The translations under genes and the position numbers were made by a program. Source: Methylobacterium sp. 2A (GTDB lineage Bacteria > Pseudomonadota > Alphaproteobacteria > Rhizobiales > Beijerinckiaceae). From it: a stretch of 64,000 bases of DNA. Location: assembly GCF_009806555.1 (NCBI RefSeq), contig NZ_VUOK01000014.1:1-64000 (forward strand). Reading direction: 5' to 3'. Numbering within the stretch: position 1 is the first letter of the stretch; every line of letters starts with the position of its first letter. Below, piece after piece: positions 1 through 64,000 of this stretch. The notes beneath the pieces are model-generated. The model made no database searches, was not told the DNA's origin, and saw only the letters and a program-made list of their open reading frames with translations.

Positions 1-194
1 GAGGCAAGCCGCCGCCTGAATCACAAAACGCCCCGACCGCGAACCTAAACCTCCTCACGCTGAAGCGATTGCCCTGGTGATCGGGCCGGCGGCCGTTGCC
101 CGGAAGGGGCGGTGCCGCTACCTACCCCTGCCGCGCGCCCCGTCGTGCACATCTCCGCCGCCCGCGCACCCCGTGTTTCCCGAGGACCCCGTAC

Positions 195-644
195 ATGGAG
201 CTGCTCAGGCTCGCCGCCCTCGACGCCGAGGACCTGACCGTGATCTCCGCGCATCTCCAGGACGCGATCCTGCGGCCGGAGGACCTGACCTATCTCGCGG
301 ACGAGCAGCGGTTCCTGATGGTGGCGCGGCGCTTCGACTGGACGCCCGACGCCCCGCCCCGGCGGCGGCTGGCCGGGCTGCACATCGAGCGCGTGCTCGC
401 GGTGAAGACGCGGGGGCTCCGGCGCGACGACGGGGTGCCCATGAGCCTGCTCGCCCTGACCTTCACGCCGACGGACGCGCCCTCGGGCCTCATCGATCTC
501 GTCTTCTCCGGGGGCGCGGGCGTGCGCCTCGAGGTCGAGTGCATCGAGGTCCGGATGAAGGATCTCGGCCCGGTCTGGGAGGCGGCCACGCGGCCCGGCC
601 ACGACATCGACCGGCCGGACGCGGCCCCCGGCACGGCGGCCTGA
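195..644 (+). CDS. DUF2948 family protein
   Basis: A 149-residue cytosolic protein with no signal peptide or membrane segment. It starts MELLRLAALDAEDL and ends in a short Pro/Ala-rich tail. Length and sequence fit the DUF2948 family, whose biochemical role is unknown to me. The ATG at 195 is preferred because the upstream in-frame extension is Arg/Pro-rich and looks non-coding. It lies 19 bases before hisD on the same strand. In Rhizobiales this family commonly sits in front of hisD, so it is probably the first gene of a short operon with hisD, the UPF0262 gene and the phosphatase-like gene. Family call is fairly sure; function unknown. Confidence 0.8.
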   Translation: MELLRLAALDAEDLTVISAHLQDAILRPEDLTYLADEQRFLMVARRFDWTPDAPPRRRLAGLHIERVLAVKTRGLRRDDGVPMSLLALTFTPTDAPSGLIDLVFSGGAGVRLEVECIEVRMKDLGPVWEAATRPGHDIDRPDAAPGTAA

Positions 645-663
645 GAGGGAACGGAGACGCACA

Positions 664-1959
664 ATGGTCCGGCTCGACAGCAGCGATCCGACTTTCGCCG
701 CCGATTTCGCGCGGCTGCTCACGGTCAAGCGCGAGATCGCCGAGGACGTGGATGAGGCCGTGCGCGGCATCATCGGTGACGTCGTCGCCCGGGGCGACGA
801 CGCCGTGGTGGACTATACGCGCCGCTTCGACCGGCTCGGCGCGGACTTCTCCGCCGGAAGCCTTCAAATCACCGAGGCGGAGATCGCCGCGGCGGTCGCG
901 GCCTGCCCGCCCGAGGCGCTGGAGGCCCTGCGCCTCGCCGCCCAGCGGATCGAGGATTTCCACCGCGCCCAGCGGCCGACGGATCACCGGGCCACCGACG
1001 CGCTCGGCGTCACCGCCGGCTGGCGCTGGACGGCGCTGGAATCGGTCGGCCTCTACGTCCCGGGCGGGACGGCGAGCTACCCCTCCTCGGTGCTGATGAA
1101 CGCGCTGCCGGCCCGGGTCGCCGGGGTGCCGCGCGTCGTCATGGTGGTGCCCACGCCGGACGGTCAGATGAACCCGCTGGTGCTCGCCGCCGCGCAGCTC
1201 TCCGGCGTCCACGAGGTCTACCGGGTCGGCGGCGCCCAGGCGGTGGCGGCGCTCGCCTACGGCACCGCCACCATCGCGCCGGTCGCCAAGATCGTCGGCC
1301 CCGGCAATGCCTGGGTGGCGGCGGCCAAGCGCCGGGTGTTCGGACAGGTCGGCATCGACATGATCGCCGGCCCCTCCGAGGTGCTGATCCTGGCCGACGG
1401 CCACGCCAACCCGGACTGGATCGCCGCCGACCTCCTGGCCCAGGCCGAGCACGACGTCGCCGCCCAGGCGATCCTGATCACCGACAGCGCCGAACTCGCC
1501 GGAGCGGTCGAGAAGGCCGTCGAGCGCGCGCTGACCACCCTGCCCCGCCAGGAGATCGCCCGGGCCAGCTGGCGCGATTACGGCGCCATCATCCGGGTGC
1601 GCGATTTCGAAGACGCGGTCCCCCTCGTCGACCGGCTCGCCCCCGAGCATCTGGAGATCGAGACGGAAGGCGCAGAAGCACTGGCCGCCAAGGTCCGCAA
1701 TGCGGGGGCGATCTTCCTCGGCTCGCACACGCCCGAGGCGATCGGCGATTACGTCGGCGGCCCCAACCATGTTCTGCCCACTGCCCGCTCGGCCCGGTTC
1801 TCCTCCGGGCTCGGGGTGCTGGATTTCATGAAGCGGACCACGATTCTCGCCTGCACCCCGGAGAGCTTGCGGGCGCTCGGCCCGGCGGCGATAAACCTCG
1901 GCCGGTCGGAGGGCCTGGAGGGGCATGCCCGCTCCGTCGCGATCCGGCTGAACCTGTGA
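664..1959 (+). CDS. hisD: Histidinol dehydrogenase
   Basis: Catalyses the last two steps of histidine synthesis, L-histidinol to L-histidine with two NAD+ reduced, in the cytosol. The 431 residues match the family length. Zinc ligands are visible as Gln260, His263, Asp362 and His421, and the catalytic pair as Glu328-His329 (motif APEHLEI), at nearly the spacing of the E. coli enzyme. Further family blocks are VGLYVPGG near 128 and [11 protein letters not shown] near 212. The start has only a modest purine-rich upstream (GAGAGGGAACGGAG). Neighbours are DUF2948 upstream and UPF0262 ten bases downstream. Nothing is missing. Confidence 0.97.
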
Positions 1960-1969
1960 GGGAGTGGGG

Positions 1970-2452
1970 ATGGCGGAGAAGCAGCGCGGGCCGAACCGCC
2001 TCGCGAAGGTGAGTCTCGACGAGGCCTCCATCGCCCGCGGCAATCCGGATCAGGAGCATGAGCGGGCGATCGCGCTGTTCGATATCCTGGAGGACAATTC
2101 CTTCACCATCCCCGGCCGCGAGGGCCCCTACGCGCTGACGCTCGGCCTCGTGGAGAACAAGCTCTCGTTCGCGATCAGCACCGTGGACGGCGAGCCGGTG
2201 ATGACGCACCTCCTGTCGCTGACGCCGTTCCGGCGGGTGATCCGCGACTACGAGATGATCTGCGAGAGCTACTACAACGCGATCCGCACCGCCTCGCCCT
2301 CGCAGATCGAGGCGATCGACATGGGCCGGCGCGGCCTGCACAACGAGGCGTCGGAGACCTTGAAGCAGCGCCTCGAGGGCAAGGTCGATCTCGACCACGA
2401 CACGGCGCGCCGCCTCTTCACCCTGATCTTCGCCCTGCACTGGAAGGGCTAG
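1970..2452 (+). CDS. UPF0262 family protein
   Basis: A 160-residue soluble protein of the UPF0262 family, which is conserved next to hisD in many alphaproteobacteria; its molecular function is not known. The sequence is dense in charged residues and predicted helices (for example [18 protein letters not shown]). An in-frame GTG lies two codons earlier at 1964; I chose the ATG at 1970 because GAGGGAG ends at a suitable distance before it. The gene follows hisD by ten bases and precedes the phosphatase-like gene by 23 bases, so it is very likely cotranscribed. Confidence 0.85.
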
Positions 2453-2475
2453 GGCGCCTTCCGCGCCGACCGGCG

Positions 2476-2970
2476 ATGACGGAGCCCCTCCCCGAGACCA
2501 ATCCCGCGAGCCCTCCCGAGACCTCTCCGAAGAAGCGGCGGGTGCAGTCCGTCCTGTTCATGTGCAACTACAACGCCGTGCGCTCGGCGGCCGCGGAGGC
2601 GATCGCGCGCGCCTATTTCGGCAAATCCACCTATGTGCAGTCGGCCGGGGTGCGCTCGGGCGAGCCCACCGATCCCTTCATGATCGCGGCGCTCGACGAG
2701 ATCGGGATCGACGCGAGTCGGCACCGCCCGCGCACCATCGAGGAATTGGAGGATTGGGAGGGGCTGAACTTCGACCTGATCATCACCCTGTCGCCGGAGG
2801 CCCATCACCGGGCCCTCGATCTGACCCACACCCTCGCGGCGGATGTCGAGTACTGGCCGACCCCCGACCCGACGCTGGTGCAGGAAGCCTCCCGCGAGCA
2901 GCGCCTCGATGCCTATCGGGATGTCCGCGACGGGCTCACGCAGCGGATCAAGGCCCGGCTGAAGAGCTAA
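2476..2970 (+). CDS. Low molecular weight phosphotyrosine phosphatase / arsenate reductase family protein
   Basis: A 164-residue cytosolic protein of the LMW-PTP/ArsC fold. After a Pro-rich 20-residue N-terminus the P-loop reads C30-NYNAV-R36-S, the CX5R(S/T) signature with a nucleophilic Cys. A PTPDPT segment near residue 128 supplies the expected general-acid Asp131. The family includes protein tyrosine phosphatases and thioredoxin-type arsenate reductases. The dedicated Cys pair of arsenate reductases is not evident, so I lean to phosphatase, but the substrate cannot be read from sequence. It closes the hisD operon; in related genomes infA follows, which is not the case here. Confidence 0.85.
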   Translation: MTEPLPETNPASPPETSPKKRRVQSVLFMCNYNAVRSAAAEAIARAYFGKSTYVQSAGVRSGEPTDPFMIAALDEIGIDASRHRPRTIEELEDWEGLNFDLIITLSPEAHHRALDLTHTLAADVEYWPTPDPTLVQEASREQRLDAYRDVRDGLTQRIKARLKS

Positions 2971-3117
2971 AGCTGCGTGGGCCGCCGTTCCACGGCTGCG
3001 ATCGTACCGGTGCCCCGGCGCCGCGCATGCGCCGGGCGGCGCCAGTATCTCTTGTCAAGAAAGTACGATTGCGCATTATCGCCGCACATCAGCGCGAGTC
3101 GAGGCCACGTATCCGTC

Positions 3118-3561
3118 ATGATGATTCTGCGTTGTCTCACCGCAGCGTGCATCACGTACGCAGCCCTCAGCGGACCATCCCTTGCGCAGTGGAGCCCCTT
3201 CGGAGAGGTCCTCGACGTGACAGTGACGAACAACTGTTCGATGACCGTGGGAGAAATTGCCCTGGTCGTATCGGATGGCATATTTTATTGTCCATCACGC
3301 GCCAAGCTTGCGGACGATCAAATTTCTGATGCGAGTCATTTCTACCTTGTTCAGGCCTACGGGCAATTGGCGATCCATAAGCGATCCATGAAGCTGGCCG
3401 ATTGCTGGGCGGCCCACCAACTGGCCGCGACGCCGAATGGCCGACACTACGTGCGGCAGTGGATCCGGCACTGGCAGGCGTACGGCACTTGGAAGGCGGG
3501 TTACGGTTCGCCCGAGCAGCGGATTGCCAACGTTCGGAGCTGTTGCGCCTGCGGGGTGTGA
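3118..3561 (+). CDS. Small exported protein of unknown function
   Basis: A 147-residue protein starting with two Met codons (3118 and 3121). The first ~22 residues form a signal peptide (MMILRCLTAACITYAALSG, probable cleavage after SLA before QWSPF). The mature part has six Cys, two of them in a C-terminal CCAC cluster, which suggests disulfides in the periplasm, and a Trp/His-rich segment (RQWIRHWQAYGTW). I recognise no domain. Upstream and early coding sequence (about 3050-3370) is visibly less GC-rich than its neighbours, a hint of transfer. A long hairpin lies just downstream at 3607-3653. Confidence 0.6.
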   Translation: MMILRCLTAACITYAALSGPSLAQWSPFGEVLDVTVTNNCSMTVGEIALVVSDGIFYCPSRAKLADDQISDASHFYLVQAYGQLAIHKRSMKLADCWAAHQLAATPNGRHYVRQWIRHWQAYGTWKAGYGSPEQRIANVRSCCACGV

Positions 3562-3606
3562 GCGCGCGGTGCGTTTTCCGCCTGCCTGAGAGCGCCCTGC
3601 AGGACC

Positions 3607-3653
3607 CGCGCGCTCCCAGCCGGATGACCTACCGATTCGGCTGGGAGCGCGCG
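3607..3653. repeat. 16-bp inverted repeat between convergent genes
   Basis: Arms at 3607-3622 and 3638-3653 are perfectly complementary (core GCGCTCCCAGCCG / CGGCTGGGAGCGC) around a 15-base loop. It sits between genes that converge from 3561 and 3728, so a shared transcription-stopping hairpin is the simplest reading. There is no T-run on either side, so a classic intrinsic terminator is not certain. Confidence 0.6.
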
Positions 3654-3727
3654 TCAAAAGTCGGGCTTGGAGCCGCCTCCGGCCGCAACACGATCGGAAG
3701 TGGCCCTGCGCGGAATTTCCCGTCGTC

Positions 3728-4054
3728 TCAACCGGGATTGCTGATCAGCCAAGCGCGGATGCGGCCGGCCAGCAGCGGCTTGGCACGGGCGATGTCTTCG
3801 CCGTCGAGGAGCGGAGAGGCCATCAGTGCGGCGAGATAGGCCTCCTCGGGAGCGCGGCAGGCCTGAAAGGCGGCGTCCGCGGCCAGATCCCGCGCCGTCA
3901 GCGCGGCCTGGACCTTGAAGTTGCGGGTGAGGCAATCGCGCCAGATCGCGTGACGCGTCGCGGCCCCGGCATCCGCCCGCGCCGGGCAGGCGATCGCGAT
4001 GAGCACCACGGCCGTCAGGAGCGGCACCGGCGATACGAAGCGGGCTTGCGGCAT
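3728..4054 (-). CDS. Small exported protein of unknown function
   Basis: A 108-residue protein with a clear signal peptide (PLLTAVVLIAIACPARA, likely cut after ADA). The mature ~80 residues are helical and contain two Cys (RDCLTRNF and QACRAPEE) spaced about 27 apart, compatible with one disulfide in the periplasm. No domain recognised. It lies downstream of the LapG-like peptidase gene on the same strand after a 142-base gap, so it may have its own promoter. Confidence 0.6.
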   Translation of the reverse strand: MPQARFVSPVPLLTAVVLIAIACPARADAGAATRHAIWRDCLTRNFKVQAALTARDLAADAAFQACRAPEEAYLAALMASPLLDGEDIARAKPLLAGRIRAWLISNPG

Positions 4055-4196
4055 CGATCAGGCACTCCGTCCCGGGACAGAGTGGCGGCGACGAGGTTAG
4101 CGCACCGTTAACGCCATCCTTGTCTCACAGCAGAACTTTCGAAGGCCTGTCGTCGGCATTGGTGCGCCGCCGCTTGCTCCCCGACAGCCTCCGCGG

Positions 4197-4829
4197 TCAG
4201 CGGTTCGCGGTGGTGACGGGGGATGTGACGCCGCCGAGGGAGACCCAGGCGACCGCGTCCTGGCTCTCGCGCTTGATGAACACGTAGCCGGTCTTGTGCC
4301 AGGGCAGGATTGCGTTGGTCTTGTTGTCGAGCACGAGGTCGCCCCGGTCGGTGATCAGGCTCAGCACGGCGTGGCCCTCGCCCTTCTCGTCGATCACGAC
4401 CGTCATGCGCATGGCCCGGCGCGGCAGGCCGGCCTCGGCCAGCAGGTGGCGCTTGAGCAGCTGGAAATCCTCGCAATCGCCGATGCCATCCTCGGCCAGA
4501 TCCCAGCGGTCGGCCACGTGCAGGTGCTCCTGATCGGTCATCGGCTCGATCGCCTTGTTGACCCGGCGGTTGACCGACACGATCGTGGCCCAGGTGGCGG
4601 GCGTGAGGCTGATGCGGGCCGGCTCGGTGCGATCGACCGCGCACTCGGCCGCGTAGCTCTGGCAGAACGTCACCCACGCCGCGATCGGCTTCGCATCGCC
4701 GAGGGTCGTGGCGCCGGCCTCCGTGGGCAGGCTGGCGAGCGTCTGCGCCTCGGCCGTGGCGGCGAGACCGAGCAGCGCCGCCGCTCCCGCCAGCGCCCCC
4801 CGAACCGTCCTGAGAAACCCCGCGCCCAT
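4197..4829 (-). CDS. Transglutaminase-like cysteine peptidase (BTLCP/LapG-like)
   Basis: A 210-residue exported protein of the bacterial transglutaminase-like cysteine proteinase family (PF06035). The signal peptide covers about residues 1-28 (cleavage near AEAQT). The Cys-His-Asp triad is visible as Cys119 (GIGDCEDFQ), His153 (GEGHAVL) and Asp168 (LVLDNK). LapG, the best-known member, clips surface adhesins in the periplasm; whether this copy does so is unproved, since no lapD or large adhesin gene is nearby. The reading frame extends to 4901, but the Met at 4829 gives a normal signal peptide directly at the N-terminus. Single gene on its strand. Confidence 0.85.
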   Translation of the reverse strand: MGAGFLRTVRGALAGAAALLGLAATAEAQTLASLPTEAGATTLGDAKPIAAWVTFCQSYAAECAVDRTEPARISLTPATWATIVSVNRRVNKAIEPMTDQEHLHVADRWDLAEDGIGDCEDFQLLKRHLLAEAGLPRRAMRMTVVIDEKGEGHAVLSLITDRGDLVLDNKTNAILPWHKTGYVFIKRESQDAVAWVSLGGVTSPVTTANR

Positions 4830-5016
4830 CGAACCCGTCCCCGTTGTCGAGGCCAGGATTGCGCCGCAGAGCCTCCGCGGCGCTGAAGGCGATGCGCGCA
4901 ATTTTATCGATTCGCCGCCGAGCCCCCGGTCAAGCGCGACAGCGTCGACGGGTGGCTTGGGAAGCTCGGCAAATCCGCAGCTTCGCCTTCGGAAACCGGC
5001 AACCTTAAGGGTTCGT

Positions 5017-5253
5017 TCAAGGGCCCAGGAGCTTCACGAAGGCGGCACCGGCTCCAAAGAACGCCGCGCCCGCCGCCATGCCGGCCAGGGCGACCTGCCA
5101 TAGGGCCAGGGCGCGGTCCCGTTCCAGCTTCGCCGCCTCGGCCATGAGCTTCTTCTGCTCGGCCACGAACTTCTGCGACTCTTCCATCGCGCGCAGGACC
5201 CGTGTGACCTGCTCCGCAAAATCGAGCGACTTGTGAGCGGCCGCCTCCGCCAT
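5017..5253 (-). CDS. Small coiled-coil membrane protein
   Basis: A 78-residue protein. Residues 1-48 are a charged Ala/Glu/Lys/Gln helix (VLRAMEESQKFVAEQKKLMA) likely to form a coiled coil; residues 50-72 are one hydrophobic Ala/Gly-rich membrane segment with only a few residues after it. This is a tail-anchored layout. No family recognised. It lies between the acyl-CoA synthetase gene and the LapG-like gene, all on the minus strand, but the gaps suggest independent expression. Confidence 0.55.
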   Translation of the reverse strand: MAEAAAHKSLDFAEQVTRVLRAMEESQKFVAEQKKLMAEAAKLERDRALALWQVALAGMAAGAAFFGAGAAFVKLLGP

Positions 5254-5326
5254 CGACCGTGATCCCCAAAGGATTCGACCGCCGTAATGTCAGCGCTCGG
5301 CAGCATGACGGCAAGGGCAGAGTTCC

Positions 5327-7060
5327 TCACCCCGCCGTCTGATCGAGCTTGCGTTCCACCTCGCCCTTCAGCTCCGGGAAGTCGGCCTGCGTGTAGGCCC
5401 GGCCCCGGTGCGGATCCTCGGTGACGCCCTCGTGCTCCAGGCGGCGCAGCTGCACCCGGCGGATCTTGCCCGAGATCGTTTTGGGAAGCTCGGTGACGAA
5501 TTCGAGCCCGCGCAGGCGCTTGAAGGTCGCGAGCCGGGCGTTGGTGAAGCGGAAGATGTCGAGGGCGGTCTCGGGTCCGGCGGAGGCGCCGGCCACCAGC
5601 GACACGTAGGCCTTCGGGATCGTGTGGCGCATCGGGTCCGGCACCGGCACCACAGCGGCTTCCGCCACCGCCGGGTGCTCGATCAGCACGCTTTCCAGCT
5701 CGAACGGGCTGATCCGGTAGCCGGAGGATTTGAACACGTCGTCGGCCCGGCCCACGAAGGTGTAGCAGCCCTGATCGTCCACGAACGCCACGTCGCCGGT
5801 GTGGTAGAGGTCACCCTCCGCCCCCGACAGGCGGCCCTGGCCGTCATCATAGCCCTGCATCAGGCCGGCGGGGCGATGCGCGCCGAGTTCCAGGCAGACC
5901 TCGCCCTCGGAGGCCGGCTGGCCGTCGGCGTCGAGCACGCGCACCCGGTAGCCCGGCATGGGCCGGCCGAGTGCCCCGGGGACGACCGGCTGGCCGGGCG
6001 TGTTGGCCATGAGCGCCGTGGTCTCGGTCTGGCCGTAGCCGTCGCGGATCGTGAGGCCCCAGGCGCTCTTCACCCGCTCAATCACCTCCGGATTTAGGGG
6101 CTCGCCCGCCGCGCAGACCTCGCGCAGGGCGAGGTTCCGGCCGGTCAGATCCTCCTGGATGATCATGCGCCAGACGGTCGGCGGCGCGCAGAGCGTGGTG
6201 GCGCCGGTGCGCTCCAGCTGCGTCAGCAGGGCGGCGGCGTTGAACGGCGCCTGGTTGATCACCAGGATGGTCGCCCCGGCATTCCAGGGCGCGAAGAACG
6301 ACGACCATGCGTGCTTCGCCCAGCCCGGAGACGAGACGTTGCAGTGGATGTCCCCCGGCTGGAGCCCGAGCCAGTACATGGTCGAGAGCGCGCCCACCGG
6401 ATACGAGCGGTGGCTGTGGCGTACGAGCTTCGGCTTCGCGGTGGTGCCGGAGGTGAAGTACAGGAGCAGCGGGTCGTCGGCGCCGGTGGGTGCGTCGGGC
6501 GCGAAGGTCTCGGACGCCCCGAACGCGTCGTCGTAGGCCGCCCATTCCCCCGTCGCAGCCCCGGTGACGAGGCGGATGGCGCCGCCCGTGTCGAGGCCGG
6601 CGAAGCGTGCGATCTGCTCCGGCCCGGCCACGATCGCCCGGGGGCGCCCGCGGGCGAGGCGGTCGGCGAGTTCATCGGCGGTGAGCAGCGTGGTCGCCGG
6701 GATGACCACGGCGCCGAGCTTCATCGCCGCCAGCATGGTCTCCCACAGGGCCGGGACGTTGCCGAGGAGCAGGAGCAGGTGGTCACCGCGCTTCAGACCA
6801 AGCTGCCGCAGATGGTTGGCGACCTGATTGGAGCGCCGGGCGAGGTCGCCGAAGGACAAGCTCTGCTCGGCGCCGCTGGCGGCCTCGACGATCCGCAAAG
6901 CCGCGCGGCCGCGGCTCTCCGGGCCGGCCAGCACGGCGTCGAACCAGTCGAGCGCCCAGTTGAACGGCACCGGCTCGGGCCACGCGAAGGCCGAGACGGC
7001 GGCGGCGTAATCGGTGCGATGGGCCAGCAGCAGATCGCGGGCCTCCCGGAAGCTCGGCAT
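5327..7060 (-). CDS. Acyl-CoA synthetase (AMP-forming, ANL superfamily)
   Basis: A 577-residue cytosolic ligase that activates a carboxylic acid with ATP and CoA through an acyl-adenylate. The phosphate-binding loop reads YFTSGTTAKPK at 201-211, the A5 motif YGQTETT at 342-348, the YHTGD motif lies near 420 and the C-terminal PKTISGKIRR carries the catalytic Lys. Length and the C-terminal domain resemble the medium-chain (ACSM-like) group. It lies 44 bases downstream of a small gene that follows enoyl-CoA hydratase and mmsB, so it is probably the last gene of the branched-chain acid operon, perhaps activating isobutyrate or a similar acid. The substrate is inferred from context only. Confidence 0.88.
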   Translation of the reverse strand: MPSFREARDLLLAHRTDYAAAVSAFAWPEPVPFNWALDWFDAVLAGPESRGRAALRIVEAASGAEQSLSFGDLARRSNQVANHLRQLGLKRGDHLLLLLGNVPALWETMLAAMKLGAVVIPATTLLTADELADRLARGRPRAIVAGPEQIARFAGLDTGGAIRLVTGAATGEWAAYDDAFGASETFAPDAPTGADDPLLLYFTSGTTAKPKLVRHSHRSYPVGALSTMYWLGLQPGDIHCNVSSPGWAKHAWSSFFAPWNAGATILVINQAPFNAAALLTQLERTGATTLCAPPTVWRMIIQEDLTGRNLALREVCAAGEPLNPEVIERVKSAWGLTIRDGYGQTETTALMANTPGQPVVPGALGRPMPGYRVRVLDADGQPASEGEVCLELGAHRPAGLMQGYDDGQGRLSGAEGDLYHTGDVAFVDDQGCYTFVGRADDVFKSSGYRISPFELESVLIEHPAVAEAAVVPVPDPMRHTIPKAYVSLVAGASAGPETALDIFRFTNARLATFKRLRGLEFVTELPKTISGKIRRVQLRRLEHEGVTEDPHRGRAYTQADFPELKGEVERKLDQTAG

Positions 7061-7104
7061 GGTCGTTCCCCCTGGTTGTCGTTACCCCTCCTGTCCCGGC
7101 TTCT

Positions 7105-7542
7105 TCAGGCCGGGATCAGGTCTTCGCCGGCCTCGCCGCGCCCGAGGCGCTGGACCATGGCGGCGTGGAAGTCACGGATCTCCCCGGCAATGGCCCCGAC
7201 GCTGCGGCCGCTGCGGGCGAAATCATCGGCGTTCAGCGCGATCAGGCCGGCCGTGTAGCCGGCTTCATTGTGTTCGAACGGGTCGGCATAGAGCCACGTC
7301 CACCAGTCCCGCGCCGGGATCAGGCTCGCGCCCGGCTTGACCCGCAAGGCTGCCAGGAAGCGGAACTGACGCGCCAGCTCCTTCCGCCAGACCGCCCGCG
7401 TCTCCGGTGCCACGTCGAAGGCCAGCAGCTTCACGAGGTGCTCGTTGATGGTCTCCTCGCGGCCCCGCGCCTTCTGGGCGACGATCGCGCGGGGGAAGGC
7501 CATCTCGAACCGGTGTTCCGAATCGTGGTCCAGGACATCCAT
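7105..7542 (-). CDS. Uncharacterised protein in valine catabolic operon
   Basis: A 145-residue soluble, mostly helical protein starting MDVLDHDSEHRFEMAF. I recognise no firm family; the block NEHLVKLLAFDVAPETRAVW faintly recalls DUF29-type helical proteins. The Met at 7542 is chosen because AGAAGG lies just before it and the hydratase stop is 14 bases upstream; the longer open frame overlaps the hydratase gene and is a shadow there. Its position between the hydratase and acyl-CoA synthetase genes suggests an accessory role in acyl-CoA metabolism, which is inference. Confidence 0.6.
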   Translation of the reverse strand: MDVLDHDSEHRFEMAFPRAIVAQKARGREETINEHLVKLLAFDVAPETRAVWRKELARQFRFLAALRVKPGASLIPARDWWTWLYADPFEHNEAGYTAGLIALNADDFARSGRSVGAIAGEIRDFHAAMVQRLGRGEAGEDLIPA

Positions 7543-7556
7543 GGCCTTCTGCCCGT

Positions 7557-8336
7557 TCAGGTGTTCTCGAACCGGGGCGGCCGCTTCTCCACGAAGGCGG
7601 CCATGCCCTCCTTCTGATCCTTGGTGGCGAACATGGCATGGAAAACCCGCCGCTCGAAGCGGATGCCCTCGGCGAGCGTGGTCTCGTAGGAGCGGTTGAC
7701 CGCCTCCTTGGTCATCATGGCGATCGGCAGCGACATCGACGCGATGGTCTCGGCCGCCTTCATGGCCTCGTCGAGGAGCTGGTCGGCGGCGATCACGCGG
7801 GACACGAGGCCGGAGCGCTCGGCCTCGGGGGCGTCCATCATCCGGCCGGTCAGGCACATCTCCATCGCCTTAGCCTTGCCGACGAAGCGGGTCAGCCGCT
7901 GGCTGCCGCCGATCCCCGGCATCACGCCGAGCTTGATCTCGGGCTGGCCGAACTGCGCCGTGTCGGCCGCCAGGATGATGTCGCACATCATGGCGAGCTC
8001 GCAGCCGCCACCCAGCGCGTAGCCTGCCACCGCCGCGATGATCGGCTTGCGCACCGCCGTGAACCGCTCCCAGTCGCCGAACCTGTCGCCCGCATACATC
8101 TCGGCGTAGGTGGCGTGCTGCATCTCCTTGATGTCGGCGCCGGCCGCGAAGGCCTTGGCCGAGCCGGTGAGGACGATGCAGCCGATCTCCGGATCGGCAT
8201 CCGCCTCGGTCGCTGCCCGGATCACCTCCAGGGTGAGCTGGAGGTTGATGGCGTTGAGCGCCTTCGGCCGGTTGAGCGTGATCAGCCGGACGCGGCCGCG
8301 CGTCTCGGTCAGGATCGTCTCGTAGGTCTCGCTCAC
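7557..8336 (-). CDS. Enoyl-CoA hydratase (crotonase)
   Basis: A 259-residue crotonase-fold enzyme that adds water to 2-enoyl-CoA. The oxyanion-hole block is AAGADI (65-70), and the two catalytic Glu are present: Glu113 in GGGCEL and Glu133 in GQPEI, 20 residues apart as in rat short-chain enoyl-CoA hydratase. The block [16 protein letters not shown] is typical. The ATG overlaps the mmsB stop by four bases (ATGA), indicating translational coupling. In the valine route it would hydrate methacrylyl-CoA to 3-hydroxyisobutyryl-CoA. Confidence 0.92.
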
Positions 8337-9226
8337 GACTCGCCTCCCTGCCCACGGAGCATACGGATGATCGCGGAAAAGTCCTCCCCCCCGTGGCCGG
8401 CGCCCGCGAACAGGCCGTAGATCTGCGCGGCCTCGGCGCCCAGCGGCGTCGCGGCGCCGGAGGCGAGCGCGGCGGCCTGGGCGAGCCGGAGATCCTTGAG
8501 CATCAGCGCGGCGGCGAAGCCCGGTTTGTAGCCGTTATTGGCCGGCGAGGTCGGCACCGGCCCCGGCACCGGGCAGTAGGTGGTCAGCGACCAGCACTGG
8601 CCCGAGGAGACCGAGGCGACGTCGTAGAGCGCCTGATGCGACAGGCCGAGCTTCTCGCCCAGCGCGAAGGCCTCGCAGACGCCGATCATCGAGATGCCGA
8701 GGATCATATTGTTGCAGATCTTGGCCGCCTGACCGGCCCCGGCATCGCCGCAATGGAACACGTTCTTGCCCATGGCCTTCAGCAGGGGCTCGGCCTTGGC
8801 GAAGGCAGCCTCTGCGCCTCCGGCCATGAAGGTCAGCGTCCCGGCCTTGGCGCCGCCGGTCCCGCCCGAGACCGGCGCGTCCACCGACAGGCAGCCCCGG
8901 CCCTCCGCCAGGGCGTGAGCCTTGCGGGCGCTCTCGACGTCCACCGTGGAGGAATCGATCAGCAGGGTGCCGGCGGGCAGCGCGTCGGCGAGTTGCGTCC
9001 AGACCTCGATCACGTGCCGCCCGGCGGGCAGCATGGTGATGACGACATCCGCGCCCTCGGCGGCCTCCAGAGCCGAGCCCGCAACCGCGATGCCCTCGGC
9101 GCGGGCACTCTCCAACGAGGCCGGCACGAGATCGAACCCACGCACGGTGTGGCCCGCCTTCACGAGGTTGGCCGCCATGGGGCCGCCCATGTTGCCGAGA
9201 CCGATGAACCCGATGGTCTGCGTCAT
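8333..9226 (-). CDS. mmsB: 3-hydroxyisobutyrate dehydrogenase
   Basis: A 297-residue NAD(P)-dependent beta-hydroxyacid dehydrogenase. The Rossmann motif [10 protein letters not shown] is at 9-18, the substrate block [11 protein letters not shown] at 120-130, and the catalytic Lys169 lies in GQAAKICNN. It oxidises 3-hydroxyisobutyrate to methylmalonate semialdehyde in valine degradation. The start at 9226 is set by a strong GGGAGGG sequence; an in-frame extension upstream is Gln/Arg-rich and not family-like. It is coupled to the hydratase gene downstream. The upstream gap holds a compound repeat that separates it from the hydrolase gene. Confidence 0.93.
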
Positions 9227-9304
9227 CCAACCCTCCCTTGATTGTTGTTGCTCGCGCCTCCCACCCGCGCCCTCATCCTGAGGGCAGACCAGCTCCCCCA
9301 TGCG

Positions 9305-9500
9305 CTCTCCCTTCCCCCTCTGCGGGGGAGGGTGGCCCCTGCGTCAGCAGGGGTCGGGAGAGGGGAACCCGGGTTCAGAAATGGGCGCAGCAGATTTGAA
9401 GGCCGCAGCCTTCTTTTGCACCGTCGCTCCCCCCTTGCGGGACTTCGTCCCGACCCGACCCCCTTCGGGGGCCACCCTCCCCCGCGGAGGGGGGAGGGAA
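9305..9500. repeat. Compound palindromic intergenic repeat, copy A (~195 bp)
   Basis: Left arm about 9309-9358 and right arm about 9453-9498 are imperfect inverted repeats; each contains its own small hairpin (for example GCCCCTGCGTCAGCAGGGG and CCCCCTTCGGGGG). The middle carries GGGTTCAGAAATGGGCG, TTTGAAGGCC and GCACCGTCGCTCCCC, all nearly repeated in copy B at 11765-11939. It fills most of the 302-base gap between mmsB and the hydrolase gene. This looks like a REP/BIME- or MITE-like element without coding capacity. Confidence 0.8.
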
Positions 9501-9528
9501 CGCGCGGATGGGAGAAGGCGATGCGTCA

Positions 9529-10590
9529 TCACACCGGCCCTGTGCGTGCGCCCGAAAAAACCGGATCCGCGCGCCACTCGAGCCAGCGGGCGATCCGCGC
9601 CGGATCGACAGCGTCCAGACTCGCGGGATTCCAGCGCGGGTTCTTGTCCTTGTCGATCACCGCGGCGCGGATCCCCTCGCGCAGGTCGCCTTCGGCGAGG
9701 ATGGCCAGGGAGGCGTGGAACTCGCGCTCCAGGCAGGATTCCAGGTTCGGCGCGCCCCGGCCGAGGCGCAGCAGGCAGAGGGTCAGGACGAGACTGGTCG
9801 GCGCCTTGGTCAGCAGGGTTTTGCGCGTCTTCGCCGCGAACGCCGAGCCGCCGGCGGCGAGGGCCGACAGGATCTCGTCCACCATGTCGAAGGCGAAGCA
9901 CCGGTCGATCACCTCCCGATGCGCGGCCAACGGCGCCGGGCCGGGATCCTGCGCGAGTCGCGCGATCACGTCCCGCACGCCCGCATCCCCGGCCTCCGGC
10001 GGGAGCGCAGCGAGGGCGTCGATCAGGTCGGGCAGCGCCGCGGAGGGCACAAGCGCGTCGGCAAAGTTGCAAAAGATCGCGTCTGCGGCGCCCATCGGCT
10101 CGCCGGTGAGGCCGAGATAGGTGCCGATTTCGCCCGGCGCCCGCGGCAGCAGCCACGTGCCGCCGACATCCGGAAAGTAGCCGATCCCGGTCTCCGGCAT
10201 GGCGATGCGGGAGCGCTCGGTGGCGATCCGGTGGGCCGCGTGGCCGGCGAGCCCGACGCCGCCGCCCATGGTGATGCCGTCCATCACCGCCACGAACGGC
10301 TTCTCGTACTGGGCGATGCGCGCATCCAGCCGGTACTCGTCCCGCCAGAATTTTTTCGCCGCCACCAGATCGGTGCTGTCGTACAGGGTGCGCAGGTCGC
10401 CGCCGGCGCAGAGGCCGCGCTCGCCCTCGCCGGTGAGCAGCACCGCGGCGATGCCGGGATCGGCGGAGAACTGGTCCAGGGCCCGATCGATCAGCCCGAC
10501 CATGCCGTGGGTCAGGGCGTTCAGCGCCTTCGGCCGGTTGAGCCGCAGGCGCCCGAGGGCGCCGACCCGCTCGACGATCACATCGGTCAC
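9529..10590 (-). CDS. 3-hydroxyisobutyryl-CoA hydrolase
   Basis: A 353-residue crotonase-superfamily thioesterase that releases 3-hydroxyisobutyrate from its CoA ester. Length is that of HIBCH, longer than hydratases. CAGGDL (61-66) and GGGVGL form the oxyanion region; the HIBCH-specific catalytic pair is present as Glu133 and Asp141 in PETGIGYFPDVGG. Its start overlaps the stop of the acyl-CoA dehydrogenase gene (ATGA), so the two are coupled. Enoyl-CoA hydratase is a less likely alternative because of length and the Glu/Asp pattern. Confidence 0.9.
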   Translation of the reverse strand: MTDVIVERVGALGRLRLNRPKALNALTHGMVGLIDRALDQFSADPGIAAVLLTGEGERGLCAGGDLRTLYDSTDLVAAKKFWRDEYRLDARIAQYEKPFVAVMDGITMGGGVGLAGHAAHRIATERSRIAMPETGIGYFPDVGGTWLLPRAPGEIGTYLGLTGEPMGAADAIFCNFADALVPSAALPDLIDALAALPPEAGDAGVRDVIARLAQDPGPAPLAAHREVIDRCFAFDMVDEILSALAAGGSAFAAKTRKTLLTKAPTSLVLTLCLLRLGRGAPNLESCLEREFHASLAILAEGDLREGIRAAVIDKDKNPRWNPASLDAVDPARIARWLEWRADPVFSGARTGPV

Positions 10591-11732
10591 CGGCGCCCCC
10601 CGGTCAGCCCGCGGGCGATGATCACCCGCATGATCTCGTTCGTACCTTCGAGGATCTGATGCACGCGCAGGTCCCGCACGATTTTTTCCACGCCGTACTC
10701 GGCGAGGTAGCCGTAGCCGCCGTGGAGCTGGAGCGCTTGGTTCGCCACCTCGAAGGCCGCGTCGGTGACGTGGCGCTTGGCCATGGCGCAGAGCTGCGTG
10801 GCGGCCGGGTCCTTGGCGTCGAGGGCCGAGGCCGCGTGGCGCAGGAAGGTGCGCGACACCTCCAGGCTGGTCGCCATGTCGGCGAGGCGGAACTGGAGTG
10901 CCTGGAAGTCGGTGAGCTTCGCCCCGAAGGCGCGCCGGTCGGCCATATAGGCCAGCGCCTTGTCGTGGGCCGCCTGGGCGCCGCCGAGCGCGCAGGCCGC
11001 GATGTTGAGCCGGCCGCCGTCGAGCCCGCTCATGGCGATCTTGAAGCCCTGGCCCTCCGCGCCGAGGCGGTTGCCCACCGGCACCCGGCAGCCGTCGAAG
11101 CGCACCGCGCGGGTCGGCTGGGCGTTCCAGCCCATCTTGCGCTCATCGGCGCCGAAGGAGAGGCCGGGCGTGCCCTTCTCGACCACGAGTGCGGAAATAC
11201 CCGCCGGGCCGGCCCCGCCGGTGCGGACCATGCAGACGTAGAGGTCGCTGGCGCCGGCGCCCGAGATGAACTGCTTCTCGCCGGTGAGCACGTAATGGTC
11301 GCCGTCCCGCTCGGCGCGGGTCCGGAGCGCCGCAGCGTCGGAGCCCGAGCCCGGCTCGGTGAGGCAGTAGCTGGCGATCCGCTCCATGCCCATGAGCGAC
11401 GGAAGCCAGCGCTGGCGCTGGTCGGCGTCGCCGTAGGCGTCGATCATCCAGGCGCACATGTTGTGGATCGAGAGGAACGCCGCCACGGTCGGGCAGCCGG
11501 TGCTCAAAGCCTCGAAGATCAGGGTGGCGTCGAGGCGCGACAGGCCTGAGCCGCCGACATCCTCGCGGACATAGATCCCCGCCATCCCGAGGGCGGCCGC
11601 CGCCCGCAGGGTCTCCACGGGAAACGTCTTGTCGCGGTCCCAGTCGAGGGCGTGCGGGGCGATGTGCTCGGCCGCGAAGCCGAGGGCCATCTCGCGGATC
11701 GCGGTGCGGTCCTCATCGAGCCCGAAACGCAT
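10587..11732 (-). CDS. Acyl-CoA dehydrogenase, probable isobutyryl-CoA dehydrogenase
   Basis: A 381-residue FAD enzyme with the three ACAD domains. Visible blocks are YCLTEPGSGSDAAALRT (FAD/substrate), GGYGYLAEYGVEKIVRDLR and the catalytic Glu362 in LEGTNEIMR. Electrons would pass to ETF. Context argues for isobutyryl-CoA to methacrylyl-CoA: it is coupled to the hydrolase gene and lies within the mmsA/mmsB block. The precise acyl specificity is inferred. A compound repeat lies between it and mmsA, so it may be read from mmsA or from its own promoter. Confidence 0.88.
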   Translation of the reverse strand: MRFGLDEDRTAIREMALGFAAEHIAPHALDWDRDKTFPVETLRAAAALGMAGIYVREDVGGSGLSRLDATLIFEALSTGCPTVAAFLSIHNMCAWMIDAYGDADQRQRWLPSLMGMERIASYCLTEPGSGSDAAALRTRAERDGDHYVLTGEKQFISGAGASDLYVCMVRTGGAGPAGISALVVEKGTPGLSFGADERKMGWNAQPTRAVRFDGCRVPVGNRLGAEGQGFKIAMSGLDGGRLNIAACALGGAQAAHDKALAYMADRRAFGAKLTDFQALQFRLADMATSLEVSRTFLRHAASALDAKDPAATQLCAMAKRHVTDAAFEVANQALQLHGGYGYLAEYGVEKIVRDLRVHQILEGTNEIMRVIIARGLTGGRR

Positions 11733-11764
11733 GGGCGTGGCTCCAGTAGATCAGACGGGCAGTG

Positions 11765-11939
11765 CTCCCTCCCCCCTCGGCGGGGGAGGGTGGCCCCTGC
11801 GTCAGCAGGGGTCGGGAGAGGGGACGCGGGTTCAGAAAAGGGCGGAGCAGGTTTGAAGGCCAGCGACCCATCCGGCACCGTCGCTCCCCTCTCCCGACCC
11901 CCTGCGGGGGCCACCCTCCCCCGCAAAGGGGGGAGGGAG
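11765..11939. repeat. Compound palindromic intergenic repeat, copy B (~175 bp)
   Basis: Same architecture and orientation as copy A at 9305-9500. The left arm begins CTCCCTCCCCCCTCGGCGGG, the middle holds GGGTTCAGAAAAGGGCG and TTTGAAGGCC, and the right arm ends GCAAAGGGGGGAGGG. It is about 20 bases shorter than copy A around the TTGCACCGTCGCT region. It fills the gap between mmsA and the acyl-CoA dehydrogenase gene. Confidence 0.8.
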
Positions 11940-11947
11940 ATGCGGTG

Positions 11948-13444
11948 TCAGCGCATCGTCGGGATGGAGAACTCCGCCCCGCTCTTGATGCCGCTCGGCC
12001 AGCGCTGCGTCACGGTCTTGGTCTTGGTGTAGAAGCGGATCGAGTCCGGCCCGTGCTGGTTCAGGTCGCCGAAGCCCGAGCGCTTCCAGCCGCCGAAGGT
12101 GTGGTAGGCGATCGGGACCGGGATCGGCACGTTCACGCCGACCATGCCGACATTGACCCGGGCCGTGAAGTCGCGTGCCGCGTCGCCGTCCTGGGTGAAG
12201 ATCGCGACGCCGTTGCCGTACTGGTGGGTCGAGGGCAGCGCCAAAGCCTCCTCGTAATCCTTGGCCCGCACCACCGAGAGCACGGGGCCGAAGATTTCCT
12301 CCTTGTAGATCGTCATGTCGGGGGTCACGCGGTCGAACAGCGAGCCGCCCATGTAGAAGCCGTTCTCGTAGCCCTGGAGCTTGAAGCCGCGTCCGTCGAC
12401 GGCGAGCTCGGCACCCTCGGCCACGCCCTTGTCGATGTAGCTTTTTACGCGCTCCACCGCCTCGGCGGTGACCAGCGGCCCGTAATCGGCCGAGCCGTCA
12501 TGCGATGGGCCGATCTTGAGCGATTCCACCCGCGGGACCAGCCGCTCCATCAGCCGGTCGGCGGTCTTCTCGCCGACCGGGACCGCCACCGAGATCGCCA
12601 TGCAGCGCTCGCCGGCCGAGCCGTAGCCGGCGCCGATCAGCGCATCGACCGCCTGGCCCATATCGGCGTCCGGCATGATGATCATGTGGTTCTTGGCGCC
12701 GCCGAAGCACTGGGCGCGCTTCCCCGTCTCGGCGGCGCGCACGTAGATGTACTCGGCGATGTGCGAGGAGCCGACGAAGCCCACCGCCTTGATGTCCGCG
12801 TCGTCGAGGATGGCGTCCACGGCTTCCTTGTCGCCGTTGACGACGTTCAGGATCCCGGGCGGGAGGCCAGCTTCCAAAAAGATCTCGGCGATGCGGATCG
12901 GCACGCTCGGGTCGCGCTCGGACGGCTTCAGGATGAAGGCGTTGCCGCAGGCGATCGCCGGGGCGCATTTCCACAGCGGGATCATCGCCGGGAAGTTGAA
13001 CGGCGTGATGCCGGCGACGACGCCCAGCGGCTGGCGCAGGGAATAGACGTCGATCCCCGGGCCGGCGCCCTCCGTGTACTCGCCCTTGAGCAGGTGCGGG
13101 ATGCCGCAGGCGAACTCCACCACCTCGACGCCGCGCTGGATGTCGCCCTTGGCGTCCGGCACGGTCTTGCCGTGCTCGGAGGCCAGCAGCTCGGCCAGCG
13201 AATCGTTCTCGGCGCGGATGAGTTCGAGGAAGCGCATCATCACGCGGGCGCGCTTCTGCGGGTTGGTGGCCGCCCAGGCCGGCTGAGCCGCCTTGGCGTT
13301 CTTGACGGCGGCGCGCAGTTCCGCCTTGCTGGCGAGCGCCACCTTGGCCTGGACCTCGCCGGTCGAGGGGTGGAACACGTCGGCGAACCGCCCGCTCTCC
13401 CCGCCGACGTTCCGGCCGCCGATATAGTGCCCGATCGTGCGCAT
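11948..13444 (-). CDS. mmsA: Methylmalonate-semialdehyde dehydrogenase (CoA-acylating)
   Basis: A 498-residue aldehyde dehydrogenase that converts methylmalonate semialdehyde plus CoA and NAD+ to propionyl-CoA and CO2. The catalytic Cys281 is in GSAGERCMAIS, and TPFNFPAMIPLW (148-159) supplies the oxyanion Asn. The active-site loop and length are those of MmsA rather than general ALDHs. The frame stays open far upstream, but MRTIGHYIGG at 13444 is the family N-terminus with GAGG upstream. It is the promoter-proximal gene of the valine operon and diverges from a LysR-type regulator 111 bases away; a 24-bp palindrome lies between. Confidence 0.94.
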   Translation of the reverse strand: MRTIGHYIGGRNVGGESGRFADVFHPSTGEVQAKVALASKAELRAAVKNAKAAQPAWAATNPQKRARVMMRFLELIRAENDSLAELLASEHGKTVPDAKGDIQRGVEVVEFACGIPHLLKGEYTEGAGPGIDVYSLRQPLGVVAGITPFNFPAMIPLWKCAPAIACGNAFILKPSERDPSVPIRIAEIFLEAGLPPGILNVVNGDKEAVDAILDDADIKAVGFVGSSHIAEYIYVRAAETGKRAQCFGGAKNHMIIMPDADMGQAVDALIGAGYGSAGERCMAISVAVPVGEKTADRLMERLVPRVESLKIGPSHDGSADYGPLVTAEAVERVKSYIDKGVAEGAELAVDGRGFKLQGYENGFYMGGSLFDRVTPDMTIYKEEIFGPVLSVVRAKDYEEALALPSTHQYGNGVAIFTQDGDAARDFTARVNVGMVGVNVPIPVPIAYHTFGGWKRSGFGDLNQHGPDSIRFYTKTKTVTQRWPSGIKSGAEFSIPTMR

Positions 13445-13521
13445 GTGCGCCTCCCTATGCGGTTTGATTTTGGCGCAGACTAACAGGATCGCTTGAACGA
13501 TAAAGCCGGATGCGCTTACAG

Positions 13522-13545
13522 CCGCTGTGCATCGATGCACAGCGG
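13522..13545. promoter_or_regulatory. 24-bp perfect palindrome, probable operator
   Basis: The site is perfectly self-complementary over 24 bases; the central 20 read GCTGTGCATCGATGCACAGC at 13524-13543. It lies 11 bases before the LysR ATG (13556) and 77 bases upstream of mmsA (13444), inside the divergent promoter. An autoregulatory or mmsA-controlling binding site is the natural reading. It lacks the exact T-N11-A spacing of classic LysR boxes, so another regulator is possible. Confidence 0.65.
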
Positions 13546-13555
13546 GAGTGCGGCC

Positions 13556-14500
13556 ATGGCCAGGATGGGGCCCGACTGGGACGATCTCCGCTTCTTCCTC
13601 GCGGTGGCGCGCACCGGCACCCTGAGCGCCGCTGCGACGCGCACCGGCACCGAGCACACGACGGTCGGCCGGCGGATCCGAACCCTGGAGGAAGGCCTCG
13701 GCGCCCGCCTGTTCCACCGCAGCAACCTCGGCTACGCCCTCACCGAGGCCGGGGCGAACCTGCTCGGCGTCGCCGAGGCGATGGAGAGCGCCTTCCTCTC
13801 GGCAAGCGCCGCCACGGGGGCCACCCAGACGGTCTCCGGCACGGTGCGGATCGGCGCGCCGGACGGGTTCGGCAGCGTCTTCCTGGCGCCCCGGATGCAC
13901 CGGCTCACCGCCCGCCATCCGGGACTGGAGGTCGAGATCATGGCGACCGCCCGGATCTTCAGCCTGTCGAAGCGCGAGGCCGACATCGTCATCAGCCTGT
14001 CCGGCCCGCAGCAGGCCCGTGTGGTGGCGCGCCGGCTCACCGATTACCGGCTGTTCGTCTACGCGGCCGAGTCCTACTGCGCCGCCGCGGCGCCGATCGC
14101 CGACGCTGCGGACCTCTCCGCCCATCCGTTCGTCGGCTATATCGAGGACATGCTGTTCACGCGCGAGCTGAACTACCTGGGGGCTCTGGGACCTCCGCTC
14201 AGCGCCCGCCTGCGCTCGACCAATCTTTTGGCGCAGGTCCACGCGACGCGCGCCGGGGCGGGCCTGTGCGTCCTGCCGGCCTTCATCGCGGCGGCCCATC
14301 CCGGGCTGGTTCCGGTGCTGCCCGACCGGGTCTCGCTGACGCGCGCGTTCCACATGCACATCCACGAAGACCACCGGAAGGCGGCCCATATCCGCGCCGT
14401 GGCGAGCTTCATCGCCGCGGAGGTCGAGGCGGCCGGCGCGCTGTTCGCCGGGCCGGCACTGTCAGCGCCGACGGTTTCGCAGAATGGGGCGGTACCGTAA
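13556..14500 (+). CDS. LysR-type transcriptional regulator, divergent from mmsA
   Basis: A 314-residue regulator: a winged helix-turn-helix at about 6-63 (WDDLRFFLAVARTGTLSAAA, then TTVGRRIRTLE) and a periplasmic-binding-like effector domain from about 90. Its GTLSAAATRTGTEHTTVGRR motif places it in the common LysR group. The ATG at 13556 is preferred over upstream in-frame codons because it begins just before the HTH. Divergence from mmsA and the palindrome between them suggest that it controls the valine/isobutyrate operon; the inducer is unknown. Confidence 0.85.
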   Translation: MARMGPDWDDLRFFLAVARTGTLSAAATRTGTEHTTVGRRIRTLEEGLGARLFHRSNLGYALTEAGANLLGVAEAMESAFLSASAATGATQTVSGTVRIGAPDGFGSVFLAPRMHRLTARHPGLEVEIMATARIFSLSKREADIVISLSGPQQARVVARRLTDYRLFVYAAESYCAAAAPIADAADLSAHPFVGYIEDMLFTRELNYLGALGPPLSARLRSTNLLAQVHATRAGAGLCVLPAFIAAAHPGLVPVLPDRVSLTRAFHMHIHEDHRKAAHIRAVASFIAAEVEAAGALFAGPALSAPTVSQNGAVP

Positions 14501-14552
14501 GATCGTGTGAACCCGGCCGATCGGAACAGGCGCCGGGTGGGAGGATCAAACC

Positions 14553-15716
14553 ATGGTCGCCTCGATCGCCCTGCCCCGGCTGATGCGCGTCGGCGCCGGC
14601 GCCTCGCGGCTCCTGCCGGAGGTGCTCGGCCAGCTCGGCCTGTCGCGCCCCTTCGTGGTGACCGACCCCTATCTCGCCGGCAGCGGCCGGGTGGAGGCGC
14701 TCACCGAACGGCTCTCCGGCGCGGGCACGCGCGCGACCGTGTTCGCCGACACGGTGCCCGACCCGACCGTGGCCTCGGTGGAGGCGGCGCTCGCCGCGCT
14801 CAAGGCGGGCGATTTCGACTGCGTGGTCGGCTTCGGCGGCGGCAGCCCGATGGACACCGCCAAGGCGGTGGCGGTTCTGGCCCGCCATGGCGGCCACATG
14901 CGCGACTACAAGGCGCCCCGCCAGCAGGACGCGCCCGGCCTGCCGATCGTGGCGATCCCCACCACCGCGGGCACGGGCTCGGAGGCGACGCGCTTCACCA
15001 TCGTCACCGACGAGGCCTCCGACGAGAAGATGCTCTGCATCGGGCTGGCCTACCTGCCGGTGGCGGCTCTGGTCGATTACGAGCTGACGCTCACCAAGCC
15101 CAAGCGGCTCACCGCCGATACCGGCATCGACGCGCTGACCCACGCCATCGAGGCCTACGTGTCGCGCAAGTCGAACCTGTTCTCGGACGGGCTGGCGCTC
15201 CAGGCGATGGGGCTGATCGCCCCGAACCTGCGCCGGGTCTGGACCGACCCCGGCGACCGGGCGGCCCGCGAGGCGATGATGCTCGGCGCGACCCAGGCCG
15301 GCATCGCGTTCTCGAACTCGTCGGTGGCGCTCGTCCACGGCATGAGCCGGCCGATCGGCGCCCACTTCCACGTGGCGCACGGGCTGTCGAACGCGATGCT
15401 GCTGCCGGCGGTCACGTCCTTCTCGGCGCCCGCCGCCATCGACCGCTACGCCGCCTGCGCCCGGGCCATCGGGGTCGCCAAGCCGGAGGCCGACGACCGG
15501 TCCGCCACCGCCGCCCTGGTGGCGGAGCTGGAAGCGCTCAACGACGACCTCGATGTGCCCGGCCCTAAGGAATACGGGATCGACCCGGCCCGCTGGGAGG
15601 CGCTCCTCCCCACCATGGCAGCGCAGGCGCTCGCCTCCGGGTCGCCGGCCAACAACCCGGTCGAGCCCAGCGCCGAGGAGATCGTGGCGCTGTATCGGCG
15701 CGTCTGGGCCGGGTGA
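14553..15716 (+). CDS. Iron-containing alcohol dehydrogenase
   Basis: A 387-residue family III (iron-type) alcohol dehydrogenase. The NAD-binding GGGSPMDTAK lies at 95-104. The four metal ligands are in place as Asp193, His197 (DALTHAIEAY), His262 and His276 (HFHVAHGLSN), close to FucO numbering. The start is supported by GGGAGGA ten bases upstream. It follows the LysR gene on the same strand by about 50 bases, so it may be cotranscribed. The substrate is unknown; a short-chain alcohol or hydroxy acid is plausible. Confidence 0.9.
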   Translation: MVASIALPRLMRVGAGASRLLPEVLGQLGLSRPFVVTDPYLAGSGRVEALTERLSGAGTRATVFADTVPDPTVASVEAALAALKAGDFDCVVGFGGGSPMDTAKAVAVLARHGGHMRDYKAPRQQDAPGLPIVAIPTTAGTGSEATRFTIVTDEASDEKMLCIGLAYLPVAALVDYELTLTKPKRLTADTGIDALTHAIEAYVSRKSNLFSDGLALQAMGLIAPNLRRVWTDPGDRAAREAMMLGATQAGIAFSNSSVALVHGMSRPIGAHFHVAHGLSNAMLLPAVTSFSAPAAIDRYAACARAIGVAKPEADDRSATAALVAELEALNDDLDVPGPKEYGIDPARWEALLPTMAAQALASGSPANNPVEPSAEEIVALYRRVWAG

Positions 15717-15744
15717 GCATGTCGGAGTGGAGTCGCGCGGCTTC

Positions 15745-15770
15745 CCCTCCCCCCTCTGCGGGGGAGGGAG
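15745..15770. repeat. Short palindromic repeat, copy C
   Basis: A GC palindrome, CTCCCCCCTCTGC followed by GGGGGAGGGAG, between convergent genes ending at 15716 and 15833. It matches the outer arm of the compound repeats at 9305 and 11765. Confidence 0.7.
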
Positions 15771-15832
15771 ACTGCGGGGTGGCTCGGACCCAAATCGGGC
15801 CCAGGTCAAGCGCCGTCCAGTTCGATACCCCC

Positions 15833-17077
15833 CTACTTCGCCGCCGCGGTCAGCGGGCATCCGCTCTCGGCCGGCGCGGCGTAGGCCTCCTTGCCCGGGA
15901 TGGTCGAGATCAGCCGGTAGAGATCCCACTCGCCCTTCGACTCGGCGGGCTTCTTCACCTCGAACAGGTACATGTCGTGCACCATGCGGCCGTTCGGCTG
16001 CACGACCCCGCCATGGGCGAACACGTCGTCCACCGGCAGCGCCTTCAGCTTGGCGTTGACCGCGTCGGTCTCGTCGGTGCCGGCCGCCTTCACGGCCTTC
16101 AGGTAGGTCAAGACCGCCGAGTAGGTGCCGGCCTGGATCATGTTGGGCATCCGGCCGGTGCGCTTCATGTAGCGCTGGCCGAAGGCGCGGGTCTCGTCGT
16201 TGGCGTCCCAGTACCAGCCCTCGGTGAGCGTCAGGCCCTGCGCCACCTTGAGGCCGAGCCCGTGCACCTCCGAGAGGGTGAAGAGCAGCGCCGCGAGCTT
16301 CTGGCCACCCTCGACGATGCCGTACTCGGCCGCCTGCTTGATCGTGTTCGAGGTGTCGAGCCCGGCATTGGCGAGCCCGATCACCTTGGCCTTCGAGCCC
16401 TGCGCCTGGAGCAGGAACGAGGAGAAATCCTGGTTCGACAGCGGGTGCCGGACGCTGCCCAGCACCTTGCCGCCGTTGGCGATCACCACCTTGCCGGTGT
16501 CGGCTTCCAGGGCCGAGCCGAAGGCGTAGTCGGCCGTCAGGAAGAACCACGTGTTGCCGCCCGCCCGGGTCAGCGCGCCGCCGGTGCCCACCGCCAGCGC
16601 CCGCGTGTCGTAGGCCCAGTGGTAGCCGTAGGGCGTGCAGGCCTTGCCGGTGAGGTCGCTCGACGCCGCACCGGTGGTGATGGTGATCTTCTTCTTCTCC
16701 TTGGACAGGCCCTGGACCGCCAGCGCCACCGAGGAGGTGGTCAGCTCCATGATCGCGTCGACGCCGTCGCGGTCGTACCATTGCCGGGCGATCGCGGAGG
16801 CGATGTCGGGCTTGTTCTGGTGGTCGGCGGTGAGGATCTCGATCGGAACAGCGCCGATCTTGCCGCCCATATCCTCCACCGCCATGCGGGCGGCTTCGAC
16901 CGAGCCCTGGCCGCCGAACTCGGCGTAGAGGCCGGACTGGTCGTTGAGGATGCCGATGCGCACCGCGTTGCCGGAGAACGCCTGCGCACCGCCCTGGGCC
17001 GCGGCCACGCCGGTCATCGCCCCGAGGGCCGTCCCCGCCAGCGCCGCCAGCACCGCACCGCCGAACGTCCTGATCAT
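15833..17077 (-). CDS. ABC transporter substrate-binding protein, LivK-like
   Basis: A 414-residue periplasmic binding protein of the branched-chain amino acid (Peripla_BP_6) type. Residues 1-27 are a signal peptide (cleavage near AAAQ); the mature protein starts with the typical VRIGILNDQSGLYAEFGGQGS block and continues through two alternating lobes. No permease or ATPase gene is adjacent, so it is an orphan binding protein in this window. The ligand may be a branched-chain amino acid, amide or aromatic acid and cannot be read out. Its nearest neighbours do not indicate a pathway. Confidence 0.88.
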   Translation of the reverse strand: MIRTFGGAVLAALAGTALGAMTGVAAAQGGAQAFSGNAVRIGILNDQSGLYAEFGGQGSVEAARMAVEDMGGKIGAVPIEILTADHQNKPDIASAIARQWYDRDGVDAIMELTTSSVALAVQGLSKEKKKITITTGAASSDLTGKACTPYGYHWAYDTRALAVGTGGALTRAGGNTWFFLTADYAFGSALEADTGKVVIANGGKVLGSVRHPLSNQDFSSFLLQAQGSKAKVIGLANAGLDTSNTIKQAAEYGIVEGGQKLAALLFTLSEVHGLGLKVAQGLTLTEGWYWDANDETRAFGQRYMKRTGRMPNMIQAGTYSAVLTYLKAVKAAGTDETDAVNAKLKALPVDDVFAHGGVVQPNGRMVHDMYLFEVKKPAESKGEWDLYRLISTIPGKEAYAAPAESGCPLTAAAK

Positions 17078-17247
17078 GTCTCCTCCCGATGCACCCGGGC
17101 GCCCGCTTCTGAGGCGGTTCCGGATGCAAGATAGATCACGCAGCCGTGACAGGCCACGGCCGAGCTGAATCGGAAGCTGAAGGATCGCGCCGATTGTGAC
17201 GGGCTGCCGGGAATGTCCGTTTCCGGACGCACGAGATGCGGGGGTTA

Positions 17248-17262
17248 TTAAACCTTAACCAT
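17248..17262 (+). promoter_or_regulatory. Candidate CtrA half-site in the pilus promoter
   Basis: The AT-rich stretch TTAAACCTTAACCAT contains TTAACCAT at 17255-17262, a known CtrA half-site, preceded by another TTAA. It lies about 75 bases before cpaB in a 256-base non-coding gap. CtrA controls pilus genes in Caulobacter; control here is inference. Confidence 0.4.
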
Positions 17263-17333
17263 AATTACACGAATCCCCGCGCAGGTTCCGGTCATGGACG
17301 GCAATTCGGCCGTTTCCGGCGCGTGGCCATGCG

Positions 17334-18143
17334 ATGAAACCAGCCCGTCTCGCCGTCCTCGGCATCGCCCTCGCGGCGGGCAGCGGGGCGGCCTTCCTGA
17401 TGAGCGGCGGCGATCCGGCCCCGCCGCCGACGCCGATGAAGGCCGAGGCGCCGCCGGTGCCGATGACCGACGTGCTGGTGGCCGCCACCGACATGCCCAT
17501 GGGTCAGGTGCTGCGCCCCGCGGATCTGCGCTGGCAGCCCTGGCCCGACAACGCCCTCAATTCCGGCTTCCTGACCCGAAAGGCGAACCCCAAGGCTCTG
17601 GAGGAGACCGCGGGCGCCTCGGCCCGCTCGGGCTTCCTGGCGGGCGAGCCGATCCGCGCGCAGAAGCTCGTGCGCCCGGAGAGCGGCTTCATGGCGGCGA
17701 TCCTGCCGCCGGGCCAGCGCGCGGTCGCGATCACGACCGACAGCCGCGGCACCAATTCGGCCGGCGGCTTCATCCTGCCGAACGACCACGTCGACGTGAT
17801 CCGCACCTTCCACAAGATCAGCCGGACGAACGGCGAGAACCGCGATGTCCAGATCTCGCAGACGATCCTGACCGACATCCGCGTCCTGGCGATCGGCCAG
17901 CTGATCCAGGAAAAGAACGGCACCAACGTCGTCACCGGCGAGACCGCGACGCTGGCGGTCACGCCCGCCCAGGCCGAAACCCTGACCCTGGCCGGGAAGG
18001 ACGGCGCGCTGTCGCTGTCGCTGCGCAGCCTCGCCGATGCCGGCCAGCCCACCGAAATCACCTCCTCCGACACGCTCCAGGCGCAGACCGATCCCGCACT
18101 GACCGTCGTGCGCTTCGGAGTCGCGCGGCAGCAGACGCCGTGA
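17334..18143 (+). CDS. cpaB: Tad/Flp pilus assembly protein CpaB (RcpC)
   Basis: A 269-residue periplasmic protein anchored by an N-terminal hydrophobic segment (LAVLGIALAAGSGAAFL, 6-22). A SAF domain follows at about 45-115 (VLVAATDMPMGQVLRPADL), then the RcpC/CpaB domain. In Tad pili this protein works with the CpaC secretin. It is the first gene of a seven-gene cluster on one strand; its stop overlaps or abuts the start of cpaC. Confidence 0.9.
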   Translation: MKPARLAVLGIALAAGSGAAFLMSGGDPAPPPTPMKAEAPPVPMTDVLVAATDMPMGQVLRPADLRWQPWPDNALNSGFLTRKANPKALEETAGASARSGFLAGEPIRAQKLVRPESGFMAAILPPGQRAVAITTDSRGTNSAGGFILPNDHVDVIRTFHKISRTNGENRDVQISQTILTDIRVLAIGQLIQEKNGTNVVTGETATLAVTPAQAETLTLAGKDGALSLSLRSLADAGQPTEITSSDTLQAQTDPALTVVRFGVARQQTP

Positions 18144-18148
18144 CCGCC

Positions 18149-19693
18149 ATGACCGCTCAGCTGCCCCTCGCCCGCCCGATGCGCCGCCCGGCCTGCCTGC
18201 TCGCCCTCCTGGCGGTGCTGGCCAGCCCGGCCGCCGCGCAGGAGCGCTCGATCCACGGCCCGGCGCCGGTCCTGACGGTCGGCGCCGCCGAGGCCGCCTC
18301 GACGCGCCGCGTCGAGCTGACCGCCGGACGGTCCGTGATCGTGGACCTGCCGCGGGACGCCAAGGAGGTGTTCGTCGCCAACCCGGCGGTGGCCAATGCC
18401 GTGGTCCGCTCGACCCGCAAGGTCTTCGTGATCGGCATGGCCGACGGCGCGACCTCGATCTTCATCATGGACGCCGAGGGCCGCCAGATCGCCGCCCTCG
18501 ACGTGACGGTGGCCCGCGACCTCAACCTCGGCACCTTACGCGAGCTGCTGAACCAGAGCATTCCGGGCGGCCGGTTCGACGTGCGCTCCTCCGGGGCCTC
18601 GGTGCTGCTGTCGGGCTCGGTCAATTCCTCGGCCGACGCCCAGCAGGCGATCGACATCGCCAACGCCTTCGTGGGGCTGGGGGGCGGGGGCGGCGCCTCC
18701 GGCGCGCCGAGCGGCGGCGTCGTGGCCGGCGCCCGGGGGGCGGTGATCAACAACCTCTCCATCCGCAACAAGGATCAGGTGATGCTGCGCGTCACCGTGG
18801 TGGAGGTGTCGCGCAACGTCCTGAAGCAGTTCGGCATCAACCTGAACGGCAACTGGTCGGCGCTGAACCCCCTCGGCAACGCGACGACCTCCCCCGCGCT
18901 GGTCAACAACCTGCCCTTCCCGATCACCGGCGGAACGACGCCCACCGGCAACCAGCTGCAGGCCTCCGTGCGGGCCGGCGGCTTCTCGCTTCAGGCAACC
19001 CTGAAGGCCTTCGAGCAGGCCGGGGTCTCGCGCGTCCTCGCGGAGCCGACGCTGACGGCGATCTCCGGCGAGGCCGCCAAGTTCCTGGCCGGCGGCGAGT
19101 TCCCGGTGCCGGCAGCCGCGTCGAACTGCGTCGGCAACCTCTGCTCTCCGCCCGGGATCACCTTCAAGCCCTACGGCGTCGCCCTGAGCTTCACGCCGGT
19201 GGTGCTGGCCGACAACCGCATCTCGATCCGCGTCGCGACCGACGTGACCGAGATCGATCCGACGACCAGCTTCAGCTACACGAACAGCGGCGTCACGACC
19301 GCCATCCCGGGCACGCGGGTCCGCCGCTCGGAGACCACGGTCGAATTGCCCTCCGGCGGCGTGATGATGACCGCCGGCCTGATCCAGCAGGTGAACAAGC
19401 AGGCGATCTCCGGCCTGCCCGGCCTGATCAACCTGCCGATCCTCGGCGCCCTGTTCCGCTCCCGGGACTACCAGCGCATGGAGACCGAGCTGATGATCAT
19501 GTGCACCCCCTACATCGCCCGGGTGATGGAGCCGAAGCAGGTCAGCCGGCCCGACGACAACTTCGTCGATTCCACCGACGGCCAGGCGGTGCTGCTCGGC
19601 CAGATCAACCGCCTGTACGGCAAGGTCGCCCCCACCGCCGCGGCCCCGCTCGGGCAGACCTATCGCGGCCGCGTCGGCTTCATCGTCGAGTGA
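18149..19693 (+). CDS. cpaC: Tad/Flp pilus secretin CpaC (RcpA)
   Basis: A 514-residue outer-membrane secretin forming the pilus channel. Signal peptide at about 1-28 (cleavage near AAAQE), N-terminal pilus-secretin domain (VIVDLPRDAKEVFVANPAVA), a BON-like domain around 130-175 with a Gly-rich loop (LGGGGGASG), and the C-terminal secretin fold from about 310 (VLAEPTLTAISGEAAKFLAG). A GTG at 18140 overlapping the cpaB stop is an alternative start; the ATG at 18149 gives the simplest signal peptide. Confidence 0.92.
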   Translation: MTAQLPLARPMRRPACLLALLAVLASPAAAQERSIHGPAPVLTVGAAEAASTRRVELTAGRSVIVDLPRDAKEVFVANPAVANAVVRSTRKVFVIGMADGATSIFIMDAEGRQIAALDVTVARDLNLGTLRELLNQSIPGGRFDVRSSGASVLLSGSVNSSADAQQAIDIANAFVGLGGGGGASGAPSGGVVAGARGAVINNLSIRNKDQVMLRVTVVEVSRNVLKQFGINLNGNWSALNPLGNATTSPALVNNLPFPITGGTTPTGNQLQASVRAGGFSLQATLKAFEQAGVSRVLAEPTLTAISGEAAKFLAGGEFPVPAAASNCVGNLCSPPGITFKPYGVALSFTPVVLADNRISIRVATDVTEIDPTTSFSYTNSGVTTAIPGTRVRRSETTVELPSGGVMMTAGLIQQVNKQAISGLPGLINLPILGALFRSRDYQRMETELMIMCTPYIARVMEPKQVSRPDDNFVDSTDGQAVLLGQINRLYGKVAPTAAAPLGQTYRGRVGFIVE

Positions 19694-19882
19694 AAGCGAT
19701 GACGCCGATCCAAGGTCGTAGCGCAGGATCGCAACCATGACCCATGGTCCACGACACAGCGATGCCGTGTTCGCCGGAGGAGGCGCGGGTCCCCGCTCCC
19801 GTGCGGGCGACGACCTTCGTACCTCCGGGTTCGCGCGCATCGTCGGTCACAAGACGATTCGGATCGATAGGGGCCGCACCAT

Positions 19883-19907
19883 CCCTCCCCCCGCAGAGGG
19901 GAGAGGG
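19883..19907. repeat. Short palindromic repeat, copy D, upstream of cpaD
   Basis: CCCTCCCCCCGCAG followed by AGGGGAGAGGG. It is the same family as the repeats at 9305, 11765, 15745 and 59626. Its right arm supplies the GAGAGGG ribosome-binding sequence just before the ATG at 19912. Confidence 0.6.
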
Positions 19908-19911
19908 AAAG

Positions 19912-20669
19912 ATGCGGAGCCGGCCATACAGGCGCGGGGGCGCGTCGCGCCCGGAAGAATCGCCTCCCTGCTCGCCGCCTGTGCGCTCGGCGCCCTCGCG
20001 GCCGGCTGCAACAGCCAGCCGGTCGCCACGACCGGGGCGATCGAGGTCGCGGATTACCGGGTCCGGCACCCGATCGTCCTGACAGACGGCACCCGCAGCC
20101 TCGACGTGTTCCCGACGGGTGTCGGCCAACTCGATCCCCGCCAGACCGCCGATGTCGATGCCTTCATGCTGGAATTCCGCCGCTACGGGCGCGGGCTCCT
20201 GCTGATGGAGGTGCCCCGAGGCGGGCCGCCGGCCCAGGCCGCTTCCGCCGAACGGACCGCGACGGTCCTGACCCGACTGGCCGCACAGGACCGGATCAGC
20301 GCCCGCGAGGTCGCCGTCACCGCCTACGCCGTGGCGGCCCCGAGCCTGGCCGCCCCGATCCGGCTGAGCTTCCAGCGCATGCAGGCCAAGGTGTCCGATG
20401 CCTGCGGGCTCTGGCCCCAGGATACGGGCGCCAGCGGCTTCGCGTTCGATTACAGCAACCGGCCGATGTGGAATCTCGGCTGCGCCACGCAATCGACCGT
20501 GGCCGCGCAGGTCGCCGACCCCCTCGACCTCGTGCGCGGACGGCCCGAGGGCCGGATCGACACGGTCAAGCGGGTCCGGGACATCGGCCAGTTGCGCGAA
20601 GGCAAGGATCCATCAACCACATGGCATCAAGATGGGCAGACCGACGTGAAATCGCAGGTCGGCCAATAG
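19912..20669 (+). pseudogene. cpaD: Pilus assembly lipoprotein CpaD, apparent N-terminal frameshift
   Basis: The main frame encodes a CpaD-like outer-membrane lipoprotein with lipobox region LLAACALGALAAGC and the typical C-terminal blocks (CGLWPQDTG, NRPMWNLGCATQSTVAAQVADPLDL). That frame has no good start near the signal peptide; its only ATG is 19737, which adds ~60 residues of repeat-derived sequence. A well-placed ATG at 19912 preceded by GAGAGGGAAAG is one frame off. Restoring one G in the G-run at 19936-19940 gives MRSRPYRRGGRVAPGR running straight into the signal peptide. I infer a one-base loss (real or sequencing error). If 19737 is used, the gene is intact but odd. Confidence 0.6.
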
Positions 20670-20736
20670 GCTGGCCGGCACGCCCGCCTCATCTAACCCG
20701 ACGCCGCATCCCGAACGCGAACCTGAAAGTGCCGTC

Positions 20737-22029
20737 ATGGCAGACCTGTCCGAGACAGCCGAGCGCACGATCGCCCCGGTGCCCCGGATCACCATCCAGG
20801 CGTTCTGCGAGACCAGCGAGACCGCCGCGATGATCGAGGGCGCGGCCCTCGACCGGCGCATGCAGAAGGCGCAGGTCAAGGTCCGCATGGGCGGCGGCGC
20901 CGCCGCCATCGAGGCCTACCGGCACGCGCCGACCCCCAACGTCATCCTGATCGAGACGCAGGGGCCGCGCTCGAAGCCGCTCGAATGCCTCGACGCCCTG
21001 GCCGAGGTCTGCGACGAGGGCACCCGCGTCCTCGTGATCGGCCATCTCAACGACGTGATCCTCTACCGTCAGCTGATCCAGCGCGGGGTGTCCGACTACC
21101 TGATGGCGCCGGTGGATCCGCTGACCCTGATCGCGGCGATCTCCGACCTGTTCACGGCTCCCGGCGTCAAGCCGGTGGGCCGCACGGTGGCGGTCTACGG
21201 CGTGAAGGGCGGGATCGGCGCCTCCACGGTGGCGCACAATTTCGCGTGGTCGGTAGCCCGCAGCCAGGGCGTGCAGACGGTGATCGCCGATCTCGACATC
21301 GCCTTCGGCACCGCCTCGCTCAACTTCAACCAGGACCCGCCCCAGGGCATCGCCGAGGCGGTGTTCGCCCCCGAACGGCTGGATTCCGCCCTGGTCGAGC
21401 GGCTGCTGTCGAAATGCAGCGACACGCTGAGCCTGCTCTCGGCCCCCGCGAGCCTCGACCGCACGATCGACCTGTCCGAGCCCGCCTTCGACGCCCTGAT
21501 CGAGTATCTGCGGGCCAGCGTGCCCTGCGTGGTCCTCGACGTGCCGCACCAGTGGAACGCGTGGACGAAGCGCGTCCTCACGGCGGCGGACGAGATCCTG
21601 ATCGTCGCGGGTCCCGATCTCGCCAGCCTGCGCAACGCCAAGAACATCCTCGGCGCCCTCAAGCACGGGCGCCCGAACGATGCGCCGCCGCGGATCCTGC
21701 TCAACAGCGTCGGCGTGCCGAAGCGCCCCGAGATCGGCACGCCCGAATTCGCCAAGACCCTGGAGGCCCCGGTCGCGCTGACGATCCCATTCGAGCCGGC
21801 CCTGTTCGGTACGGCCGCCAATAACGGCCAGATGATCGCCGAGATCCAGGCCAGTTCCAAGGTGGCGGAGCTCTTCAACGACCTCGCCGCCCTGATGCTG
21901 GGCCGCGCGGAGACCCGGCGCAGCGGGCGCATCGGCCTGCTTGAGCCGCTGCTCGCCAAGTTCGCCGGCAACAAGTTCGCCGGCAGCAAGTTCGGCGGTG
22001 CCAAGCTCGTCGGTGGGAAGGCCTCGTGA
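20737..22029 (+). CDS. cpaE: Pilus assembly ATPase-like protein CpaE
   Basis: A 430-residue protein with an N-terminal receiver-like domain (about 15-140, no obvious phosphoacceptor Asp) and a ParA/MinD-type domain with the deviant Walker A KGGIGAST at 157-164. It localises Tad pilus assembly in Caulobacter. The C-terminus is unusual: a run of pentapeptide repeats (KFAGN, KFAGS, KFGGA, KLVGG) at 21958-22020. It follows cpaD by 67 bases and precedes cpaF by 30. Confidence 0.9.
   Translation: MADLSETAERTIAPVPRITIQAFCETSETAAMIEGAALDRRMQKAQVKVRMGGGAAAIEAYRHAPTPNVILIETQGPRSKPLECLDALAEVCDEGTRVLVIGHLNDVILYRQLIQRGVSDYLMAPVDPLTLIAAISDLFTAPGVKPVGRTVAVYGVKGGIGASTVAHNFAWSVARSQGVQTVIADLDIAFGTASLNFNQDPPQGIAEAVFAPERLDSALVERLLSKCSDTLSLLSAPASLDRTIDLSEPAFDALIEYLRASVPCVVLDVPHQWNAWTKRVLTAADEILIVAGPDLASLRNAKNILGALKHGRPNDAPPRILLNSVGVPKRPEIGTPEFAKTLEAPVALTIPFEPALFGTAANNGQMIAEIQASSKVAELFNDLAALMLGRAETRRSGRIGLLEPLLAKFAGNKFAGSKFGGAKLVGGKAS
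21958..22020 (+). repeat. 15-base tandem repeats at the 3' end of cpaE
   Basis: Four 15-base units beginning AAGTTCGCCGGC, AAGTTCGCCGGC, AAGTTCGGCGGT and AAGCTCGTCGGT, plus a final AAG. They encode a Lys/Gly-rich tail and decay in similarity toward the 3' end. Confidence 0.8.
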
Positions 22030-22059
22030 TGCGGTCCGACCGCGCCCCGGGAACGCTCC

Positions 22060-23502
22060 ATGTTCGGTAGACGCTCGACCGGCGGCGCAGCCTCTGCCCC
22101 CTCGCCCGCTCCCCGATCGCCGGCCGCCCCGCCGGCGATCGCGCCGCAGCGCGAGACCGCGCCCGCGCCCCGGCGGCAGGAGCCGGCCGCCCCCGTGGTG
22201 GTCGAGACCGCGCGGTCCGAGGATTACTACCGCACCAAGAGCCTGATCTTCGGGGCGCTGATCGAGGCGATCGACCTCACGCAGCTCTCGCGCCTCGATG
22301 CCGAGACCGCCCGCGAGGAGATCCGCGACATCGTCACGGAGATCATCGGGCTCAAGAACATCGTCCTGTCGATCGCCGAGCAGGAGGAGTTGCTCGACGA
22401 CATCTGCAACGACGTGCTCGGCTACGGCCCGCTGGAGCCGCTGCTCGCCCGCGACGACATCGCCGACATCATGGTCAACGGCGCCAACCGGACCTTCATC
22501 GAGGTCGGGGGCAAGATCCAGCTGACCAGCGTCCGGTTCCGCGACAACCAGCAGCTGATGAACATCTGCCAGCGGATCGTCAGCCAGGTGGGGCGGCGCG
22601 TCGACGACGCCTCGCCGATCTGCGACGCCCGCCTGCCGGACGGGTCCCGCGTCAACGTGATCGCGCCGCCGCTCGCCATCGACGGCCCGGCGCTCACCAT
22701 CCGCAAGTTCAAGAAGGACAAGCTCACCCTGGAGCAGCTGGTGCGCTTCGGGGCGATCTCGCCCGAGGGCGCCGAGGTCCTGAAGATCATCGGTCAGTCG
22801 CGCTGCAACGTGGTGATCTCGGGCGGCACGGGCTCGGGCAAGACCACATTGCTCAACTGCCTCACCGCCTTCATCGAGCACGACGAGCGGGTCATCACCT
22901 GCGAGGACGCGGCGGAACTCCAGCTCCAGCAGCCGCACGTGGTCCGCCTGGAGACGCGGCCGCCCAACATGGAGGGCCAGGGTCAGGTCACCATGCGCGA
23001 CCTCGTGAAGAACTGCCTGCGCATGCGGCCCGAGCGGATCATCGTCGGCGAGGTGCGCGGACCCGAGGCCTTCGACCTGCTCCAGGCGATGAATACCGGC
23101 CACGACGGCTCGATGGGCACCCTCCACGCCAACAGCCCGCGCGAATGCCTGTCGCGTATCGAATCGATGATCTCGATGGGCGGCTTCACCCTGCCCTCGA
23201 AGACGCTGCGCGAGATGATCTGCGGCTCGATCGACGTGGTGATCCAGGCGATGCGCCTGCGCGACGGCTCGCGGCGGATCACCCACATCACCGAGGTGCT
23301 CGGCATGGAGGGCGACGTCATCACCACCCAGGACATCTTCCTCTACGACATCGTCGGGGAGGACGCGAACGGCAAGCTGGTCGGGCGCCATCGCTCGACC
23401 GGCATCGGCCGGCCGAAATTCTGGGAGCGCGCCCGCTACTACGGCCTGGAGCGCCGGCTCGGCGAGGCGCTCGACGCCGCCGAGGTCGTCGATCGGAGCT
23501 GA
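22060..23502 (+). CDS. cpaF: Pilus secretion ATPase CpaF (TadA)
   Basis: A 480-residue type II/IV secretion ATPase that powers pilus extension from the cytosolic face. A Pro/Ala-rich disordered leader covers 1-50; the N-terminal domain runs to about 230; Walker A GGTGSGKT is at 255-262, followed by the Asp box, the His box region ([14 protein letters not shown]) and Walker B ([14 protein letters not shown]). All key motifs are intact. It is directly followed by tadB after three bases. Confidence 0.94.
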
Positions 23503-23505
23503 GGC

Positions 23506-24498
23506 ATGCCGAATCTCGCCGCCATCGGCACCTCGAACCTGCCGATCGTCGCGGGCCTCATCGGCATCGCGGTGGCGGCAATCGCCTACGTGGCTGTCCT
23601 GCCCCTGCTCGACGGGGAGCGGCGGGCGAACAAGCGCCTGAAGGCGATCGGCGTCTCCCCCACGGGGGCGGCGCTCCGGGGCGTGGCGGTCAACCGCCGC
23701 GAGCAGGTCGCCAAGACGCTGAGCGAGATCGAGGCGAAGGCCAAGGGCGCGGCCAAGGCCTCCGTGGAGCTGAAGCTCGCCCGCGCCGGCCTCGATTGGA
23801 CCAAGCGGACCTTCTACATGATGTCGGCGGTCAGCGCTGGCCTCTTCGGGCTGCTGATCTTCGTGGTCACAGACAGCCCGATCGCCGGGATCGGCGCCGC
23901 CTTCGCGGGGGGCTTCGGTCTGCCGGCCTGGCTGCTGCGGCGCCTGCGGCTCAAGCGGATCGCCAAGTTCAACGCGGAGCTGCCCAACGCCGTCGACGTG
24001 GTGGTGCGCGGCATCCGCACCGGCATCCCGGTCGGGGATTGCTTCCGCATGGTCTCGCGCGAGGCCGAGGAGCCGGTCCGCAGCGAGTTCAGGATCGTCG
24101 TGGAGACCCAGGCGCTCGGCCTGTCGCTGGGCGACGCGGTCACGCGCCTGTTCGACCGGGTGCCGACGCCCGAGGTCAACTTCTTCGTGATCGTGATCAA
24201 CATCCAGCAGCAATCGGGCGGCAACCTGTCGGAGGCGCTGAACAACCTCTCCACGGTGCTGCGCGACCGGGCCAAGATGCGCGGCAAGATCCAGGCGATG
24301 AGCATGGAGGCCAAGGCCTCGGCCTCGATCATCGCCTGCCTGCCCTTCGGGGTCGCGGGCATCACCTCCCTGACGAGCCCCGACTACATCTCGCTGCTCT
24401 GGACGACCGATATCGGCAAGATCGCGCTGGTGGGCGCGGCGATCTGGATGTCGATCGGGATTTTCACCATCAAGAAGATGATCGCCTTCGATTTCTGA
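23506..24498 (+). CDS. tadB: Tad pilus inner-membrane protein TadB
   Basis: A 330-residue integral membrane protein with a T2SS-F-type domain (about 160-285; NAVDVVVRGIRTGIPVGDCF and the matching FFVIVINIQQQSGGNLSEALNNL). Membrane segments lie near 10-30, 105-145, 270-290 and 300-322. With TadC it forms the inner-membrane platform for the CpaF ATPase. It starts three bases after cpaF. Confidence 0.92.
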   Translation: MPNLAAIGTSNLPIVAGLIGIAVAAIAYVAVLPLLDGERRANKRLKAIGVSPTGAALRGVAVNRREQVAKTLSEIEAKAKGAAKASVELKLARAGLDWTKRTFYMMSAVSAGLFGLLIFVVTDSPIAGIGAAFAGGFGLPAWLLRRLRLKRIAKFNAELPNAVDVVVRGIRTGIPVGDCFRMVSREAEEPVRSEFRIVVETQALGLSLGDAVTRLFDRVPTPEVNFFVIVINIQQQSGGNLSEALNNLSTVLRDRAKMRGKIQAMSMEAKASASIIACLPFGVAGITSLTSPDYISLLWTTDIGKIALVGAAIWMSIGIFTIKKMIAFDF

Positions 24499-24544
24499 CG
24501 GCGGACCGTCAGGCCCGCCGCCCGCCCGCCCCGGATCCGGTCCC

Positions 24545-25522
24545 ATGATCGACGACATCGCCGCGAAGCTGTTCGACCCCCGGTTCATGGGGACGGCGCT
24601 GACCGCCATCGCGGCGGCGGCGACCGCCTTCGCGGTGGCGCAGCCGTTCTTCGAGACCGACAAGCTCGAGAAGCGGATGAAGCTCGTGGGCGACGAGCGC
24701 GAGCAGATCCGGCGGCGCGAGCGCGCGAAGGGCAACCAGACCGTCACCCGGGGCACGCTGCGCGTCGAGCCCAAGGCCTACATGAAGTCGATCGTCGAGC
24801 GGTATCAGCTCCAGCGCTGGCTCTCCACCGACACGGCCAAGCGCAAGCTGATGCAGGCGGGCTATCGCGGCCAGGGCGCGGAGACCGCGTTCCTGTTCTT
24901 CCGCCTCGTCGTGCCGGTCGCCGCGGTGATCGCCGCGCTGTTCTACCTGTTCGTGCTGGAGGCGCTCGACGTCTCCTACCTCATGCGGTTCGGTCTGGTG
25001 ATCGGCGCCGCCTATGCCGGCATCAAGGCGCCTGAACTGTTCCTGGTCAACGCCGCCAAGAAGCGTCAGGCCGAGATCCGCAGGGCTTGGCCGGACGCCC
25101 TCGATCTGACCCTGATCTGCGTCGAGTCCGGCATGGCGATCGAGCACGCCTTCCGGAAGGTCAGCACCGAGATCGCCACCTCCTCGGTGGTGCTGGCCGA
25201 GGAGCTCGCGCTGATGACCGCCGAGATGTCGTTCCTGCCGGACCGGCGCCAGGCCTACGAGAATCTGGTGCTGCGCACCGGCCTCGACCCCGTCAAGGCG
25301 GTGGCGACCGCCCTGATCCAGGCCGAGCGCTATGGCACCCCGGTCGGCCAGGCGCTCCGGGTCCTCGCCCAGGAGAGCCGCGACCAGCGCATGACCGAAG
25401 CCGAGAAGAAGGCGGCGGGTCTCCCGCCCAAGCTCACGGTGCCGATGATCCTGTTCTTCCTGCCGGTGCTGTTCGTCGTCATCATCACGCCGGCCGTCAT
25501 CCAGATCATGCGGACCCAGTGA
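24545..25522 (+). CDS. tadC: Tad pilus inner-membrane protein TadC
   Basis: A 325-residue T2SS-F-type membrane protein, paralogous to TadB. Segments near 10-28, 118-138, 142-160 and 297-320 are hydrophobic; the soluble domain carries DALDLTLICVESGMAIEHAF and the second copy-like region ATALIQAERYGTPVGQALR. It is the last gene of this pilus cluster; tadD, pilin and prepilin peptidase genes are absent here. Confidence 0.92.
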   Translation: MIDDIAAKLFDPRFMGTALTAIAAAATAFAVAQPFFETDKLEKRMKLVGDEREQIRRRERAKGNQTVTRGTLRVEPKAYMKSIVERYQLQRWLSTDTAKRKLMQAGYRGQGAETAFLFFRLVVPVAAVIAALFYLFVLEALDVSYLMRFGLVIGAAYAGIKAPELFLVNAAKKRQAEIRRAWPDALDLTLICVESGMAIEHAFRKVSTEIATSSVVLAEELALMTAEMSFLPDRRQAYENLVLRTGLDPVKAVATALIQAERYGTPVGQALRVLAQESRDQRMTEAEKKAAGLPPKLTVPMILFFLPVLFVVIITPAVIQIMRTQ

Positions 25523-25523
25523 C

Positions 25524-25545
25524 GACCGGGGATGATGCCCCGGTC
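25524..25545. terminator. GC hairpin at the end of the pilus operon
   Basis: Stem GACCGGGG / CCCCGGTC with loop ATGATG, starting one base after the tadC stop and ending over the stop of the convergent gene at 25544. No T-run follows, so efficiency is uncertain. Confidence 0.45.
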
Positions 25546-25801
25546 AGCGGATGCGGCCGGGACGGGTCGGCTCGAACACGATCCGGCGGTGATAGGCGCA
25601 CCAGCTCTTGCCGTCGGCCACCGGCGCGCCGCAACAGACCGCCCGGTCATTCGGCTCGCCGATGATGTACTTGCACACGAAGGCGCCGGACTGCGCGAAG
25701 GGCACGCGCAGGTCGGCCGACGGCTCCTTGATGGTCTCGGCCTCGCCGATCTGGGACATGCGAACGAGTTGATTCATGGTGTCGATCGGCTCAATAATCA
25801 T
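25544..25801 (-). CDS. Small Cys-rich protein resembling the GcrA C-terminal motif
   Basis: An 85-residue protein whose C-terminal half has a CxY..GEP..R..CCGAP....WCAYHRRI pattern with Cys and His spaced as in the C-terminal tail of the GcrA cell-cycle regulator family. The GcrA N-terminal DNA-binding domain is absent. The Cys/His set could bind metal. The ATG at 25801 overlaps the stop of a candidate 51-codon upstream ORF. Convergent with the pilus operon. Resemblance to GcrA is by eye and moderate. Confidence 0.6.
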   Translation of the reverse strand: MIIEPIDTMNQLVRMSQIGEAETIKEPSADLRVPFAQSGAFVCKYIIGEPNDRAVCCGAPVADGKSWCAYHRRIVFEPTRPGRIR

Positions 25802-25946
25802 CCTGCTCGATGGGACCGTGAGCCCCGGCAGATGGAAGGGTCGGACGCCTCTCCCTCAGACAGTGACCCAGGGCAGCGTCCCGCGGGACGGCCTCCGAAT
25901 CGACTCGCCTGACGCCGGCCCGGTCGGCCGGCACGATCAGCGTCAT
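25791..25946 (-). CDS. Candidate 51-residue leader ORF
   Basis: An ORF MTLIVPADRAGVRRVDSE ending IEQDDY, whose stop overlaps the ATG of the 85-residue gene (25801), suggesting translational coupling. Its ATG lies four bases downstream of a palindrome at 25951-25974. No strong ribosome-binding sequence and no recognised family, so it may not be expressed. Confidence 0.25.
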   Translation of the reverse strand: MTLIVPADRAGVRRVDSEAVPRDAALGHCLRERRPTLPSAGAHGPIEQDDY

Positions 25947-26174
25947 CTTGTTGTCGTAACTGGGGTTACGACAATTTAAAACAAGACCAACGTGCATGCG
26001 TTGCATCGGAGCACGGTGCGGGATGCGTAGCTGGCCGCCACGATTCCGGTTCGATTGGCATTCGCCGGGCTGACGAAACCGCGTGAACGCCCCGAATCGG
26101 TTCCTGCCCGGGCGTGCAAGCCGGATCGACCTGTGGTTTGGTGCCGGCTCCCGCGACCAGAGCCGGACTTGCCC
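25802..26174. other. Non-coding gap of ~370 bases
   Basis: Between the small Cys-rich gene and the sulfurtransferase gene. It contains the palindrome at 25951-25974, a short AT-rich patch (TTTAAAACAAG) and a candidate leader ORF on the minus strand. The part nearest the sulfurtransferase start is GC-rich with no motif I recognise. Confidence 0.5.
25951..25974. promoter_or_regulatory. Palindrome with 10-bp arms, probable operator
   Basis: TTGTCGTAAC and GTTACGACAA are perfect inverted arms around the spacer TGGG, next to an AT-rich TTTAAAA patch. The position upstream of the minus-strand small ORFs fits an operator for a dimeric repressor; a hairpin terminator is less likely because no gene ends here. 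Confidence 0.5.
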
Positions 26175-27023
26175 ATGGCCCACGCGCCCCTCGTGTCCCC
26201 CGATTGGCTGCACGACCGTCTGACCGCCCCCGACCTCGTGACCCTCGACGCCTCCTGGTATCTCCCGGCCGCCGGCCGGGATCCCGAGGCCGAGTTCCGC
26301 GCGGCCCATATCCCCGGCGCCCTGCGCTTCGACCTCGACGCCATGAGCGATACCGAGTCGAGCCTGCCGCACATGCTGCCCCGCCCGGAGGTCTTCGCCG
26401 CGCGGATGCGGGCGCTCGGCGTCGGCGACGGCCAGCAGATCGTGGTCTATGACGGGATGGGCCTGTTCTCGGCGCCGCGGGTCTGGTGGATGCTGAAGGC
26501 CTTCGGGGTGCGCGACGCCCTGGTGCTCGACGGCGGTCTTCCGGCCTGGGTGGCCGCGGGCTACCCCACCGAGGAGGGCGAGCCGCATCCGCGCGAGCGC
26601 CGGCACTTCACCGCCCGGCTCGACCACGGGGCGGTGGCGGATGCGGACGACGTCGCCCGCGCCCTGGCGAGCGGCTCGGCTCAGGTGGTGGATGCCCGCT
26701 CGGCCACGCGGTTCCGCGGCGAGGAGCCGGAGCCGCGCCCCGGCGTCCGCCCCGGCCACATGCCGGGCGCCTGCAACCTGCACTACGCGGCGCTGCAGCG
26801 CGACGGCCGGATGAAGAGCCCGGAGGAACTGGCCACAATCTTCGCGGAGAACGGCGTCGATCCGGACCGGCCGATCGTGACCACCTGCGGCTCTGGGGTG
26901 ACCGCGGCCATCATCGCGCTCGCCCTGGAGACGATGGGCCGGCCCGCCCGCGGCCTCTATGACGGCTCCTGGTCGGAATGGGGCGCCGACCCGAACCGGA
27001 CGGTGGTGACCGGAACTCCTTGA
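26175..27023 (+). CDS. sseA: 3-mercaptopyruvate sulfurtransferase
   Basis: A 282-residue two-domain rhodanese. The active-site loop is Cys238-GSGVTA, the form typical of mercaptopyruvate sulfurtransferases rather than thiosulfate ones. The N-terminal domain (1-130) is the inactive copy; SRF-like RSATRF..EEPEPRPG precedes the second domain. It transfers sulfur from 3-mercaptopyruvate to thiols or cyanide in the cytosol. The ATG at 26175 starts right at the domain; the longer in-frame extension is Arg/Pro-rich and unlikely. Confidence 0.92.
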   Translation: MAHAPLVSPDWLHDRLTAPDLVTLDASWYLPAAGRDPEAEFRAAHIPGALRFDLDAMSDTESSLPHMLPRPEVFAARMRALGVGDGQQIVVYDGMGLFSAPRVWWMLKAFGVRDALVLDGGLPAWVAAGYPTEEGEPHPRERRHFTARLDHGAVADADDVARALASGSAQVVDARSATRFRGEEPEPRPGVRPGHMPGACNLHYAALQRDGRMKSPEELATIFAENGVDPDRPIVTTCGSGVTAAIIALALETMGRPARGLYDGSWSEWGADPNRTVVTGTP

Positions 27024-27087
27024 AGGCCGGCCGATCAAATCCGATATATCGAAAGCGCCTGCGGTTGGGCGCTCTCCGGAGAAGATC

Positions 27088-27564
27088 ATGCCGCATCACG
27101 ACACCATCGCCCTGTCGGGCACCGTTCAGCACGTCTTCGCGCACCGCTTCACCCTTGAGGCGGACGGGACGACACATCTCGCCGATCTCGGCCCCAAGGG
27201 CGCGGAGGCGTTCCCGCTCGCGGCAGGCCAGCATGTCAGCCTGGAGGGCGAGCGCCGTCCCTCGGAGATCAAGGTCACGCGGATCGCCGCCGCGGGCCGC
27301 GAGCCGGTGCTGATCCAGCACAGGAAGCCGCACCACCCGCCGGGCCCGGCGCGGCCGGACGTTCCGGCCGATCCCGCCCAGGCGCTCGCGGCGGCGGCTG
27401 CCAGCGGCTGGACGGTGACGGACATGCCGCGTCGGAAGCCCAAGCATTTCGAGCTTCTGGCCCACCGGGGCGATGACGTCGCCACGGAACTGCACGTCGA
27501 TTTCGCCGGCTCGATCTACAAGCAGAAGCCGGCCGATCCCGCGAAATGGGCCGCGCTGGCCTGA
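27088..27564 (+). CDS. Uncharacterised protein
   Basis: A 158-residue soluble protein. The first ~75 residues look like a small beta barrel (SGTVQHVFAHRFTLEADGTTHLADLGPKG, then HVSLEGER), reminiscent of OB-like folds; a Pro-rich linker (HHPPGPARPDVP) leads to a C-terminal segment with RRKPKHFELLAHR. No domain recognised. It lies 64 bases after the sulfurtransferase gene on the same strand and may be cotranscribed. Confidence 0.6.
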   Translation: MPHHDTIALSGTVQHVFAHRFTLEADGTTHLADLGPKGAEAFPLAAGQHVSLEGERRPSEIKVTRIAAAGREPVLIQHRKPHHPPGPARPDVPADPAQALAAAAASGWTVTDMPRRKPKHFELLAHRGDDVATELHVDFAGSIYKQKPADPAKWAALA

Positions 27565-27661
27565 CGCTCACGACGGTGAGCCGGATCGACCCGTTCAAGA
27601 GCGGGGCGATCCGCGAATGCGCGGGATCCGGGCGCGGGGCGGCCTCCGGGCCACCCCGATC

Positions 27662-28486
27662 TCAGGCGGCCCGCACGGTGCGCCGCTTGTCGGCGGCGCC
27701 CCACTGCATCAGCCCGACCATCACGGCGATGGTGGCGACGTAGACAAGCCCCTGCAGGGCGGTCGGCCGGTCGGTATAGCCCACGAGGGCGTGCAGGATC
27801 CGGCCCGGCCAGGAATTCTCGGCGATCACGCCGGAGCTGTTCCAGAGGGTGTGGCCGAGGATGTCGACCACGCCGGCATTGGCCAGGAACTGGGCAGCCT
27901 GTGAGGCGAGGCCCGCGGCCAGGAAGGTGATCAGCACGCTCGTCACCGCGAACACGTAGCGGCTCGGGATCGAGGCCAGCCCGAAATACGTCACCGCCGA
28001 GAGCAGCGCGCCCGCTCCGATGCCGGCCACGGCGCCGAACTGGATATCCGCCCCCGAGGTGCCCGAGGCCACGAGGCCGTAGAGGAACAGCACCAGCTCG
28101 GCGCCCTCGCGCAGGATCGCGGCGCCGATCACGATGGAGAGGGCGGCGGCCTCGCGCTCGCCCGAGCGCACCGCCGCGCCGGCCGCGTGCAGCTCGCCCG
28201 CCAGCTCCTTGCCGTGCTTGCTCATCCAGGTGTTGTGCCAGACCAGCAGCAGCACCGCGACGATCAGCACGGCGGCGTTCAGAATGTCCTGCCCGCTGCC
28301 CTCGAAGGCGTCGGAGATTTTTTCTGCGAAGAGGGCCACGAGGGCGGCCCCACCCAATCCGCCCGCGATGCCCAGGAGCACCCAGCGCATCCGGCCGGGA
28401 ATGCCGCGGGTCGCCGCCAGCACGATCGAGATGATGAGGCCTGCCTCGATGACTTCGCGGAAGGCGATGACGAAGGCGCCGATCAT
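27662..28486 (-). CDS. ftrC: Iron permease, FTR1 family (FtrC-like)
   Basis: A 274-residue inner-membrane permease with about seven hydrophobic segments. The two iron-binding REXXE motifs are present: Arg10-Glu11..Glu14 (FREVIEAG) and REGAE at 126-130. It imports iron delivered by the periplasmic partners in FtrABCD systems. The Met at 28486 is taken as start since it begins exactly with the first membrane helix. It is the last gene of the ftr cluster, 49 bases after the polyferredoxin gene. Confidence 0.9.
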   Translation of the reverse strand: MIGAFVIAFREVIEAGLIISIVLAATRGIPGRMRWVLLGIAGGLGGAALVALFAEKISDAFEGSGQDILNAAVLIVAVLLLVWHNTWMSKHGKELAGELHAAGAAVRSGEREAAALSIVIGAAILREGAELVLFLYGLVASGTSGADIQFGAVAGIGAGALLSAVTYFGLASIPSRYVFAVTSVLITFLAAGLASQAAQFLANAGVVDILGHTLWNSSGVIAENSWPGRILHALVGYTDRPTALQGLVYVATIAVMVGLMQWGAADKRRTVRAA

Positions 28487-28535
28487 GGCGGTCTCCAGAA
28501 GTTGCGAGATGTCGCGAGATGTCGCGCGGACCGCG

Positions 28536-29969
28536 CTACCAGACCCAGAACATGAGGACCCAGTTGACGACCGACAGGGCGGCCGCACCGGCGATGCAGG
28601 TTGTGGCCGCGGCCCGCCGGATACCGGCCGCGCTGAGGCCCGCCACCCGCCACGCGAGCCAGACGCTCCACAGGCTCGCCCCGGCGAGCAGGGCGGCGCG
28701 CATCTCGGCCACGTGGGGAATCACGATGCCGTCGCCGCGCAGGAATGTGACGGTAAGCGCCGAGAGACCCAGGAAGACGCCGCAGCCCGCCACCGGGATC
28801 AGCGTCTGCGTCAGGTGGTGGAAGCGCCGCAGCGACCAGCCCCCGAGGGACAGGGTCGCCAGCGCCACGATCCCCGAAAGGGTGAGGCCGAGGATCACCG
28901 TCGCCGCGCCGATATAGGCCAGGAGCAGCCCGCCATCGAGCAGGGTCATGACGTCGTTGCGGTCGGGGTAGTTCGTCAGCACGAACCAGGGCGCGGACAT
29001 CTCCAGCGGCCACGTGATCCCGCGGTCGATGAGCCAGGTGGCGGCCCATTGCTTGGCCTCGACGTACCAGGGGCTCGCCGACCATTGGAAGGCGCCCACC
29101 GCCAGGGCCAGCATGCCGAACAGGATCAGCACGGTCTGGTCGAGGTCCGGCTCGGTGCCGGCCACGTGCACGATCTCGTGGTTGGGCGAGCGCAGGGCGA
29201 GGCGCACCGCCCCGCGATGGCCGCTGCACCGCCCGCACATGTGGCAGGCCCCGGAGCCGCGCATCGTCCTCACCGGCACGAGCGGCGCGCAGTTGAACGC
29301 CTCGGTCCCCCGGGCGGGCTTGGGCGAGGCCGCCCAGGCGGCGTGGTCGACCTGGAAGCTCACGGGTGCGAGCTTCGACAGCACCGCGAAGACGCCGTTG
29401 ACCGGACAGAGGTAGCGGCACCAGACCCGCTTGTTGCGCCCATAGAGCAGGCCCACCACGATCGCCGCGCAGGTCGAGCCGCCGAGGACCGCGAGGACCG
29501 GCTTCGGATAGCCGTACACGCTGGTCAACTGGCCGTAGACCGTGGTGCCGGCAAACGCCAGGAACGGCCAGCCCTGCCACGTGATCCAGCGCGGCACCGC
29601 ATAGCCGCGGCTCCAGCGGCTGGCGACCTCGCTCAGCGCGCCCTCGGGGCAGAGCACGCCGCACCACGCCCGGCCGACCAGCACCATGCTGAGCAGCACG
29701 AACGGCCACCAGATCCCCCAGAAGGCGAACTGCGCGGCGAGCGTCAGGTTGGTCCAGATATGGGCGGCGTTATCGGGCAGCGGCAGCAGGGCGGGCACGA
29801 TCACCAGCACCGCGTAGATGGCGATGATCAGCCACTGCACGGATCGGATCACCCAGCCATAGCGCCGCATCCCATCGCCGAACGCGGCAAGACGCGCGTC
29901 GATCCAGGCGCCGCGCGCGGGACGAGAGGCGGCCGGCAGGACTACAGGCGCTGTCGTCGACGCGCTCAT
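28536..29969 (-). CDS. ftrD: Membrane 4Fe-4S protein (FtrD-like polyferredoxin)
   Basis: A 477-residue inner-membrane protein with about nine hydrophobic segments and three Cys clusters: C103-X3-C107-P (RAWCGVLCPEGA), C184-X3-C188-P (VWCRYLCPVNG) and C242-X2-C245-X2-C248 (ACHMCGRCSG). This is the NosR/FtrD type of membrane ferredoxin thought to carry electrons in ferrous iron uptake. Its start overlaps the stop of the ftrB gene (ATGA). Assignment rests on the flanking P19, cupredoxin and FTR1 genes. Confidence 0.88.
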   Translation of the reverse strand: MSASTTAPVVLPAASRPARGAWIDARLAAFGDGMRRYGWVIRSVQWLIIAIYAVLVIVPALLPLPDNAAHIWTNLTLAAQFAFWGIWWPFVLLSMVLVGRAWCGVLCPEGALSEVASRWSRGYAVPRWITWQGWPFLAFAGTTVYGQLTSVYGYPKPVLAVLGGSTCAAIVVGLLYGRNKRVWCRYLCPVNGVFAVLSKLAPVSFQVDHAAWAASPKPARGTEAFNCAPLVPVRTMRGSGACHMCGRCSGHRGAVRLALRSPNHEIVHVAGTEPDLDQTVLILFGMLALAVGAFQWSASPWYVEAKQWAATWLIDRGITWPLEMSAPWFVLTNYPDRNDVMTLLDGGLLLAYIGAATVILGLTLSGIVALATLSLGGWSLRRFHHLTQTLIPVAGCGVFLGLSALTVTFLRGDGIVIPHVAEMRAALLAGASLWSVWLAWRVAGLSAAGIRRAAATTCIAGAAALSVVNWVLMFWVW

Positions 29970-30307
29970 TTGGCCACCAGGGTCGCCTTGGCGTCGGGGT
30001 GGAAATCGTCGAACACCTGATAGGTGCCGGCATCGAGGGTCCGGAACACGATCGCCGAGGTCGAACCCGCCGCCAGCGCCTTCTCGCGCTTCAGCTCCGT
30101 GCTCTCGAACTCGACGGGCGACTGCCCGGTATTCGAGATCTCCAGCTTGAACCGGGTGTTGGCCGGCACCTCGATCACCGCCGGCAGGATCACGCCGTCG
30201 CGCATCTCCACCTTGATCACCGGCATGTCGTCCGCCCGCACGGACCCGGCCGCAGAAGCGGCGAGGAGCAGGGCAGCGAGTGCGGCGATGCGCGGCGGGC
30301 GGGTCAC
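29966..30307 (-). CDS. ftrB: Periplasmic cupredoxin-like protein (FtrB-like)
   Basis: A 113-residue exported protein: signal peptide at 1-25 (cleavage near VRADD) and a cupredoxin fold (VIKVEMRDGVILPAVIEVP, then GTYQVFDDFHPDAKATL). The usual copper Cys is lacking, as in FtrB/EfeO-type domains. In FtrABCD it is proposed to help oxidise Fe(II) before transfer to the permease. It lies 16 bases after the ftrA gene and is coupled to ftrD. Confidence 0.85.
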   Translation of the reverse strand: MTRPPRIAALAALLLAASAAGSVRADDMPVIKVEMRDGVILPAVIEVPANTRFKLEISNTGQSPVEFESTELKREKALAAGSTSAIVFRTLDAGTYQVFDDFHPDAKATLVAK

Positions 30308-30323
30308 GAAAATCTCCGGAAGC

Positions 30324-30887
30324 TCAGTAGGCGCCCTTCTTGCCGACGCCGGCGAAGGTGAAGTCCTGCACGACGTCGAACGGCTCGAACCACGGGCCGA
30401 CCCCAGTCTCCTTGTCGACGTGACGGCCGAAATGGCTGTCCTTGCCGGGGGGCGCGACCGTGACCGTCAGGCGATAGCGGCCGGGGCCGAACAGCTTGAC
30501 GTTGTCGCCGTAATGCGGCCCGTCATTGGCGACCATCGGCATCAGCATCCCGGCGACCTTCTGGTCGGTCGGCTTGTCGCCGTCGAGCTTCACCGCCTCG
30601 AAATGCACGTCGAGGGCCGGCACCCAATCGCCCTCGGCGAAGCCGTTGCGGTTGTCCTTGGCGGCGCGGATATCCGTCTCGAGGTGGATGTCCGACTGCG
30701 CGGCGTCGCGCATCATGCCGGCGGGCTCCATCTCGATCGGCTGGAGGTAGACCGCCGCGACCTCCAGGCCGTTGCGGGTCACGTGCGGGCCGATCGGCAC
30801 CTCCTTGGCCGCTGCCGATCCCGCGGTCGCGAGAGCGGCGGCCACGACAAGGCCGCGGAGGAGCGATGGGGCGGTTGAGGCACGCAT
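30324..30887 (-). CDS. ftrA: Periplasmic iron-binding protein, P19/Tp34 family (FtrA-like)
   Basis: A 187-residue periplasmic protein of the P19/Tp34 family. Signal peptide at about 1-27. Candidate metal ligands are the Met/Glu pair in EMEPAGM, His in SDIHLETDI and His in NDGPHYGDN, arranged as in Campylobacter P19. The C-terminal beta domain carries GPGRYRLTVTVAPP. It is the first gene of ftrA-ftrB-ftrD-ftrC. A four-residue longer start (MCCDM) exists; the second Met is the more usual N-terminus. Confidence 0.88.
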   Translation of the reverse strand: MRASTAPSLLRGLVVAAALATAGSAAAKEVPIGPHVTRNGLEVAAVYLQPIEMEPAGMMRDAAQSDIHLETDIRAAKDNRNGFAEGDWVPALDVHFEAVKLDGDKPTDQKVAGMLMPMVANDGPHYGDNVKLFGPGRYRLTVTVAPPGKDSHFGRHVDKETGVGPWFEPFDVVQDFTFAGVGKKGAY

Positions 30888-31251
30888 GTCGCAGCACATA
30901 AACGCTCACGGCAGAACTTCAAACAGGAATCGCACCACCATCAAATAATAACAATTCTAATCTGAAGGCCTTAGCGGGACCGCATTGCGTATTTGCCAGT
31001 CTCAGTCTTGCTCACCGGACATCGTAATCTGTTGCCAACAAGAATTTTCACAGGTCTGTGGCCAACCGGATCTTGACCAGTGCGTAAATCTCGGGATCGT
31101 CACGCAACTGCCACGCTGATGGCCGAGAACGTGCCTGAGGATCGGAAGCGGAGAGGCCGCTCATGCGACATTGCGCGCCGCACCGGTGTGCCATGGCTTG
31201 CGCGGGAGCAAAGCGGGTTTTAGCAGAAGCTATATTGTTGCTGTGAGTCGT
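30888..31251. other. Non-coding gap with AT-rich divergent promoter
   Basis: Separates the ftr operon (minus) from the fused porin gene (plus). The part at about 30935-30965 is AT-rich (AAATAATAACAATTCTAATC), unlike the surroundings, and is a likely place for an iron-responsive promoter of ftrA. I see partial resemblance to Irr/Fur-type AT-rich boxes but no clean consensus. Confidence 0.4.
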
Positions 31252-33408
31252 ATGAGAACCCGTTCCGCGCGCCCGGCTCCGACGAAACACGCTGCCCGGC
31301 CCGTGGTTCTGACCCAAGTGGCAGCGCTCATGCTGGCGCCTGCCGTCATCGCGCCCGCCGGCGCAGCCGACCTCGCGGTGCCGCGTCCGGCGGCGGAGGC
31401 GTCCGCCTACACCGACTGGTCGGGGGGCTATATCGGTCTCGAAGGCAGCGCGGGCGGTTCCTACGGGGCCTACAGCTTCGGTCCGACGACGATCGGCGGG
31501 CGGCCGGTGCCCGCGTTCAAGAGCGGTGACTCGACGGGCCGCAGCGACCAGGGGCGGAACGCCACCACGGCTGTGGGCGGGCTGTTCGGCGGCTGGAATT
31601 GGCAGACGGGCCCCTGGGTCTACGGCGTCGAGGCCAGCGTCGACGCGGCGAACCTGAAGCGGCCCGTTCCCTCGACCATCGCGGGCTTCGGCTACGCGGA
31701 CATGGACCCGGCCTTCAACATCGTGCGCGCGAAGACCGATCTCTACGGCACCTTGCGCGCGCGGCTGGGCTACAGCTTCGACCGGTATCTGATCTACGGC
31801 GCCTTCGGCCTCGCCGGCGCCGACGCGCGCTTCCTCGCGACCTATCCGGATCTCGATGCGGGCGGCCAAGCCACGGCGCAGCGGGAACTCGGCTATCTCG
31901 GCTTCACCCTGGGCGCGGGGGTGCAATACGCCGTCAGCGACCACCTCGCCCTCGGAATCGACTATCGCTACATCGATCTCGGCGGCAGCCGGCGCTTTCC
32001 GCTGGGCCTCGTGCCCGGCGATGCGGGTGGCCCGGTCTCGACCCGGGCGAGCTTCACCTCGAACCAGATGTTCCTGCGGCTGATGTGGTTTCCCGACGGG
32101 CTGAAGGTGCCGCCCGACCCGGACGAGACCGCCCCGCACGATCCCGACAACGGCGATACCGGCCGCTTCTCGCTGCACGGACAGACCACACTGATCGCGC
32201 AGGGGGTCCCAGGCTTCCGCTCGCCCTACGAGGGCGCGCAGAGCCAGATCCCGCATCAGGCCCGGCAGACCACCACGGCCACGATCTTCCTCGGGCTCAA
32301 GCTCACCGACACCACGGAAGTCTACTACAACCCCGAATTCAGCCAGGGCTTCGGCCTGTCGCGCACGCTCGGCGTGGCCGGCTTCGTCAACGGCGAGGCG
32401 CAGAAGGCCGGCGCCCCGTTCCCGAAGCTGCGCTCGAACCGCTACTACGTGAAGCAGACGATCAACCTCGGCGGCGAGACCGTGGAGGTGCCGGACGGGC
32501 CGAACCAAGTCGCCACCCGCTACGATGCCGAGCGGATCACGCTGATCGCCGGCAAGTTCGCCCTGGGCGATTTCTTCGACGGCAACATCTACGCGCACGA
32601 TCCGCGGGTCGACTTCTTCAACTGGTCGCTCTGGGGCTCCTCGGCCTGGGACTTTCCGGCCAACCTGCCGGGCTTCACGCAGGGCGTCTACGCCGAATAC
32701 AACCGGCCCGAATTCGCGATCCGCGCCGCCTATACGCAGGTGCCCAAGGAACCGTCGAGCGACGTGCTCGACCCCCGGGTGTTCCGCCGCGCCGGGCTGA
32801 ACGCGGAGTTCGAACAGCGCTACGTCCTGCCGGGGCTGGACCAGCCGGGCAAGCTGCGGTTCGGGCTGTTTTCCAATGTCGGCGTCTCGGCCAACAACCG
32901 GGAGGTTGTGACGCTGACGCAGCTCGGCGCCTTCGACGACATCAACGACGCGGTGGCGGCGACCCGGCGCCCCCGCCGCAAGACCGGCGGCTACATCAAT
33001 CTGGAACAGGCCCTGACGCCCGAACTCGGCCTGTTCGCCCGGGCCAGCCTGAACGACGGCCGCACGGAGAACATCTCCTTCACCGATATCGACCAGAGTT
33101 TTTCGGGCGGCCTGTCCCTGAAGGGCAAGGCCTGGGACCGGCCGGACGACACGATCGGGATCGGCGCCGCGATGAACGGGCTCTCGCCCTCGCACCGGGC
33201 GGCCTTCGCGGCGGGCTTCTACGGGCTGCTGATCGGCGACGGGCGGCTCAATTACGGCACCGAGCGGGCGCTGGAGACCTACTACGCCCTGAACCTGACC
33301 AAGTTCGTGACCCTGACCTTCGACTACCAGTTCATCGACAACCCCGGCTACAACCGCGACCGCGGCCCGGCGCACTTCTTCGCCTCGCGGCTGCACGCGG
33401 ATTTTTGA
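31252..33408 (+). CDS. Fused outer-membrane protein: Omp25-type barrel plus OprB-type carbohydrate porin
   Basis: A 718-residue outer-membrane protein. After a signal peptide (cleavage near AGAAD at ~38) comes the Omp25/Omp31-like small-barrel domain (about 50-275; DWSGGYIGLEGSAGGSYG, GGLFGGWNWQTG, GYSFDRYLIYGAFGLA, ending in LMWFPDG). A Pro/Asp linker (KVPPDPDETAPHDPDNGD) leads to a second barrel (about 295-718) with the OprB blocks (LHGQTTLIAQGVPGFRSPYEG, YNPEFSQGFGLS, FDYQFIDNPGYNRDRGP). OprB porins are normally separate ~450-residue proteins. The C-terminal Phe is typical for barrels. The start at 31252 gives a clean leader. Confidence 0.85.
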   Translation: MRTRSARPAPTKHAARPVVLTQVAALMLAPAVIAPAGAADLAVPRPAAEASAYTDWSGGYIGLEGSAGGSYGAYSFGPTTIGGRPVPAFKSGDSTGRSDQGRNATTAVGGLFGGWNWQTGPWVYGVEASVDAANLKRPVPSTIAGFGYADMDPAFNIVRAKTDLYGTLRARLGYSFDRYLIYGAFGLAGADARFLATYPDLDAGGQATAQRELGYLGFTLGAGVQYAVSDHLALGIDYRYIDLGGSRRFPLGLVPGDAGGPVSTRASFTSNQMFLRLMWFPDGLKVPPDPDETAPHDPDNGDTGRFSLHGQTTLIAQGVPGFRSPYEGAQSQIPHQARQTTTATIFLGLKLTDTTEVYYNPEFSQGFGLSRTLGVAGFVNGEAQKAGAPFPKLRSNRYYVKQTINLGGETVEVPDGPNQVATRYDAERITLIAGKFALGDFFDGNIYAHDPRVDFFNWSLWGSSAWDFPANLPGFTQGVYAEYNRPEFAIRAAYTQVPKEPSSDVLDPRVFRRAGLNAEFEQRYVLPGLDQPGKLRFGLFSNVGVSANNREVVTLTQLGAFDDINDAVAATRRPRRKTGGYINLEQALTPELGLFARASLNDGRTENISFTDIDQSFSGGLSLKGKAWDRPDDTIGIGAAMNGLSPSHRAAFAAGFYGLLIGDGRLNYGTERALETYYALNLTKFVTLTFDYQFIDNPGYNRDRGPAHFFASRLHADF

Positions 33409-33488
33409 CGCGGACGCCGGCTTGGATCGATCGCTCGGCCGAGCCATCGGTCGGCCACGCGATGCAGAGGCAAAGTCGTGCGACCAGA

Positions 33489-33827
33489 TCAGCGAAGCTC
33501 ATCCGGATAGGCTGTCACGAGGCGGACATCGGTCTCGTTCGGAGGCACGATCCAGACTGTCAGGATACAGGGATCGCGGCCGTCCGGCGTTCGAATGCGG
33601 CAGCGGACGACGCATCTTGTACCCCAGCGGTCACGCTCAATCTCGGCCACAGGATTATGGTCCGGGTGGGCGATCAAGGCGGCCGTGATGACGTCCAGGT
33701 GGCTGTCCGAGAAGCCGAGGGCCTGGAAGAACGCAGCTTTGGAACCGCCGACGGGATGATCGAGACGCAGCAGATAATCGGTAAGCTTGGCCGGCGGCAC
33801 GATGCGCGGCGGAACCCGATCCCTCAT
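33489..33827 (-). CDS. DUF6883 domain protein
   Basis: A 112-residue protein matching the DUF6883 pattern: PPAKLTDYLLRLDHPVGGSK at the start, then FFQALGF, GTRCVVRCRIRTPDGRDPCI and the end block VRLVTAYP. The family occurs alone and fused to polymorphic toxin-like proteins; its activity is not known to me. The ATG overlaps the stop of the partner gene upstream (ATGA). The codon mix here is less GC-biased than in neighbours, in keeping with transfer. Confidence 0.75.
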   Translation of the reverse strand: MRDRVPPRIVPPAKLTDYLLRLDHPVGGSKAAFFQALGFSDSHLDVITAALIAHPDHNPVAEIERDRWGTRCVVRCRIRTPDGRDPCILTVWIVPPNETDVRLVTAYPDELR

Positions 33828-34279
33828 AAAGCCGAAGCCCCGGATAGGTCGGACGCCAAAACCGTCGTGACCGCATGGAACGGCGCGATGAACTCCACCT
33901 CGTAGGCCTCACCGCCGCTGTGGATGAACACGATCGCGCCGCGGGCGCCCTCCGACAGTGTTCGCCCATCCTTCAGGGTCAGACTGCCTGAAAGCGTGAC
34001 CATGCTGTGTTCGGGGATCACCATCGGCATCCCGGTGCCGAGCATCCGCCGAAGATTTCCAACAAAGCCGTCAGAGAAGACACCTTCCGCGATAGCCTTT
34101 CTCAAAAGGCGAAGAAGTTCGTCCTCAGGGAGGTCCAGGGGCCGCGGCTGGAAGCGACCATCCGTCCACCACAAGAAGCGTATCTCGTCGACTCCGGTGG
34201 ACTTGATCCTGAGCCGCTCGATTCGCGCACCACCTTCATCTGCACGGGCGATCTCATCCGCATCCTTCGTCGAGCGCAT
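33824..34279 (-). CDS. Protein with C-terminal DUF4926-like domain
   Basis: A 151-residue protein. The N-terminal ~75 residues are charged and unrecognised; the C-terminal part (EGARGAIVFIHSGGEAYEVEFIAP) looks like the small beta DUF4926 domain. It is coupled by a four-base overlap to the DUF6883 gene. Pairs of these two domains occur together and may act as a small accessory module, possibly toxin and immunity, which is only inference. Confidence 0.6.
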   Translation of the reverse strand: MRSTKDADEIARADEGGARIERLRIKSTGVDEIRFLWWTDGRFQPRPLDLPEDELLRLLRKAIAEGVFSDGFVGNLRRMLGTGMPMVIPEHSMVTLSGSLTLKDGRTLSEGARGAIVFIHSGGEAYEVEFIAPFHAVTTVLASDLSGASAL

Positions 34280-34332
34280 CGGTGGCCCCTCCGCGGCGAC
34301 ACATTACAGGAAGGCAGCGACACGCAAGGCGC

Positions 34333-35055
34333 CTACAGCTCGCTCCCGGTCCCGAGTTCCATCGCCGTCGCCCCAAAGATCTCCTCGAAGGTGGCCCGGA
34401 GCTGCATGTCCACCTCGGCCAGGGTCACCGGCAGGCCGAGATCGACGAGGCTCGTCACGCCGTGCTGGCGCACGCCGCAGGGCACGATCCCGTCGAAATG
34501 CGAGAGGTCCGGCTCGACGTTCAGGCTGATGCCGTGAAAACTCACCCAGCGGCGCACCCGGATGCCGATCGCCGCGATCTTGTCCTCGACGTCCGGCCCC
34601 TTCTCCGGGCGGCGCACCCAGACGCCGACCCGGTCCTCCCGGCGCTCGCCGCGGACGTTGAAGGCCGCGAGCGTCGCGATCAGCCACGCCTCCAGGCTCG
34701 CCACATAGGCGCGCAGGTCGCGGCTGCGGCGGTCGAGGTCGAGCATCACGTAGGCGACCCGCTGGCCGGGCCCGTGATAGGTGTACTGCCCGCCCCGCCC
34801 GGTCGCGTGGACCGGGAACCGGTCCGGCGCCACGAGATCCTCCGGCCGGGCCGAGGTCCCGGCCGTGTAGAGCGGCGGGTGCTCAAGCAGCCAGACGCAT
34901 TCGGGCGCCGCGCCGCGGGCGATCGCCTCGGCCCGCGCCTCCATCCAGGCGATGGCGGCGTCGTACGCGACGGGCGCATCGCTGACCCGCCACGCCACCG
35001 GCCCCGCGACCGGATCGGAGCCGGGCCGCTTCGGGAAGGCGTGCGGGCCGACCAT
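34333..35055 (-). CDS. lipB: Lipoyl(octanoyl) transferase
   Basis: A 240-residue cytosolic enzyme that moves octanoate from acyl carrier protein to lipoyl domains. The signature [13 protein letters not shown] lies at 87-99, Lys159 in DKIAAIG and the catalytic Cys193 in GIVPCGV. A TTG seven codons upstream (35076) is an alternative start; neither start has a strong ribosome-binding sequence, and the ATG at 35055 is preferred. Confidence 0.93.
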
Positions 35056-35096
35056 GAGGCGCGTCGCGTTTACCAAGGCTTCACCATCCTGCGTCG

Positions 35097-35471
35097 ATGG
35101 TCGAAGCCTTCAACATCCGCGGCCGGCGGTTGCAAGGGTGTGGCCGCGAAACGGGATGGCGGGTTGTGGCGGTCTTCGAGACGCTGAAGGTCGATCTGAC
35201 GGTGGTGCTGGGCCGCACGCGCATGCCGCTGCACATGCTGCTGCGCATGGGCCGCGGCGCCGTGATCGAGCTGGAGGCCAGCGACAGCGACATGGTCGAG
35301 ATCCTGGCCAATGACCACCCGATCGCCCGCGGGCAGATCGTGGTGACGGGCGACCGCATCTCCGTCGAAGTCACGGAGCTGATTCGCAAGGCGGCCTCGA
35401 TCGTGGAGCCCGGCGCCAGCATCGGCGACGGGGCGGCCTCGCTTCTGGAAAGCGGCTACGAGTCGGCGTGA
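35097..35471 (+). CDS. Stand-alone FliN/SpoA-domain protein
   Basis: A 124-residue protein. From about residue 30 it is a complete SpoA (FliN) domain: [45 protein letters not shown] and [15 protein letters not shown], as in the C-ring protein FliN. The N-terminal 25 residues are atypical, and a GTG at 35166 right before the domain is an alternative start. No flagellar gene is nearby, so it is either a dispersed flagellar switch gene or an accessory paralogue. Confidence 0.75.
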
Positions 35472-35490
35472 GGAGGCCGGCGCCCCGACC

Positions 35491-36264
35491 CTAGCGCGGC
35501 CCTTCCGTACCGAGAACCGTCCGGATGGCCGGCGCCAGGGCACTCGCCAGCCTGCGATGGTCTTCCGGCGACAGGTGCAGCCCGTCCTCTCCATGGGCGG
35601 CCCCACCGATGGCCGAAGCGGCGTCGATCCACGGCAGCCCTGCCTCAGTCGCCGCGTGCCGGAAGGCGGCTGCGAACTGCACCGACTTCTCGCGGCCGCC
35701 CGCGTATTGCCGGTCCCAGTCCTCAATCGGCATTGAGGCAATCTGCACGGGCGAGACCAATAGGACCTTAGGAGCCGGATAGGCGGTCCCGATCCCGCCC
35801 GACGCGGCCTGAACCTGCCGGGCCAGCCTGACGGCAGCCGCCGCGACCGCGTCCGGTTGTCGTTGATAGCGGGCCTGAAGGTCGTTGGTGCCGAGCATGA
35901 TGACGACCAGATCGAGCGGCATATTGGCCGCTAGAGCGGCCGGCAGATGCTTGAGGCCGTTGAATGTGTCCGGGCGGATGATGCTGGTGGGCCAATCCTC
36001 TCCATCGAGATCGGTGGTGCGCAGGTTGAGGCCGTCCTCCACGATCTCGTAGCCGCTTCCGAGCTCCCGTTGGAGGAGACCAGTCCAGCGCTGCTCCCGC
36101 GGATAGCGATGCGTCAGCTGACCATCGGAGCGCGCCACGTAGCCCCACGTGTTGCTGTCGCCGTAGGCGAGGATCCGGCGCGGCTCCGCGCGGGCCGGAT
36201 TCGTCATGCCGAACAGAGCGCTGATCGCCAGCGTCCCAATCGTCGTCACGATATGCCGCCTCAT
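35491..36264 (-). CDS. Exported SGNH/GDSL hydrolase
   Basis: A 257-residue exported esterase-like protein. Signal peptide at 1-27 (cleavage near ARAEP). Block I has the nucleophile Ser37 in YGDSNTWGY, the Gly/Asn block is MLGTNDLQ, and the Asp-His pair is in GEDGLHLSPEDH. The pattern resembles arylesterases/lysophospholipases of this fold; the substrate is unknown. It diverges from a TetR regulator, which probably controls it. The Met at 36264 is preferred over an upstream TTG. Confidence 0.85.
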   Translation of the reverse strand: MRRHIVTTIGTLAISALFGMTNPARAEPRRILAYGDSNTWGYVARSDGQLTHRYPREQRWTGLLQRELGSGYEIVEDGLNLRTTDLDGEDWPTSIIRPDTFNGLKHLPAALAANMPLDLVVIMLGTNDLQARYQRQPDAVAAAAVRLARQVQAASGGIGTAYPAPKVLLVSPVQIASMPIEDWDRQYAGGREKSVQFAAAFRHAATEAGLPWIDAASAIGGAAHGEDGLHLSPEDHRRLASALAPAIRTVLGTEGPR

Positions 36265-36284
36265 CCCGCACCCCAAATTTTTGC

Positions 36285-36349
36285 ATCGATCACTTCGAAA
36301 ATACGGCGCCTTGCCGACGCGGTGTCAAGCCCCTATTGCAGTGATCGCT
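36285..36349. promoter_or_regulatory. Divergent promoter with repeated GATC-containing sites
   Basis: ATCGATCACT at 36285-36294 and AGTGATCGCT at 36340-36349 are near-perfect inverted copies 45 bases apart. Both are preceded by TTGCA as well (36281 and 36336), so they also read as partial direct repeats. One lies just before the SGNH hydrolase start and the other abuts the TetR ATG, a fit for autoregulatory TetR operators. Confidence 0.45.
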
Positions 36350-36982
36350 ATGGAAATGAGCGTGCCCGAGGGCCGACGGCGCCGAGGCCGTCCGCGGCAG
36401 TTCGACCGCGACGAGGCCGTCGCGACGGCGCTGAGGCTGTTTCAGGAGCGCGGATACGAAGGCACATCGATCGCCGACCTGACCGACGCCATCGGGATCT
36501 CGGCGACCAGCCTCTACGGCGTGTTCGCGAGCAAGGAATCGCTCTTCGAGGAAGCGGTCGATCTCTATCGGAAGCGGGACGGCGCCTTTGCCGAAGCCGC
36601 GCTGGATCGACCCGGGCCTGCGATCGCGGTCATCCACGACCTCCTGATGGAAGCGGCGCAGCACTACGCCAGTGGGAGCGGGCGCGGCTGCTTCATAGCG
36701 CTGGGCGTCCTGAGCTGCGCCGTGGAGCATCGCGCCGTCGCGGACCGCATGGCGGCCCGGCGCCTGGCGGCCCGAGACAGGATCAAGTCCCGGCTGGATC
36801 GCGCCAAGCTGGAGGGTGAGCTGTCGGCCTCTGCAGACACGCAGGCTCTGGCGGCGTTCTACGCCGCGACGCTCCAGGGCCTGTCGGTACAGGCCCGGGA
36901 CGGCGCAACCGAGCGGGAGCTTCGTCAGATCGCGGATCTGGCGCTCGCCCCCCTCCGCGCCGTCCTCGCGCCGACGCGATGA
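36350..36982 (+). CDS. TetR/AcrR family transcriptional regulator
   Basis: A 210-residue regulator. After an Arg-rich leader (GRRRRGRPRQFDRDEAV) the HTH spans about 20-65 with GYEGTSIADLTDAIGISATSLYGVFASKESLFEEA. The C-terminal helical domain binds an unknown ligand and includes GSGRGCFIALGVLS, typical of the AcrR-like group with TetR_C. Start at ATG 36350, or at the Met two codons later. Divergent from the SGNH hydrolase gene. Confidence 0.88.
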   Translation: MEMSVPEGRRRRGRPRQFDRDEAVATALRLFQERGYEGTSIADLTDAIGISATSLYGVFASKESLFEEAVDLYRKRDGAFAEAALDRPGPAIAVIHDLLMEAAQHYASGSGRGCFIALGVLSCAVEHRAVADRMAARRLAARDRIKSRLDRAKLEGELSASADTQALAAFYAATLQGLSVQARDGATERELRQIADLALAPLRAVLAPTR

Positions 36983-37105
36983 GCGAAGCGCTTGTCGGCG
37001 GCGGAACGATCTGTTATCCGCTGCGCCGCCGACACCGTATCGGCCTCCGGGATCTCCCGCGGGCCGTCTGTGTCGAGCGAGCGGACACGGATCATCGCGT
37101 CCGAT

Positions 37106-37190
37106 GCGGCCATGGCGGAATTGGTAGACGCGCTAGCTTGAGGTGCTAGTCCCGCGAGGGGTGGAGGTTCGAGTCCTCTTGGCCGCACCA
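37106..37190 (+). tRNA. tRNA-Leu (anticodon GAG)
   Basis: An 85-base cloverleaf with a seven-pair acceptor stem (GCGGCCA / TGGCCGC), D-arm region TGGCGGAATTGGTAGACGC, anticodon arm CTAGC-TTGAGGT-GCTAG giving anticodon GAG, a long variable arm as expected for leucine, T-arm GGAGGTTCGAGTCCTC, discriminator A and an encoded CCA. It reads CUC and CUU codons. A short hairpin (37191-37217) follows directly. Confidence 0.96.
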
Positions 37191-37303
37191 ATCTTTTCTC
37201 GAATGATGAGAAGAGATTCGGTGCTGAACGTGACGCGGGCGATCGTCCCTCACACAGATATCCGACACAGCGTTACGCGAACGGCCATTCCCGAAGGTGG
37301 AGT

Positions 37304-37327
37304 GGGCCGTCGATTGATGGACGGCCC
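37304..37327 (+). terminator. Hairpin downstream of tRNA-Leu
   Basis: GGGCCGTC and GACGGCCC form an eight-pair stem around an eight-base loop, followed by TCGTCCTGAC. It may end the tRNA transcript, but the T-run is poor. Confidence 0.35.
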
Positions 37328-37402
37328 TCGTCCTGACGCACAATCACCGCGCCGGCCGCACCGGTGTCAGGACTTTGAGCTGACACGCGACCCCGCCTCG
37401 GT

Positions 37403-37675
37403 TCAGCGGCCCGCTGGCGTGCCGGAATTGCCGTGCTGGTATCCTGAGGCGTTCGGCGGGCCCTTCATCTTGCCGTTCTGACTGGCTGTGTTGTCCGGAG
37501 TGGTCGCTCCGGCAGTCCCGGTGGTCTCGGCCTTGCCGAAGCCGGCGGCGTTGGGCGAGCCCTGCATCCGGGGCGTCCTACCGGACGTACCGGCGGCGCC
37601 CGTGTTTTCGGCGGCCAAGCCGGCGGTTCCCATCGACATCAGGGCCACGGCCGCGATGAGTGCGGTCTTGCGCAT
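37403..37675 (-). CDS. Small exported Gly/Ala/Thr-rich protein
   Basis: A 90-residue protein with a signal peptide (MRKTALIAAVALMSMGTAGLA) and a low-complexity mature part containing two similar blocks (MQGSPNAAGFGKAETTG and MKGPPNASGYQHGNSG), apparently an internal duplication. The start is fixed by AAGGAG upstream of 37675. No function recognised; probably a periplasmic or surface protein. Confidence 0.65.
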   Translation of the reverse strand: MRKTALIAAVALMSMGTAGLAAENTGAAGTSGRTPRMQGSPNAAGFGKAETTGTAGATTPDNTASQNGKMKGPPNASGYQHGNSGTPAGR

Positions 37676-37773
37676 GGCAGACTCCTTGAGCGTTCCATGA
37701 TCGCGTCTCACGCGCGATCGAACGACAACGCCCATGATGGACCCGCGTTCACGTCGCCGCGGCCTCCGCGGGG

Positions 37774-38343
37774 CTATCGGACGGTGATCGCATTCTTGAT
37801 GGTGTCGTAATCGCTCCGCTTCAGGACGCGCCGCGACAGGAGTTCATCGGGCGCGGCGTAGGGGCGGAACTCGACGATTCTCCGGCCGATCATGCCGGCC
37901 CCGAGCGCGTTCAACTGCTCGACCGACGCCGTGTTGAGATCGACGCTGCCGCCCGGCATCGAAGATGGTTCATCGGCGCCGCCGGGAGCCGTCTCCGTCC
38001 TCAGGCCCGTCGTGGACGCGCCGTCCGGTTGCCGGGCGGGAGAACTCAGATCAGCCGGTGGGCCGGAGGTCACCGAAGGCGTGGCCGGAGCGGTGGCGGG
38101 CGGCGACGAAACCGGAGGCGCCGCCGCCATCCCCGGCCCGGAGGGCGATCCCGGCGCGATGGCCCGGATCGCCTGTCCCTTGGCATCCACGGGCGTTCGC
38201 GCCTGTTGCGACAGGGGAATCGCCGCGGAGGCCCGCTTGTCCGGGCCGCCTTGCGGACGAGGGCCGTAGCCGATCCATAGCGCCGCGAAGATGACCGCGA
38301 TCACCGCCAGGCCGGCGCTCACCGACAGAACAGAACGGATCAT
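37774..38343 (-). CDS. Membrane-anchored helix-hairpin-helix protein
   Basis: A 189-residue protein: one N-terminal membrane segment ([22 protein letters not shown]), a Pro/Ala/Ser-rich linker of ~100 residues, and a C-terminal domain starting [20 protein letters not shown], the opening pattern of ComEA-type helix-hairpin-helix domains. The second half ([22 protein letters not shown]) fits too. ComEA proteins bind incoming DNA, but no competence genes are adjacent. Start fixed by GGGGGGAGA before ATG 38343. Confidence 0.75.
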
Positions 38344-38839
38344 TCTCCCCCCTCTTGAGCGGGCCGGATGCCTGTCGAGCCGCGCCATCATCCGCGCTTC
38401 CTCAAGGATTGCGCAGGGCAATTCAAGATTCGTTCGAGCTTCGCGGGGCCGTGTCGGGGCGGGTGATTGCCCGTCCTCGGGATCGGGCTGCGCCGCTGGA
38501 CCAACGGCCCCGTGCAGCGAGTCGGGCGCCACAATGTCCATCGAGCTGTGCGCCCGAGGGGGCGGTGCCATGCGCCGGGGCCAGTCGGATCGCGTTGACT
38601 TCGCAGCCGCACACCCGCATATCGGCGATGCAGCGTCAGCGGCCGTCATGGCCCGCTTGAGGGGGCTGCGTGACGGATCGGGCGCCTTCCGGCGTGATCC
38701 GGCCCCCCTCTTCATAACGTGCATGCACCCGGGCCGCCCCATCACGCGGGCTGCCCCCTGCCAACGGACCGGCCTGAACACAGCACTGCTCGCGCGTCAT
38801 GCGCAGCGCCCGGCCGATCCTGCTGCATCGGATACATCC
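38344..38839 (+). other. Long gap upstream of the RNA helicase gene
   Basis: About 500 bases between the HhH protein gene and the helicase start. Several frames stay open, but none has a family-like product. An in-frame ATG at 38723 would add 39 residues to the helicase. The region may hold a long untranslated leader, as often seen for DEAD-box genes. I see no clear promoter or riboswitch. Confidence 0.4.
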
Positions 38840-40366
38840 TTGACCCAATTCACCGATTTCGGCCTCGCCCAGCCCGTGCTGCGGGCGCTCAGCGAGGCCG
38901 GCTACGTCGCGCCGACCCCGATCCAGGCCCAGGCGATCCCGCCCGCCATGGAGGGCCGCGACCTCTGCGGCATCGCCCAGACCGGCACCGGCAAGACCGC
39001 GGCCTTCGCGCTGCCGATCCTGCACCGCCTCTCGCTCTCGGACCGCCGCGCCCCGCGCCGCGGCTGCCGGGTGCTGGTGCTCTCGCCGACCCGCGAGCTC
39101 GCCAACCAGATCGCCGAATCGTTCTCCGATTACGGCCGCCACCTGCACTACACCACCACGGTCGTGTTCGGCGGCGTCACCATCAGCCGCCAGGAGCGGG
39201 CGCTGGCGCCGGGCGTCGACATCCTCGTCGCCACGCCGGGCCGGCTGATCGACCTCGTCGATCGGCGCTCCCTGACCCTGGAGGGCGTCGAGATCCTCGT
39301 CCTCGACGAGGCCGACCAGATGCTCGATCTCGGCTTCATCCACGCCCTCAAGCGCATCGTGAAGATGCTGCCCGAGAAGCGCCAGAGCCTGTTCTTCTCG
39401 GCCACCATGCCGAAGAACATCGCCGGCCTCGCGAGCCAGTACCTGAAGGATCCCGTGCAGGTCGCGGTGACGCCGGTCGCCACCACGGCCGAGCGGGTCG
39501 AGCAGCAGGTGATCTTCGTCCATACCGGCGCCAAGCAGGCGCTGCTGGGCCACATCCTGCGCGATCCGGCGATCGACCGGGTGCTGGTCTTCACCCGCAC
39601 CAAGCACGGCGCCGACCGCGTCGTCCGCGGCCTCGACAAGGTCGGCATCGCGGCCGCCGCGATCCACGGCAACAAGAGCCAGCCCCAGCGTGAGCGGGCG
39701 CTCGCCGCCTTCAAGGACGGCTCCTGCCGGGTTCTGGTCGCCACCGACATCGCCGCCCGCGGCATCGACGTCGAGGGCGTGAGCCACGTGGTCAATTTCG
39801 ACCTGCCGAACGTGCCGGAGAGCTACGTCCACCGGATCGGCCGCACCGCGCGCGCCGGGGCCGACGGGCTCGCCATCTCGTTCTGCAACGACGAGGAGAA
39901 GGCCTACCTGCGCGACATCGAGCGGATCACCCGCCAGAAGGTGCCGGTGGCGGGCTTCCCCGAGGGCTTCACCCCGCCGTCCCGCCAGGAGGCGGCCGAG
40001 ATCGCCCGCGAGGAGGAGCGCCGGCCCGAGCGGCAGCAGCAGCGCCCCGGCGGCGGCCGTCCGGGCCAGCGGCCCCGGCAGCAGCAGGGTCGTCCCCAGC
40101 AGGGTCGTCCCGAGGGCGGCCGCGGCTTCGGCGGCCAGGGCGCGCCCCGGCAGGGTCGGCCGCAGGACGGTCGGGCCGACAACCGCGGTCCCGCTCCGCA
40201 GGGTCGTGAGGCTCGCGCGGACCGGCCGGCCCGGCCTCAGGGCGAGCGCCCGAACCAGGGCCGCCCGAACCGTGACGGCCGGCCCCAGCGGGCGGATGCC
40301 CGCCCGCGCAGCGGCGGCGGCGAGGGTCGCAACATCGGCTGGCTGGAGCGGGCTCCCCGCTCCTGA
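38840..40366 (+). CDS. rhlE: DEAD-box RNA helicase, RhlE-like
   Basis: A 508-residue ATP-dependent RNA helicase. Q motif region [23 protein letters not shown], Walker A AQTGTGKT (46-53), PTRELA, DEAD box in [13 protein letters not shown] in FFSATMP, and helicase C motifs ARGID and [10 protein letters not shown]. The C-terminal ~110 residues are a Gln/Arg/Gly/Pro-rich disordered tail ([16 protein letters not shown]), typical of RhlE-type RNA binding. The start is a TTG at 38840 where family similarity begins. A strong intrinsic terminator follows. Confidence 0.92.
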
Positions 40367-40388
40367 CCCCACCACGACATCTCTGACG

Positions 40389-40430
40389 AAAGAACCGCCC
40401 GGGACGACACCGTCCCGGGCGGTTCTTTTT
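40389..40430 (+). terminator. Rho-independent terminator of the helicase gene
   Basis: A 15-pair perfect stem (GAACCGCCCGGGACG at 40392-40406 with CGTCCCGGGCGGTTC at 40411-40425), loop ACAC, then TTTTT. It is placed just after the helicase stop. Confidence 0.92.
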
Positions 40431-40542
40431 GGGCTCACAGATCCGTGAGGAGCCTTAGGTTGCTCTCGTAGCAGCTCGATCACGCATTAGTTGATCGCGC
40501 CGGCCGCAAGGCCCTCAGACCAATCATCGGAGAAAACGCCTC

Positions 40543-41016
40543 ATGCCCAGGATTCTCGTCCCGGCCGCCGCACTCATGGCGGCGTCGCTGTCCCCGGCTC
40601 TGGCTCTCGAAGTCACGAAATCCGTCGACGTAGCCGCATCGCCGGAGACGGTCTGGAAGACCATCGGCGGCTTCTGCGGCATCGGCGATTGGCACCCGGT
40701 GATCGAGAAATGCGCCCTGTCCAAGAAGGGCGGCAAGGACGTCCGCACGCTCAGCCTGAAGGGCGGCGGCACGATCGTCGAGGAGGAAGAGTCCCGCAGC
40801 GACAAGAAGATGGACTACACCTACACGATCCTGGAAGGCCCGCTGCCCGTCACCGACTACCGCTCCACCCTCATAGTGGCGAAGGCCGGCAACGGCGCCA
40901 AGGTGACGTGGACGGGCACGTTCAAGGCCAGGGGCGCCCCGGACGACAAGGCCAAGGAGGCGATCGCGGGCGTCTATGATGCCGGCCTCAAGGGCATCGC
41001 CGAGAAGGCGAAGTAA
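40543..41016 (+). CDS. Exported SRPBCC family protein, MxaD-like
   Basis: A 157-residue periplasmic protein. Signal peptide at about 1-21 (cleavage near ALALE), then an SRPBCC (START-like) fold: VTKSVDVAASPETVWKTIGG, FCGIGDWHPVIEKC, and ending in a long helix (AKEAIAGVYDAGLKGIAEKAK). The size, export and fold resemble MxaD of methanol oxidation clusters, but the gene is not in such a cluster here; the role is unknown. Confidence 0.8.
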   Translation: MPRILVPAAALMAASLSPALALEVTKSVDVAASPETVWKTIGGFCGIGDWHPVIEKCALSKKGGKDVRTLSLKGGGTIVEEEESRSDKKMDYTYTILEGPLPVTDYRSTLIVAKAGNGAKVTWTGTFKARGAPDDKAKEAIAGVYDAGLKGIAEKAK

Positions 41017-41149
41017 GCGGGATTGATCCGCGTGCGGGGAAGCGTCGCCGCTGTCCCGCATCCGGCCTCGGCGTCCCGCACCGCTATGGCGCCTTCCCTT
41101 CCCGGCCTCGCAACCCATCTCATCGAGCGGATCGTCAGGAATCGGCATC

Positions 41150-41335
41150 ATGCGGTTCGAACTCTACCGGGACGCCAAGGGCGAATGGCGCTGGCGCCTG
41201 CGGGCGCGCAACGGCGAGGTGATCGCCGAGTCGGGTGAGGGCTATGTCCGCCGCGAGGATTGCGAGCACGGCATCGCCCTCGTGCGGCAATGCGCCGAGG
41301 CGCGCATCGAGGACATGACCACGAAGATCGCCTGA
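41150..41335 (+). CDS. DUF1508 (YegP-type) protein
   Basis: A 61-residue protein matching one DUF1508 unit: FELYRDAKGEWRWRLRARNGEVIAESGEGY, then a Cys-containing stretch where the family usually has GYSSKAS (here VRREDCEHGIALV). Function is unknown; family members are small soluble beta proteins. It stands alone, 133 bases after the MxaD-like gene. Confidence 0.75.
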   Translation: MRFELYRDAKGEWRWRLRARNGEVIAESGEGYVRREDCEHGIALVRQCAEARIEDMTTKIA

Positions 41336-41365
41336 CGCTGCGTCTTTCAACGCGTGGTCAACCCT

Positions 41366-41431
41366 GTCCGAAACTCCGCAGCGGTTACGCTGCAACGCTT
41401 CGCCTCGCCCATGCGTTGCAGCGTTTCGGAC
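41366..41431 (+). promoter_or_regulatory. Mutually exclusive hairpins in a 5' leader
   Basis: GCTGCAACGC (41389-41398) pairs with GCGTTGCAGC (41413-41422), and GTCCGAAAC (41366-41374) with GTTTCGGAC (41423-41431), making a bipartite 19-pair stem. The bulged part GCAGCG (41378-41383) can instead pair with CGCTGC (41388-41393). The two folds exclude each other. It lies 70 bases before the GTG start of a Tyr/Arg-repeat protein gene; it may act as a leader RNA or be a repeat element. Confidence 0.5.
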
Positions 41432-41500
41432 CGGGCGGTGGGTTCTCGCTTCCCGTGCGGTTCGTCGTCCGAGACGCAATCACATAAGGGAGTCGAGACC

Positions 41501-41770
41501 GTGCTGAGGAAATTCCTGCTCGCGGCCCTGCTGGTGCTGGGCTTCGCGGCCGCGGCGCCGGAGGGCGCGTCCGCTGCGCCGATCGGCCCGGGGCTCGCCC
41601 TGCCGGCCAGTGCCGCCCCGGCGGCAGCGACCGAGAAGGCCCAGTACTACTACCGCCGCCGGTTCTACGGCCCGCGGCCCTATTGGCGCCGTCCCTACTA
41701 CCGCCGCCGGTTCTACGGCCCGCGTCCCTACTGGCGCCGTCCCTATTACCGCCGCCGGTTCTACTACTAA
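41501..41770 (+). CDS. Small exported Tyr/Arg-rich repeat protein
   Basis: An 89-residue protein starting at GTG 41501, with AAGGGAG upstream. Signal peptide at 1-26 (LRKFLLAALLVLGFAAAAPEGASAA), then a low-complexity segment, then two 16-residue repeats beginning YRRRFYGPRPYWRRP and a partial third. The repeats are basic and aromatic, suggesting binding to cell-wall or extracellular polymers; no function is known. A terminator follows. Confidence 0.7.
   Translation: MLRKFLLAALLVLGFAAAAPEGASAAPIGPGLALPASAAPAAATEKAQYYYRRRFYGPRPYWRRPYYRRRFYGPRPYWRRPYYRRRFYY
41651..41770 (+). repeat. 48-base tandem repeats inside a coding region
   Basis: Two nearly identical 48-base units (41651-41698 and 41699-41746) and a partial third (41747-41770), each beginning TACCGCCGCCGGTTCTAC. 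They encode the basic aromatic repeats of the exported protein. Confidence 0.9.
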
Positions 41771-41790
41771 GCCGATCCCGGCCTGATCGC

Positions 41791-41820
41791 CCCGGCGGCT
41801 CCCCGAGCCGCCGGGTTTTT
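41791..41820 (+). terminator. Rho-independent terminator
   Basis: CCCGGCGGCT and AGCCGCCGGG form a ten-pair stem with loop CCCCG, followed by TTTTT. It ends the Tyr/Arg-repeat gene. Confidence 0.9.
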
Positions 41821-41916
41821 CGTGCCCCGATTCGGGATGCGCATGGAGGGCCCATGCGGTATGATGCAGGCGACGGGACCGGCGGCGACAGATCGGCCGG
41901 CCCGGGAGGACGCCCG

Positions 41917-42054
41917 ATGAACGATCTTGCCCAGAGCGCCGAATCCGCCTCGGCGACGCCGGACCTCTGGCAATCGATCCCGCTCGAATGCATCCTGAGC
42001 GCGGCCGCCATCCTGCTGGCGGCGGGGCTCAAGCTCGCCGGCCTTCTGGTCTGA
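41917..42054 (+). CDS. Small single-span membrane protein (45 aa)
   Basis: A 45-residue ORF with GGGAGGA six bases upstream of the ATG. The first 22 residues are polar (MNDLAQSAESASATPDLW); the rest is one hydrophobic helix (ILSAAAILLAAGLKLAGLLV). The strong ribosome-binding sequence is the main evidence. It ends 27 bases before the yciA-like gene and may be cotranscribed. Function unknown. Confidence 0.55.
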   Translation: MNDLAQSAESASATPDLWQSIPLECILSAAAILLAAGLKLAGLLV

Positions 42055-42081
42055 CGGCGCGCGACGGACGGGGTGGGCGGC

Positions 42082-42534
42082 ATGCAGCACGTCGGAATCG
42101 CATCGGCCGCGGGCGTGGCGCCGCCCCCGGAGATCGACGTGCCCAAAGGCGACCTGACGGTGCGCACCATCGCGATGCCGGCCGACACCAACGCCAACGG
42201 CGACATCTTCGGCGGCTGGGTTCTGTCGCAGATGGATCAGGCCGGCGGCATCGCGGGGGTCGACCGCGCCCAGGGCCGGGTCGTCACCGTGGCGCTCGAC
42301 GCCATGACGTTCATCCGGCCGGTCCGGGTCGGCGACGTGCTGTGCGTCTACACCCGGGTCTCGCATGTCGGCCGCACCTCGATGAAGATCGAGGTCGAGG
42401 CCTGGGCGCGGCGCTTCTGCACCCAGGTCCGCGAGCGGGTGACGCAGGCCACCCTCACCTTCGTGGCGATCGACGAGGCCGGCCGCCCGCGGCCGATCCC
42501 GCCGGCGGTCCCCTCGCCGCCTGCCGTTACTTGA
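42082..42534 (+). CDS. yciA: Acyl-CoA thioesterase, YciA-like
   Basis: A 150-residue hotdog-fold thioesterase. The core matches YciA: LTVRTIAMPADTNANGDIFG, GGWVLSQMDQAGGIAG with the catalytic Asp, and VTVALDAMTFIRPVRVGDVL. It hydrolyses acyl-CoA esters in the cytosol. A GTG at 42073 is an alternative start. Its 3' end overlaps the convergent sodC gene by eight bases. Confidence 0.9.
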   Translation: MQHVGIASAAGVAPPPEIDVPKGDLTVRTIAMPADTNANGDIFGGWVLSQMDQAGGIAGVDRAQGRVVTVALDAMTFIRPVRVGDVLCVYTRVSHVGRTSMKIEVEAWARRFCTQVRERVTQATLTFVAIDEAGRPRPIPPAVPSPPAVT

Positions 42535-43066
42535 TCACCGCGCAGGCGACCCGGTCGCCGGCGCCGCCGATCGGCTGGCTGGTGTGGTCGTCCTCGTTGG
42601 CGTGGATGATCAGCGCCGAGCCGTCGCCGTCCTTCAGGCCGCCCTCCCCGTTGAGCGGCGTCTCGCTCCAGACCTCGGCGTTGGCCGAGCCGTCCTGCGC
42701 CACGTAGAGGTTCGGCAGGTCGCCCTCGTCGGGTCCGTCCGGGTTGAGCAGGCCGTGCTTGCTCTGATCGTGGTTCACATGCGCCTTGGAGTTCAGAAAC
42801 TTCGGATCGGAGCAATCGCCGACGGCGTGGAAATGCATGCCGTGCCAGCCGGGCGACAGGGCACCGGCCTGGAGGGCGACGCGCAGCACGAGGGCGTTGG
42901 CGCCGTCGCGGATCGCCAGCGAGCCGATCGTATCGCCCTTGGCGTTCTTGATCGGGGCCGAGAAGGTTTCGGCGGCCTTCGCGGCCTCCTTCGGGGGCTC
43001 CTGGGCTTGGGCGCCGCCCGCGGCGGCGGTGGCGAGCACTGCGAGCAGCGGCAGGGTACGGATCAT
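42527..43066 (-). CDS. sodC: Superoxide dismutase [Cu-Zn], periplasmic
   Basis: A 179-residue exported enzyme that dismutates superoxide. Signal peptide at 1-21 (cleavage near AQAQE). Copper ligands in GMHFHAVGDC, the bridging/zinc His region (AHVNHDQSKHG), Asp in EGDLPN, and the last His in ALIIHANEDD; the conserved disulfide would join the Cys of GDCSD to VACAVI near the C-terminus. All active-site elements are present. Confidence 0.94.
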   Translation of the reverse strand: MIRTLPLLAVLATAAAGGAQAQEPPKEAAKAAETFSAPIKNAKGDTIGSLAIRDGANALVLRVALQAGALSPGWHGMHFHAVGDCSDPKFLNSKAHVNHDQSKHGLLNPDGPDEGDLPNLYVAQDGSANAEVWSETPLNGEGGLKDGDGSALIIHANEDDHTSQPIGGAGDRVACAVIK

Positions 43067-43175
43067 GCGGTGGCTCTCCTGTCAGGCCCGGTCTAGTTAG
43101 GGAGTGCGCGGCCCTCCGGAAGGGCCTTGCGCGGGAACCTATGCCGCAGATCTGCCGGGACCGCACGAAGCCCTG

Positions 43176-43940
43176 ATGACCTCTGACCGGACGATACCGG
43201 ACCACGCCGCGGCCGCACGGCGCGCCGACCTGTTCCTGGTGGAGCACGGCCATTTCGAGAGCCGGGCCCGGGCGCAGGCGGCGATCCGCGCCGGAAAGGT
43301 GCGCGTCGACGGCCGGCCGCTCGCGCGCGCCTCGGAGACGATCGAACCGGGCGCCCGGATCGAGGCCGCCCCGGAACACCCCTATGCCTCGCGCGGCGGC
43401 CTCAAGCTGGAAGCGGCCCTGGACGCGTTCGGCCTCGATCCGGCGGGCCGCGTCGCCCTTGATGTCGGCGCCTCCACCGGCGGCTTCACCGACGTGCTGC
43501 TCGCCCGCGGGGCGCGCCACGTCCACGCGGTCGATGTCGGGCGGGGACAGCTCCATCCGCGGCTCGCGGCCGATCCCCGCGTCACGAACCGGGAGGGCAC
43601 CGATATCCGCAGCCTCGATCCCGCTCAGCTGACGCCGCGCCCGGACCTTGCGAGCGTCGATGTCAGCTTCATCGGCCTGCGCCTCGTGCTGCCGGTGCTG
43701 CCGGCGCTCCTGACACCGGGCGCGAACCTCGTCGCGCTGATCAAGCCGCAATTCGAGGCCGGCCGTGATCGGATCGGCCGGGGCGGCCTCGTGCGCGATC
43801 CGGCCGTCCATGCCGAGGTCTGCGCCGCCGCGCGCGGCGAGCTGGAGCGGCTCGGCGCCACGATCCTGGGCCTGATCGCCTCCCCCGTCACCGGCGGCGA
43901 CGGCAATGCCGAATTCCTGGTCGGCGCGAGGTTTTCGTGA
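43176..43940 (+). CDS. tlyA: TlyA family rRNA methyltransferase
   Basis: A 254-residue protein: N-terminal S4 RNA-binding domain (ADLFLVEHGHFESRARAQAA, then GKVRVDGRP) and an FtsJ-type SAM domain (ALDVGASTGGFTDVLLARGA, VDVSFIGLRLVLPVL, ALIKPQFEAGRD). TlyA-like enzymes 2'-O-methylate rRNA; some were once called hemolysins. The ATG at 43176 starts right before the S4 domain. The stop overlaps the GTG of the next methyltransferase gene. Confidence 0.9.
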   Translation: MTSDRTIPDHAAAARRADLFLVEHGHFESRARAQAAIRAGKVRVDGRPLARASETIEPGARIEAAPEHPYASRGGLKLEAALDAFGLDPAGRVALDVGASTGGFTDVLLARGARHVHAVDVGRGQLHPRLAADPRVTNREGTDIRSLDPAQLTPRPDLASVDVSFIGLRLVLPVLPALLTPGANLVALIKPQFEAGRDRIGRGGLVRDPAVHAEVCAAARGELERLGATILGLIASPVTGGDGNAEFLVGARFS

Positions 43941-45184
43941 GCGAGCCCCTGAGCGAGACGGTCACGATCCGGGATCTCGGCGCCCGCGGCGACGGCATCG
44001 CGGAGGATGGGACCCTGGTCCCGTACGCGCTGCCCGGCGAACGCGTCGCGATCCGGCGCGAGGGGCGCCGCGCCGAACTGCTCGGCATCGAACAGGCCTC
44101 CGCCGACCGCGTCGCGCCGTTCTGCCCCTACATCATGCGCTGCGGCGGCTGCCGCACGCAGCACCTCGCCCGACCGGCCGAGCTCGCCTGGAAGCGCGGC
44201 CTCGTCGCGCAGGCCCTGTCGCAGGCCGGGCTCGACGTCGAGCCCGAACCGGCCCTCGACGCCCACGGTGCCGGGCGGCGGCGGCTCACGCTGCATGTCC
44301 GCGCCGTCGAGGGCCGGGCCGAGGCCGGCCTGATGGCGGCGCGCAGCCACAAGCTGGTGCCGATCGACCATTGCCCGATCACCGTGCCGGCGCTGCATCC
44401 GGCGCCCGAGGTGGCGCGCCGCCTCGCCGCCCCCCTCGGGCACGGCCGCAAGCCCCTCGACGTGGCCGTCACCGCCACCGACCAGGGTCTCGACGTCGAC
44501 CTGCGCGGCCACGGCCCGGTGAGCGCGGGCGTCGGCGCCGCCCTGGTGCGGATCGCGGGCGAACTCGGGCTCGCCCGGCTGTCGCTCCACGGCGAGCGCC
44601 TGATGGAGGCCGAGCCGGTCTCGGTGACCCGCGGCGACACGCGCCTGTACCCGCCGCCCGGCGGGTTCCTTCAGGCCACGGCCGCCGGACAGGCGGTCCT
44701 CGCCGAGCTGACCCTCGCAGCCCTCGGATCCCGCCTGCGCCGGGTCGCCGACCTGTTCGCGGGCTGCGGGCCGCTCAGCCTCGCCATGGCCAAGCGCGCC
44801 GCGATCCATGCCGTGGAATCCGATGCGGCGGCGCTGGCCGGTCTCGACCGGGCCGCCCGCGCGGCGACGGGCCTCCGGCAGATCACCACCGAGCGCCGCG
44901 ACCTGTTCCGCCGGCCGCTTCTGCCCCTTGAGCTCGACGCCTTCGACGCGGTGGTGTTCGATCCGCCCCGGGCCGGCGCGGAGGCCCAGGCCCGTCAGCT
45001 CGCCGCGTCCCGGGTGCCGCTGGTGATCGGCATCGCCTGCGACGCCGGCACCTTCGCCCGCGACGCCGCCACCCTCGCGGCCGGTGGCTACCGGCTGGAA
45101 TCGGTCACGCCGGTCGACCAGTTCCGCCACGCGGGGCATGTCGAGATGGTCGGCGTGTTCCGGCGCGCCGCACGGCATCGATGA
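43937..45184 (+). CDS. Class I SAM-dependent RNA methyltransferase, TrmA/RlmD-type
   Basis: A 415-residue RNA uracil-5-methyltransferase. N-terminal TRAM domain (VTIRDLGARGDGIAEDG), 4Fe-4S cluster Cys in CPYIMRCGGC, SAM domain with DLFAGCGPLSLAMA, DPPRAGA, and the catalytic Cys in IACDAGTFARD (the family usually has SCNP here). Start at GTG 43937 coupled to tlyA. It likely modifies 23S rRNA, though the exact position cannot be told. Confidence 0.9.
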   Translation: MSEPLSETVTIRDLGARGDGIAEDGTLVPYALPGERVAIRREGRRAELLGIEQASADRVAPFCPYIMRCGGCRTQHLARPAELAWKRGLVAQALSQAGLDVEPEPALDAHGAGRRRLTLHVRAVEGRAEAGLMAARSHKLVPIDHCPITVPALHPAPEVARRLAAPLGHGRKPLDVAVTATDQGLDVDLRGHGPVSAGVGAALVRIAGELGLARLSLHGERLMEAEPVSVTRGDTRLYPPPGGFLQATAAGQAVLAELTLAALGSRLRRVADLFAGCGPLSLAMAKRAAIHAVESDAAALAGLDRAARAATGLRQITTERRDLFRRPLLPLELDAFDAVVFDPPRAGAEAQARQLAASRVPLVIGIACDAGTFARDAATLAAGGYRLESVTPVDQFRHAGHVEMVGVFRRAARHR

Positions 45185-45237
45185 GACACGCAACCTGCGG
45201 GGGAGTCTCACGTTCTCTCGGCGACTGGAGGTGTTCC

Positions 45238-45510
45238 ATGCCCCGCAGAGTCCCGCGCCCGCTGGCGCTCGCCGCCCTGAGTCTCGCTCTGCCGGGCTCG
45301 CTGGCGGCGCAAACCGTCGCCCCCGACCAGACCGGCACCGGCGGAGGCCCGGCCTCGACGGTCACGGCGCCGTACACCAACCGGTACGGCGTCACCAAGC
45401 CGCCGGGCACCTCCATGGGCGCCGGCGAGGTCCCGTCCCGCCAGGAGCAGCGGCACGAACGGGCATTGACCGACAAGATCGACAACAGCGTCTGCGACGG
45501 CTGCAACTAG
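45238..45510 (+). CDS. Small exported protein
   Basis: A 90-residue protein with GGAGGT before the ATG, a signal peptide (LALAALSLALPGSLAAQ) and a short mature part rich in Gly/Thr/Pro, ending in a CDGC motif. No domain recognised. It follows the methyltransferase gene by about 53 bases. Confidence 0.65.
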   Translation: MPRRVPRPLALAALSLALPGSLAAQTVAPDQTGTGGGPASTVTAPYTNRYGVTKPPGTSMGAGEVPSRQEQRHERALTDKIDNSVCDGCN

Positions 45511-45511
45511 A

Positions 45512-45555
45512 GCGCTCTGCGCCGAAGTGGAATCCGGTTCGGCGCAAGAGAGCGC
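45512..45555. repeat. Interspersed repeat with GAAGTGGAATCCGGTTC core
   Basis: Arms GCGCTCT and GCGCCGAA (45512-45526) pair with TTCGGCGC (45538-45545) and AGAGCGC (45549-45555), with a short bulge. The core resembles a dispersed repeat widespread in Rhizobiales intergenic DNA. It begins one base after the stop of the 90-residue gene. Confidence 0.55.
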
Positions 45556-45771
45556 GTTGCGACAAAGGCAGGCTCGGCCGCAGCGGATCCCGGTTCGGCC
45601 CCGGCGCACGCGATGCCGAGCGATCGGGGCGGCCCGGAAGGGGCTGCGATGTCACGGAAGCGTCAGAAAACACCGCCACACCCGCGGCGCAGCTTGCGCC
45701 GGGAGTCGCTGTGCCGGATGCGGATAAATCCCTGCGCTGTCCCGTGACCGTCCTGCCCCCGAGACCTGTTC

Positions 45772-46776
45772 GTGATCTTCATCCACCAGCCTGCCCTTGG
45801 CGCCGGATCCACGCTGCTTGAACGCCGCGTCATCGATCTCCAGGATCCGATCCCCGAAGATACCGTCTGGCTCGATCTGATCCGCCCGAGCCGCGAGGAA
45901 GAGATGAAGGTCGAGGCCTTCGCGGGCATCGAGGTGCCGACCCGCGAGGAGATGAAGGACATCGAACCCTCCGAGTTGCTCTACGTCGAGGAGGGTGCCC
46001 GCTACATGACCGGGCGGGTGCTCTCGAAGGTGAGCGATTCCGAGGACCCGGGGCTCACGGGCATCACCTTCATCCTGCGCGGCAACCGCCTCGTGACCGT
46101 GCGTCACGAGGAGCCGCAGGCGTTCCGGATGTACACCCAGCGCGCCGGCCGCTCGATGGGCAATGGCGGCGCCTCCGCCCCCTCCGGCGAGACCATCCTG
46201 GCGGGCCTGATCGAGGCGGTGATCGACCGGGCCGCGGACGTACTCCAGCTCCAGGGCGAGCGGATCGACCGCCTCTCCGGTAAGATCTTCGAGGTGCAGG
46301 ACGACCCCTCAGCCCGCAACACCGCCCTGCAGGACACCCTGCGGGCGCTGGGCCGGCATGGCGACCTCATCTCGAAGCAGCGCGAGAGCCTCGTCTCGAT
46401 GGAGCGAATCCTGCTTTCCCTGTCGGCGACATACCGGACCAACAAGGCTCCGCGCGACCTGCGGGAGGATGTCCGCTCGACCCTGCGGGATCTTCAGTCA
46501 CTGGAAGAGCACGCGACCTTCCTGAGCACCAAAATCCAGTTCCTGCTCGACGCGACCCTCGGCCTCGTCAACCTCGAGCAGAACAACATCATCAAGCTGT
46601 TCTCGGTCATGGCCGTCGTGTTCATGCCGCCGACGCTGATCGCCTCGATCTACGGCATGAATTTCAAGTCTATTCCGGAACTCGATCTTCCGTACGGCTA
46701 TCCCATGGCCCTGGTCATGATGGTGGTTGCTGCCGTATTTCCGTACTTTTTCTTCCGATGGAAGAAGTGGCTATAA
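45772..46776 (+). CDS. corA: Magnesium/cobalt transporter CorA family
   Basis: A 334-residue inner-membrane channel for Mg2+ (and Co2+/Ni2+). A large cytosolic N-terminal domain (1-270, with a long helix around 160-270) is followed by two membrane helices; the selectivity signature YGMNF lies in the loop ([14 protein letters not shown]). The C-terminus ends in basic residues (RWKKWL). Start at GTG 45772. A chemoreceptor gene follows after 94 bases. Confidence 0.92.
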
Positions 46777-46870
46777 ACATAATTCCGGTATCGGGCGGAA
46801 AATAATTAAGATTCCTATCGCAGAATACGCTGTCGGAAGGCGCGGCACGACCGCGAAGACGGAAGCGTCC

Positions 46871-48556
46871 ATGCGTATCTCCCTCAAGACGATTCTCTCC
46901 GGCGCGATCGGCCTGCTGGCGCTCGCCGCCGTCGGCCAGGGCGTCGCCAGCGTCGTCGTCCTGTCCGAGATCGAGCAGAACGCGACCGCGGTCTCGCAGC
47001 AGGCCCTGCCGACGCAGAACCAGGCCGAGGCGATCGGGACGGCCGTCCGGGAGGCGCGGCTGAACCTCTACAGGCTCGCGGTGGCGTCCCCCGACGCGGC
47101 CGCCCTGGACAAGAACCAGGCGGCGCTCACCGACACGCTCGGGGCCCTCTCCGGCCTGCGCCAGGCCTTTCAGGACCGCCTGACCGCCCCCCGGGACCGG
47201 GCGATCTACGAGCGCTTCACCACGGCCTGGAACGCCTATCAGAACGTCCAGCTGCAGGTGGTCGAGCTGATGATCGCGGGTGACCAGCCCGGAGCCCTCG
47301 CGCTGGTGCTGGACCCCGCCACGGGCGCGCAGAACGACGCCGCCGTCGCGAGCCTCACGGAGGCGATCGCCTCGGCCCGTGCGCAGACGGAGGCCAACGT
47401 CGCCGAGACCGTGCGGGAAGCCGCCCGCGCCAAGCTCGTCGCGCTCGCCGCCACCGTGGTCGGCCTCGCGGTCGCCGCCGCCGCGATGCTGTTCGCCGTC
47501 TTCGGGATCGCCCGGCCGATCGCGCGCATGACCGGCACGATGGGCCGGCTCGCCGAAGGCGACGAGACTGTGGCGGTTCCCCATACGGGCCGGCGCGACG
47601 AGATCGGCGCGATGGCGGCCGCCGTGCAGGTGTTCAAGGACAACCTCATCCGCAGCCGGGCGCTGGAGCGGGACACCGCCCTCGCGCGCCAGGATGCCGA
47701 GACCCAGCGCCGCCACGCCGTCCACGCCATGGCCGAATCCTTCGAAGCCGCGGTGGGCGGCGTGCTGGCGCGGGTCTCGGACGCGGCAAGCGGCCTGCGC
47801 GCCGACGCCGAGGCGATGTCGCGCACGGCCACCCATACGGCCGAGCGCTCGGCGACGGTGGCCGGTGCCGCCCAGGAAGCGGCGCAGCATGTCGGCACCG
47901 TGGCGGCGGCCGCGGAGGAGCTCGGCGCCTCGGTCCAGGAGATCAGCCGCCAGGTGGATGGCTCGGCCGATCTCGCCCGGGGCGCGGTGGTCCAGGCCGG
48001 GGAGACGGCCAACCTCGTGCATGAGCTGAGCTCCGCGGCGGGCCGGATCGGCGACGTGGTCCGGCTCATCACCGACATCGCCGGCCAGACCAACCTGCTG
48101 GCGCTCAACGCCACCATCGAAGCGGCCCGGGCCGGCGCGGCCGGGAAGGGGTTTGCCGTGGTGGCCGCTGAGGTGAAGCAGCTCGCCGATCAGACCGCCA
48201 GGGCAACCGGTGAGATCGCCGGACAGGTCGGCCGCATCCAGGGGGCGACCGGGCAGACCGTGGGGGCGATCGACGGCATCGCGGCGCGCATCCGCGAGAT
48301 CGACGGCGTGGCGACCTCGATCGCGGCCGCGGTGGAGCAGCAGGGCGCGGCGACCCGGGAGATCGCCCGCAACGTCGCGGAGGCCGCCGCCGGGACCGGC
48401 GCGGTCACGGGCACGATCGACGCGGTGGCGCAGGCCGCCGACGAGACCGGCACGGCCGCCACCCGCATGCTCGCTTCGGCCGCGAGCCTGTCGGAGCAAT
48501 CCGCCGAGCTGCGCCGGGAGATCGACACGTTCCTGGCGACCGTACGGGCCGCCTGA
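46871..48556 (+). CDS. Methyl-accepting chemotaxis protein
   Basis: A 561-residue receptor. Membrane segments lie at about 7-28 and 195-217; between them is a helical periplasmic sensor (four-helix bundle type). A HAMP domain follows ([19 protein letters not shown]), then the cytosolic signalling hairpin with the conserved tip [20 protein letters not shown]. It would sense a small ligand and control CheA. Its ligand is unknown; no che genes are adjacent. Confidence 0.92.
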
Positions 48557-48559
48557 CGC

Positions 48560-48880
48560 TCAAGCCGGGCTCGACAGCTTCATCAGCACGAGCCCGGAGC
48601 CGATCAGGCCGGCCGCGAGGATCCGTGTGGCGCCCGCCGCCTCGCCGAGCACCGTGATGCCGACCAGGAAGGCGCCGACCGCGCCGATGCCGGTCCAGAT
48701 CGTGTAGGCGGTGCCTAAGGGAAGCGTGCGCATGGCGAGCGCCAGGAAGCCGACGCTGCCGGCCATCGCGGCGGCCATGATCGCGGTCGGCCAGAGGCGC
48801 GTGAAGCCGTCCGACTGCTTCATCGCGAAGGCCCAGACGACCTCCAGCACGCCCGCGGTCACGAGATAGATCCAGGCCAT
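48560..48880 (-). CDS. gdx: SMR-family guanidinium exporter Gdx (SugE-like)
   Basis: A 106-residue four-helix small multidrug resistance protein. The essential Glu13 is in VLEVVWAF, and the SugE/Gdx-specific block LGTAYTIWTGIGAVGAFLVG is present (not the EmrE type). It exports guanidinium in exchange for protons. A candidate guanidine-responsive leader lies directly upstream (48883-48952). The stop is three bases from the convergent chemoreceptor gene end. Confidence 0.9.
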   Translation of the reverse strand: MAWIYLVTAGVLEVVWAFAMKQSDGFTRLWPTAIMAAAMAGSVGFLALAMRTLPLGTAYTIWTGIGAVGAFLVGITVLGEAAGATRILAAGLIGSGLVLMKLSSPA

Positions 48881-48882
48881 GG

Positions 48883-48952
48883 CGGCCCTCCTGACAGGGC
48901 CGGGCCGTCCCGGACTTGTGCCCCGCGCGCGGGGGGAGGACGTGGCCTCGCG
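48883..48952 (-). promoter_or_regulatory. Candidate guanidine-II-like leader of gdx
   Basis: On the coding strand, CCGGGACGGCCCGG (48900-48913) is a hairpin with an ACGG loop closed by G-C, the guanidine-II (mini-ykkC) hairpin type. It sits 11 bases before AGGAGG. A competing stem GGCCCT/AGGGCC (48884-48901) would hide that ribosome-binding site and uses the last two G of the first hairpin. The expected first ACGR hairpin is not canonical; only GAGGCCACGTCCTC lies about 25 bases upstream. Confidence 0.4.
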
Positions 48953-49067
48953 GAGGGTCAGCTAAGAGGCACGCCCGGCAGCGGCAAGGGCGATGCCGGC
49001 GCGCCGCCCCCTCGCCGCAACGGCAGCGAGGGACATCGCGCCTTTGCCGGAACCGGACGCGCTGCGC

Positions 49068-50756
49068 TTACGCCACCGCGGCGAGGTGCTTCACCTCGGC
49101 CTTCGCCACCACCTTGCCCACCGGCGCCGCCTTGCCGCAGCCCTCGGCTTCCGGAGCAAGGACCGGCGGCTGCACCCAGCGGCCCGCGTCGAGCTCCGTG
49201 ATCCGCCCGTTGATCTCGCGGATGACGTAGCGCGAGAACGGGTAGACGTGCAGGTAGATCACCATGTTGGTGACCACCGCTTCCAGGGCGGCCGGGTTGT
49301 GGCGGGCGGTCTCCAGGAACACGCTCCAGAAGTGCCTGGCGAGTTCCGGCCGGCGCACCGTCATCCGCCAGCACACGCGGGCGAGCGACCACAGATCGTG
49401 GGCGATGTGGCGCCAGTTGAGTTTTTGCGCCGCGAATTTCGGCCGCTTCACCCGCCGCGCCACGACACGCACCCGGTCGAAGAAATTCACCGGGTCGTAG
49501 ACCTCCTGCAGGACGTCCCGGTAATCGGCCAGCACGTCGCGCTGCGGGCGCAGGGTCACGAAATTGAGCCCTTGCGTGCACTGATCGCCCTGGTCGGCGG
49601 TGGTCGCCGCGTAATTCTCGTAGAGCCGGCCCTCCTTGCGCAGGCGGCGCGAGAGCTGCGTGTTCGGCAGCGCGAAGAGCAGGCCCACCATGGCGATCGG
49701 GATGCCGGTCTGGCTGATGCAGAGCGACATCGCCTTGGAGATGCTGTCCCTCTCGGTGTCGAAGCCGACGATGAAGCCGGCGGTCACGAACATCCCGTTC
49801 TCGTACAGCTTGTGCACGCTGTCGGCGATCGAGCGCTTGGTGTTCTGCTTCTTCTGCGTCTGGATCAGTGTCGCCTCGTCGGGCGTCTCGATCCCGGTGA
49901 ACAGGGCGAAGAAGTTCGCGTCCCGCATCATCCCGAGCAGTTCCTCGTCATCCGCGAGGTTCAGCGAGGCCTCGGTGGAGAACTTGAACGGGTAGCCGTG
50001 ATCCTCCTGCCACTTGATGAGGTGCGGCAGGAACAGCTTGATCGCCTTCTTGTTGCCGATCAGGTTGTCGTCCACGAAATCGACATGGCCGCGATAGCCG
50101 AGGCCGTAGAGCCGGTCGAGCTCGGCCAGCATCTGCGGCGTGGTCTTGGTGCGCGGGGCGCGGCCGTAGAGCTCGATGATGTCGCAGAACTCGCAGGTGA
50201 ACGGGCAGCCGCGCGAGAACTGGACGCCGATATAGAGGTAGTGGCTGAAGGTCAGCAGGTCGAAGCGCGGGATCGGGCTCTTGGTGACGTCGGCCTTGAA
50301 TTTTTCCGCCGTGAATCGGCCGCGGCGCTCGCCCGCCTCCCAGGCGGCCACGAAGGTGTCGAGGATGCCCTCGGCCTCACCGAGCACGAGGAAGTCCGCC
50401 TTGTCGTAGACCTCCGGCGTCGAGGTCGGTGCGGGGCCGCCGACGCAGACCGGGGTGCCGAGCGCCACGCACTTGTCGATGACGACGAGGCAGTCCGGCT
50501 CCTGGGGCAGCATGCCGCCGGTCATCACGAGGTCGGCCGCCTGGATCTGCGCGTCCGTCAGCTCTTCGCAATTGCGGTTGACCAGCGTCACCTGCCAGGC
50601 CGGCGGCAGCATCGCGGCGAGCGTGATCAGGCCGAGCGGCGGCGCCGGGGCGCGGGCGCCCTGGATCTCCATGGCCTCTTTGAAGTTCCACATGGAGTTT
50701 TCGTAGAACTTCGGGAACACCATCAGCACGCGCGGGGCCGTGTTCGCTTCCGACAT
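49068..50756 (-). CDS. B12-binding domain radical SAM protein
   Basis: A 562-residue protein: an N-terminal B12-binding-like domain (about 8-130, with LGEAEG at its end), a radical SAM domain with the 4Fe-4S motif C184-X3-C188-X2-C191 (SRGCPFTCEFC), and a C-terminal DUF4070-type part. It resembles HpnP-type methylases of hopanoid synthesis in layout, but its sequence blocks differ, and no hopanoid genes are adjacent. Such enzymes methylate or rearrange unactivated carbons. Substrate unknown. Followed by a 226-base gap from the convergent gdx region. Confidence 0.85.
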   Translation of the reverse strand: MSEANTAPRVLMVFPKFYENSMWNFKEAMEIQGARAPAPPLGLITLAAMLPPAWQVTLVNRNCEELTDAQIQAADLVMTGGMLPQEPDCLVVIDKCVALGTPVCVGGPAPTSTPEVYDKADFLVLGEAEGILDTFVAAWEAGERRGRFTAEKFKADVTKSPIPRFDLLTFSHYLYIGVQFSRGCPFTCEFCDIIELYGRAPRTKTTPQMLAELDRLYGLGYRGHVDFVDDNLIGNKKAIKLFLPHLIKWQEDHGYPFKFSTEASLNLADDEELLGMMRDANFFALFTGIETPDEATLIQTQKKQNTKRSIADSVHKLYENGMFVTAGFIVGFDTERDSISKAMSLCISQTGIPIAMVGLLFALPNTQLSRRLRKEGRLYENYAATTADQGDQCTQGLNFVTLRPQRDVLADYRDVLQEVYDPVNFFDRVRVVARRVKRPKFAAQKLNWRHIAHDLWSLARVCWRMTVRRPELARHFWSVFLETARHNPAALEAVVTNMVIYLHVYPFSRYVIREINGRITELDAGRWVQPPVLAPEAEGCGKAAPVGKVVAKAEVKHLAAVA

Positions 50757-50998
50757 GCCAGTTTCCCTCGTTCACACGTGCGGCCCGGCTCCGAGGGAGG
50801 TCGGAGCCGGCATCGCAGCAAGCCTCACTTGCGGGCGAATTGAGGCCGTTTTTCGCTGCCGCAACAATCCCGACCGCCGAGGTCGACAGGACGCCCATCC
50901 GGACGCCGCGAATCAACCCCCTCCGGATGCCGCAGCAGCCAATCCCGGCCCCTTACCCGGGGGTTGCGCCATTTCGGCGACAGCCGCCTCGCGGCTAG

Positions 50999-51841
50999 TC
51001 ACGGCCCGACCCGGAAACGCTCCGGCTGCGTGCCGTCCGCGTCGGTGAAGCCGTAGATCCGGGCGAGGTCGCCCGCATGCAGCACCGTGCCCGCCCGGTC
51101 CGCAACATCCGGGTCGGCGGCCAAGGCGGCGAGCGCCCGGCCCGCATAGAGCGGGCCTTCGGTGGCATGCGCGTCCTGCCCGAGGTCGCGCGCCCGCTCG
51201 GTGGCGACGAAGCCCGGCGAGAGGCCGAGCGCCGTGACGCCGTGCGGGGCGAGCTCCCGGGCGAAGGCGAGCGCCAGCCGGTTGGTGGCGGCCTTAGCCG
51301 AGTCATAAAAGATGTCGCCGAGGTAATCCTCGGTCCCGAAGGAGACCAGCGCGATCAGGCCGGTGCGCGCCGCCACCATGGCGGGGGCGACGGCGCGGGC
51401 AAGAAGCAGAGCTGGCAAAGGGCCCGCTTCGAGGAAGCCGAGATAGGGCTCGGCGGAGCGGCGCCAGAACGGCGTGCCCCAGCCGGCGCCGTCCGGGTAG
51501 CGCTCGCCGTCATAGCCCTCATTGCCGCCCCAGACGCTGCAGGCCGCCACGTCGATCCGCCCGAAGCGGCGGAGCACCCAGTGCATCATCGCGTCGGTGG
51601 CGCGCTCGGAGCGGTGATCGCAGAGATAATGGTGGCCGCACCCGCCGGCCTCATCGACCATGCGGGCGGTGTCCTCGATCGATTCCGAGCGCATCTCGGT
51701 GCGGGCGCCGGTCTCGCTGGACCGGGCGGTGACGATCACGGTGGCGCCCGCCTCGCCGAGCGCCCGGGCGAGCCCCCGGCCGACGCCCCGCGAGGCGCCG
51801 GCGACGAGACAGATCTTGTGCGACAGATCGGGCGTGCTCAC
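50999..51841 (-). CDS. Short-chain dehydrogenase/reductase
   Basis: A 280-residue SDR. The nucleotide loop is AGASRGVGRGLA near 14-25; the catalytic set is Ser167, Tyr179 and Lys183 (FYDSAKAATNRLA). A GTG at 51841 overlaps the stop of the crotonase gene (GTGA). An insertion around 105-140 (Gly/Tyr-rich, GGNEGYDGERYPDGAGWG) is unusual for classical SDRs. It is the last gene of a three-gene acyl-CoA operon, perhaps reducing a keto or hydroxyacyl intermediate. Confidence 0.88.
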   Translation of the reverse strand: MSTPDLSHKICLVAGASRGVGRGLARALGEAGATVIVTARSSETGARTEMRSESIEDTARMVDEAGGCGHHYLCDHRSERATDAMMHWVLRRFGRIDVAACSVWGGNEGYDGERYPDGAGWGTPFWRRSAEPYLGFLEAGPLPALLLARAVAPAMVAARTGLIALVSFGTEDYLGDIFYDSAKAATNRLALAFARELAPHGVTALGLSPGFVATERARDLGQDAHATEGPLYAGRALAALAADPDVADRAGTVLHAGDLARIYGFTDADGTQPERFRVGP

Positions 51842-52602
51842 GCCGAGGCGGGCTTGGCGCGGTTGAGGAAGGCGGCGAGCCGCTCCTGGGATTCGTGCGA
51901 GCGGAGCTGCGCGTCGAAGGCCTTGGCCTCGGCCTCCAGGGCCGCCTCGACCTGGGCCTGATCGCCCCGGATCAGCGCCCGCGAGGCCGCGAGCGCCCCG
52001 CCCGGCAGGGCGGCCAGCTTGGTCGCCTGGGCGATCGCCTGCTCCACCAGCATGTCGGCCGGCAGCACCGCATTGACGAGCCCGAGCGCCTGCGCCTCGT
52101 CGGCCTCCAACGGCCGGGACAGGAGCAGCAATTCGGTCGCCCGGAGCCGCCCGACCCGCAGGGGCAGCAGGTAGCTCGACGCCGCCTCCGGCACGAGGCC
52201 GAGCTCGACGAACGGCATGCGCAGCCGCGCCGCCGGGCTGGCATAGACGAGGTCGCAATGCAGGCAGAGCGTCGCGCCGATCCCCACCGCGATCCCGTCC
52301 ACCGCCGCCACCATCGGGGTGCGCGTGCGGGCGAGCTGGCGGATGAAGGCCAAAGCCGGCGAGTTACTGAACCCGTCCCCGGCATGGCCCATGAAGTCGG
52401 CGAGGTCGTTGCCGGCGCTGAACATGCCGGGCTGCCCGGCGAAGACGACGGCGCCGACCGCGTCCGAGGTGTCGGCCTCGGCCAGCGCCTCGCGCATGGC
52501 GTCGTACATGGCTCCGGTGAGCGCGTTCTTCTTCTCCGGGCGGTTCAGGGTGATCAGGCGGACGCCGCCCGGAAGGTCGGTGATCGCGACGGTCTCGGCC
52601 AT
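51838..52602 (-). CDS. Enoyl-CoA hydratase/isomerase family protein
   Basis: A 254-residue crotonase. The oxyanion region is SAGNDLADF, and the block GIAVGIGATLCLHCD is typical of the ECI2/PaaG-like branch. One catalytic Glu is visible in PFVELGLVPEAASS; the other position (GGGCEL in hydratases) is IGATL here, pointing to an isomerase or another reaction. It lies ten bases after the acyl-CoA dehydrogenase gene and is coupled to the SDR gene. Confidence 0.85.
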   Translation of the reverse strand: MAETVAITDLPGGVRLITLNRPEKKNALTGAMYDAMREALAEADTSDAVGAVVFAGQPGMFSAGNDLADFMGHAGDGFSNSPALAFIRQLARTRTPMVAAVDGIAVGIGATLCLHCDLVYASPAARLRMPFVELGLVPEAASSYLLPLRVGRLRATELLLLSRPLEADEAQALGLVNAVLPADMLVEQAIAQATKLAALPGGALAASRALIRGDQAQVEAALEAEAKAFDAQLRSHESQERLAAFLNRAKPASA

Positions 52603-52612
52603 GGTCCGCTCC

Positions 52613-54352
52613 TCAAACCGCCAGCGCCAACCCGGCCTCGTCCGTGAAGGCGCCGCCCTCGATCACGCTCTGCTCGAGCCCCGCCGCGGCCACCAGCAGA
52701 TTTTCGGCGTAGAACCGGGCCAGCGCGACGCGGGCGGCGTGGGCCGGATCGGTCTCGCCGGCCTTCTGCGCGGCCGCAGCCGCCAGCGCGCTCCGGGCGA
52801 GGCAGGCGCCGCCGAGCACGAGGCCGAACAGGCGCAGATACGGGGCCGCGCCCGCGAGCGCCCATTCGGGATGGTTGGAGGCCAAAGCCGCGAGCTGGTG
52901 GCTCGTCGCCCGGTCGAGGCTGCCGATCCCATCCCGCAGCCGCGCCGCCATGTGGCCGAAAGCGGGATCACCCGCCTTGAGCAGCCCCTCCGCCGCCTTC
53001 CGCATCCCGGCGATCTGCGCGCGGGCCGTGGCGCCGCCGTTCAGCGGCAGCTTGCGGGCGGTGAGGTCGATGGCCTGGATGCCGTTGGTGCCCTCGTAGA
53101 TGCCGAGGATACGGGCATCGCGCATGAGTTGAGCCGCCCCGGTCTCCTCCACGAAGCCCATGCCGCCATGGACCTGCACGCCGAGCGAGGTCACCTCGTT
53201 GGCGAGATCGGTGGAGAACGCCTTGGCCACCGGAGTCAACAGGGAGGCGCGGTCGAGGGCGGCCTGCCCCTCCGCATCCTTCGACGCATCGAGGGCGGCC
53301 GCGGTGAGGTAGCAGATGCCGCGTGCGGCCGCCGTATAGGCCTTCATGGTGAGCAGCATGCGCTGCACGTCGGGATGCGCGACGATGGGGCTCGTCGCCT
53401 CGGCCGCGCCGATCGCCCGGCCCTGGCGGCGCTCCTGCGCGTAGGCCAAGGCCCGCTGCGTCGCGGCCTCGGCGATGCCCACGCCCTGGAGGCCGACATT
53501 CAGGCGGGCTGCGTTCATCATCGTGAACATGCAGGCCAGGCCCTTGTTCTCCTGGCCGATCAGCCAGCCGGTGGCGCCGCCCTGGTCGCCGAATGCCATC
53601 GAGCAGGTCGGCGAGGCGTGGATGCCGAGCTTGTGCTCGATGCCGGAGCAGCGCAGGTCGTTGCGGGTGCCGTCCGGCAGCACCTTCGGCACCAAGAAAA
53701 GGGAGATGCCCCGCGTGCCGGCCGGCGCATCGGGCAGCCGGGCCAGGACGAGGTGGACGATGTTGTCGGCGAGATCATGCTCGCCGTAGGTGATGTAGAT
53801 CTTGTTGCCGGTGATCCTGTAGGTGCCGTCGCCGGCCGGCACGGCCCGGGTCCGCAGCAGGGCGAGGTCGGAGCCGGCCTGCGGTTCGGTCAGGTTCATG
53901 GTGGCGGGCCATTCGCCCGAGACCAGTTTTTCGAGGTAGCGCGCCTTCAGGTCATCGGAGCCGTGGGCCGCCAGCGCCTCGATGCTGCCCTGGGTCAGCA
54001 GCGGGCAGAGGCCGAAGGCGAGGTTGGCGCCGTTCCACATCTCGGTGCAGGCAGCCTCGATCAGCTTCGGCAGGCCCTGGCCGCCGTGATCCGCCTCAGC
54101 CGACAACCCGTTCCAGCCGCCCTCCGTGAAGGTGCGGTAGGCCTCCCGCCAGCCCGGCGGTGTGGTGACACGCCCATCCGCGAACGGCGTGCCGTGCCGG
54201 TCGCCGACCCGGTTGAGCGGCGCGATCACCTCACCGGCGATCCGCCCGGCCTCGGTGAGGATCGCCTCCGCATCCTCGGGATCGACCGCATCGAGCCCGG
54301 CCACGTACCGGAGGGTGAACAGCATCTCCGGGACTGGCGCGCGGTAGCTCAT
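52613..54352 (-). CDS. Acyl-CoA dehydrogenase, long form (DmdC/AcdA-like)
   Basis: A 579-residue FAD acyl-CoA dehydrogenase with a ~130-residue C-terminal extension, the long form seen in DmdC-like enzymes. Visible blocks are MNLTEPQAGSDLALLRT, QVHGGMGFVEETGAAQLMRD and the catalytic Glu in YEGTNGIQA. It is the first gene of the operon with the crotonase and SDR genes. The acyl substrate is unknown; 3-methylmercaptopropionyl-CoA or a medium-chain acyl-CoA is possible. Confidence 0.88.
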   Translation of the reverse strand: MSYRAPVPEMLFTLRYVAGLDAVDPEDAEAILTEAGRIAGEVIAPLNRVGDRHGTPFADGRVTTPPGWREAYRTFTEGGWNGLSAEADHGGQGLPKLIEAACTEMWNGANLAFGLCPLLTQGSIEALAAHGSDDLKARYLEKLVSGEWPATMNLTEPQAGSDLALLRTRAVPAGDGTYRITGNKIYITYGEHDLADNIVHLVLARLPDAPAGTRGISLFLVPKVLPDGTRNDLRCSGIEHKLGIHASPTCSMAFGDQGGATGWLIGQENKGLACMFTMMNAARLNVGLQGVGIAEAATQRALAYAQERRQGRAIGAAEATSPIVAHPDVQRMLLTMKAYTAAARGICYLTAAALDASKDAEGQAALDRASLLTPVAKAFSTDLANEVTSLGVQVHGGMGFVEETGAAQLMRDARILGIYEGTNGIQAIDLTARKLPLNGGATARAQIAGMRKAAEGLLKAGDPAFGHMAARLRDGIGSLDRATSHQLAALASNHPEWALAGAAPYLRLFGLVLGGACLARSALAAAAAQKAGETDPAHAARVALARFYAENLLVAAAGLEQSVIEGGAFTDEAGLALAV

Positions 54353-54486
54353 GACGATCCTCCCATAACGGTGACCCGCTCGTCGGCCGGGTGCGGGTTT
54401 GACCGCGCCCGCATCCCGGGTCTACGGCGGCCCGAGCATAGTCGCGCGCGCTTCGCGCGGCCATCATTTCGAAGACGGCTTCCCGC

Positions 54487-55485
54487 ATGAATGATTCCGG
54501 GTCAACGGTCCCGGCCGCGACCCGGCGGCTCGACCCCGACGCGGGCGGCCTCGCCGAAGCCGCCGCGCGCCTGCGGGCGGGCGCACTCGTGGCCTTCCCG
54601 ACCGAGACGGTCTACGGCCTCGGGGCGGACGCCACCGATCCCACAGCCGTGGCGCGGATCTTCGCCGCCAAGGACCGGCCGCGCTTCAACCCGCTGATCG
54701 CGCATCTGCCGGATATGGAATCGGCCCTGGCGGAGGGCGTCTTCGACGGTCCAGCGCGCCGTCTGGCAGAAACCTTCTGGCCGGGACCCCTGACCCTGGT
54801 GGTGCCGGCCCATCCGGGGACGCGCGTCTGCGACCTCGCCCGCGCCGGCCTGCCGAGCGTCGCCCTGCGGGTGCCGGCCCATCCGCTCGCGCGCGCCCTC
54901 CTGTCCGAAGTCGGCCGGCCGGTGGCCGCACCCTCGGCCAATCGCTCGGGCCGCGTGAGTCCGACGCGGGCGTCCCACGTCCTCGATGATCTCGCGGGCC
55001 GGATCGCCGCTGTGCTCGATGGCGGCGACACGCCCGTGGGGGTCGAATCGACGGTGGTTGCCTGTCTCGGCGGCCCGCCGCGTCTGCTGCGACCCGGCGG
55101 GATCACCCGGGCGGCGCTTCGCACCATCCTCGGCCACGATCCGGCCACTCCGGAGCCGGCCGATGCCGACCGCCCGGCGGGACCCGGCATGCTCGCCTCG
55201 CATTACGCACCCCGGGCGCGGGTGCGCCTCGACGCGACGCACATCGAGCCGGGGGAGGCCGTGCTGCTGTTCGGCGGAGGCCGCCCCGGAGGCCACGAAC
55301 GGGCCCGCGCCGCGCTGAACCTCAGCCCGACGGGGAACGCCGAGGAGGCCGCCGCCCGCCTCTTCGGCGCCCTGCGGGAGCTTGACGCCTCGGGGGCGGC
55401 GACCATCGCGGTGGTGCCGATCCCGCCCGACGGCCTCGGCGAGGCGATCCGCGACCGACTGGCCCGGGCCGCCGCACCCCGTTGA
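54487..55485 (+). CDS. tsaC: L-threonylcarbamoyladenylate synthase, Sua5/TsaC-type
   Basis: A 332-residue enzyme for the first step of t6A tRNA modification. The N-terminal YrdC domain holds AFPTETVYGLGADATDP, KDRPRFNPLIAH and PSANRSGRVSPT; a C-terminal Sua5 domain follows from about 225 (GMLASHYAPRARV). The two-domain length fits Sua5. An intrinsic terminator follows at 55588. Divergent from the acyl-CoA dehydrogenase gene. Confidence 0.93.
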   Translation: MNDSGSTVPAATRRLDPDAGGLAEAAARLRAGALVAFPTETVYGLGADATDPTAVARIFAAKDRPRFNPLIAHLPDMESALAEGVFDGPARRLAETFWPGPLTLVVPAHPGTRVCDLARAGLPSVALRVPAHPLARALLSEVGRPVAAPSANRSGRVSPTRASHVLDDLAGRIAAVLDGGDTPVGVESTVVACLGGPPRLLRPGGITRAALRTILGHDPATPEPADADRPAGPGMLASHYAPRARVRLDATHIEPGEAVLLFGGGRPGGHERARAALNLSPTGNAEEAAARLFGALRELDASGAATIAVVPIPPDGLGEAIRDRLARAAAPR

Positions 55486-55587
55486 GGCGGCGTGCGATTT
55501 TTTCCGCCGACGCCGGAACAGACCGCTTCGCCGCCCGTTTATTGGTCACGAAGGCCTTCTCAGCCCCCAATGGCCTTTTTCCTTTCA

Positions 55588-55613
55588 GGCTCGGAGCAAT
55601 CCGAGCCTTTTTT
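55588..55613 (+). terminator. Rho-independent terminator of the tsaC gene
   Basis: GGCTCGGA and TCCGAGCC form an eight-pair stem with loop GCAA, followed by TTTTTTC. A weaker stem AAGGCC/GGCCTT with TTT lies just before it (about 55549-55580). Confidence 0.9.
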
Positions 55614-55640
55614 CTTGACCGGTTTCCTGGCCGAGATTCC

Positions 55641-56237
55641 TCAGGCCAGCTTGGCCGCGATGCCGGCGACGTGGCGGCCCTGGAAGCGGGCGCCGTCCAG
55701 TTCCACGGCGCTCGGCTGCCGCGAACCGTCGCTGTCCGCGATCGTGCTGGCACCGTAGGGGGTGCCGCCCTTGACCGCCTCGACCCCGCCCTGGCCCTGG
55801 AAGGCGTAGGGCAGCCCGACCACCACCATGCCGTGGTGGAACAGCACCGTATGGAAGCTCGTCAGGGTCGTCTCCTGGCCGCCGTGCTGGGAGGCCGTCG
55901 AGGTGAAGACCGAACCGACCTTGCCGACCAGCGCGCCCTTCATCCAGAGGCCGCCGGTCTGGTCGATGAACTGCTTCATCTGAGAGGCCATGTTGCCGTA
56001 ACGGGTCGGTGTGCCGAAGATGATCGCGTCGTAATCGGCGAGTTCGTCGACCGTCGCGACGGGGGCGGCCTGATCGAGCTTGAAGTGGTTCTGCCGGGCG
56101 ACCTCTTCGGGCACCAGCTCGGGCACACGCTTCACCACCACGTCGGCCCCGGCCTCGCGGGCGCCCTCGGCGACGGCATAGGCCATCTGCTCCACGTGTC
56201 CGTAGGTCGAGTAGTACAACACCAGAACCTTGGCCAT
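55641..56237 (-). CDS. wrbA: NAD(P)H:quinone oxidoreductase WrbA
   Basis: A 198-residue flavodoxin-like FMN enzyme that reduces quinones by two electrons. The FMN loop is [13 protein letters not shown] near the N-terminus, and the WrbA block [19 protein letters not shown] is present. It diverges from a LysR regulator across a 137-base promoter with TTGCA repeats. Confidence 0.93.
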
Positions 56238-56317
56238 GTCGGGATCTCCGGTTCACGCTTCGAACGGCCGCCCGAATCGTCGGGCTGCGCGATGGCGACT
56301 CCATCGCGCGTTTCGCC

Positions 56318-56366
56318 TCTTGCAAAAATGCCTTGTCGTGCAAAACCCGTCTTGCGCAGCTGCAAG
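56318..56366. promoter_or_regulatory. LysR-type binding region between wrbA and its regulator
   Basis: Contains TTGCAAAAATG, GTGCAAAAC and the inverted pair CTTGC (56351-56355) / GCAAG (56362-56366). These TTGC/GCAA arms have LysR-box spacing and lie directly before the regulator ATG at 56375. Confidence 0.45.
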
Positions 56367-56374
56367 GACCGGGC

Positions 56375-57259
56375 ATGGCGCTGGATTGGGACGCGTTTCG
56401 CTTCGTGAAAGCGGTCGCCGAGCGCGGTGGCCTGACGGCGGCCGCAGCGCAGCTCGGGATCAATCACTCGACCGCCTACCGCCGGCTGACGGCCCTGGAA
56501 ACGAAGCTCGGGACGCGGCTGTTCGAGCGCCTGCGGACCGGCTACGCACCGACGCCCTGCGGCCAGGCCATGATCGAGGCGGCGAACCGGATCGAGGCCG
56601 ACGTCACCGGGTTCGAGCGCACGGCGGCCAGCCGGAGCGAGACGCCCTCCGGCGAGCTGCGCGTCACCGCGCCGACGAGCCTTGCGGCGGAGCTGCTCAT
56701 GCCGATCCTCGCGGATTTCGGGGTCCGCTATCCGGAAATCCGGATCGAGCTGATCCTGGCCGAGGCGGCGCTCAACCTGTCGCGCCGGGATGCCGACGTG
56801 GCGATCCGGGCGAGCCGCGACCCGAGCGAGACCCTCGTCGGACGCCGCCTCGCCGCGGTGGCCTGGGGAATCTACGGCCGGGCCGACCGCACCTACGGCG
56901 ATCTCGCCCGGGAAGCCTGGGTCAGCCCGGATCCGACCGTGGCCGGCGGGGTATTCACCCGCTTCGTGGCCGGCCACGTGACGGCGGATCGCATCCGGCT
57001 GCGGATCAACACGGTGACGGGGCTCGAAGCGGCGGTCGCGGCAGGACTCGGCGTCGGCCCCCTGCCCTGCTTTACGGGCGATGCCAACCCCGCCCTGCGC
57101 CGCCTGTCGGGGCCGCATCCGGAGCTCGGGGTCGATCTCTGGGTGCTCACGCATCCGGATCTGCGCCAAGCCGCCCGGGTGCGCGTCTTCATGGAGCATG
57201 TCGCGGAGGCGATCCTGCCGCTGCGGCCGCGCTTCGAGGGTCTGGGCGCGGGGCTTTGA
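56375..57259 (+). CDS. LysR-type transcriptional regulator, divergent from wrbA
   Basis: A 294-residue regulator. HTH at about 4-60 (WDAFRFVKAVAERGGLTAAAA, then STAYRRLTALETKLG); effector domain from about 85 with LRVTAPTSLAAELLMPIL. ATG 56375 starts just before the HTH; earlier in-frame codons are possible. Probably regulates wrbA in response to quinones or redox signals, by position only. Confidence 0.86.
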   Translation: MALDWDAFRFVKAVAERGGLTAAAAQLGINHSTAYRRLTALETKLGTRLFERLRTGYAPTPCGQAMIEAANRIEADVTGFERTAASRSETPSGELRVTAPTSLAAELLMPILADFGVRYPEIRIELILAEAALNLSRRDADVAIRASRDPSETLVGRRLAAVAWGIYGRADRTYGDLAREAWVSPDPTVAGGVFTRFVAGHVTADRIRLRINTVTGLEAAVAAGLGVGPLPCFTGDANPALRRLSGPHPELGVDLWVLTHPDLRQAARVRVFMEHVAEAILPLRPRFEGLGAGL

Positions 57260-57265
57260 TCGCCG

Positions 57266-57739
57266 TCAGCGGATTTCGACCAGCTCGACCTCGTGGCCGT
57301 TCACCTCGACCACATCACCCACCGTCTTGCCGGTGAGCGCCCGGGCGAGCGGCGCCACGTAGGAGATTGAGCCCTTATGCGGGTCGGCCTCATCCTCGCC
57401 GACGATCCGGAAGGTCTGGCGGATCTCCTTGCCGGAATCATCCTCGCGCAACACGGTGACGGTCGAGCCGAACTGCACGGTATCGCCGCCCTTCGGCTCC
57501 ACGAGCTGCGCGGTGTTCTTGCGGGCCGCCCAGTAGCGCAGATCACGCCCGATCCGAGAATCCTCCGCCTTGTCGGCGGGGTCCAGGGAGGCGACCTCCT
57601 TCTCCAGGCGCGCGACCTCGGCCTCGATCTGGGCCAGCCCTTCCGGGGTGACGAAGTTGGTGTGGGGCGAGATCGGCCGATCGGGCAGATTCTCGAACGC
57701 TTCCCCACCCTCGGGTTCTTTGACGAATGCGACACTCAT
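57266..57739 (-). CDS. Transcription elongation factor, GreA/GreB family
   Basis: A 157-residue factor that helps backtracked RNA polymerase cleave the transcript. N-terminal coiled coil at about 30-75 with the acidic tip (LDPADKAEDSRIG) and the C-terminal FKBP-like domain (VEPKGGDTVQFGSTVTV, SYVAPLARALTGKTVGD). The N-terminal 25-residue extension suits the GreB-like group. Convergent with the LysR gene (six-base gap). Confidence 0.9.
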   Translation of the reverse strand: MSVAFVKEPEGGEAFENLPDRPISPHTNFVTPEGLAQIEAEVARLEKEVASLDPADKAEDSRIGRDLRYWAARKNTAQLVEPKGGDTVQFGSTVTVLREDDSGKEIRQTFRIVGEDEADPHKGSISYVAPLARALTGKTVGDVVEVNGHEVELVEIR

Positions 57740-57841
57740 AAAAAAGGAAACACGGCTGGCACGGCGAAGGTTCCAGTCGCGCTCCGCGCCCGTCGTAGAG
57801 GCAGGTCGCCGCTGCAGAACCCAGACGCGCAGGCCATGGCG

Positions 57842-58873
57842 TCACAGCGTGACGAGGACCACGCCCCTGAGCCGGCCGGCGCAGGCCTCCTGCAGGGCCA
57901 GGGGCGCGGCGTCGAGGCCCTCCAGGACCGTGCAGGGCAGGCGAAGCCCGCCGTCCCGCTGCCATGCGGCGAGGTGGTGCAGCCAGGCCGCGAACGCGTC
58001 CGAGGCCTCCTCGCAGGCGCTGAAGCCGCGCAAGGTGATGCCCTTGATGACGATCTGAAAGCTGTCCAGCTCGACCGGGGCCCGCAGCCCGGCACGGCGG
58101 GGGTCCAGTTCGGCGGTCAGCGCGCCCAGGATCACGCAGCGCGCCCCGTTTCTGGCCAGGGAGAGTGCGGCGGCGAGTTGCTCCCCGCCGACCATGTCGA
58201 CGATGACGTCGATCCCCTGCGGTGCAGCCCAAGCAAGCTGGTCGATCAGGGGGTCGCCCCCGCGCGTGACGACGGCATCGTAGCCCAGTTCCACCCGCAT
58301 CCAGTCGGCCTTGTCGCGGCCGCTCGTGCTTCCGATCACCCGTCCCGCGCCGAGGCGCTTCGCGATCTGGCCCGCCATCGCGCCGATTGCGCCGGCGCCG
58401 CTGGTCACGAACACCGTGTCCCCCGCCTCGATCCGGATGCCCTGGGTGAGGGCCGCGTAGGCCGTCCAACCATGGCCGAGATGGGCCGCCGGGTCGGCGT
58501 CTGCGTCCAGAAGCGTGGCATGCGGGGCCGCGACGACGGCGTAGTCCCGCCAGCCGAAGGGATGCATGACCACGCTGCCGACCGGCAGGTCGCAGGTCGG
58601 GCCCACCGCGACGACCTCGCCGATCGCGGCATCGGCCAGCGTGTCGCCGATCCGGAGCGGCGGGAACGGGATGCCCTGAACGGTCTGCGCGTCCTCCTGG
58701 GCCATCAGGCGCGTCGACACGGAGACGCGGAACCACCGATTGCGGACCAGAAGCTCACCGGGGCCGGGGACCGGCATCGGCGTGTCGGCCACGATGAAGT
58801 CTTCGGCCCGTAGCGCGCCGACCGGGTGCCGCGTCAGCCTGACCTCGCGGTTGCGCGCCGTTGATGCGGCCAT
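57842..58873 (-). CDS. MDR zinc-independent NADP-dependent oxidoreductase (CurA-like)
   Basis: A 343-residue medium-chain reductase. The N-terminal catalytic domain has VPGPGELLVRNRWFRVS; the Rossmann part carries VTSGAGAIGAMAGQIAKRLGA and VDMVGGEQ. No zinc ligands are visible. Similar enzymes (CurA, leukotriene B4 12-hydroxydehydrogenase) reduce enones with NADPH. It diverges from a TetR regulator 90 bases away, so the two are probably a regulatory pair for toxic enals or quinones. Confidence 0.87.
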   Translation of the reverse strand: MAASTARNREVRLTRHPVGALRAEDFIVADTPMPVPGPGELLVRNRWFRVSVSTRLMAQEDAQTVQGIPFPPLRIGDTLADAAIGEVVAVGPTCDLPVGSVVMHPFGWRDYAVVAAPHATLLDADADPAAHLGHGWTAYAALTQGIRIEAGDTVFVTSGAGAIGAMAGQIAKRLGAGRVIGSTSGRDKADWMRVELGYDAVVTRGGDPLIDQLAWAAPQGIDVIVDMVGGEQLAAALSLARNGARCVILGALTAELDPRRAGLRAPVELDSFQIVIKGITLRGFSACEEASDAFAAWLHHLAAWQRDGGLRLPCTVLEGLDAAPLALQEACAGRLRGVVLVTL

Positions 58874-58963
58874 GATGCGAGTCCCGCCACCGGCCAACGA
58901 CGCTCATGCCGGTGCAAACCCCTGATCCGAGCGCCCGTTTCAGGCTATGAGGAGCGGTCAGGC

Positions 58964-59602
58964 TTGCCTACTCGCATTCCCACAGCACAGCGCGCGATGC
59001 GAAAACCTCCGCAACAGCAACGGTCCCGGATCATGGTGGCGAGCCTCGTCGAAGCCGGGGCTCGCATTCTGTCAGACCGGGGCTGGGCCGGATTCACGAC
59101 CAACGAAGTCGCGCGCGTGGCCGGCGCGAGCGTCGGTTCCCTGTACCAATACTTTCCGGACAAGCTGGCGATCGCCGAGTCGATCCGGCAGCGACACCTG
59201 AGCAACGTGCTCGCCGCCTTGCCGAATCCCGATGCGCAGGACCGGGCCATTCCGATTGCGCGGCAGGTCGAACATCTGGTCGACAGCGTTCTCGCCGTTC
59301 ATGCGGTCGATCAGCGGTTGCACCGGGTCATGCTCGAGGAGGTGCCGTTCGCGCCGCGGGCGCGCCATGCGGCCTTCGAGTCGGCCTTCGAGCAGGCGTA
59401 TCATCGCCGCTACGAAGCGCTGGTCCGGGCGGCCGGCTGCCGCGAGGACGCAGCCCTTGGGACGGCGGCGTCGGTCTTGTCGGGCGCGCTGGAGGGTTTG
59501 GTTCATGGCGCCGTCCGCCGGGGCGCCGTGACGTGCCCGAGCGTCAGGCGGGAGGCCACGCTGTTCGCGACCGCCTATCTCCGGGCGCGACAGGGGGAAT
59601 GA
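58964..59602 (+). CDS. TetR family transcriptional regulator
   Basis: A 212-residue regulator with an HTH at about 34-74 (WAGFTTNEVARVAGASVGSLYQYFPDKL). The TTG at 58964 is chosen for AGGAG nine bases upstream; the ATG at 58997 is the alternative (201 residues) without such a site. The C-terminal helical domain ligand is unknown. Divergent from the CurA-like gene, which it likely represses. Confidence 0.86.
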   Translation: MPTRIPTAQRAMRKPPQQQRSRIMVASLVEAGARILSDRGWAGFTTNEVARVAGASVGSLYQYFPDKLAIAESIRQRHLSNVLAALPNPDAQDRAIPIARQVEHLVDSVLAVHAVDQRLHRVMLEEVPFAPRARHAAFESAFEQAYHRRYEALVRAAGCREDAALGTAASVLSGALEGLVHGAVRRGAVTCPSVRREATLFATAYLRARQGE

Positions 59603-59625
59603 GGGGCGAATAGATTCGACGCGCG

Positions 59626-59653
59626 CCCTCCCTCCCGCCTTTGCGGGGGAGGG
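59626..59653. repeat. Short palindromic repeat, copy E
   Basis: CCCTCCCTCCCGCCT followed by TTGCGGGGGAGGG, between the TetR stop and the convergent acuI gene. Same family as copies at 9305, 11765, 15745 and 19883. Confidence 0.7.
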
Positions 59654-59791
59654 AATGAAGCGGAGCCGTTCGCGCATCGTCTGTGATGGAGATGCGTAAA
59701 TCCGCAAGCCCGCTTGGGAAGAGAGATGCGGGATGGCGGGGTCCTGCTCTCAAACGGCGATATGTGCCTCCGGACATGCGTGCGGCGCGCC

Positions 59792-60778
59792 CTACTCCAC
59801 CTCGACCACCGTTCGCCCCCGCACCTTCCCGGCCAAGATCTCTTCGCCCAGCCGGCCAACCTCCTCCAGGCGGACCTTGCTGGTCATGGCGGCGAGCTTG
59901 TCGAGGTCGAGCTCGCGGGCGAGCCGGGCCCAGGCCTGGCGACGCTTCGGCTGCGGGGTGGTGACGCTGTTGATGCCCAGAAGCGAGACGCCGCGCAGGA
60001 TGAACGGCGCCACCGAGGTCGGAAGGTCCATCCCCTGCGCCAGCCCACAGGCCGCGACGGCGCCGTCGGCCCGGGTCTGGGCCAGCACGTTGGCGAGCGT
60101 CGTCGAGCCGACCGCATCGACGCCCGCCGCCCAGCGCTCCTTGCCGAGCGGCTTGCCGGGCTTCGACAGCTCGGCCCGGTCGAGGATCTCGGCCGCGCCG
60201 AGGTTTTTCAGGTAATCGGATCCGCCGTCCCGGCCCGTAGAGGCGATGACGTGCCAGCCCGCCCGGGCGAGCAAAGCCACCGCCACCGAGCCGACCCCGC
60301 CCGAGGCGCCGGTGACGATCGCCGGACCGTGGTCGGGCGTCACCCCGTGGGCGTCGAGGGCCATGCAGCACAACATCGCGGTGTAGCCCGCGGTGCCGAT
60401 CGCCATGGCCTGCTCGGGGGTGAGGCCCTGGGGCAGCGGCACCAGCCAGTCGCCCTTCACCCGAGCGCGCTCGGCATAGGCGCCGAGATGCGTCTCGCCG
60501 ACGCCCCAGCCGGTGAGCACTACGGCATCGCCCGGCTTGTATTCGGGATGGTCGGAGCGCTCGACGATGCCGGAGAAGTCGATGCCGGGGATCATCGGGA
60601 AGCGGCGCACCACCGGCGATTTGCCGGTGAGCGCGAGGCCGTCCTTGTAGTTCAGAGTCGAGTGCGTCACCCGCACGGTGACGTCGCCGTCCATCAGGTC
60701 GGCCTCGTCGAAGTCCCGGAAGGCGAGGCTCTGGCCGGCCTCGCCCTTCTCGACCACCCAGGCCTTGAACGTCGCCAT
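59792..60778 (-). CDS. acuI: Acrylyl-CoA reductase AcuI / YhdH family oxidoreductase
   Basis: A 328-residue MDR enzyme reducing acrylyl-CoA to propionyl-CoA with NADPH. Matches the AcuI/YhdH layout: DFDEADLMDGDVTVRVTHST, NYKDGLALTGKSPVVRRFPM, and the Rossmann block VTGASGGVGSVAVALLARAG. Start at 60778 with GGGAGATGACG upstream. In methylotrophs it serves propionate/ethylmalonyl metabolism or acrylate removal; the context gives no further clue. Confidence 0.92.
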   Translation of the reverse strand: MATFKAWVVEKGEAGQSLAFRDFDEADLMDGDVTVRVTHSTLNYKDGLALTGKSPVVRRFPMIPGIDFSGIVERSDHPEYKPGDAVVLTGWGVGETHLGAYAERARVKGDWLVPLPQGLTPEQAMAIGTAGYTAMLCCMALDAHGVTPDHGPAIVTGASGGVGSVAVALLARAGWHVIASTGRDGGSDYLKNLGAAEILDRAELSKPGKPLGKERWAAGVDAVGSTTLANVLAQTRADGAVAACGLAQGMDLPTSVAPFILRGVSLLGINSVTTPQPKRRQAWARLARELDLDKLAAMTSKVRLEEVGRLGEEILAGKVRGRTVVEVE

Positions 60779-60845
60779 CGTCATCTCCCGTGTTTGGCGG
60801 TGAGGTGTTGCCGGGACGTTCGGAATCAAGATTGCCGCGGGCCGA

Positions 60846-61433
60846 TCAGTACCCTTCGTACGGGCTGCCGTAGCTGAAGCCGAGGGCGACGCCGAGATCC
60901 GAGGAGCTGGCCCCGGTCATGCCGACCGCATCCGGGATCGAGCCGACCAGCGGGCCGCCATAGGAGGCGGGGGCGTAGCCGGCACCATAGCCGCCGCCGA
61001 CCGGCACCCAGCCGGCCCGGGCGGGCGCTACGCGGACGCGCCGGCTCACGCTGGCATATTCCGGCGGGATCGTCTCGGGGATCGCCTGCGCGGGGCGGAC
61101 CACAACGGTCCGGGTGCGCAGGGCGAAGCGCGGAGGCGTGGTGACCCAGCAGCCGATCAGCTCGCCGCCCGGCCCGCGGCTCGTCTGCCAGAAGCGGCCG
61201 CCCGGCGAGACCATCACGCGCTCGGACACGGTGTCGTAGACCGGCGGGACGGTGCGGTAGACGGTGCGCGACGGGCGGACCAGCACGGTTTCCTGCACCG
61301 TGTCGTAGACCGGCGGCAGCACCACATGGCGGTAGCATTCGCTGCCATAGCAGCCGCCGGCCTGGGCAGGCGCGGCGAGGAGGAGACCGCCGAAGGCGGC
61401 GAGGATGAGGGTGCTGGTGACCGGCGCGGTCAT
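60846..61433 (-). CDS. Exported protein with VYDTV-type repeats
   Basis: A 195-residue exported protein. Signal peptide at 1-25, a Cys pair (GGCYGSECYRHVV), then three similar segments: PPVYDTVQETVLVRP, PPVYDTVSERVMVSP and PPEYASVSRRVRVAP. A Gly/Tyr-rich tail follows. No domain name known to me; likely periplasmic or cell-surface. The start at 61433 has AGAGGA upstream. Confidence 0.7.
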   Translation of the reverse strand: MTAPVTSTLILAAFGGLLLAAPAQAGGCYGSECYRHVVLPPVYDTVQETVLVRPSRTVYRTVPPVYDTVSERVMVSPGGRFWQTSRGPGGELIGCWVTTPPRFALRTRTVVVRPAQAIPETIPPEYASVSRRVRVAPARAGWVPVGGGYGAGYAPASYGGPLVGSIPDAVGMTGASSSDLGVALGFSYGSPYEGY

Positions 61434-61540
61434 GGAAATCCTCTGGTACGCAATACGGCGGATCGAGCCGCGCAGGCGGCACCCGTCTCGACGTACCAGA
61501 GGCCAGACTCGTTGCCCGGCGCGCAAGCTTTATCGAAAAT

Positions 61541-61559
61541 GAGGGTAAAATTAACCCTC
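61541..61559 (-). terminator. Candidate terminator of the cell-wall hydrolase gene
   Basis: GAGGGT and ACCCTC form a six-pair stem around TAATTTT on the minus strand, followed by ATTTTCG. It lies 87 bases past the hydrolase stop. The stem is short, so confidence is low. Confidence 0.35.
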
Positions 61560-61582
61560 GGTTTCGACTGCTTAGGCGTGGC

Positions 61583-61594
61583 CTACCTAGGTAG
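61583..61594. promoter_or_regulatory. 12-bp perfect palindrome CTACCTAGGTAG
   Basis: A perfect CTAG-centred palindrome between the hydrolase stop and the VYDTV-repeat gene. CTAG is rare in such genomes; an operator is possible. Confidence 0.3.
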
Positions 61595-61645
61595 AATTGC
61601 TCGGATCCGGATCAGCATTTCTTATGACTTCCGGTCCGGACACCG

Positions 61646-62809
61646 TCAGGTCTGGCCGGCCTTGAGCTGGTAGAAGATGTGCCGGCCGATCACGTCCATC
61701 TTGCGCAAGCGGCGCGCCCAGCCCGGCCGCACGTAATCGGCGTGGTAGTGGGTCGCCGCGCCGACCTCGGCGAGATAGGTCCGGCCCTCGATCACCGAGC
61801 GGGCGATGCGAGTCGCCGTTTCCCAGGCGCCGGCATCGGTGATGCGCAGCGACTTGCCCTCGCAGGCGAAGGAGAACTGGCAGCCCATGTAGTGGTGCCG
61901 GTTCTGGTAGACGACGCCGCAGACGCTCGCCGGATAGAGGCCGCTCTTCACGCGGTTGAGCACCACCTGGGCGACGGCGGCCTGACCGGCCTCGGGCTCG
62001 CTGCGGGCCTCGAAATAGACCGCCTCGGACAGGCAGCGCTGCTCCTTGTCGAGGGATTCGGGGTCGATCAGGTCGGCGTAGCGCCGCCGCGCATCCTCCG
62101 GGACCGGCTGGGCGCTGTCGGGGCGCTCGGTGCGGATCGCGAAATCGGGCAGCGCGAGACTCGCGGCCGCGACCTCGACGGGGATCGCGTCGGCGGGCGC
62201 CGGGGTGGTGGACGACAGGGCGACGGCGCGGGGCACCGGCGGGGTCGAGCCGTCGAAGCGCGCGGGGTCGCCGTCCTCGGTGAGATCGGCGGTGCCCGCG
62301 CCCGTGGAGGCGGCGCTGCCGCCGCCGGTGGTCAGGCCGAGATCCGGCACCGGGACGAAGGCGGCCTCCGGCTCGGATTCGGGGTCCCAGATGGCGGAGC
62401 CCTGCGTGAGCACGCCGGTGACGCTGCCGGTGACGTCGCCGAACACCAGGGCGGCGCCGGTCTCGCGAAGGTTCACGGCGCGGCGGGCGAAGCTCTCGGC
62501 CGGCGGACGGGACGGGTTCCCCTTGCCCGCCCGCTCCACGATCGGGAAGACGTGCGCGCCGGTCTTGAACACCGTCCGGGGCGGCTCGTCGCCGAGGCGG
62601 CGCAGGGCGGAGCCGATCAGCACGGTGCCGGGCGGGAGGGGCGGGACGGTGTCGGCGTCGATCAGGCCGAGGCGGCTCGATCCGATGGCGTTCTCCGTGC
62701 CGGCATCGGCGGTGAACGACACCAGCAGCCCGAGGCCAACCATCCAGGGCGTCAGGGACGCCGAGAGCCAGCGCAGGCCCGATTCCCGTCGTCCTCGTCT
62801 CGTGCTCAC
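61646..62809 (-). CDS. Cell wall hydrolase (SleB/Hydrolase_2 family)
   Basis: A 387-residue exported or membrane-anchored protein. A hydrophobic helix near 22-38 (TPWMVGLGLLVSFTADAG) anchors or exports it; a long Pro/Ala/Gly-rich middle region follows; the C-terminal ~130 residues are the SleB-type catalytic domain (CLSEAVYFEARSEPEAGQAA, FSFACEG) that cleaves peptidoglycan. The GTG at 62809 is taken as start; an in-frame GTG at 62833 is also possible. Confidence 0.85.
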   Translation of the reverse strand: MSTRRGRRESGLRWLSASLTPWMVGLGLLVSFTADAGTENAIGSSRLGLIDADTVPPLPPGTVLIGSALRRLGDEPPRTVFKTGAHVFPIVERAGKGNPSRPPAESFARRAVNLRETGAALVFGDVTGSVTGVLTQGSAIWDPESEPEAAFVPVPDLGLTTGGGSAASTGAGTADLTEDGDPARFDGSTPPVPRAVALSSTTPAPADAIPVEVAAASLALPDFAIRTERPDSAQPVPEDARRRYADLIDPESLDKEQRCLSEAVYFEARSEPEAGQAAVAQVVLNRVKSGLYPASVCGVVYQNRHHYMGCQFSFACEGKSLRITDAGAWETATRIARSVIEGRTYLAEVGAATHYHADYVRPGWARRLRKMDVIGRHIFYQLKAGQT

Positions 62810-62959
62810 GACACCCGACCCGTACTCAAGCACCCGAACCGGCCCGATCCTCCCCGTTTCCAGGGTGTTTCTGCGGCCGCGCCGAATTTATCGCCCGGTA
62901 TGGTTGAGCCTCGGTTAAGTCCGCGTCGCGCGCGCCGTCCCGCTGTGAACACGACCACG

Positions 62960-62985
62960 AAAAAGGGCGGCCCGAAGGCCGCCCT
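62960..62985 (-). terminator. Rho-independent terminator of rpoC
   Basis: Stem AGGGCGGCC / GGCCGCCCT (nine pairs) with a TTCG tetraloop on the minus strand, followed by a T-run (62960-62963). It lies 27 bases after the rpoC stop. Confidence 0.92.
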
Positions 62986-63011
62986 CTCTCATCTCACTCC
63001 TGCCGGCTGCC

Positions 63012-64000
63012 TCACTCGGCGGCGGGCGGAAGCTCCTCGACCGGGATCGCGCCGCTCTCGGCCTGCTTCTGCTGCAGGATCATCGCGTCGCGGCGGCGGG
63101 CGATGGCGCGGATATCCGCCACCATCGAACCCGTGCCGGCCGGGATGAGCGAGCCGACGATGACGTTCTCCTTCAGCCCCTCCAGGGTGTCGACCTTGCC
63201 GTTGACCGCCGCCTCGGTGAGGACGCGGGTGGTCTCCTGGAACGAGGCCGCCGAGATGAACGACTTCGTCTGCAGCGACGCCTTGGTGATGCCGAGCAAG
63301 ACCGGGACGCCCTGGATCGGCTTCTTGCCCTCGGCCAGCAGCTTCTCGTTGTACTCGGTCAGCTCCGTGCGATCGATCTGGTCACCCGAGAGGATGTCGG
63401 AGTCGCCGCCGTCGGTCACCTCGACCTTCTGCAGCATCTGACGGACGATCACCTCGATGTGCTTGTCGTTGATCGACACGCCCTGCAGCCGGTAGACCTC
63501 CTGGATCTCGTTGACGAGGTAGGCCGCGAGTTCCTCCACGCCCTTGATCGCCAGGATGTCGTGCGGCGCCGGGTTTCCGTCGACGATGTAATCGCCGAGC
63601 TCGACCACGTCCCCGTCCTGCAGGTGGATGTGCTTGCCCTTCGGGATCAGGTACTCGACCGCCTCCGAGCCGTCATGCGGCGTCAGCGTGAGCCGACGCT
63701 TGTTCTTGTAGTCGCGGCCGAACGCGATGGTGCCCGACTTCTCGGCGATGATCGCCGCGTCCTTCGGGCGCCTTGCCTCGAACAGCTCCGCCACCCGCGG
63801 CAGACCGCCGGTGATGTCGCGGGTCTTGGCCGAGTCGGTCGAGACGCGGGCCAGGATGTCGCCGGCCTTCACCTGGGCACCCGGATCGAAGCCGATGATG
63901 GCGTCGACCGGCAGGAAGTAGCGGGCGTCCGAGCCGCGGGGCAGCTTGAGCGCCTTGCCGTCCCTGTCGACCACGACCATCGCGGGCTTCAGGTCCGAGG
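63012..64000 (-). CDS. rpoC: DNA-directed RNA polymerase beta' subunit, C-terminal part
   Basis: The last ~329 residues of RpoC; the gene continues past the window edge. Visible blocks are the clamp/jaw region [39 protein letters not shown], and the C-terminal [20 protein letters not shown]. The C-terminal tail ends in a short acidic/Pro stretch ([13 protein letters not shown]). Only the 3' end is present, so the zinc and Mg sites are not visible. A terminator follows. Confidence 0.97.

What the first reader, a model, noticed from the sequence alone, without database searches (positions are those of the whole stretch)
31252..33408. Outer-membrane fusion of a small Omp25-type barrel and an OprB-type porin
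Two complete barrel-like regions are joined by a Pro/Asp linker (about residues 275-295). Such porins usually have one barrel. The product might form two pores or have one barrel act as an adhesin or anchor, next to an iron-import operon that diverges from it.
Basis: partly seen in the sequence, partly recalled or inferred. Interest (0 to 1): 0.55.

Follow-up and report, generated by a model that had tools for sequence, protein, structure and literature searches.

The report
Two-barrel porin under manganese control
A Methylobacterium outer-membrane protein really is two complete barrels on one chain, and its gene carries the same manganese-sensing switch as the cell's manganese importer, so it is probably a manganese entry channel rather than the sugar or iron porin its labels and neighbours suggest.

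Summary
Window 31252-33408 encodes one intact 718-aa protein: an 8-strand Omp25/OmpA-type barrel (about residues 58-279), a linker (280-305) and a 16-strand OprB-type barrel (306-717). Folds of the whole protein and of the first barrel alone, with structure matches (OmpA Z 16.5; OprB 4gey Z 32.6), support two barrels. It is no assembly error: this genome has four such genes, and 98 of 111 genus genomes match.

The iron reading is not supported: the divergent P19/FTR1 operon adjoins the porin in 30 of those 98 genomes. Instead, 17 nt before the ATG lies a palindrome (31219-31234) found at three places in 6.4 Mb; the perfect copy stands before mntH, opposite a divergent mntR. E. coli K-12 has the same palindrome before mntS and its core before mntH. 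In the 22 other genomes whose sites were printed, mntH carries it in 22 and the fused porin in 15 of 20.

Best reading: an MntR-controlled outer-membrane channel for Mn2+, MnoP-like in role. Binding, transport and the small barrel's role are inferred. Two-barrel proteins are a known kind; this is a new variant.

The parts
31252..33408 (+). CDS of the two-barrel outer-membrane protein, 718 aa
31252..31368 (+). export signal region, about residues 1-39 (cleavage site not predicted by a tool)
   Evidence: sequence as read; mature region set at residue 40 for folding
31423..32088 (+). first barrel, 8 strands, residues about 58-279, Omp25/OmpA type
   Evidence: Pfam OMP_b-brl; AF2 whole and alone, pLDDT 87.3; OmpA Z 16.5, OprG 16.4, OmpW 15.5
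32089..32166 (+). linker, residues about 280-305, Pro/Asp rich, variable between lineages; no second signal peptide seen by eye
32167..33402 (+). second barrel, 16 strands, residues about 306-717, OprB type
   Evidence: Pfam OprB; AF2; P. putida OprB 4gey Z 32.6, 368 aligned
31219..31234 (.). MntR-type palindrome TTTAGCAGAAGCTATA, 17 nt before the ATG
   Evidence: same site before mntH in this genome and in E. coli K-12
30324..30899 (-). P19-type periplasmic Fe2+ protein (Pfam Iron_transport), divergent neighbour; lineage-specific
   Evidence: adjacency
29966..30307 (-). cupredoxin of the iron operon
28536..29969 (-). membrane 4Fe-4S (Fer4_5) protein of the iron operon
27662..28588 (-). FTR1 iron permease of the iron operon (start codon uncertain)
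26178..27023 (+). rhodanese-domain gene: upstream flank shared with loci that lack the iron operon
34333..35076 (-). LplA-B_cat (lipoyl/octanoyl transferase type) gene: downstream flank shared with other Methylobacterium

Best explanation
It is a two-barrel outer-membrane channel of the manganese-uptake regulon. When Mn2+ is plentiful, MntR bound at 31219-31234 blocks transcription; when Mn2+ is scarce the gene is derepressed together with mntH. The C-terminal 16-strand OprB-type barrel lets Mn2+ (and probably other divalent cations) cross the outer membrane, and MntH takes it from the periplasm into the cell. Both barrels have an even strand number, so both ends and the linker face the periplasm and the chain enters the membrane twice. 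The 8-strand barrel is most likely too narrow to conduct and serves as a tethered partner of the pore (placement, oligomer packing or gating). Shown by computation: one intact chain, two barrels by prediction and fold match, the fusion conserved, an operator-like site shared with mntH, an mntR gene in the genome. Inferred: binding by MntR, the direction of control, Mn2+ passage, and the role of the small barrel.
For: Two barrels. Conservation. Regulon: TATAGC-N4-GCTATA with at most 1 mismatch occurs at 3 places in 6.4 Mb of this genome, one 17 nt before the porin ATG and the perfect one 20 nt before mntH; a first-order simulation of 6.4 Mb with the window's base statistics gave 0. That mntH is divergent from a 153-aa DtxR-family gene, E. 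coli MntR match 193.9 bits; 10 of the 22 other mntH loci fetched also show an MntR match. E. coli K-12 has the exact palindrome between mntS and mntR and the core ATAGC-N4-GCTAT 16 nt before mntH. In the 22 other genomes printed the site is at an Nramp gene in 22 of 22 and at the fused porin in 15 of 20 that have one. In two genomes without a fused-porin match (G008, G1191) a single-barrel OprB follows mntH and carries its own site. In other lineages Nramp lies within 2.5 kb upstream of the fused porin in 9 of 80 loci and a CNNM/CorC-type transporter within 2.5 kb downstream in 14 of 80.
Against: Five of 20 porin-bearing genomes in that subset, 14 of 28 named Methylobacterium/Methylorubrum loci and the three own-genome paralogues have no site at the porin. 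None of the 52 other named loci (mostly Bradyrhizobium) has it; 38 of 52 carry a different conserved element, which was not tied to mntH. The site itself is not rarer than a control: the same pattern read backwards gave 17 places in this genome, so the argument rests on where the sites lie. A third site, with one mismatch, lies 91 nt before a gene that I take by eye for ndk. The porin's site has one mismatch. The Pfam name is carbohydrate-selective porin. No transport, binding or expression was measured.
Confidence: 0.6

Rival explanations
1. It is an iron(II) channel that serves the divergent P19-cupredoxin-Fer4_5-FTR1 operon.
For: Divergent and adjacent in 30 genus genomes and in 7 of 80 named loci. 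A single-barrel relative in another family is also divergent from a cupredoxin-FTR1 pair (L201).
Against: 68 of 98 genus genomes with the porin lack that neighbour: 50 have no P19 match and 18 have it elsewhere; porin and P19 do not co-occur more than expected (48 both, 50 porin only, 10 P19 only, 3 neither; odds ratio 0.29, Fisher p 0.08). The site before the porin is MntR type, and a different conserved block lies on the operon side.
Confidence: 0.13
2. It is an ordinary carbohydrate (or general small-solute) OprB porin, and the manganese control is secondary.
For: Pfam family name, and the closest solved structure is the P. putida porin OprB. A trehalase/GH15-type gene lies near one relative (L064), a weak Sugar_tr match near another (L069), and a two-domain ABC transporter of unknown substrate adjoins the porin in 7 of 80 loci.
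Against: Among the neighbours that were identified, cation transporters recur and no sugar ABC or PTS system was seen; the neighbour survey is partial (searches show 25 of 54 and 25 of 38 families). A paper on cyanobacterial OprB-domain porins links most of them to salt and copper, and cites Slr1908 for inorganic iron, though it found no relation to iron in Anabaena (PMC9705863, passages).
Confidence: 0.15
3. The protein is mainly structural or adhesive: the pore is incidental and the small barrel anchors or displays loops.
For: 8-strand barrels of the OmpA/Ail/OmpX fold often are not pores (fold matches; function from general knowledge).
Against: The larger barrel has a complete 16-strand porin fold and most of the invariant columns; control by MntR fits uptake better.
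Confidence: 0.08
4. One continuous 24-strand barrel.
For: The inter-barrel error map was not available; closure was not measured on coordinates.
Against: The first barrel folds alone with pLDDT 87.3 and matches OmpA from first to last strand; the second matches OprB over 247-679 of the model; linker length varies; single-barrel relatives of the second part exist.
Confidence: 0.03
5. Assembly error or chance joining of two genes.
For: A few copies in other genomes are broken or split (G162, G1189, G1195, L096).
Against: Same architecture in many separate assemblies and four times in this genome.
Confidence: 0.01

Closest known systems
OprB carbohydrate-selective porin (PF04966; P. putida OprB, PDB 4gey)
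   Same: Second barrel: Pfam OprB over residues 349-718, structure match Z 32.6 over 368 residues
   Different: Only 19% identity to 4gey; carries an extra N-terminal barrel; regulon and several neighbours point to metal ions rather than sugars
Omp25/Omp31-type small barrels (PF13505 OMP_b-brl)
   Same: First barrel: Pfam hit and 8 strands; stand-alone relatives in the same genome
   Different: Here it is not a free protein but the N-terminal part of a porin
Multi-barrel outer-membrane proteins (Solan et al. 2021, PNAS; GfcD)
   Same: Two barrels on one chain. GfcD is predicted as 12 + 13 strands (PMC11494523, passages)
   Different: GfcD has a periplasmic domain between the barrels and is tied to capsule export; here 8 + 16 with a short linker. 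Whether Solan et al. list this very combination could not be checked: the paper is not held; only its title in reference lists was seen
MnoP of Bradyrhizobium japonicum (blr0095)
   Same: Outer-membrane Mn2+ channel needed at low Mn (PMC9334652, passage; PMC3449104, passage); its control together with mntH is recalled from Hohle et al. 2011, not held
   Different: Here the predicted regulator is MntR. The MnoP sequence was not obtained, so homology is untested; PMC6011978 (passages) aligned MnoP with Porin_2 proteins as an outgroup, which leaves its family open
MntR regulon (E. coli mntH, mntS)
   Same: Same palindrome and an MntR homologue beside mntH
   Different: E. coli has no porin in it as far as I recall; here an outer-membrane channel is added
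Slr1908 iron porin of Synechocystis
   Same: Porin for an inorganic metal, cited in a paper on OprB-domain porins (PMC9705863, passages)
   Different: Cyanobacterial protein; not compared in sequence here

Membership tests
OprB family (PF04966) | Score above the curated cut-off over most of the profile | tested here: met
   156.4 bits vs 22.9, profile 22-372 of 372
OprB family (PF04966) | 16-strand porin fold like P. putida OprB | tested here: met
   16 strands in the model; 4gey Z 32.6, rmsd 3.0, 368 aligned
OprB family (PF04966) | Selectivity for sugars | not testable with these tools
   needs transport assays
Omp25-type small barrel (PF13505) | Score above the curated cut-off | tested here: met
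   42.5 bits vs 28.7
Omp25-type small barrel (PF13505) | Eight-strand closed barrel | tested here: met
   8 strands, pLDDT 87.3 alone; OmpA Z 16.5 from residue 3 to 231; closure judged from the alignment, not from coordinates
Multi-barrel outer-membrane proteins | Two or more complete barrels in one polypeptide | tested here: met
   by prediction and fold match:
Multi-barrel outer-membrane proteins | This 8+16 combination already listed in Solan et al. 2021 | not testable with these tools
   paper not held
MntR regulon | MntR operator in the promoter | tested here: met
   1 mismatch to TATAGC-N4-GCTATA, 17 nt before ATG; E. coli sites found by the same scan
MntR regulon | MntR protein encoded in the genome | tested here: met
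   193.9 bits to E. coli MntR; Fe_dep_repress and Fe_dep_repr_C
MntR regulon | Binding and Mn-dependent repression | not testable with these tools
   needs gel shift and expression data
MnoP | Sequence homology to blr0095 | not tested
   sequence not obtained; locus tag seen in PMC6011978 only
MnoP | Shared control with mntH | tested here: met
   shared operator-like site; the regulator differs (MntR; Mur in B. japonicum is recalled)
MnoP | Mn2+ passage in proteoliposomes | not testable with these tools
   experiment
Iron-uptake partner of a P19-FTR1 (FtrABCD-like) operon | Conserved linkage to the operon | tested here: not met
   30 of 98 genus genomes with the porin

The most novel reading that the evidence does not exclude
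A tandem-barrel outer-membrane channel dedicated to manganese, in which the small barrel is a working part (gate, metal-capture site or oligomer organiser) of the OprB pore. It would belong to a mis-named 'carbohydrate porin' branch that acts as a general outer-membrane port for inorganic cations, beside which different inner-membrane cation transporters (MntH/Nramp, CNNM/CorC, CorA, FTR1, KUP) have been placed again and again.
Probability: 0.3. Interest if true: 0.78.

Novelty: new variant of a known kind. Interest (0 to 1): 0.6.

Why it matters
How scarce divalent metals cross the outer membrane is still an open matter; few metal-specific porins are known. If right, a protein of a family named for sugar porins is the outer-membrane arm of manganese uptake in Methylobacterium, in a two-barrel form that gives a natural test of what tandem barrels are for: single-barrel relatives of the same pore exist for comparison, and in two genomes without the fusion a single-barrel OprB holds the same place in the predicted MntR regulon.

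Tried and rejected
Single 24-strand barrel, assembly error, and iron-operon partnership: rejected or lowered for the reasons under the rivals. One origin of the fusion: on the OprB-part tree (80 rows, 60 fused) the fused rows need at least 4 changes of state, 2 of them forced by well-supported branches; holding all fused rows in one clade is rejected (p-AU 6e-5; 0.0016 after dropping the split copy L096_single and the long rows L201, L189 and L183, when 2 changes remain). The tree of the first barrel against 25 stand-alone relatives also needs 4 changes, 2 forced. So gain, loss or transfer happened more than once; which is unresolved (quick trees, midpoint root for drawing).

Rfam on seven related loci gave only Rhizobiales-2 RNA and chrB-b at the gathering threshold, no manganese riboswitch; the window itself was not scanned. 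No PDB sequence relative by phmmer up to E 0.1; profile hits up to E 1 were only OmpA (0.019) and NspA (0.081). A consensus sigma-70 promoter scan of 30880-31300 found nothing. A recalled DtxR signature pattern found no gene; the search with E. coli MntR then did. No paper on this protein was found in searches (OprB phrase + Methylobacterium: 0; OprB + Bradyrhizobium + outer membrane + porin: 7 listed, none read; OprB + PF13505: 1 listed, not read); these cover only the held library. The MntR box in print was sought (passages of two papers) without success and was checked on E. coli DNA instead; that mntS and mntH are MntR targets rests on recall and on a reference title seen.

For the site subset, only rows printed could be used: the first 22 genomes after the window's own, G130 cut short. 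I fetched 35 non-porin site loci (22 with an Nramp ORF) and left 22 one-mismatch sites in those genomes unexamined. Of the other 13 loci, two hold TonB receptors (L238 by Pfam; L257 by eye), ten I assigned by eye to one 300-aa family (L249 has a DUF6662 hit; L255 gave no Pfam hit), and one (L237) has no clear gene.

Full report
What is there. Window 31252-33408 (+) is one open frame of 718 residues. Pfam finds an outer-membrane small-barrel domain at 47-244 and an OprB domain at 349-718, both above their curated cut-offs. There is one signal-like region at the N-terminus and, by eye, none before the second barrel, so the two parts should be exported as one chain (sequence).

Two barrels, not one. 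The predicted structure of residues 40-718 (mean pLDDT 80.5, pTM 0.76, 63 aligned sequences) has eight long strands, a linker and sixteen long strands. Over model residues 247-679 it matches Pseudomonas putida OprB (4gey) with Z 32.6, 368 aligned residues and 19% identity, above all other rows (Z about 23 and less, among them a second OprB crystal form). The first part folded alone reaches pLDDT 87.3 with eight long strands and matches OmpA (Z 16.5, 170 aligned), OprG (16.4) and OmpW (15.5), each from first to last strand. Even strand numbers place both ends of each barrel, and the linker, on the periplasmic side (general knowledge of such barrels). Strand closure was not measured on coordinates and the error map between barrels was not available.

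How common it is. This genome has four full-length copies (the others 65-67% identical) and two OprB proteins of ordinary length. In the genus, 98 of 111 genomes match at E 1e-100 or better (a few copies are broken, e.g. G1195, G1189, G162). In a sample of 199 genomes of the family, 38 have a match that includes the OprB part, by my count of the printed rows; one is a fragment and one is frame-shifted. All 80 named loci kept by one scan align over both parts: 28 Methylobacterium/Methylorubrum, the rest mostly Bradyrhizobium and kin; 79 of the 80 were put to profiles of both barrels and all 79 have both in one frame. That scan favours full-length matches. Across the order 31 of 397 genomes have this OprB branch; four of them have single-barrel members with frames of 458-488 aa. 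In the phylum-wide sample 31 of 398 genomes match, and the 14 outside the order all have frames of 434-548 aa, two of them weak partial matches; those fetched as loci have no first-barrel match. The linker differs in length and letters between lineages. Trees reject a single clade of all fused forms, so the joining was gained, lost or moved more than once.

The iron operon is a lineage-specific neighbour. The divergent genes are P19-type Fe2+ protein, cupredoxin, Fer4_5 membrane protein and FTR1. They flank the porin in 7 of 80 named loci, the seven nearest ones. In the genus 58 of 111 genomes have a P19 match; 30 have it divergent and adjacent to the porin, all with porin identity of 85% or more; 18 have it elsewhere; 50 have the porin and no P19 match; 10 have P19 and no porin match. 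In L051, L052 and L055 the rhodanese gene lies directly before the porin with no operon between, and in L052 the lipoyl-transferase-type gene follows, as in the window. The operon therefore looks inserted in one clade.

The manganese operator. Aligning the promoter of near relatives showed a palindrome just before the porin: TTTAGCAGAAGCTATA at 31219-31234, 17 nt before the ATG. It is present in relatives without the iron operon. With at most one mismatch, TATAGC-N4-GCTATA occurs at three places in the 6.4 Mb genome. A first-order simulation of the same size gave 0, but the pattern read backwards gave 17, so what counts is where the sites lie. The perfect site stands 20 nt before the ATG of an Nramp gene (422 bits), and on its other side lies a 153-aa DtxR-family regulator that matches E. 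coli MntR at 193.9 bits. The third site, with one mismatch, is 91 nt before a gene I take by eye for ndk and may be chance. To test the identity of the site I scanned two stretches of E. coli K-12: the exact palindrome lies between mntS and mntR, upstream of mntS, and the core ATAGC-N4-GCTAT lies 16 nt before mntH, inside the small annotated frame ypeD. By sequence it is thus the MntR operator; binding was not tested.

How consistent the regulon is. Of the 22 genomes whose sites were printed (the window's own left aside), all 22 have a site at an Nramp gene; 10 of these 22 loci also show an MntR match within the stretch fetched. Of the 20 with the fused porin, 15 have a site directly upstream of it (coordinates). 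The five without are G1187, G1195, G1196, G1197 and G1201. In G1187 and G1196 a TonB receptor carries a site; in G1195 and G1197 a 300-aa secreted protein does; in G1201 a single-barrel OprB beside mntH does, with one mismatch (partly by eye). In G008 and G1191, which have no fused-porin match, mntH is followed by a single-barrel OprB with its own site. Of the 28 named Methylobacterium/Methylorubrum loci 14 have the site with at most 2 mismatches. The own-genome paralogues have none.

Other lineages. The 52 other named loci lack the MntR-type site. Instead 38 of 52 have a longer conserved element, TTGCTATTGCGAATTA-n-T-n-GCAA (at most 4 mismatches in its first 16 letters). In ten such genomes each porin site is found, and the only two further sites lie in unrelated sequence. 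It resembles the repeated hexamers of Bradyrhizobium Fur/Mur sites (recalled, not tested). Nramp lies within 2.5 kb upstream of the porin in 9 of 80 loci and further away in one, although the farther zone is about three times as long. A CNNM/CorC-type transporter lies within 2.5 kb downstream in 14 and further in 8. CorA (L057), a cation-efflux protein (L101), P-type ATPases (L064, L097) and KUP (L057 and one own paralogue) also occur near the porin. RND pumps were not enriched near (6 loci near, 10 far). Other neighbours are unrelated to ions, and the survey of neighbours is partial. Many loci share ancestry (L081 and L083, for instance), so these are not independent counts. One own paralogue lies behind an Nramp and a Na/phosphate transporter gene.

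Reading. The best-supported account is an outer-membrane channel derepressed with mntH when manganese is scarce, feeding the periplasm for MntH, in the way described for MnoP of Bradyrhizobium (passages in PMC9334652 and PMC3449104). Whether MnoP is the same protein family could not be checked. The role of the 8-strand barrel is open; I think a tethered partner of the pore most likely. Two-barrel proteins are a known kind (title of Solan et al. 2021 seen in reference lists; GfcD passage), so this is a new variant with an unexpected regulon rather than a new kind.

Noticed in passing
L247 4370-5791 (G008), L246 (G1191), L253 (G1201): Single-barrel OprB (Pfam 234 bits in L247) directly after mntH, each with its own MntR-type site: a single barrel in the same place in genomes whose fused porin is absent or has no site.
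   Followed up: partly
L235, L242, L244, L249, L252, L255, L258, L261, L262, L267: A secreted protein of about 300 aa (SEHLFGFTEGSDLG-like stretch; L249 hits DUF6662) with an MntR-type site shortly before its start in several Methylobacterium: likely a further member of the regulon. Grouped by eye.
   Followed up: partly
L238 1-2022 (-), L257: TonB-dependent receptor behind an MntR-type site in genomes whose fused porin lacks the site: a possible TonB-dependent manganese route.
   Followed up: no
upstream of the porin in L072-L123: Conserved element TTGCTATTGCGAATTA-n-T-n-GCAATAA in 38 of 52 loci, practically unique in the ten genomes searched; perhaps a Mur/Fur operator.
   Followed up: partly
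window about 30956-30973: Block ATAACAATTCTAATCT on the iron-operon side of the intergenic region, largely conserved in the relatives that have the operon; perhaps an Irr or other iron-responsive site.
   Followed up: no
L201 3242-6426 (G689): Single-barrel relative divergent from cupredoxin and FTR1 genes: a second case of this porin branch beside an iron permease.
   Followed up: partly
L096 7454-9646: A split copy: a first-barrel ORF directly followed by an OprB ORF, next to an intact fused gene; broken gene or unfused pair, in a metagenome-assembled genome.
   Followed up: no
L081 and L109: Fused porins on contigs titled Dyella and Sphingomonas whose surroundings look like those of Bradyrhizobium loci (L083, L080); transfer or mislabelled contigs.
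   Followed up: no
L074 9609-9712, L088 5705-5806: Rhizobiales-2 small RNA matches (Rfam) in the neighbourhood of the porin; in L074 shortly upstream of it.
   Followed up: no
Bradyrhizobium-type loci between the creatininase gene and the glutamate-synthase-type gene: The gene directly after the porin is exchanged between strains: CNNM transporter, two-domain ABC permease plus ATPase, TauE, FAD hydroxylase or nothing.
   Followed up: partly
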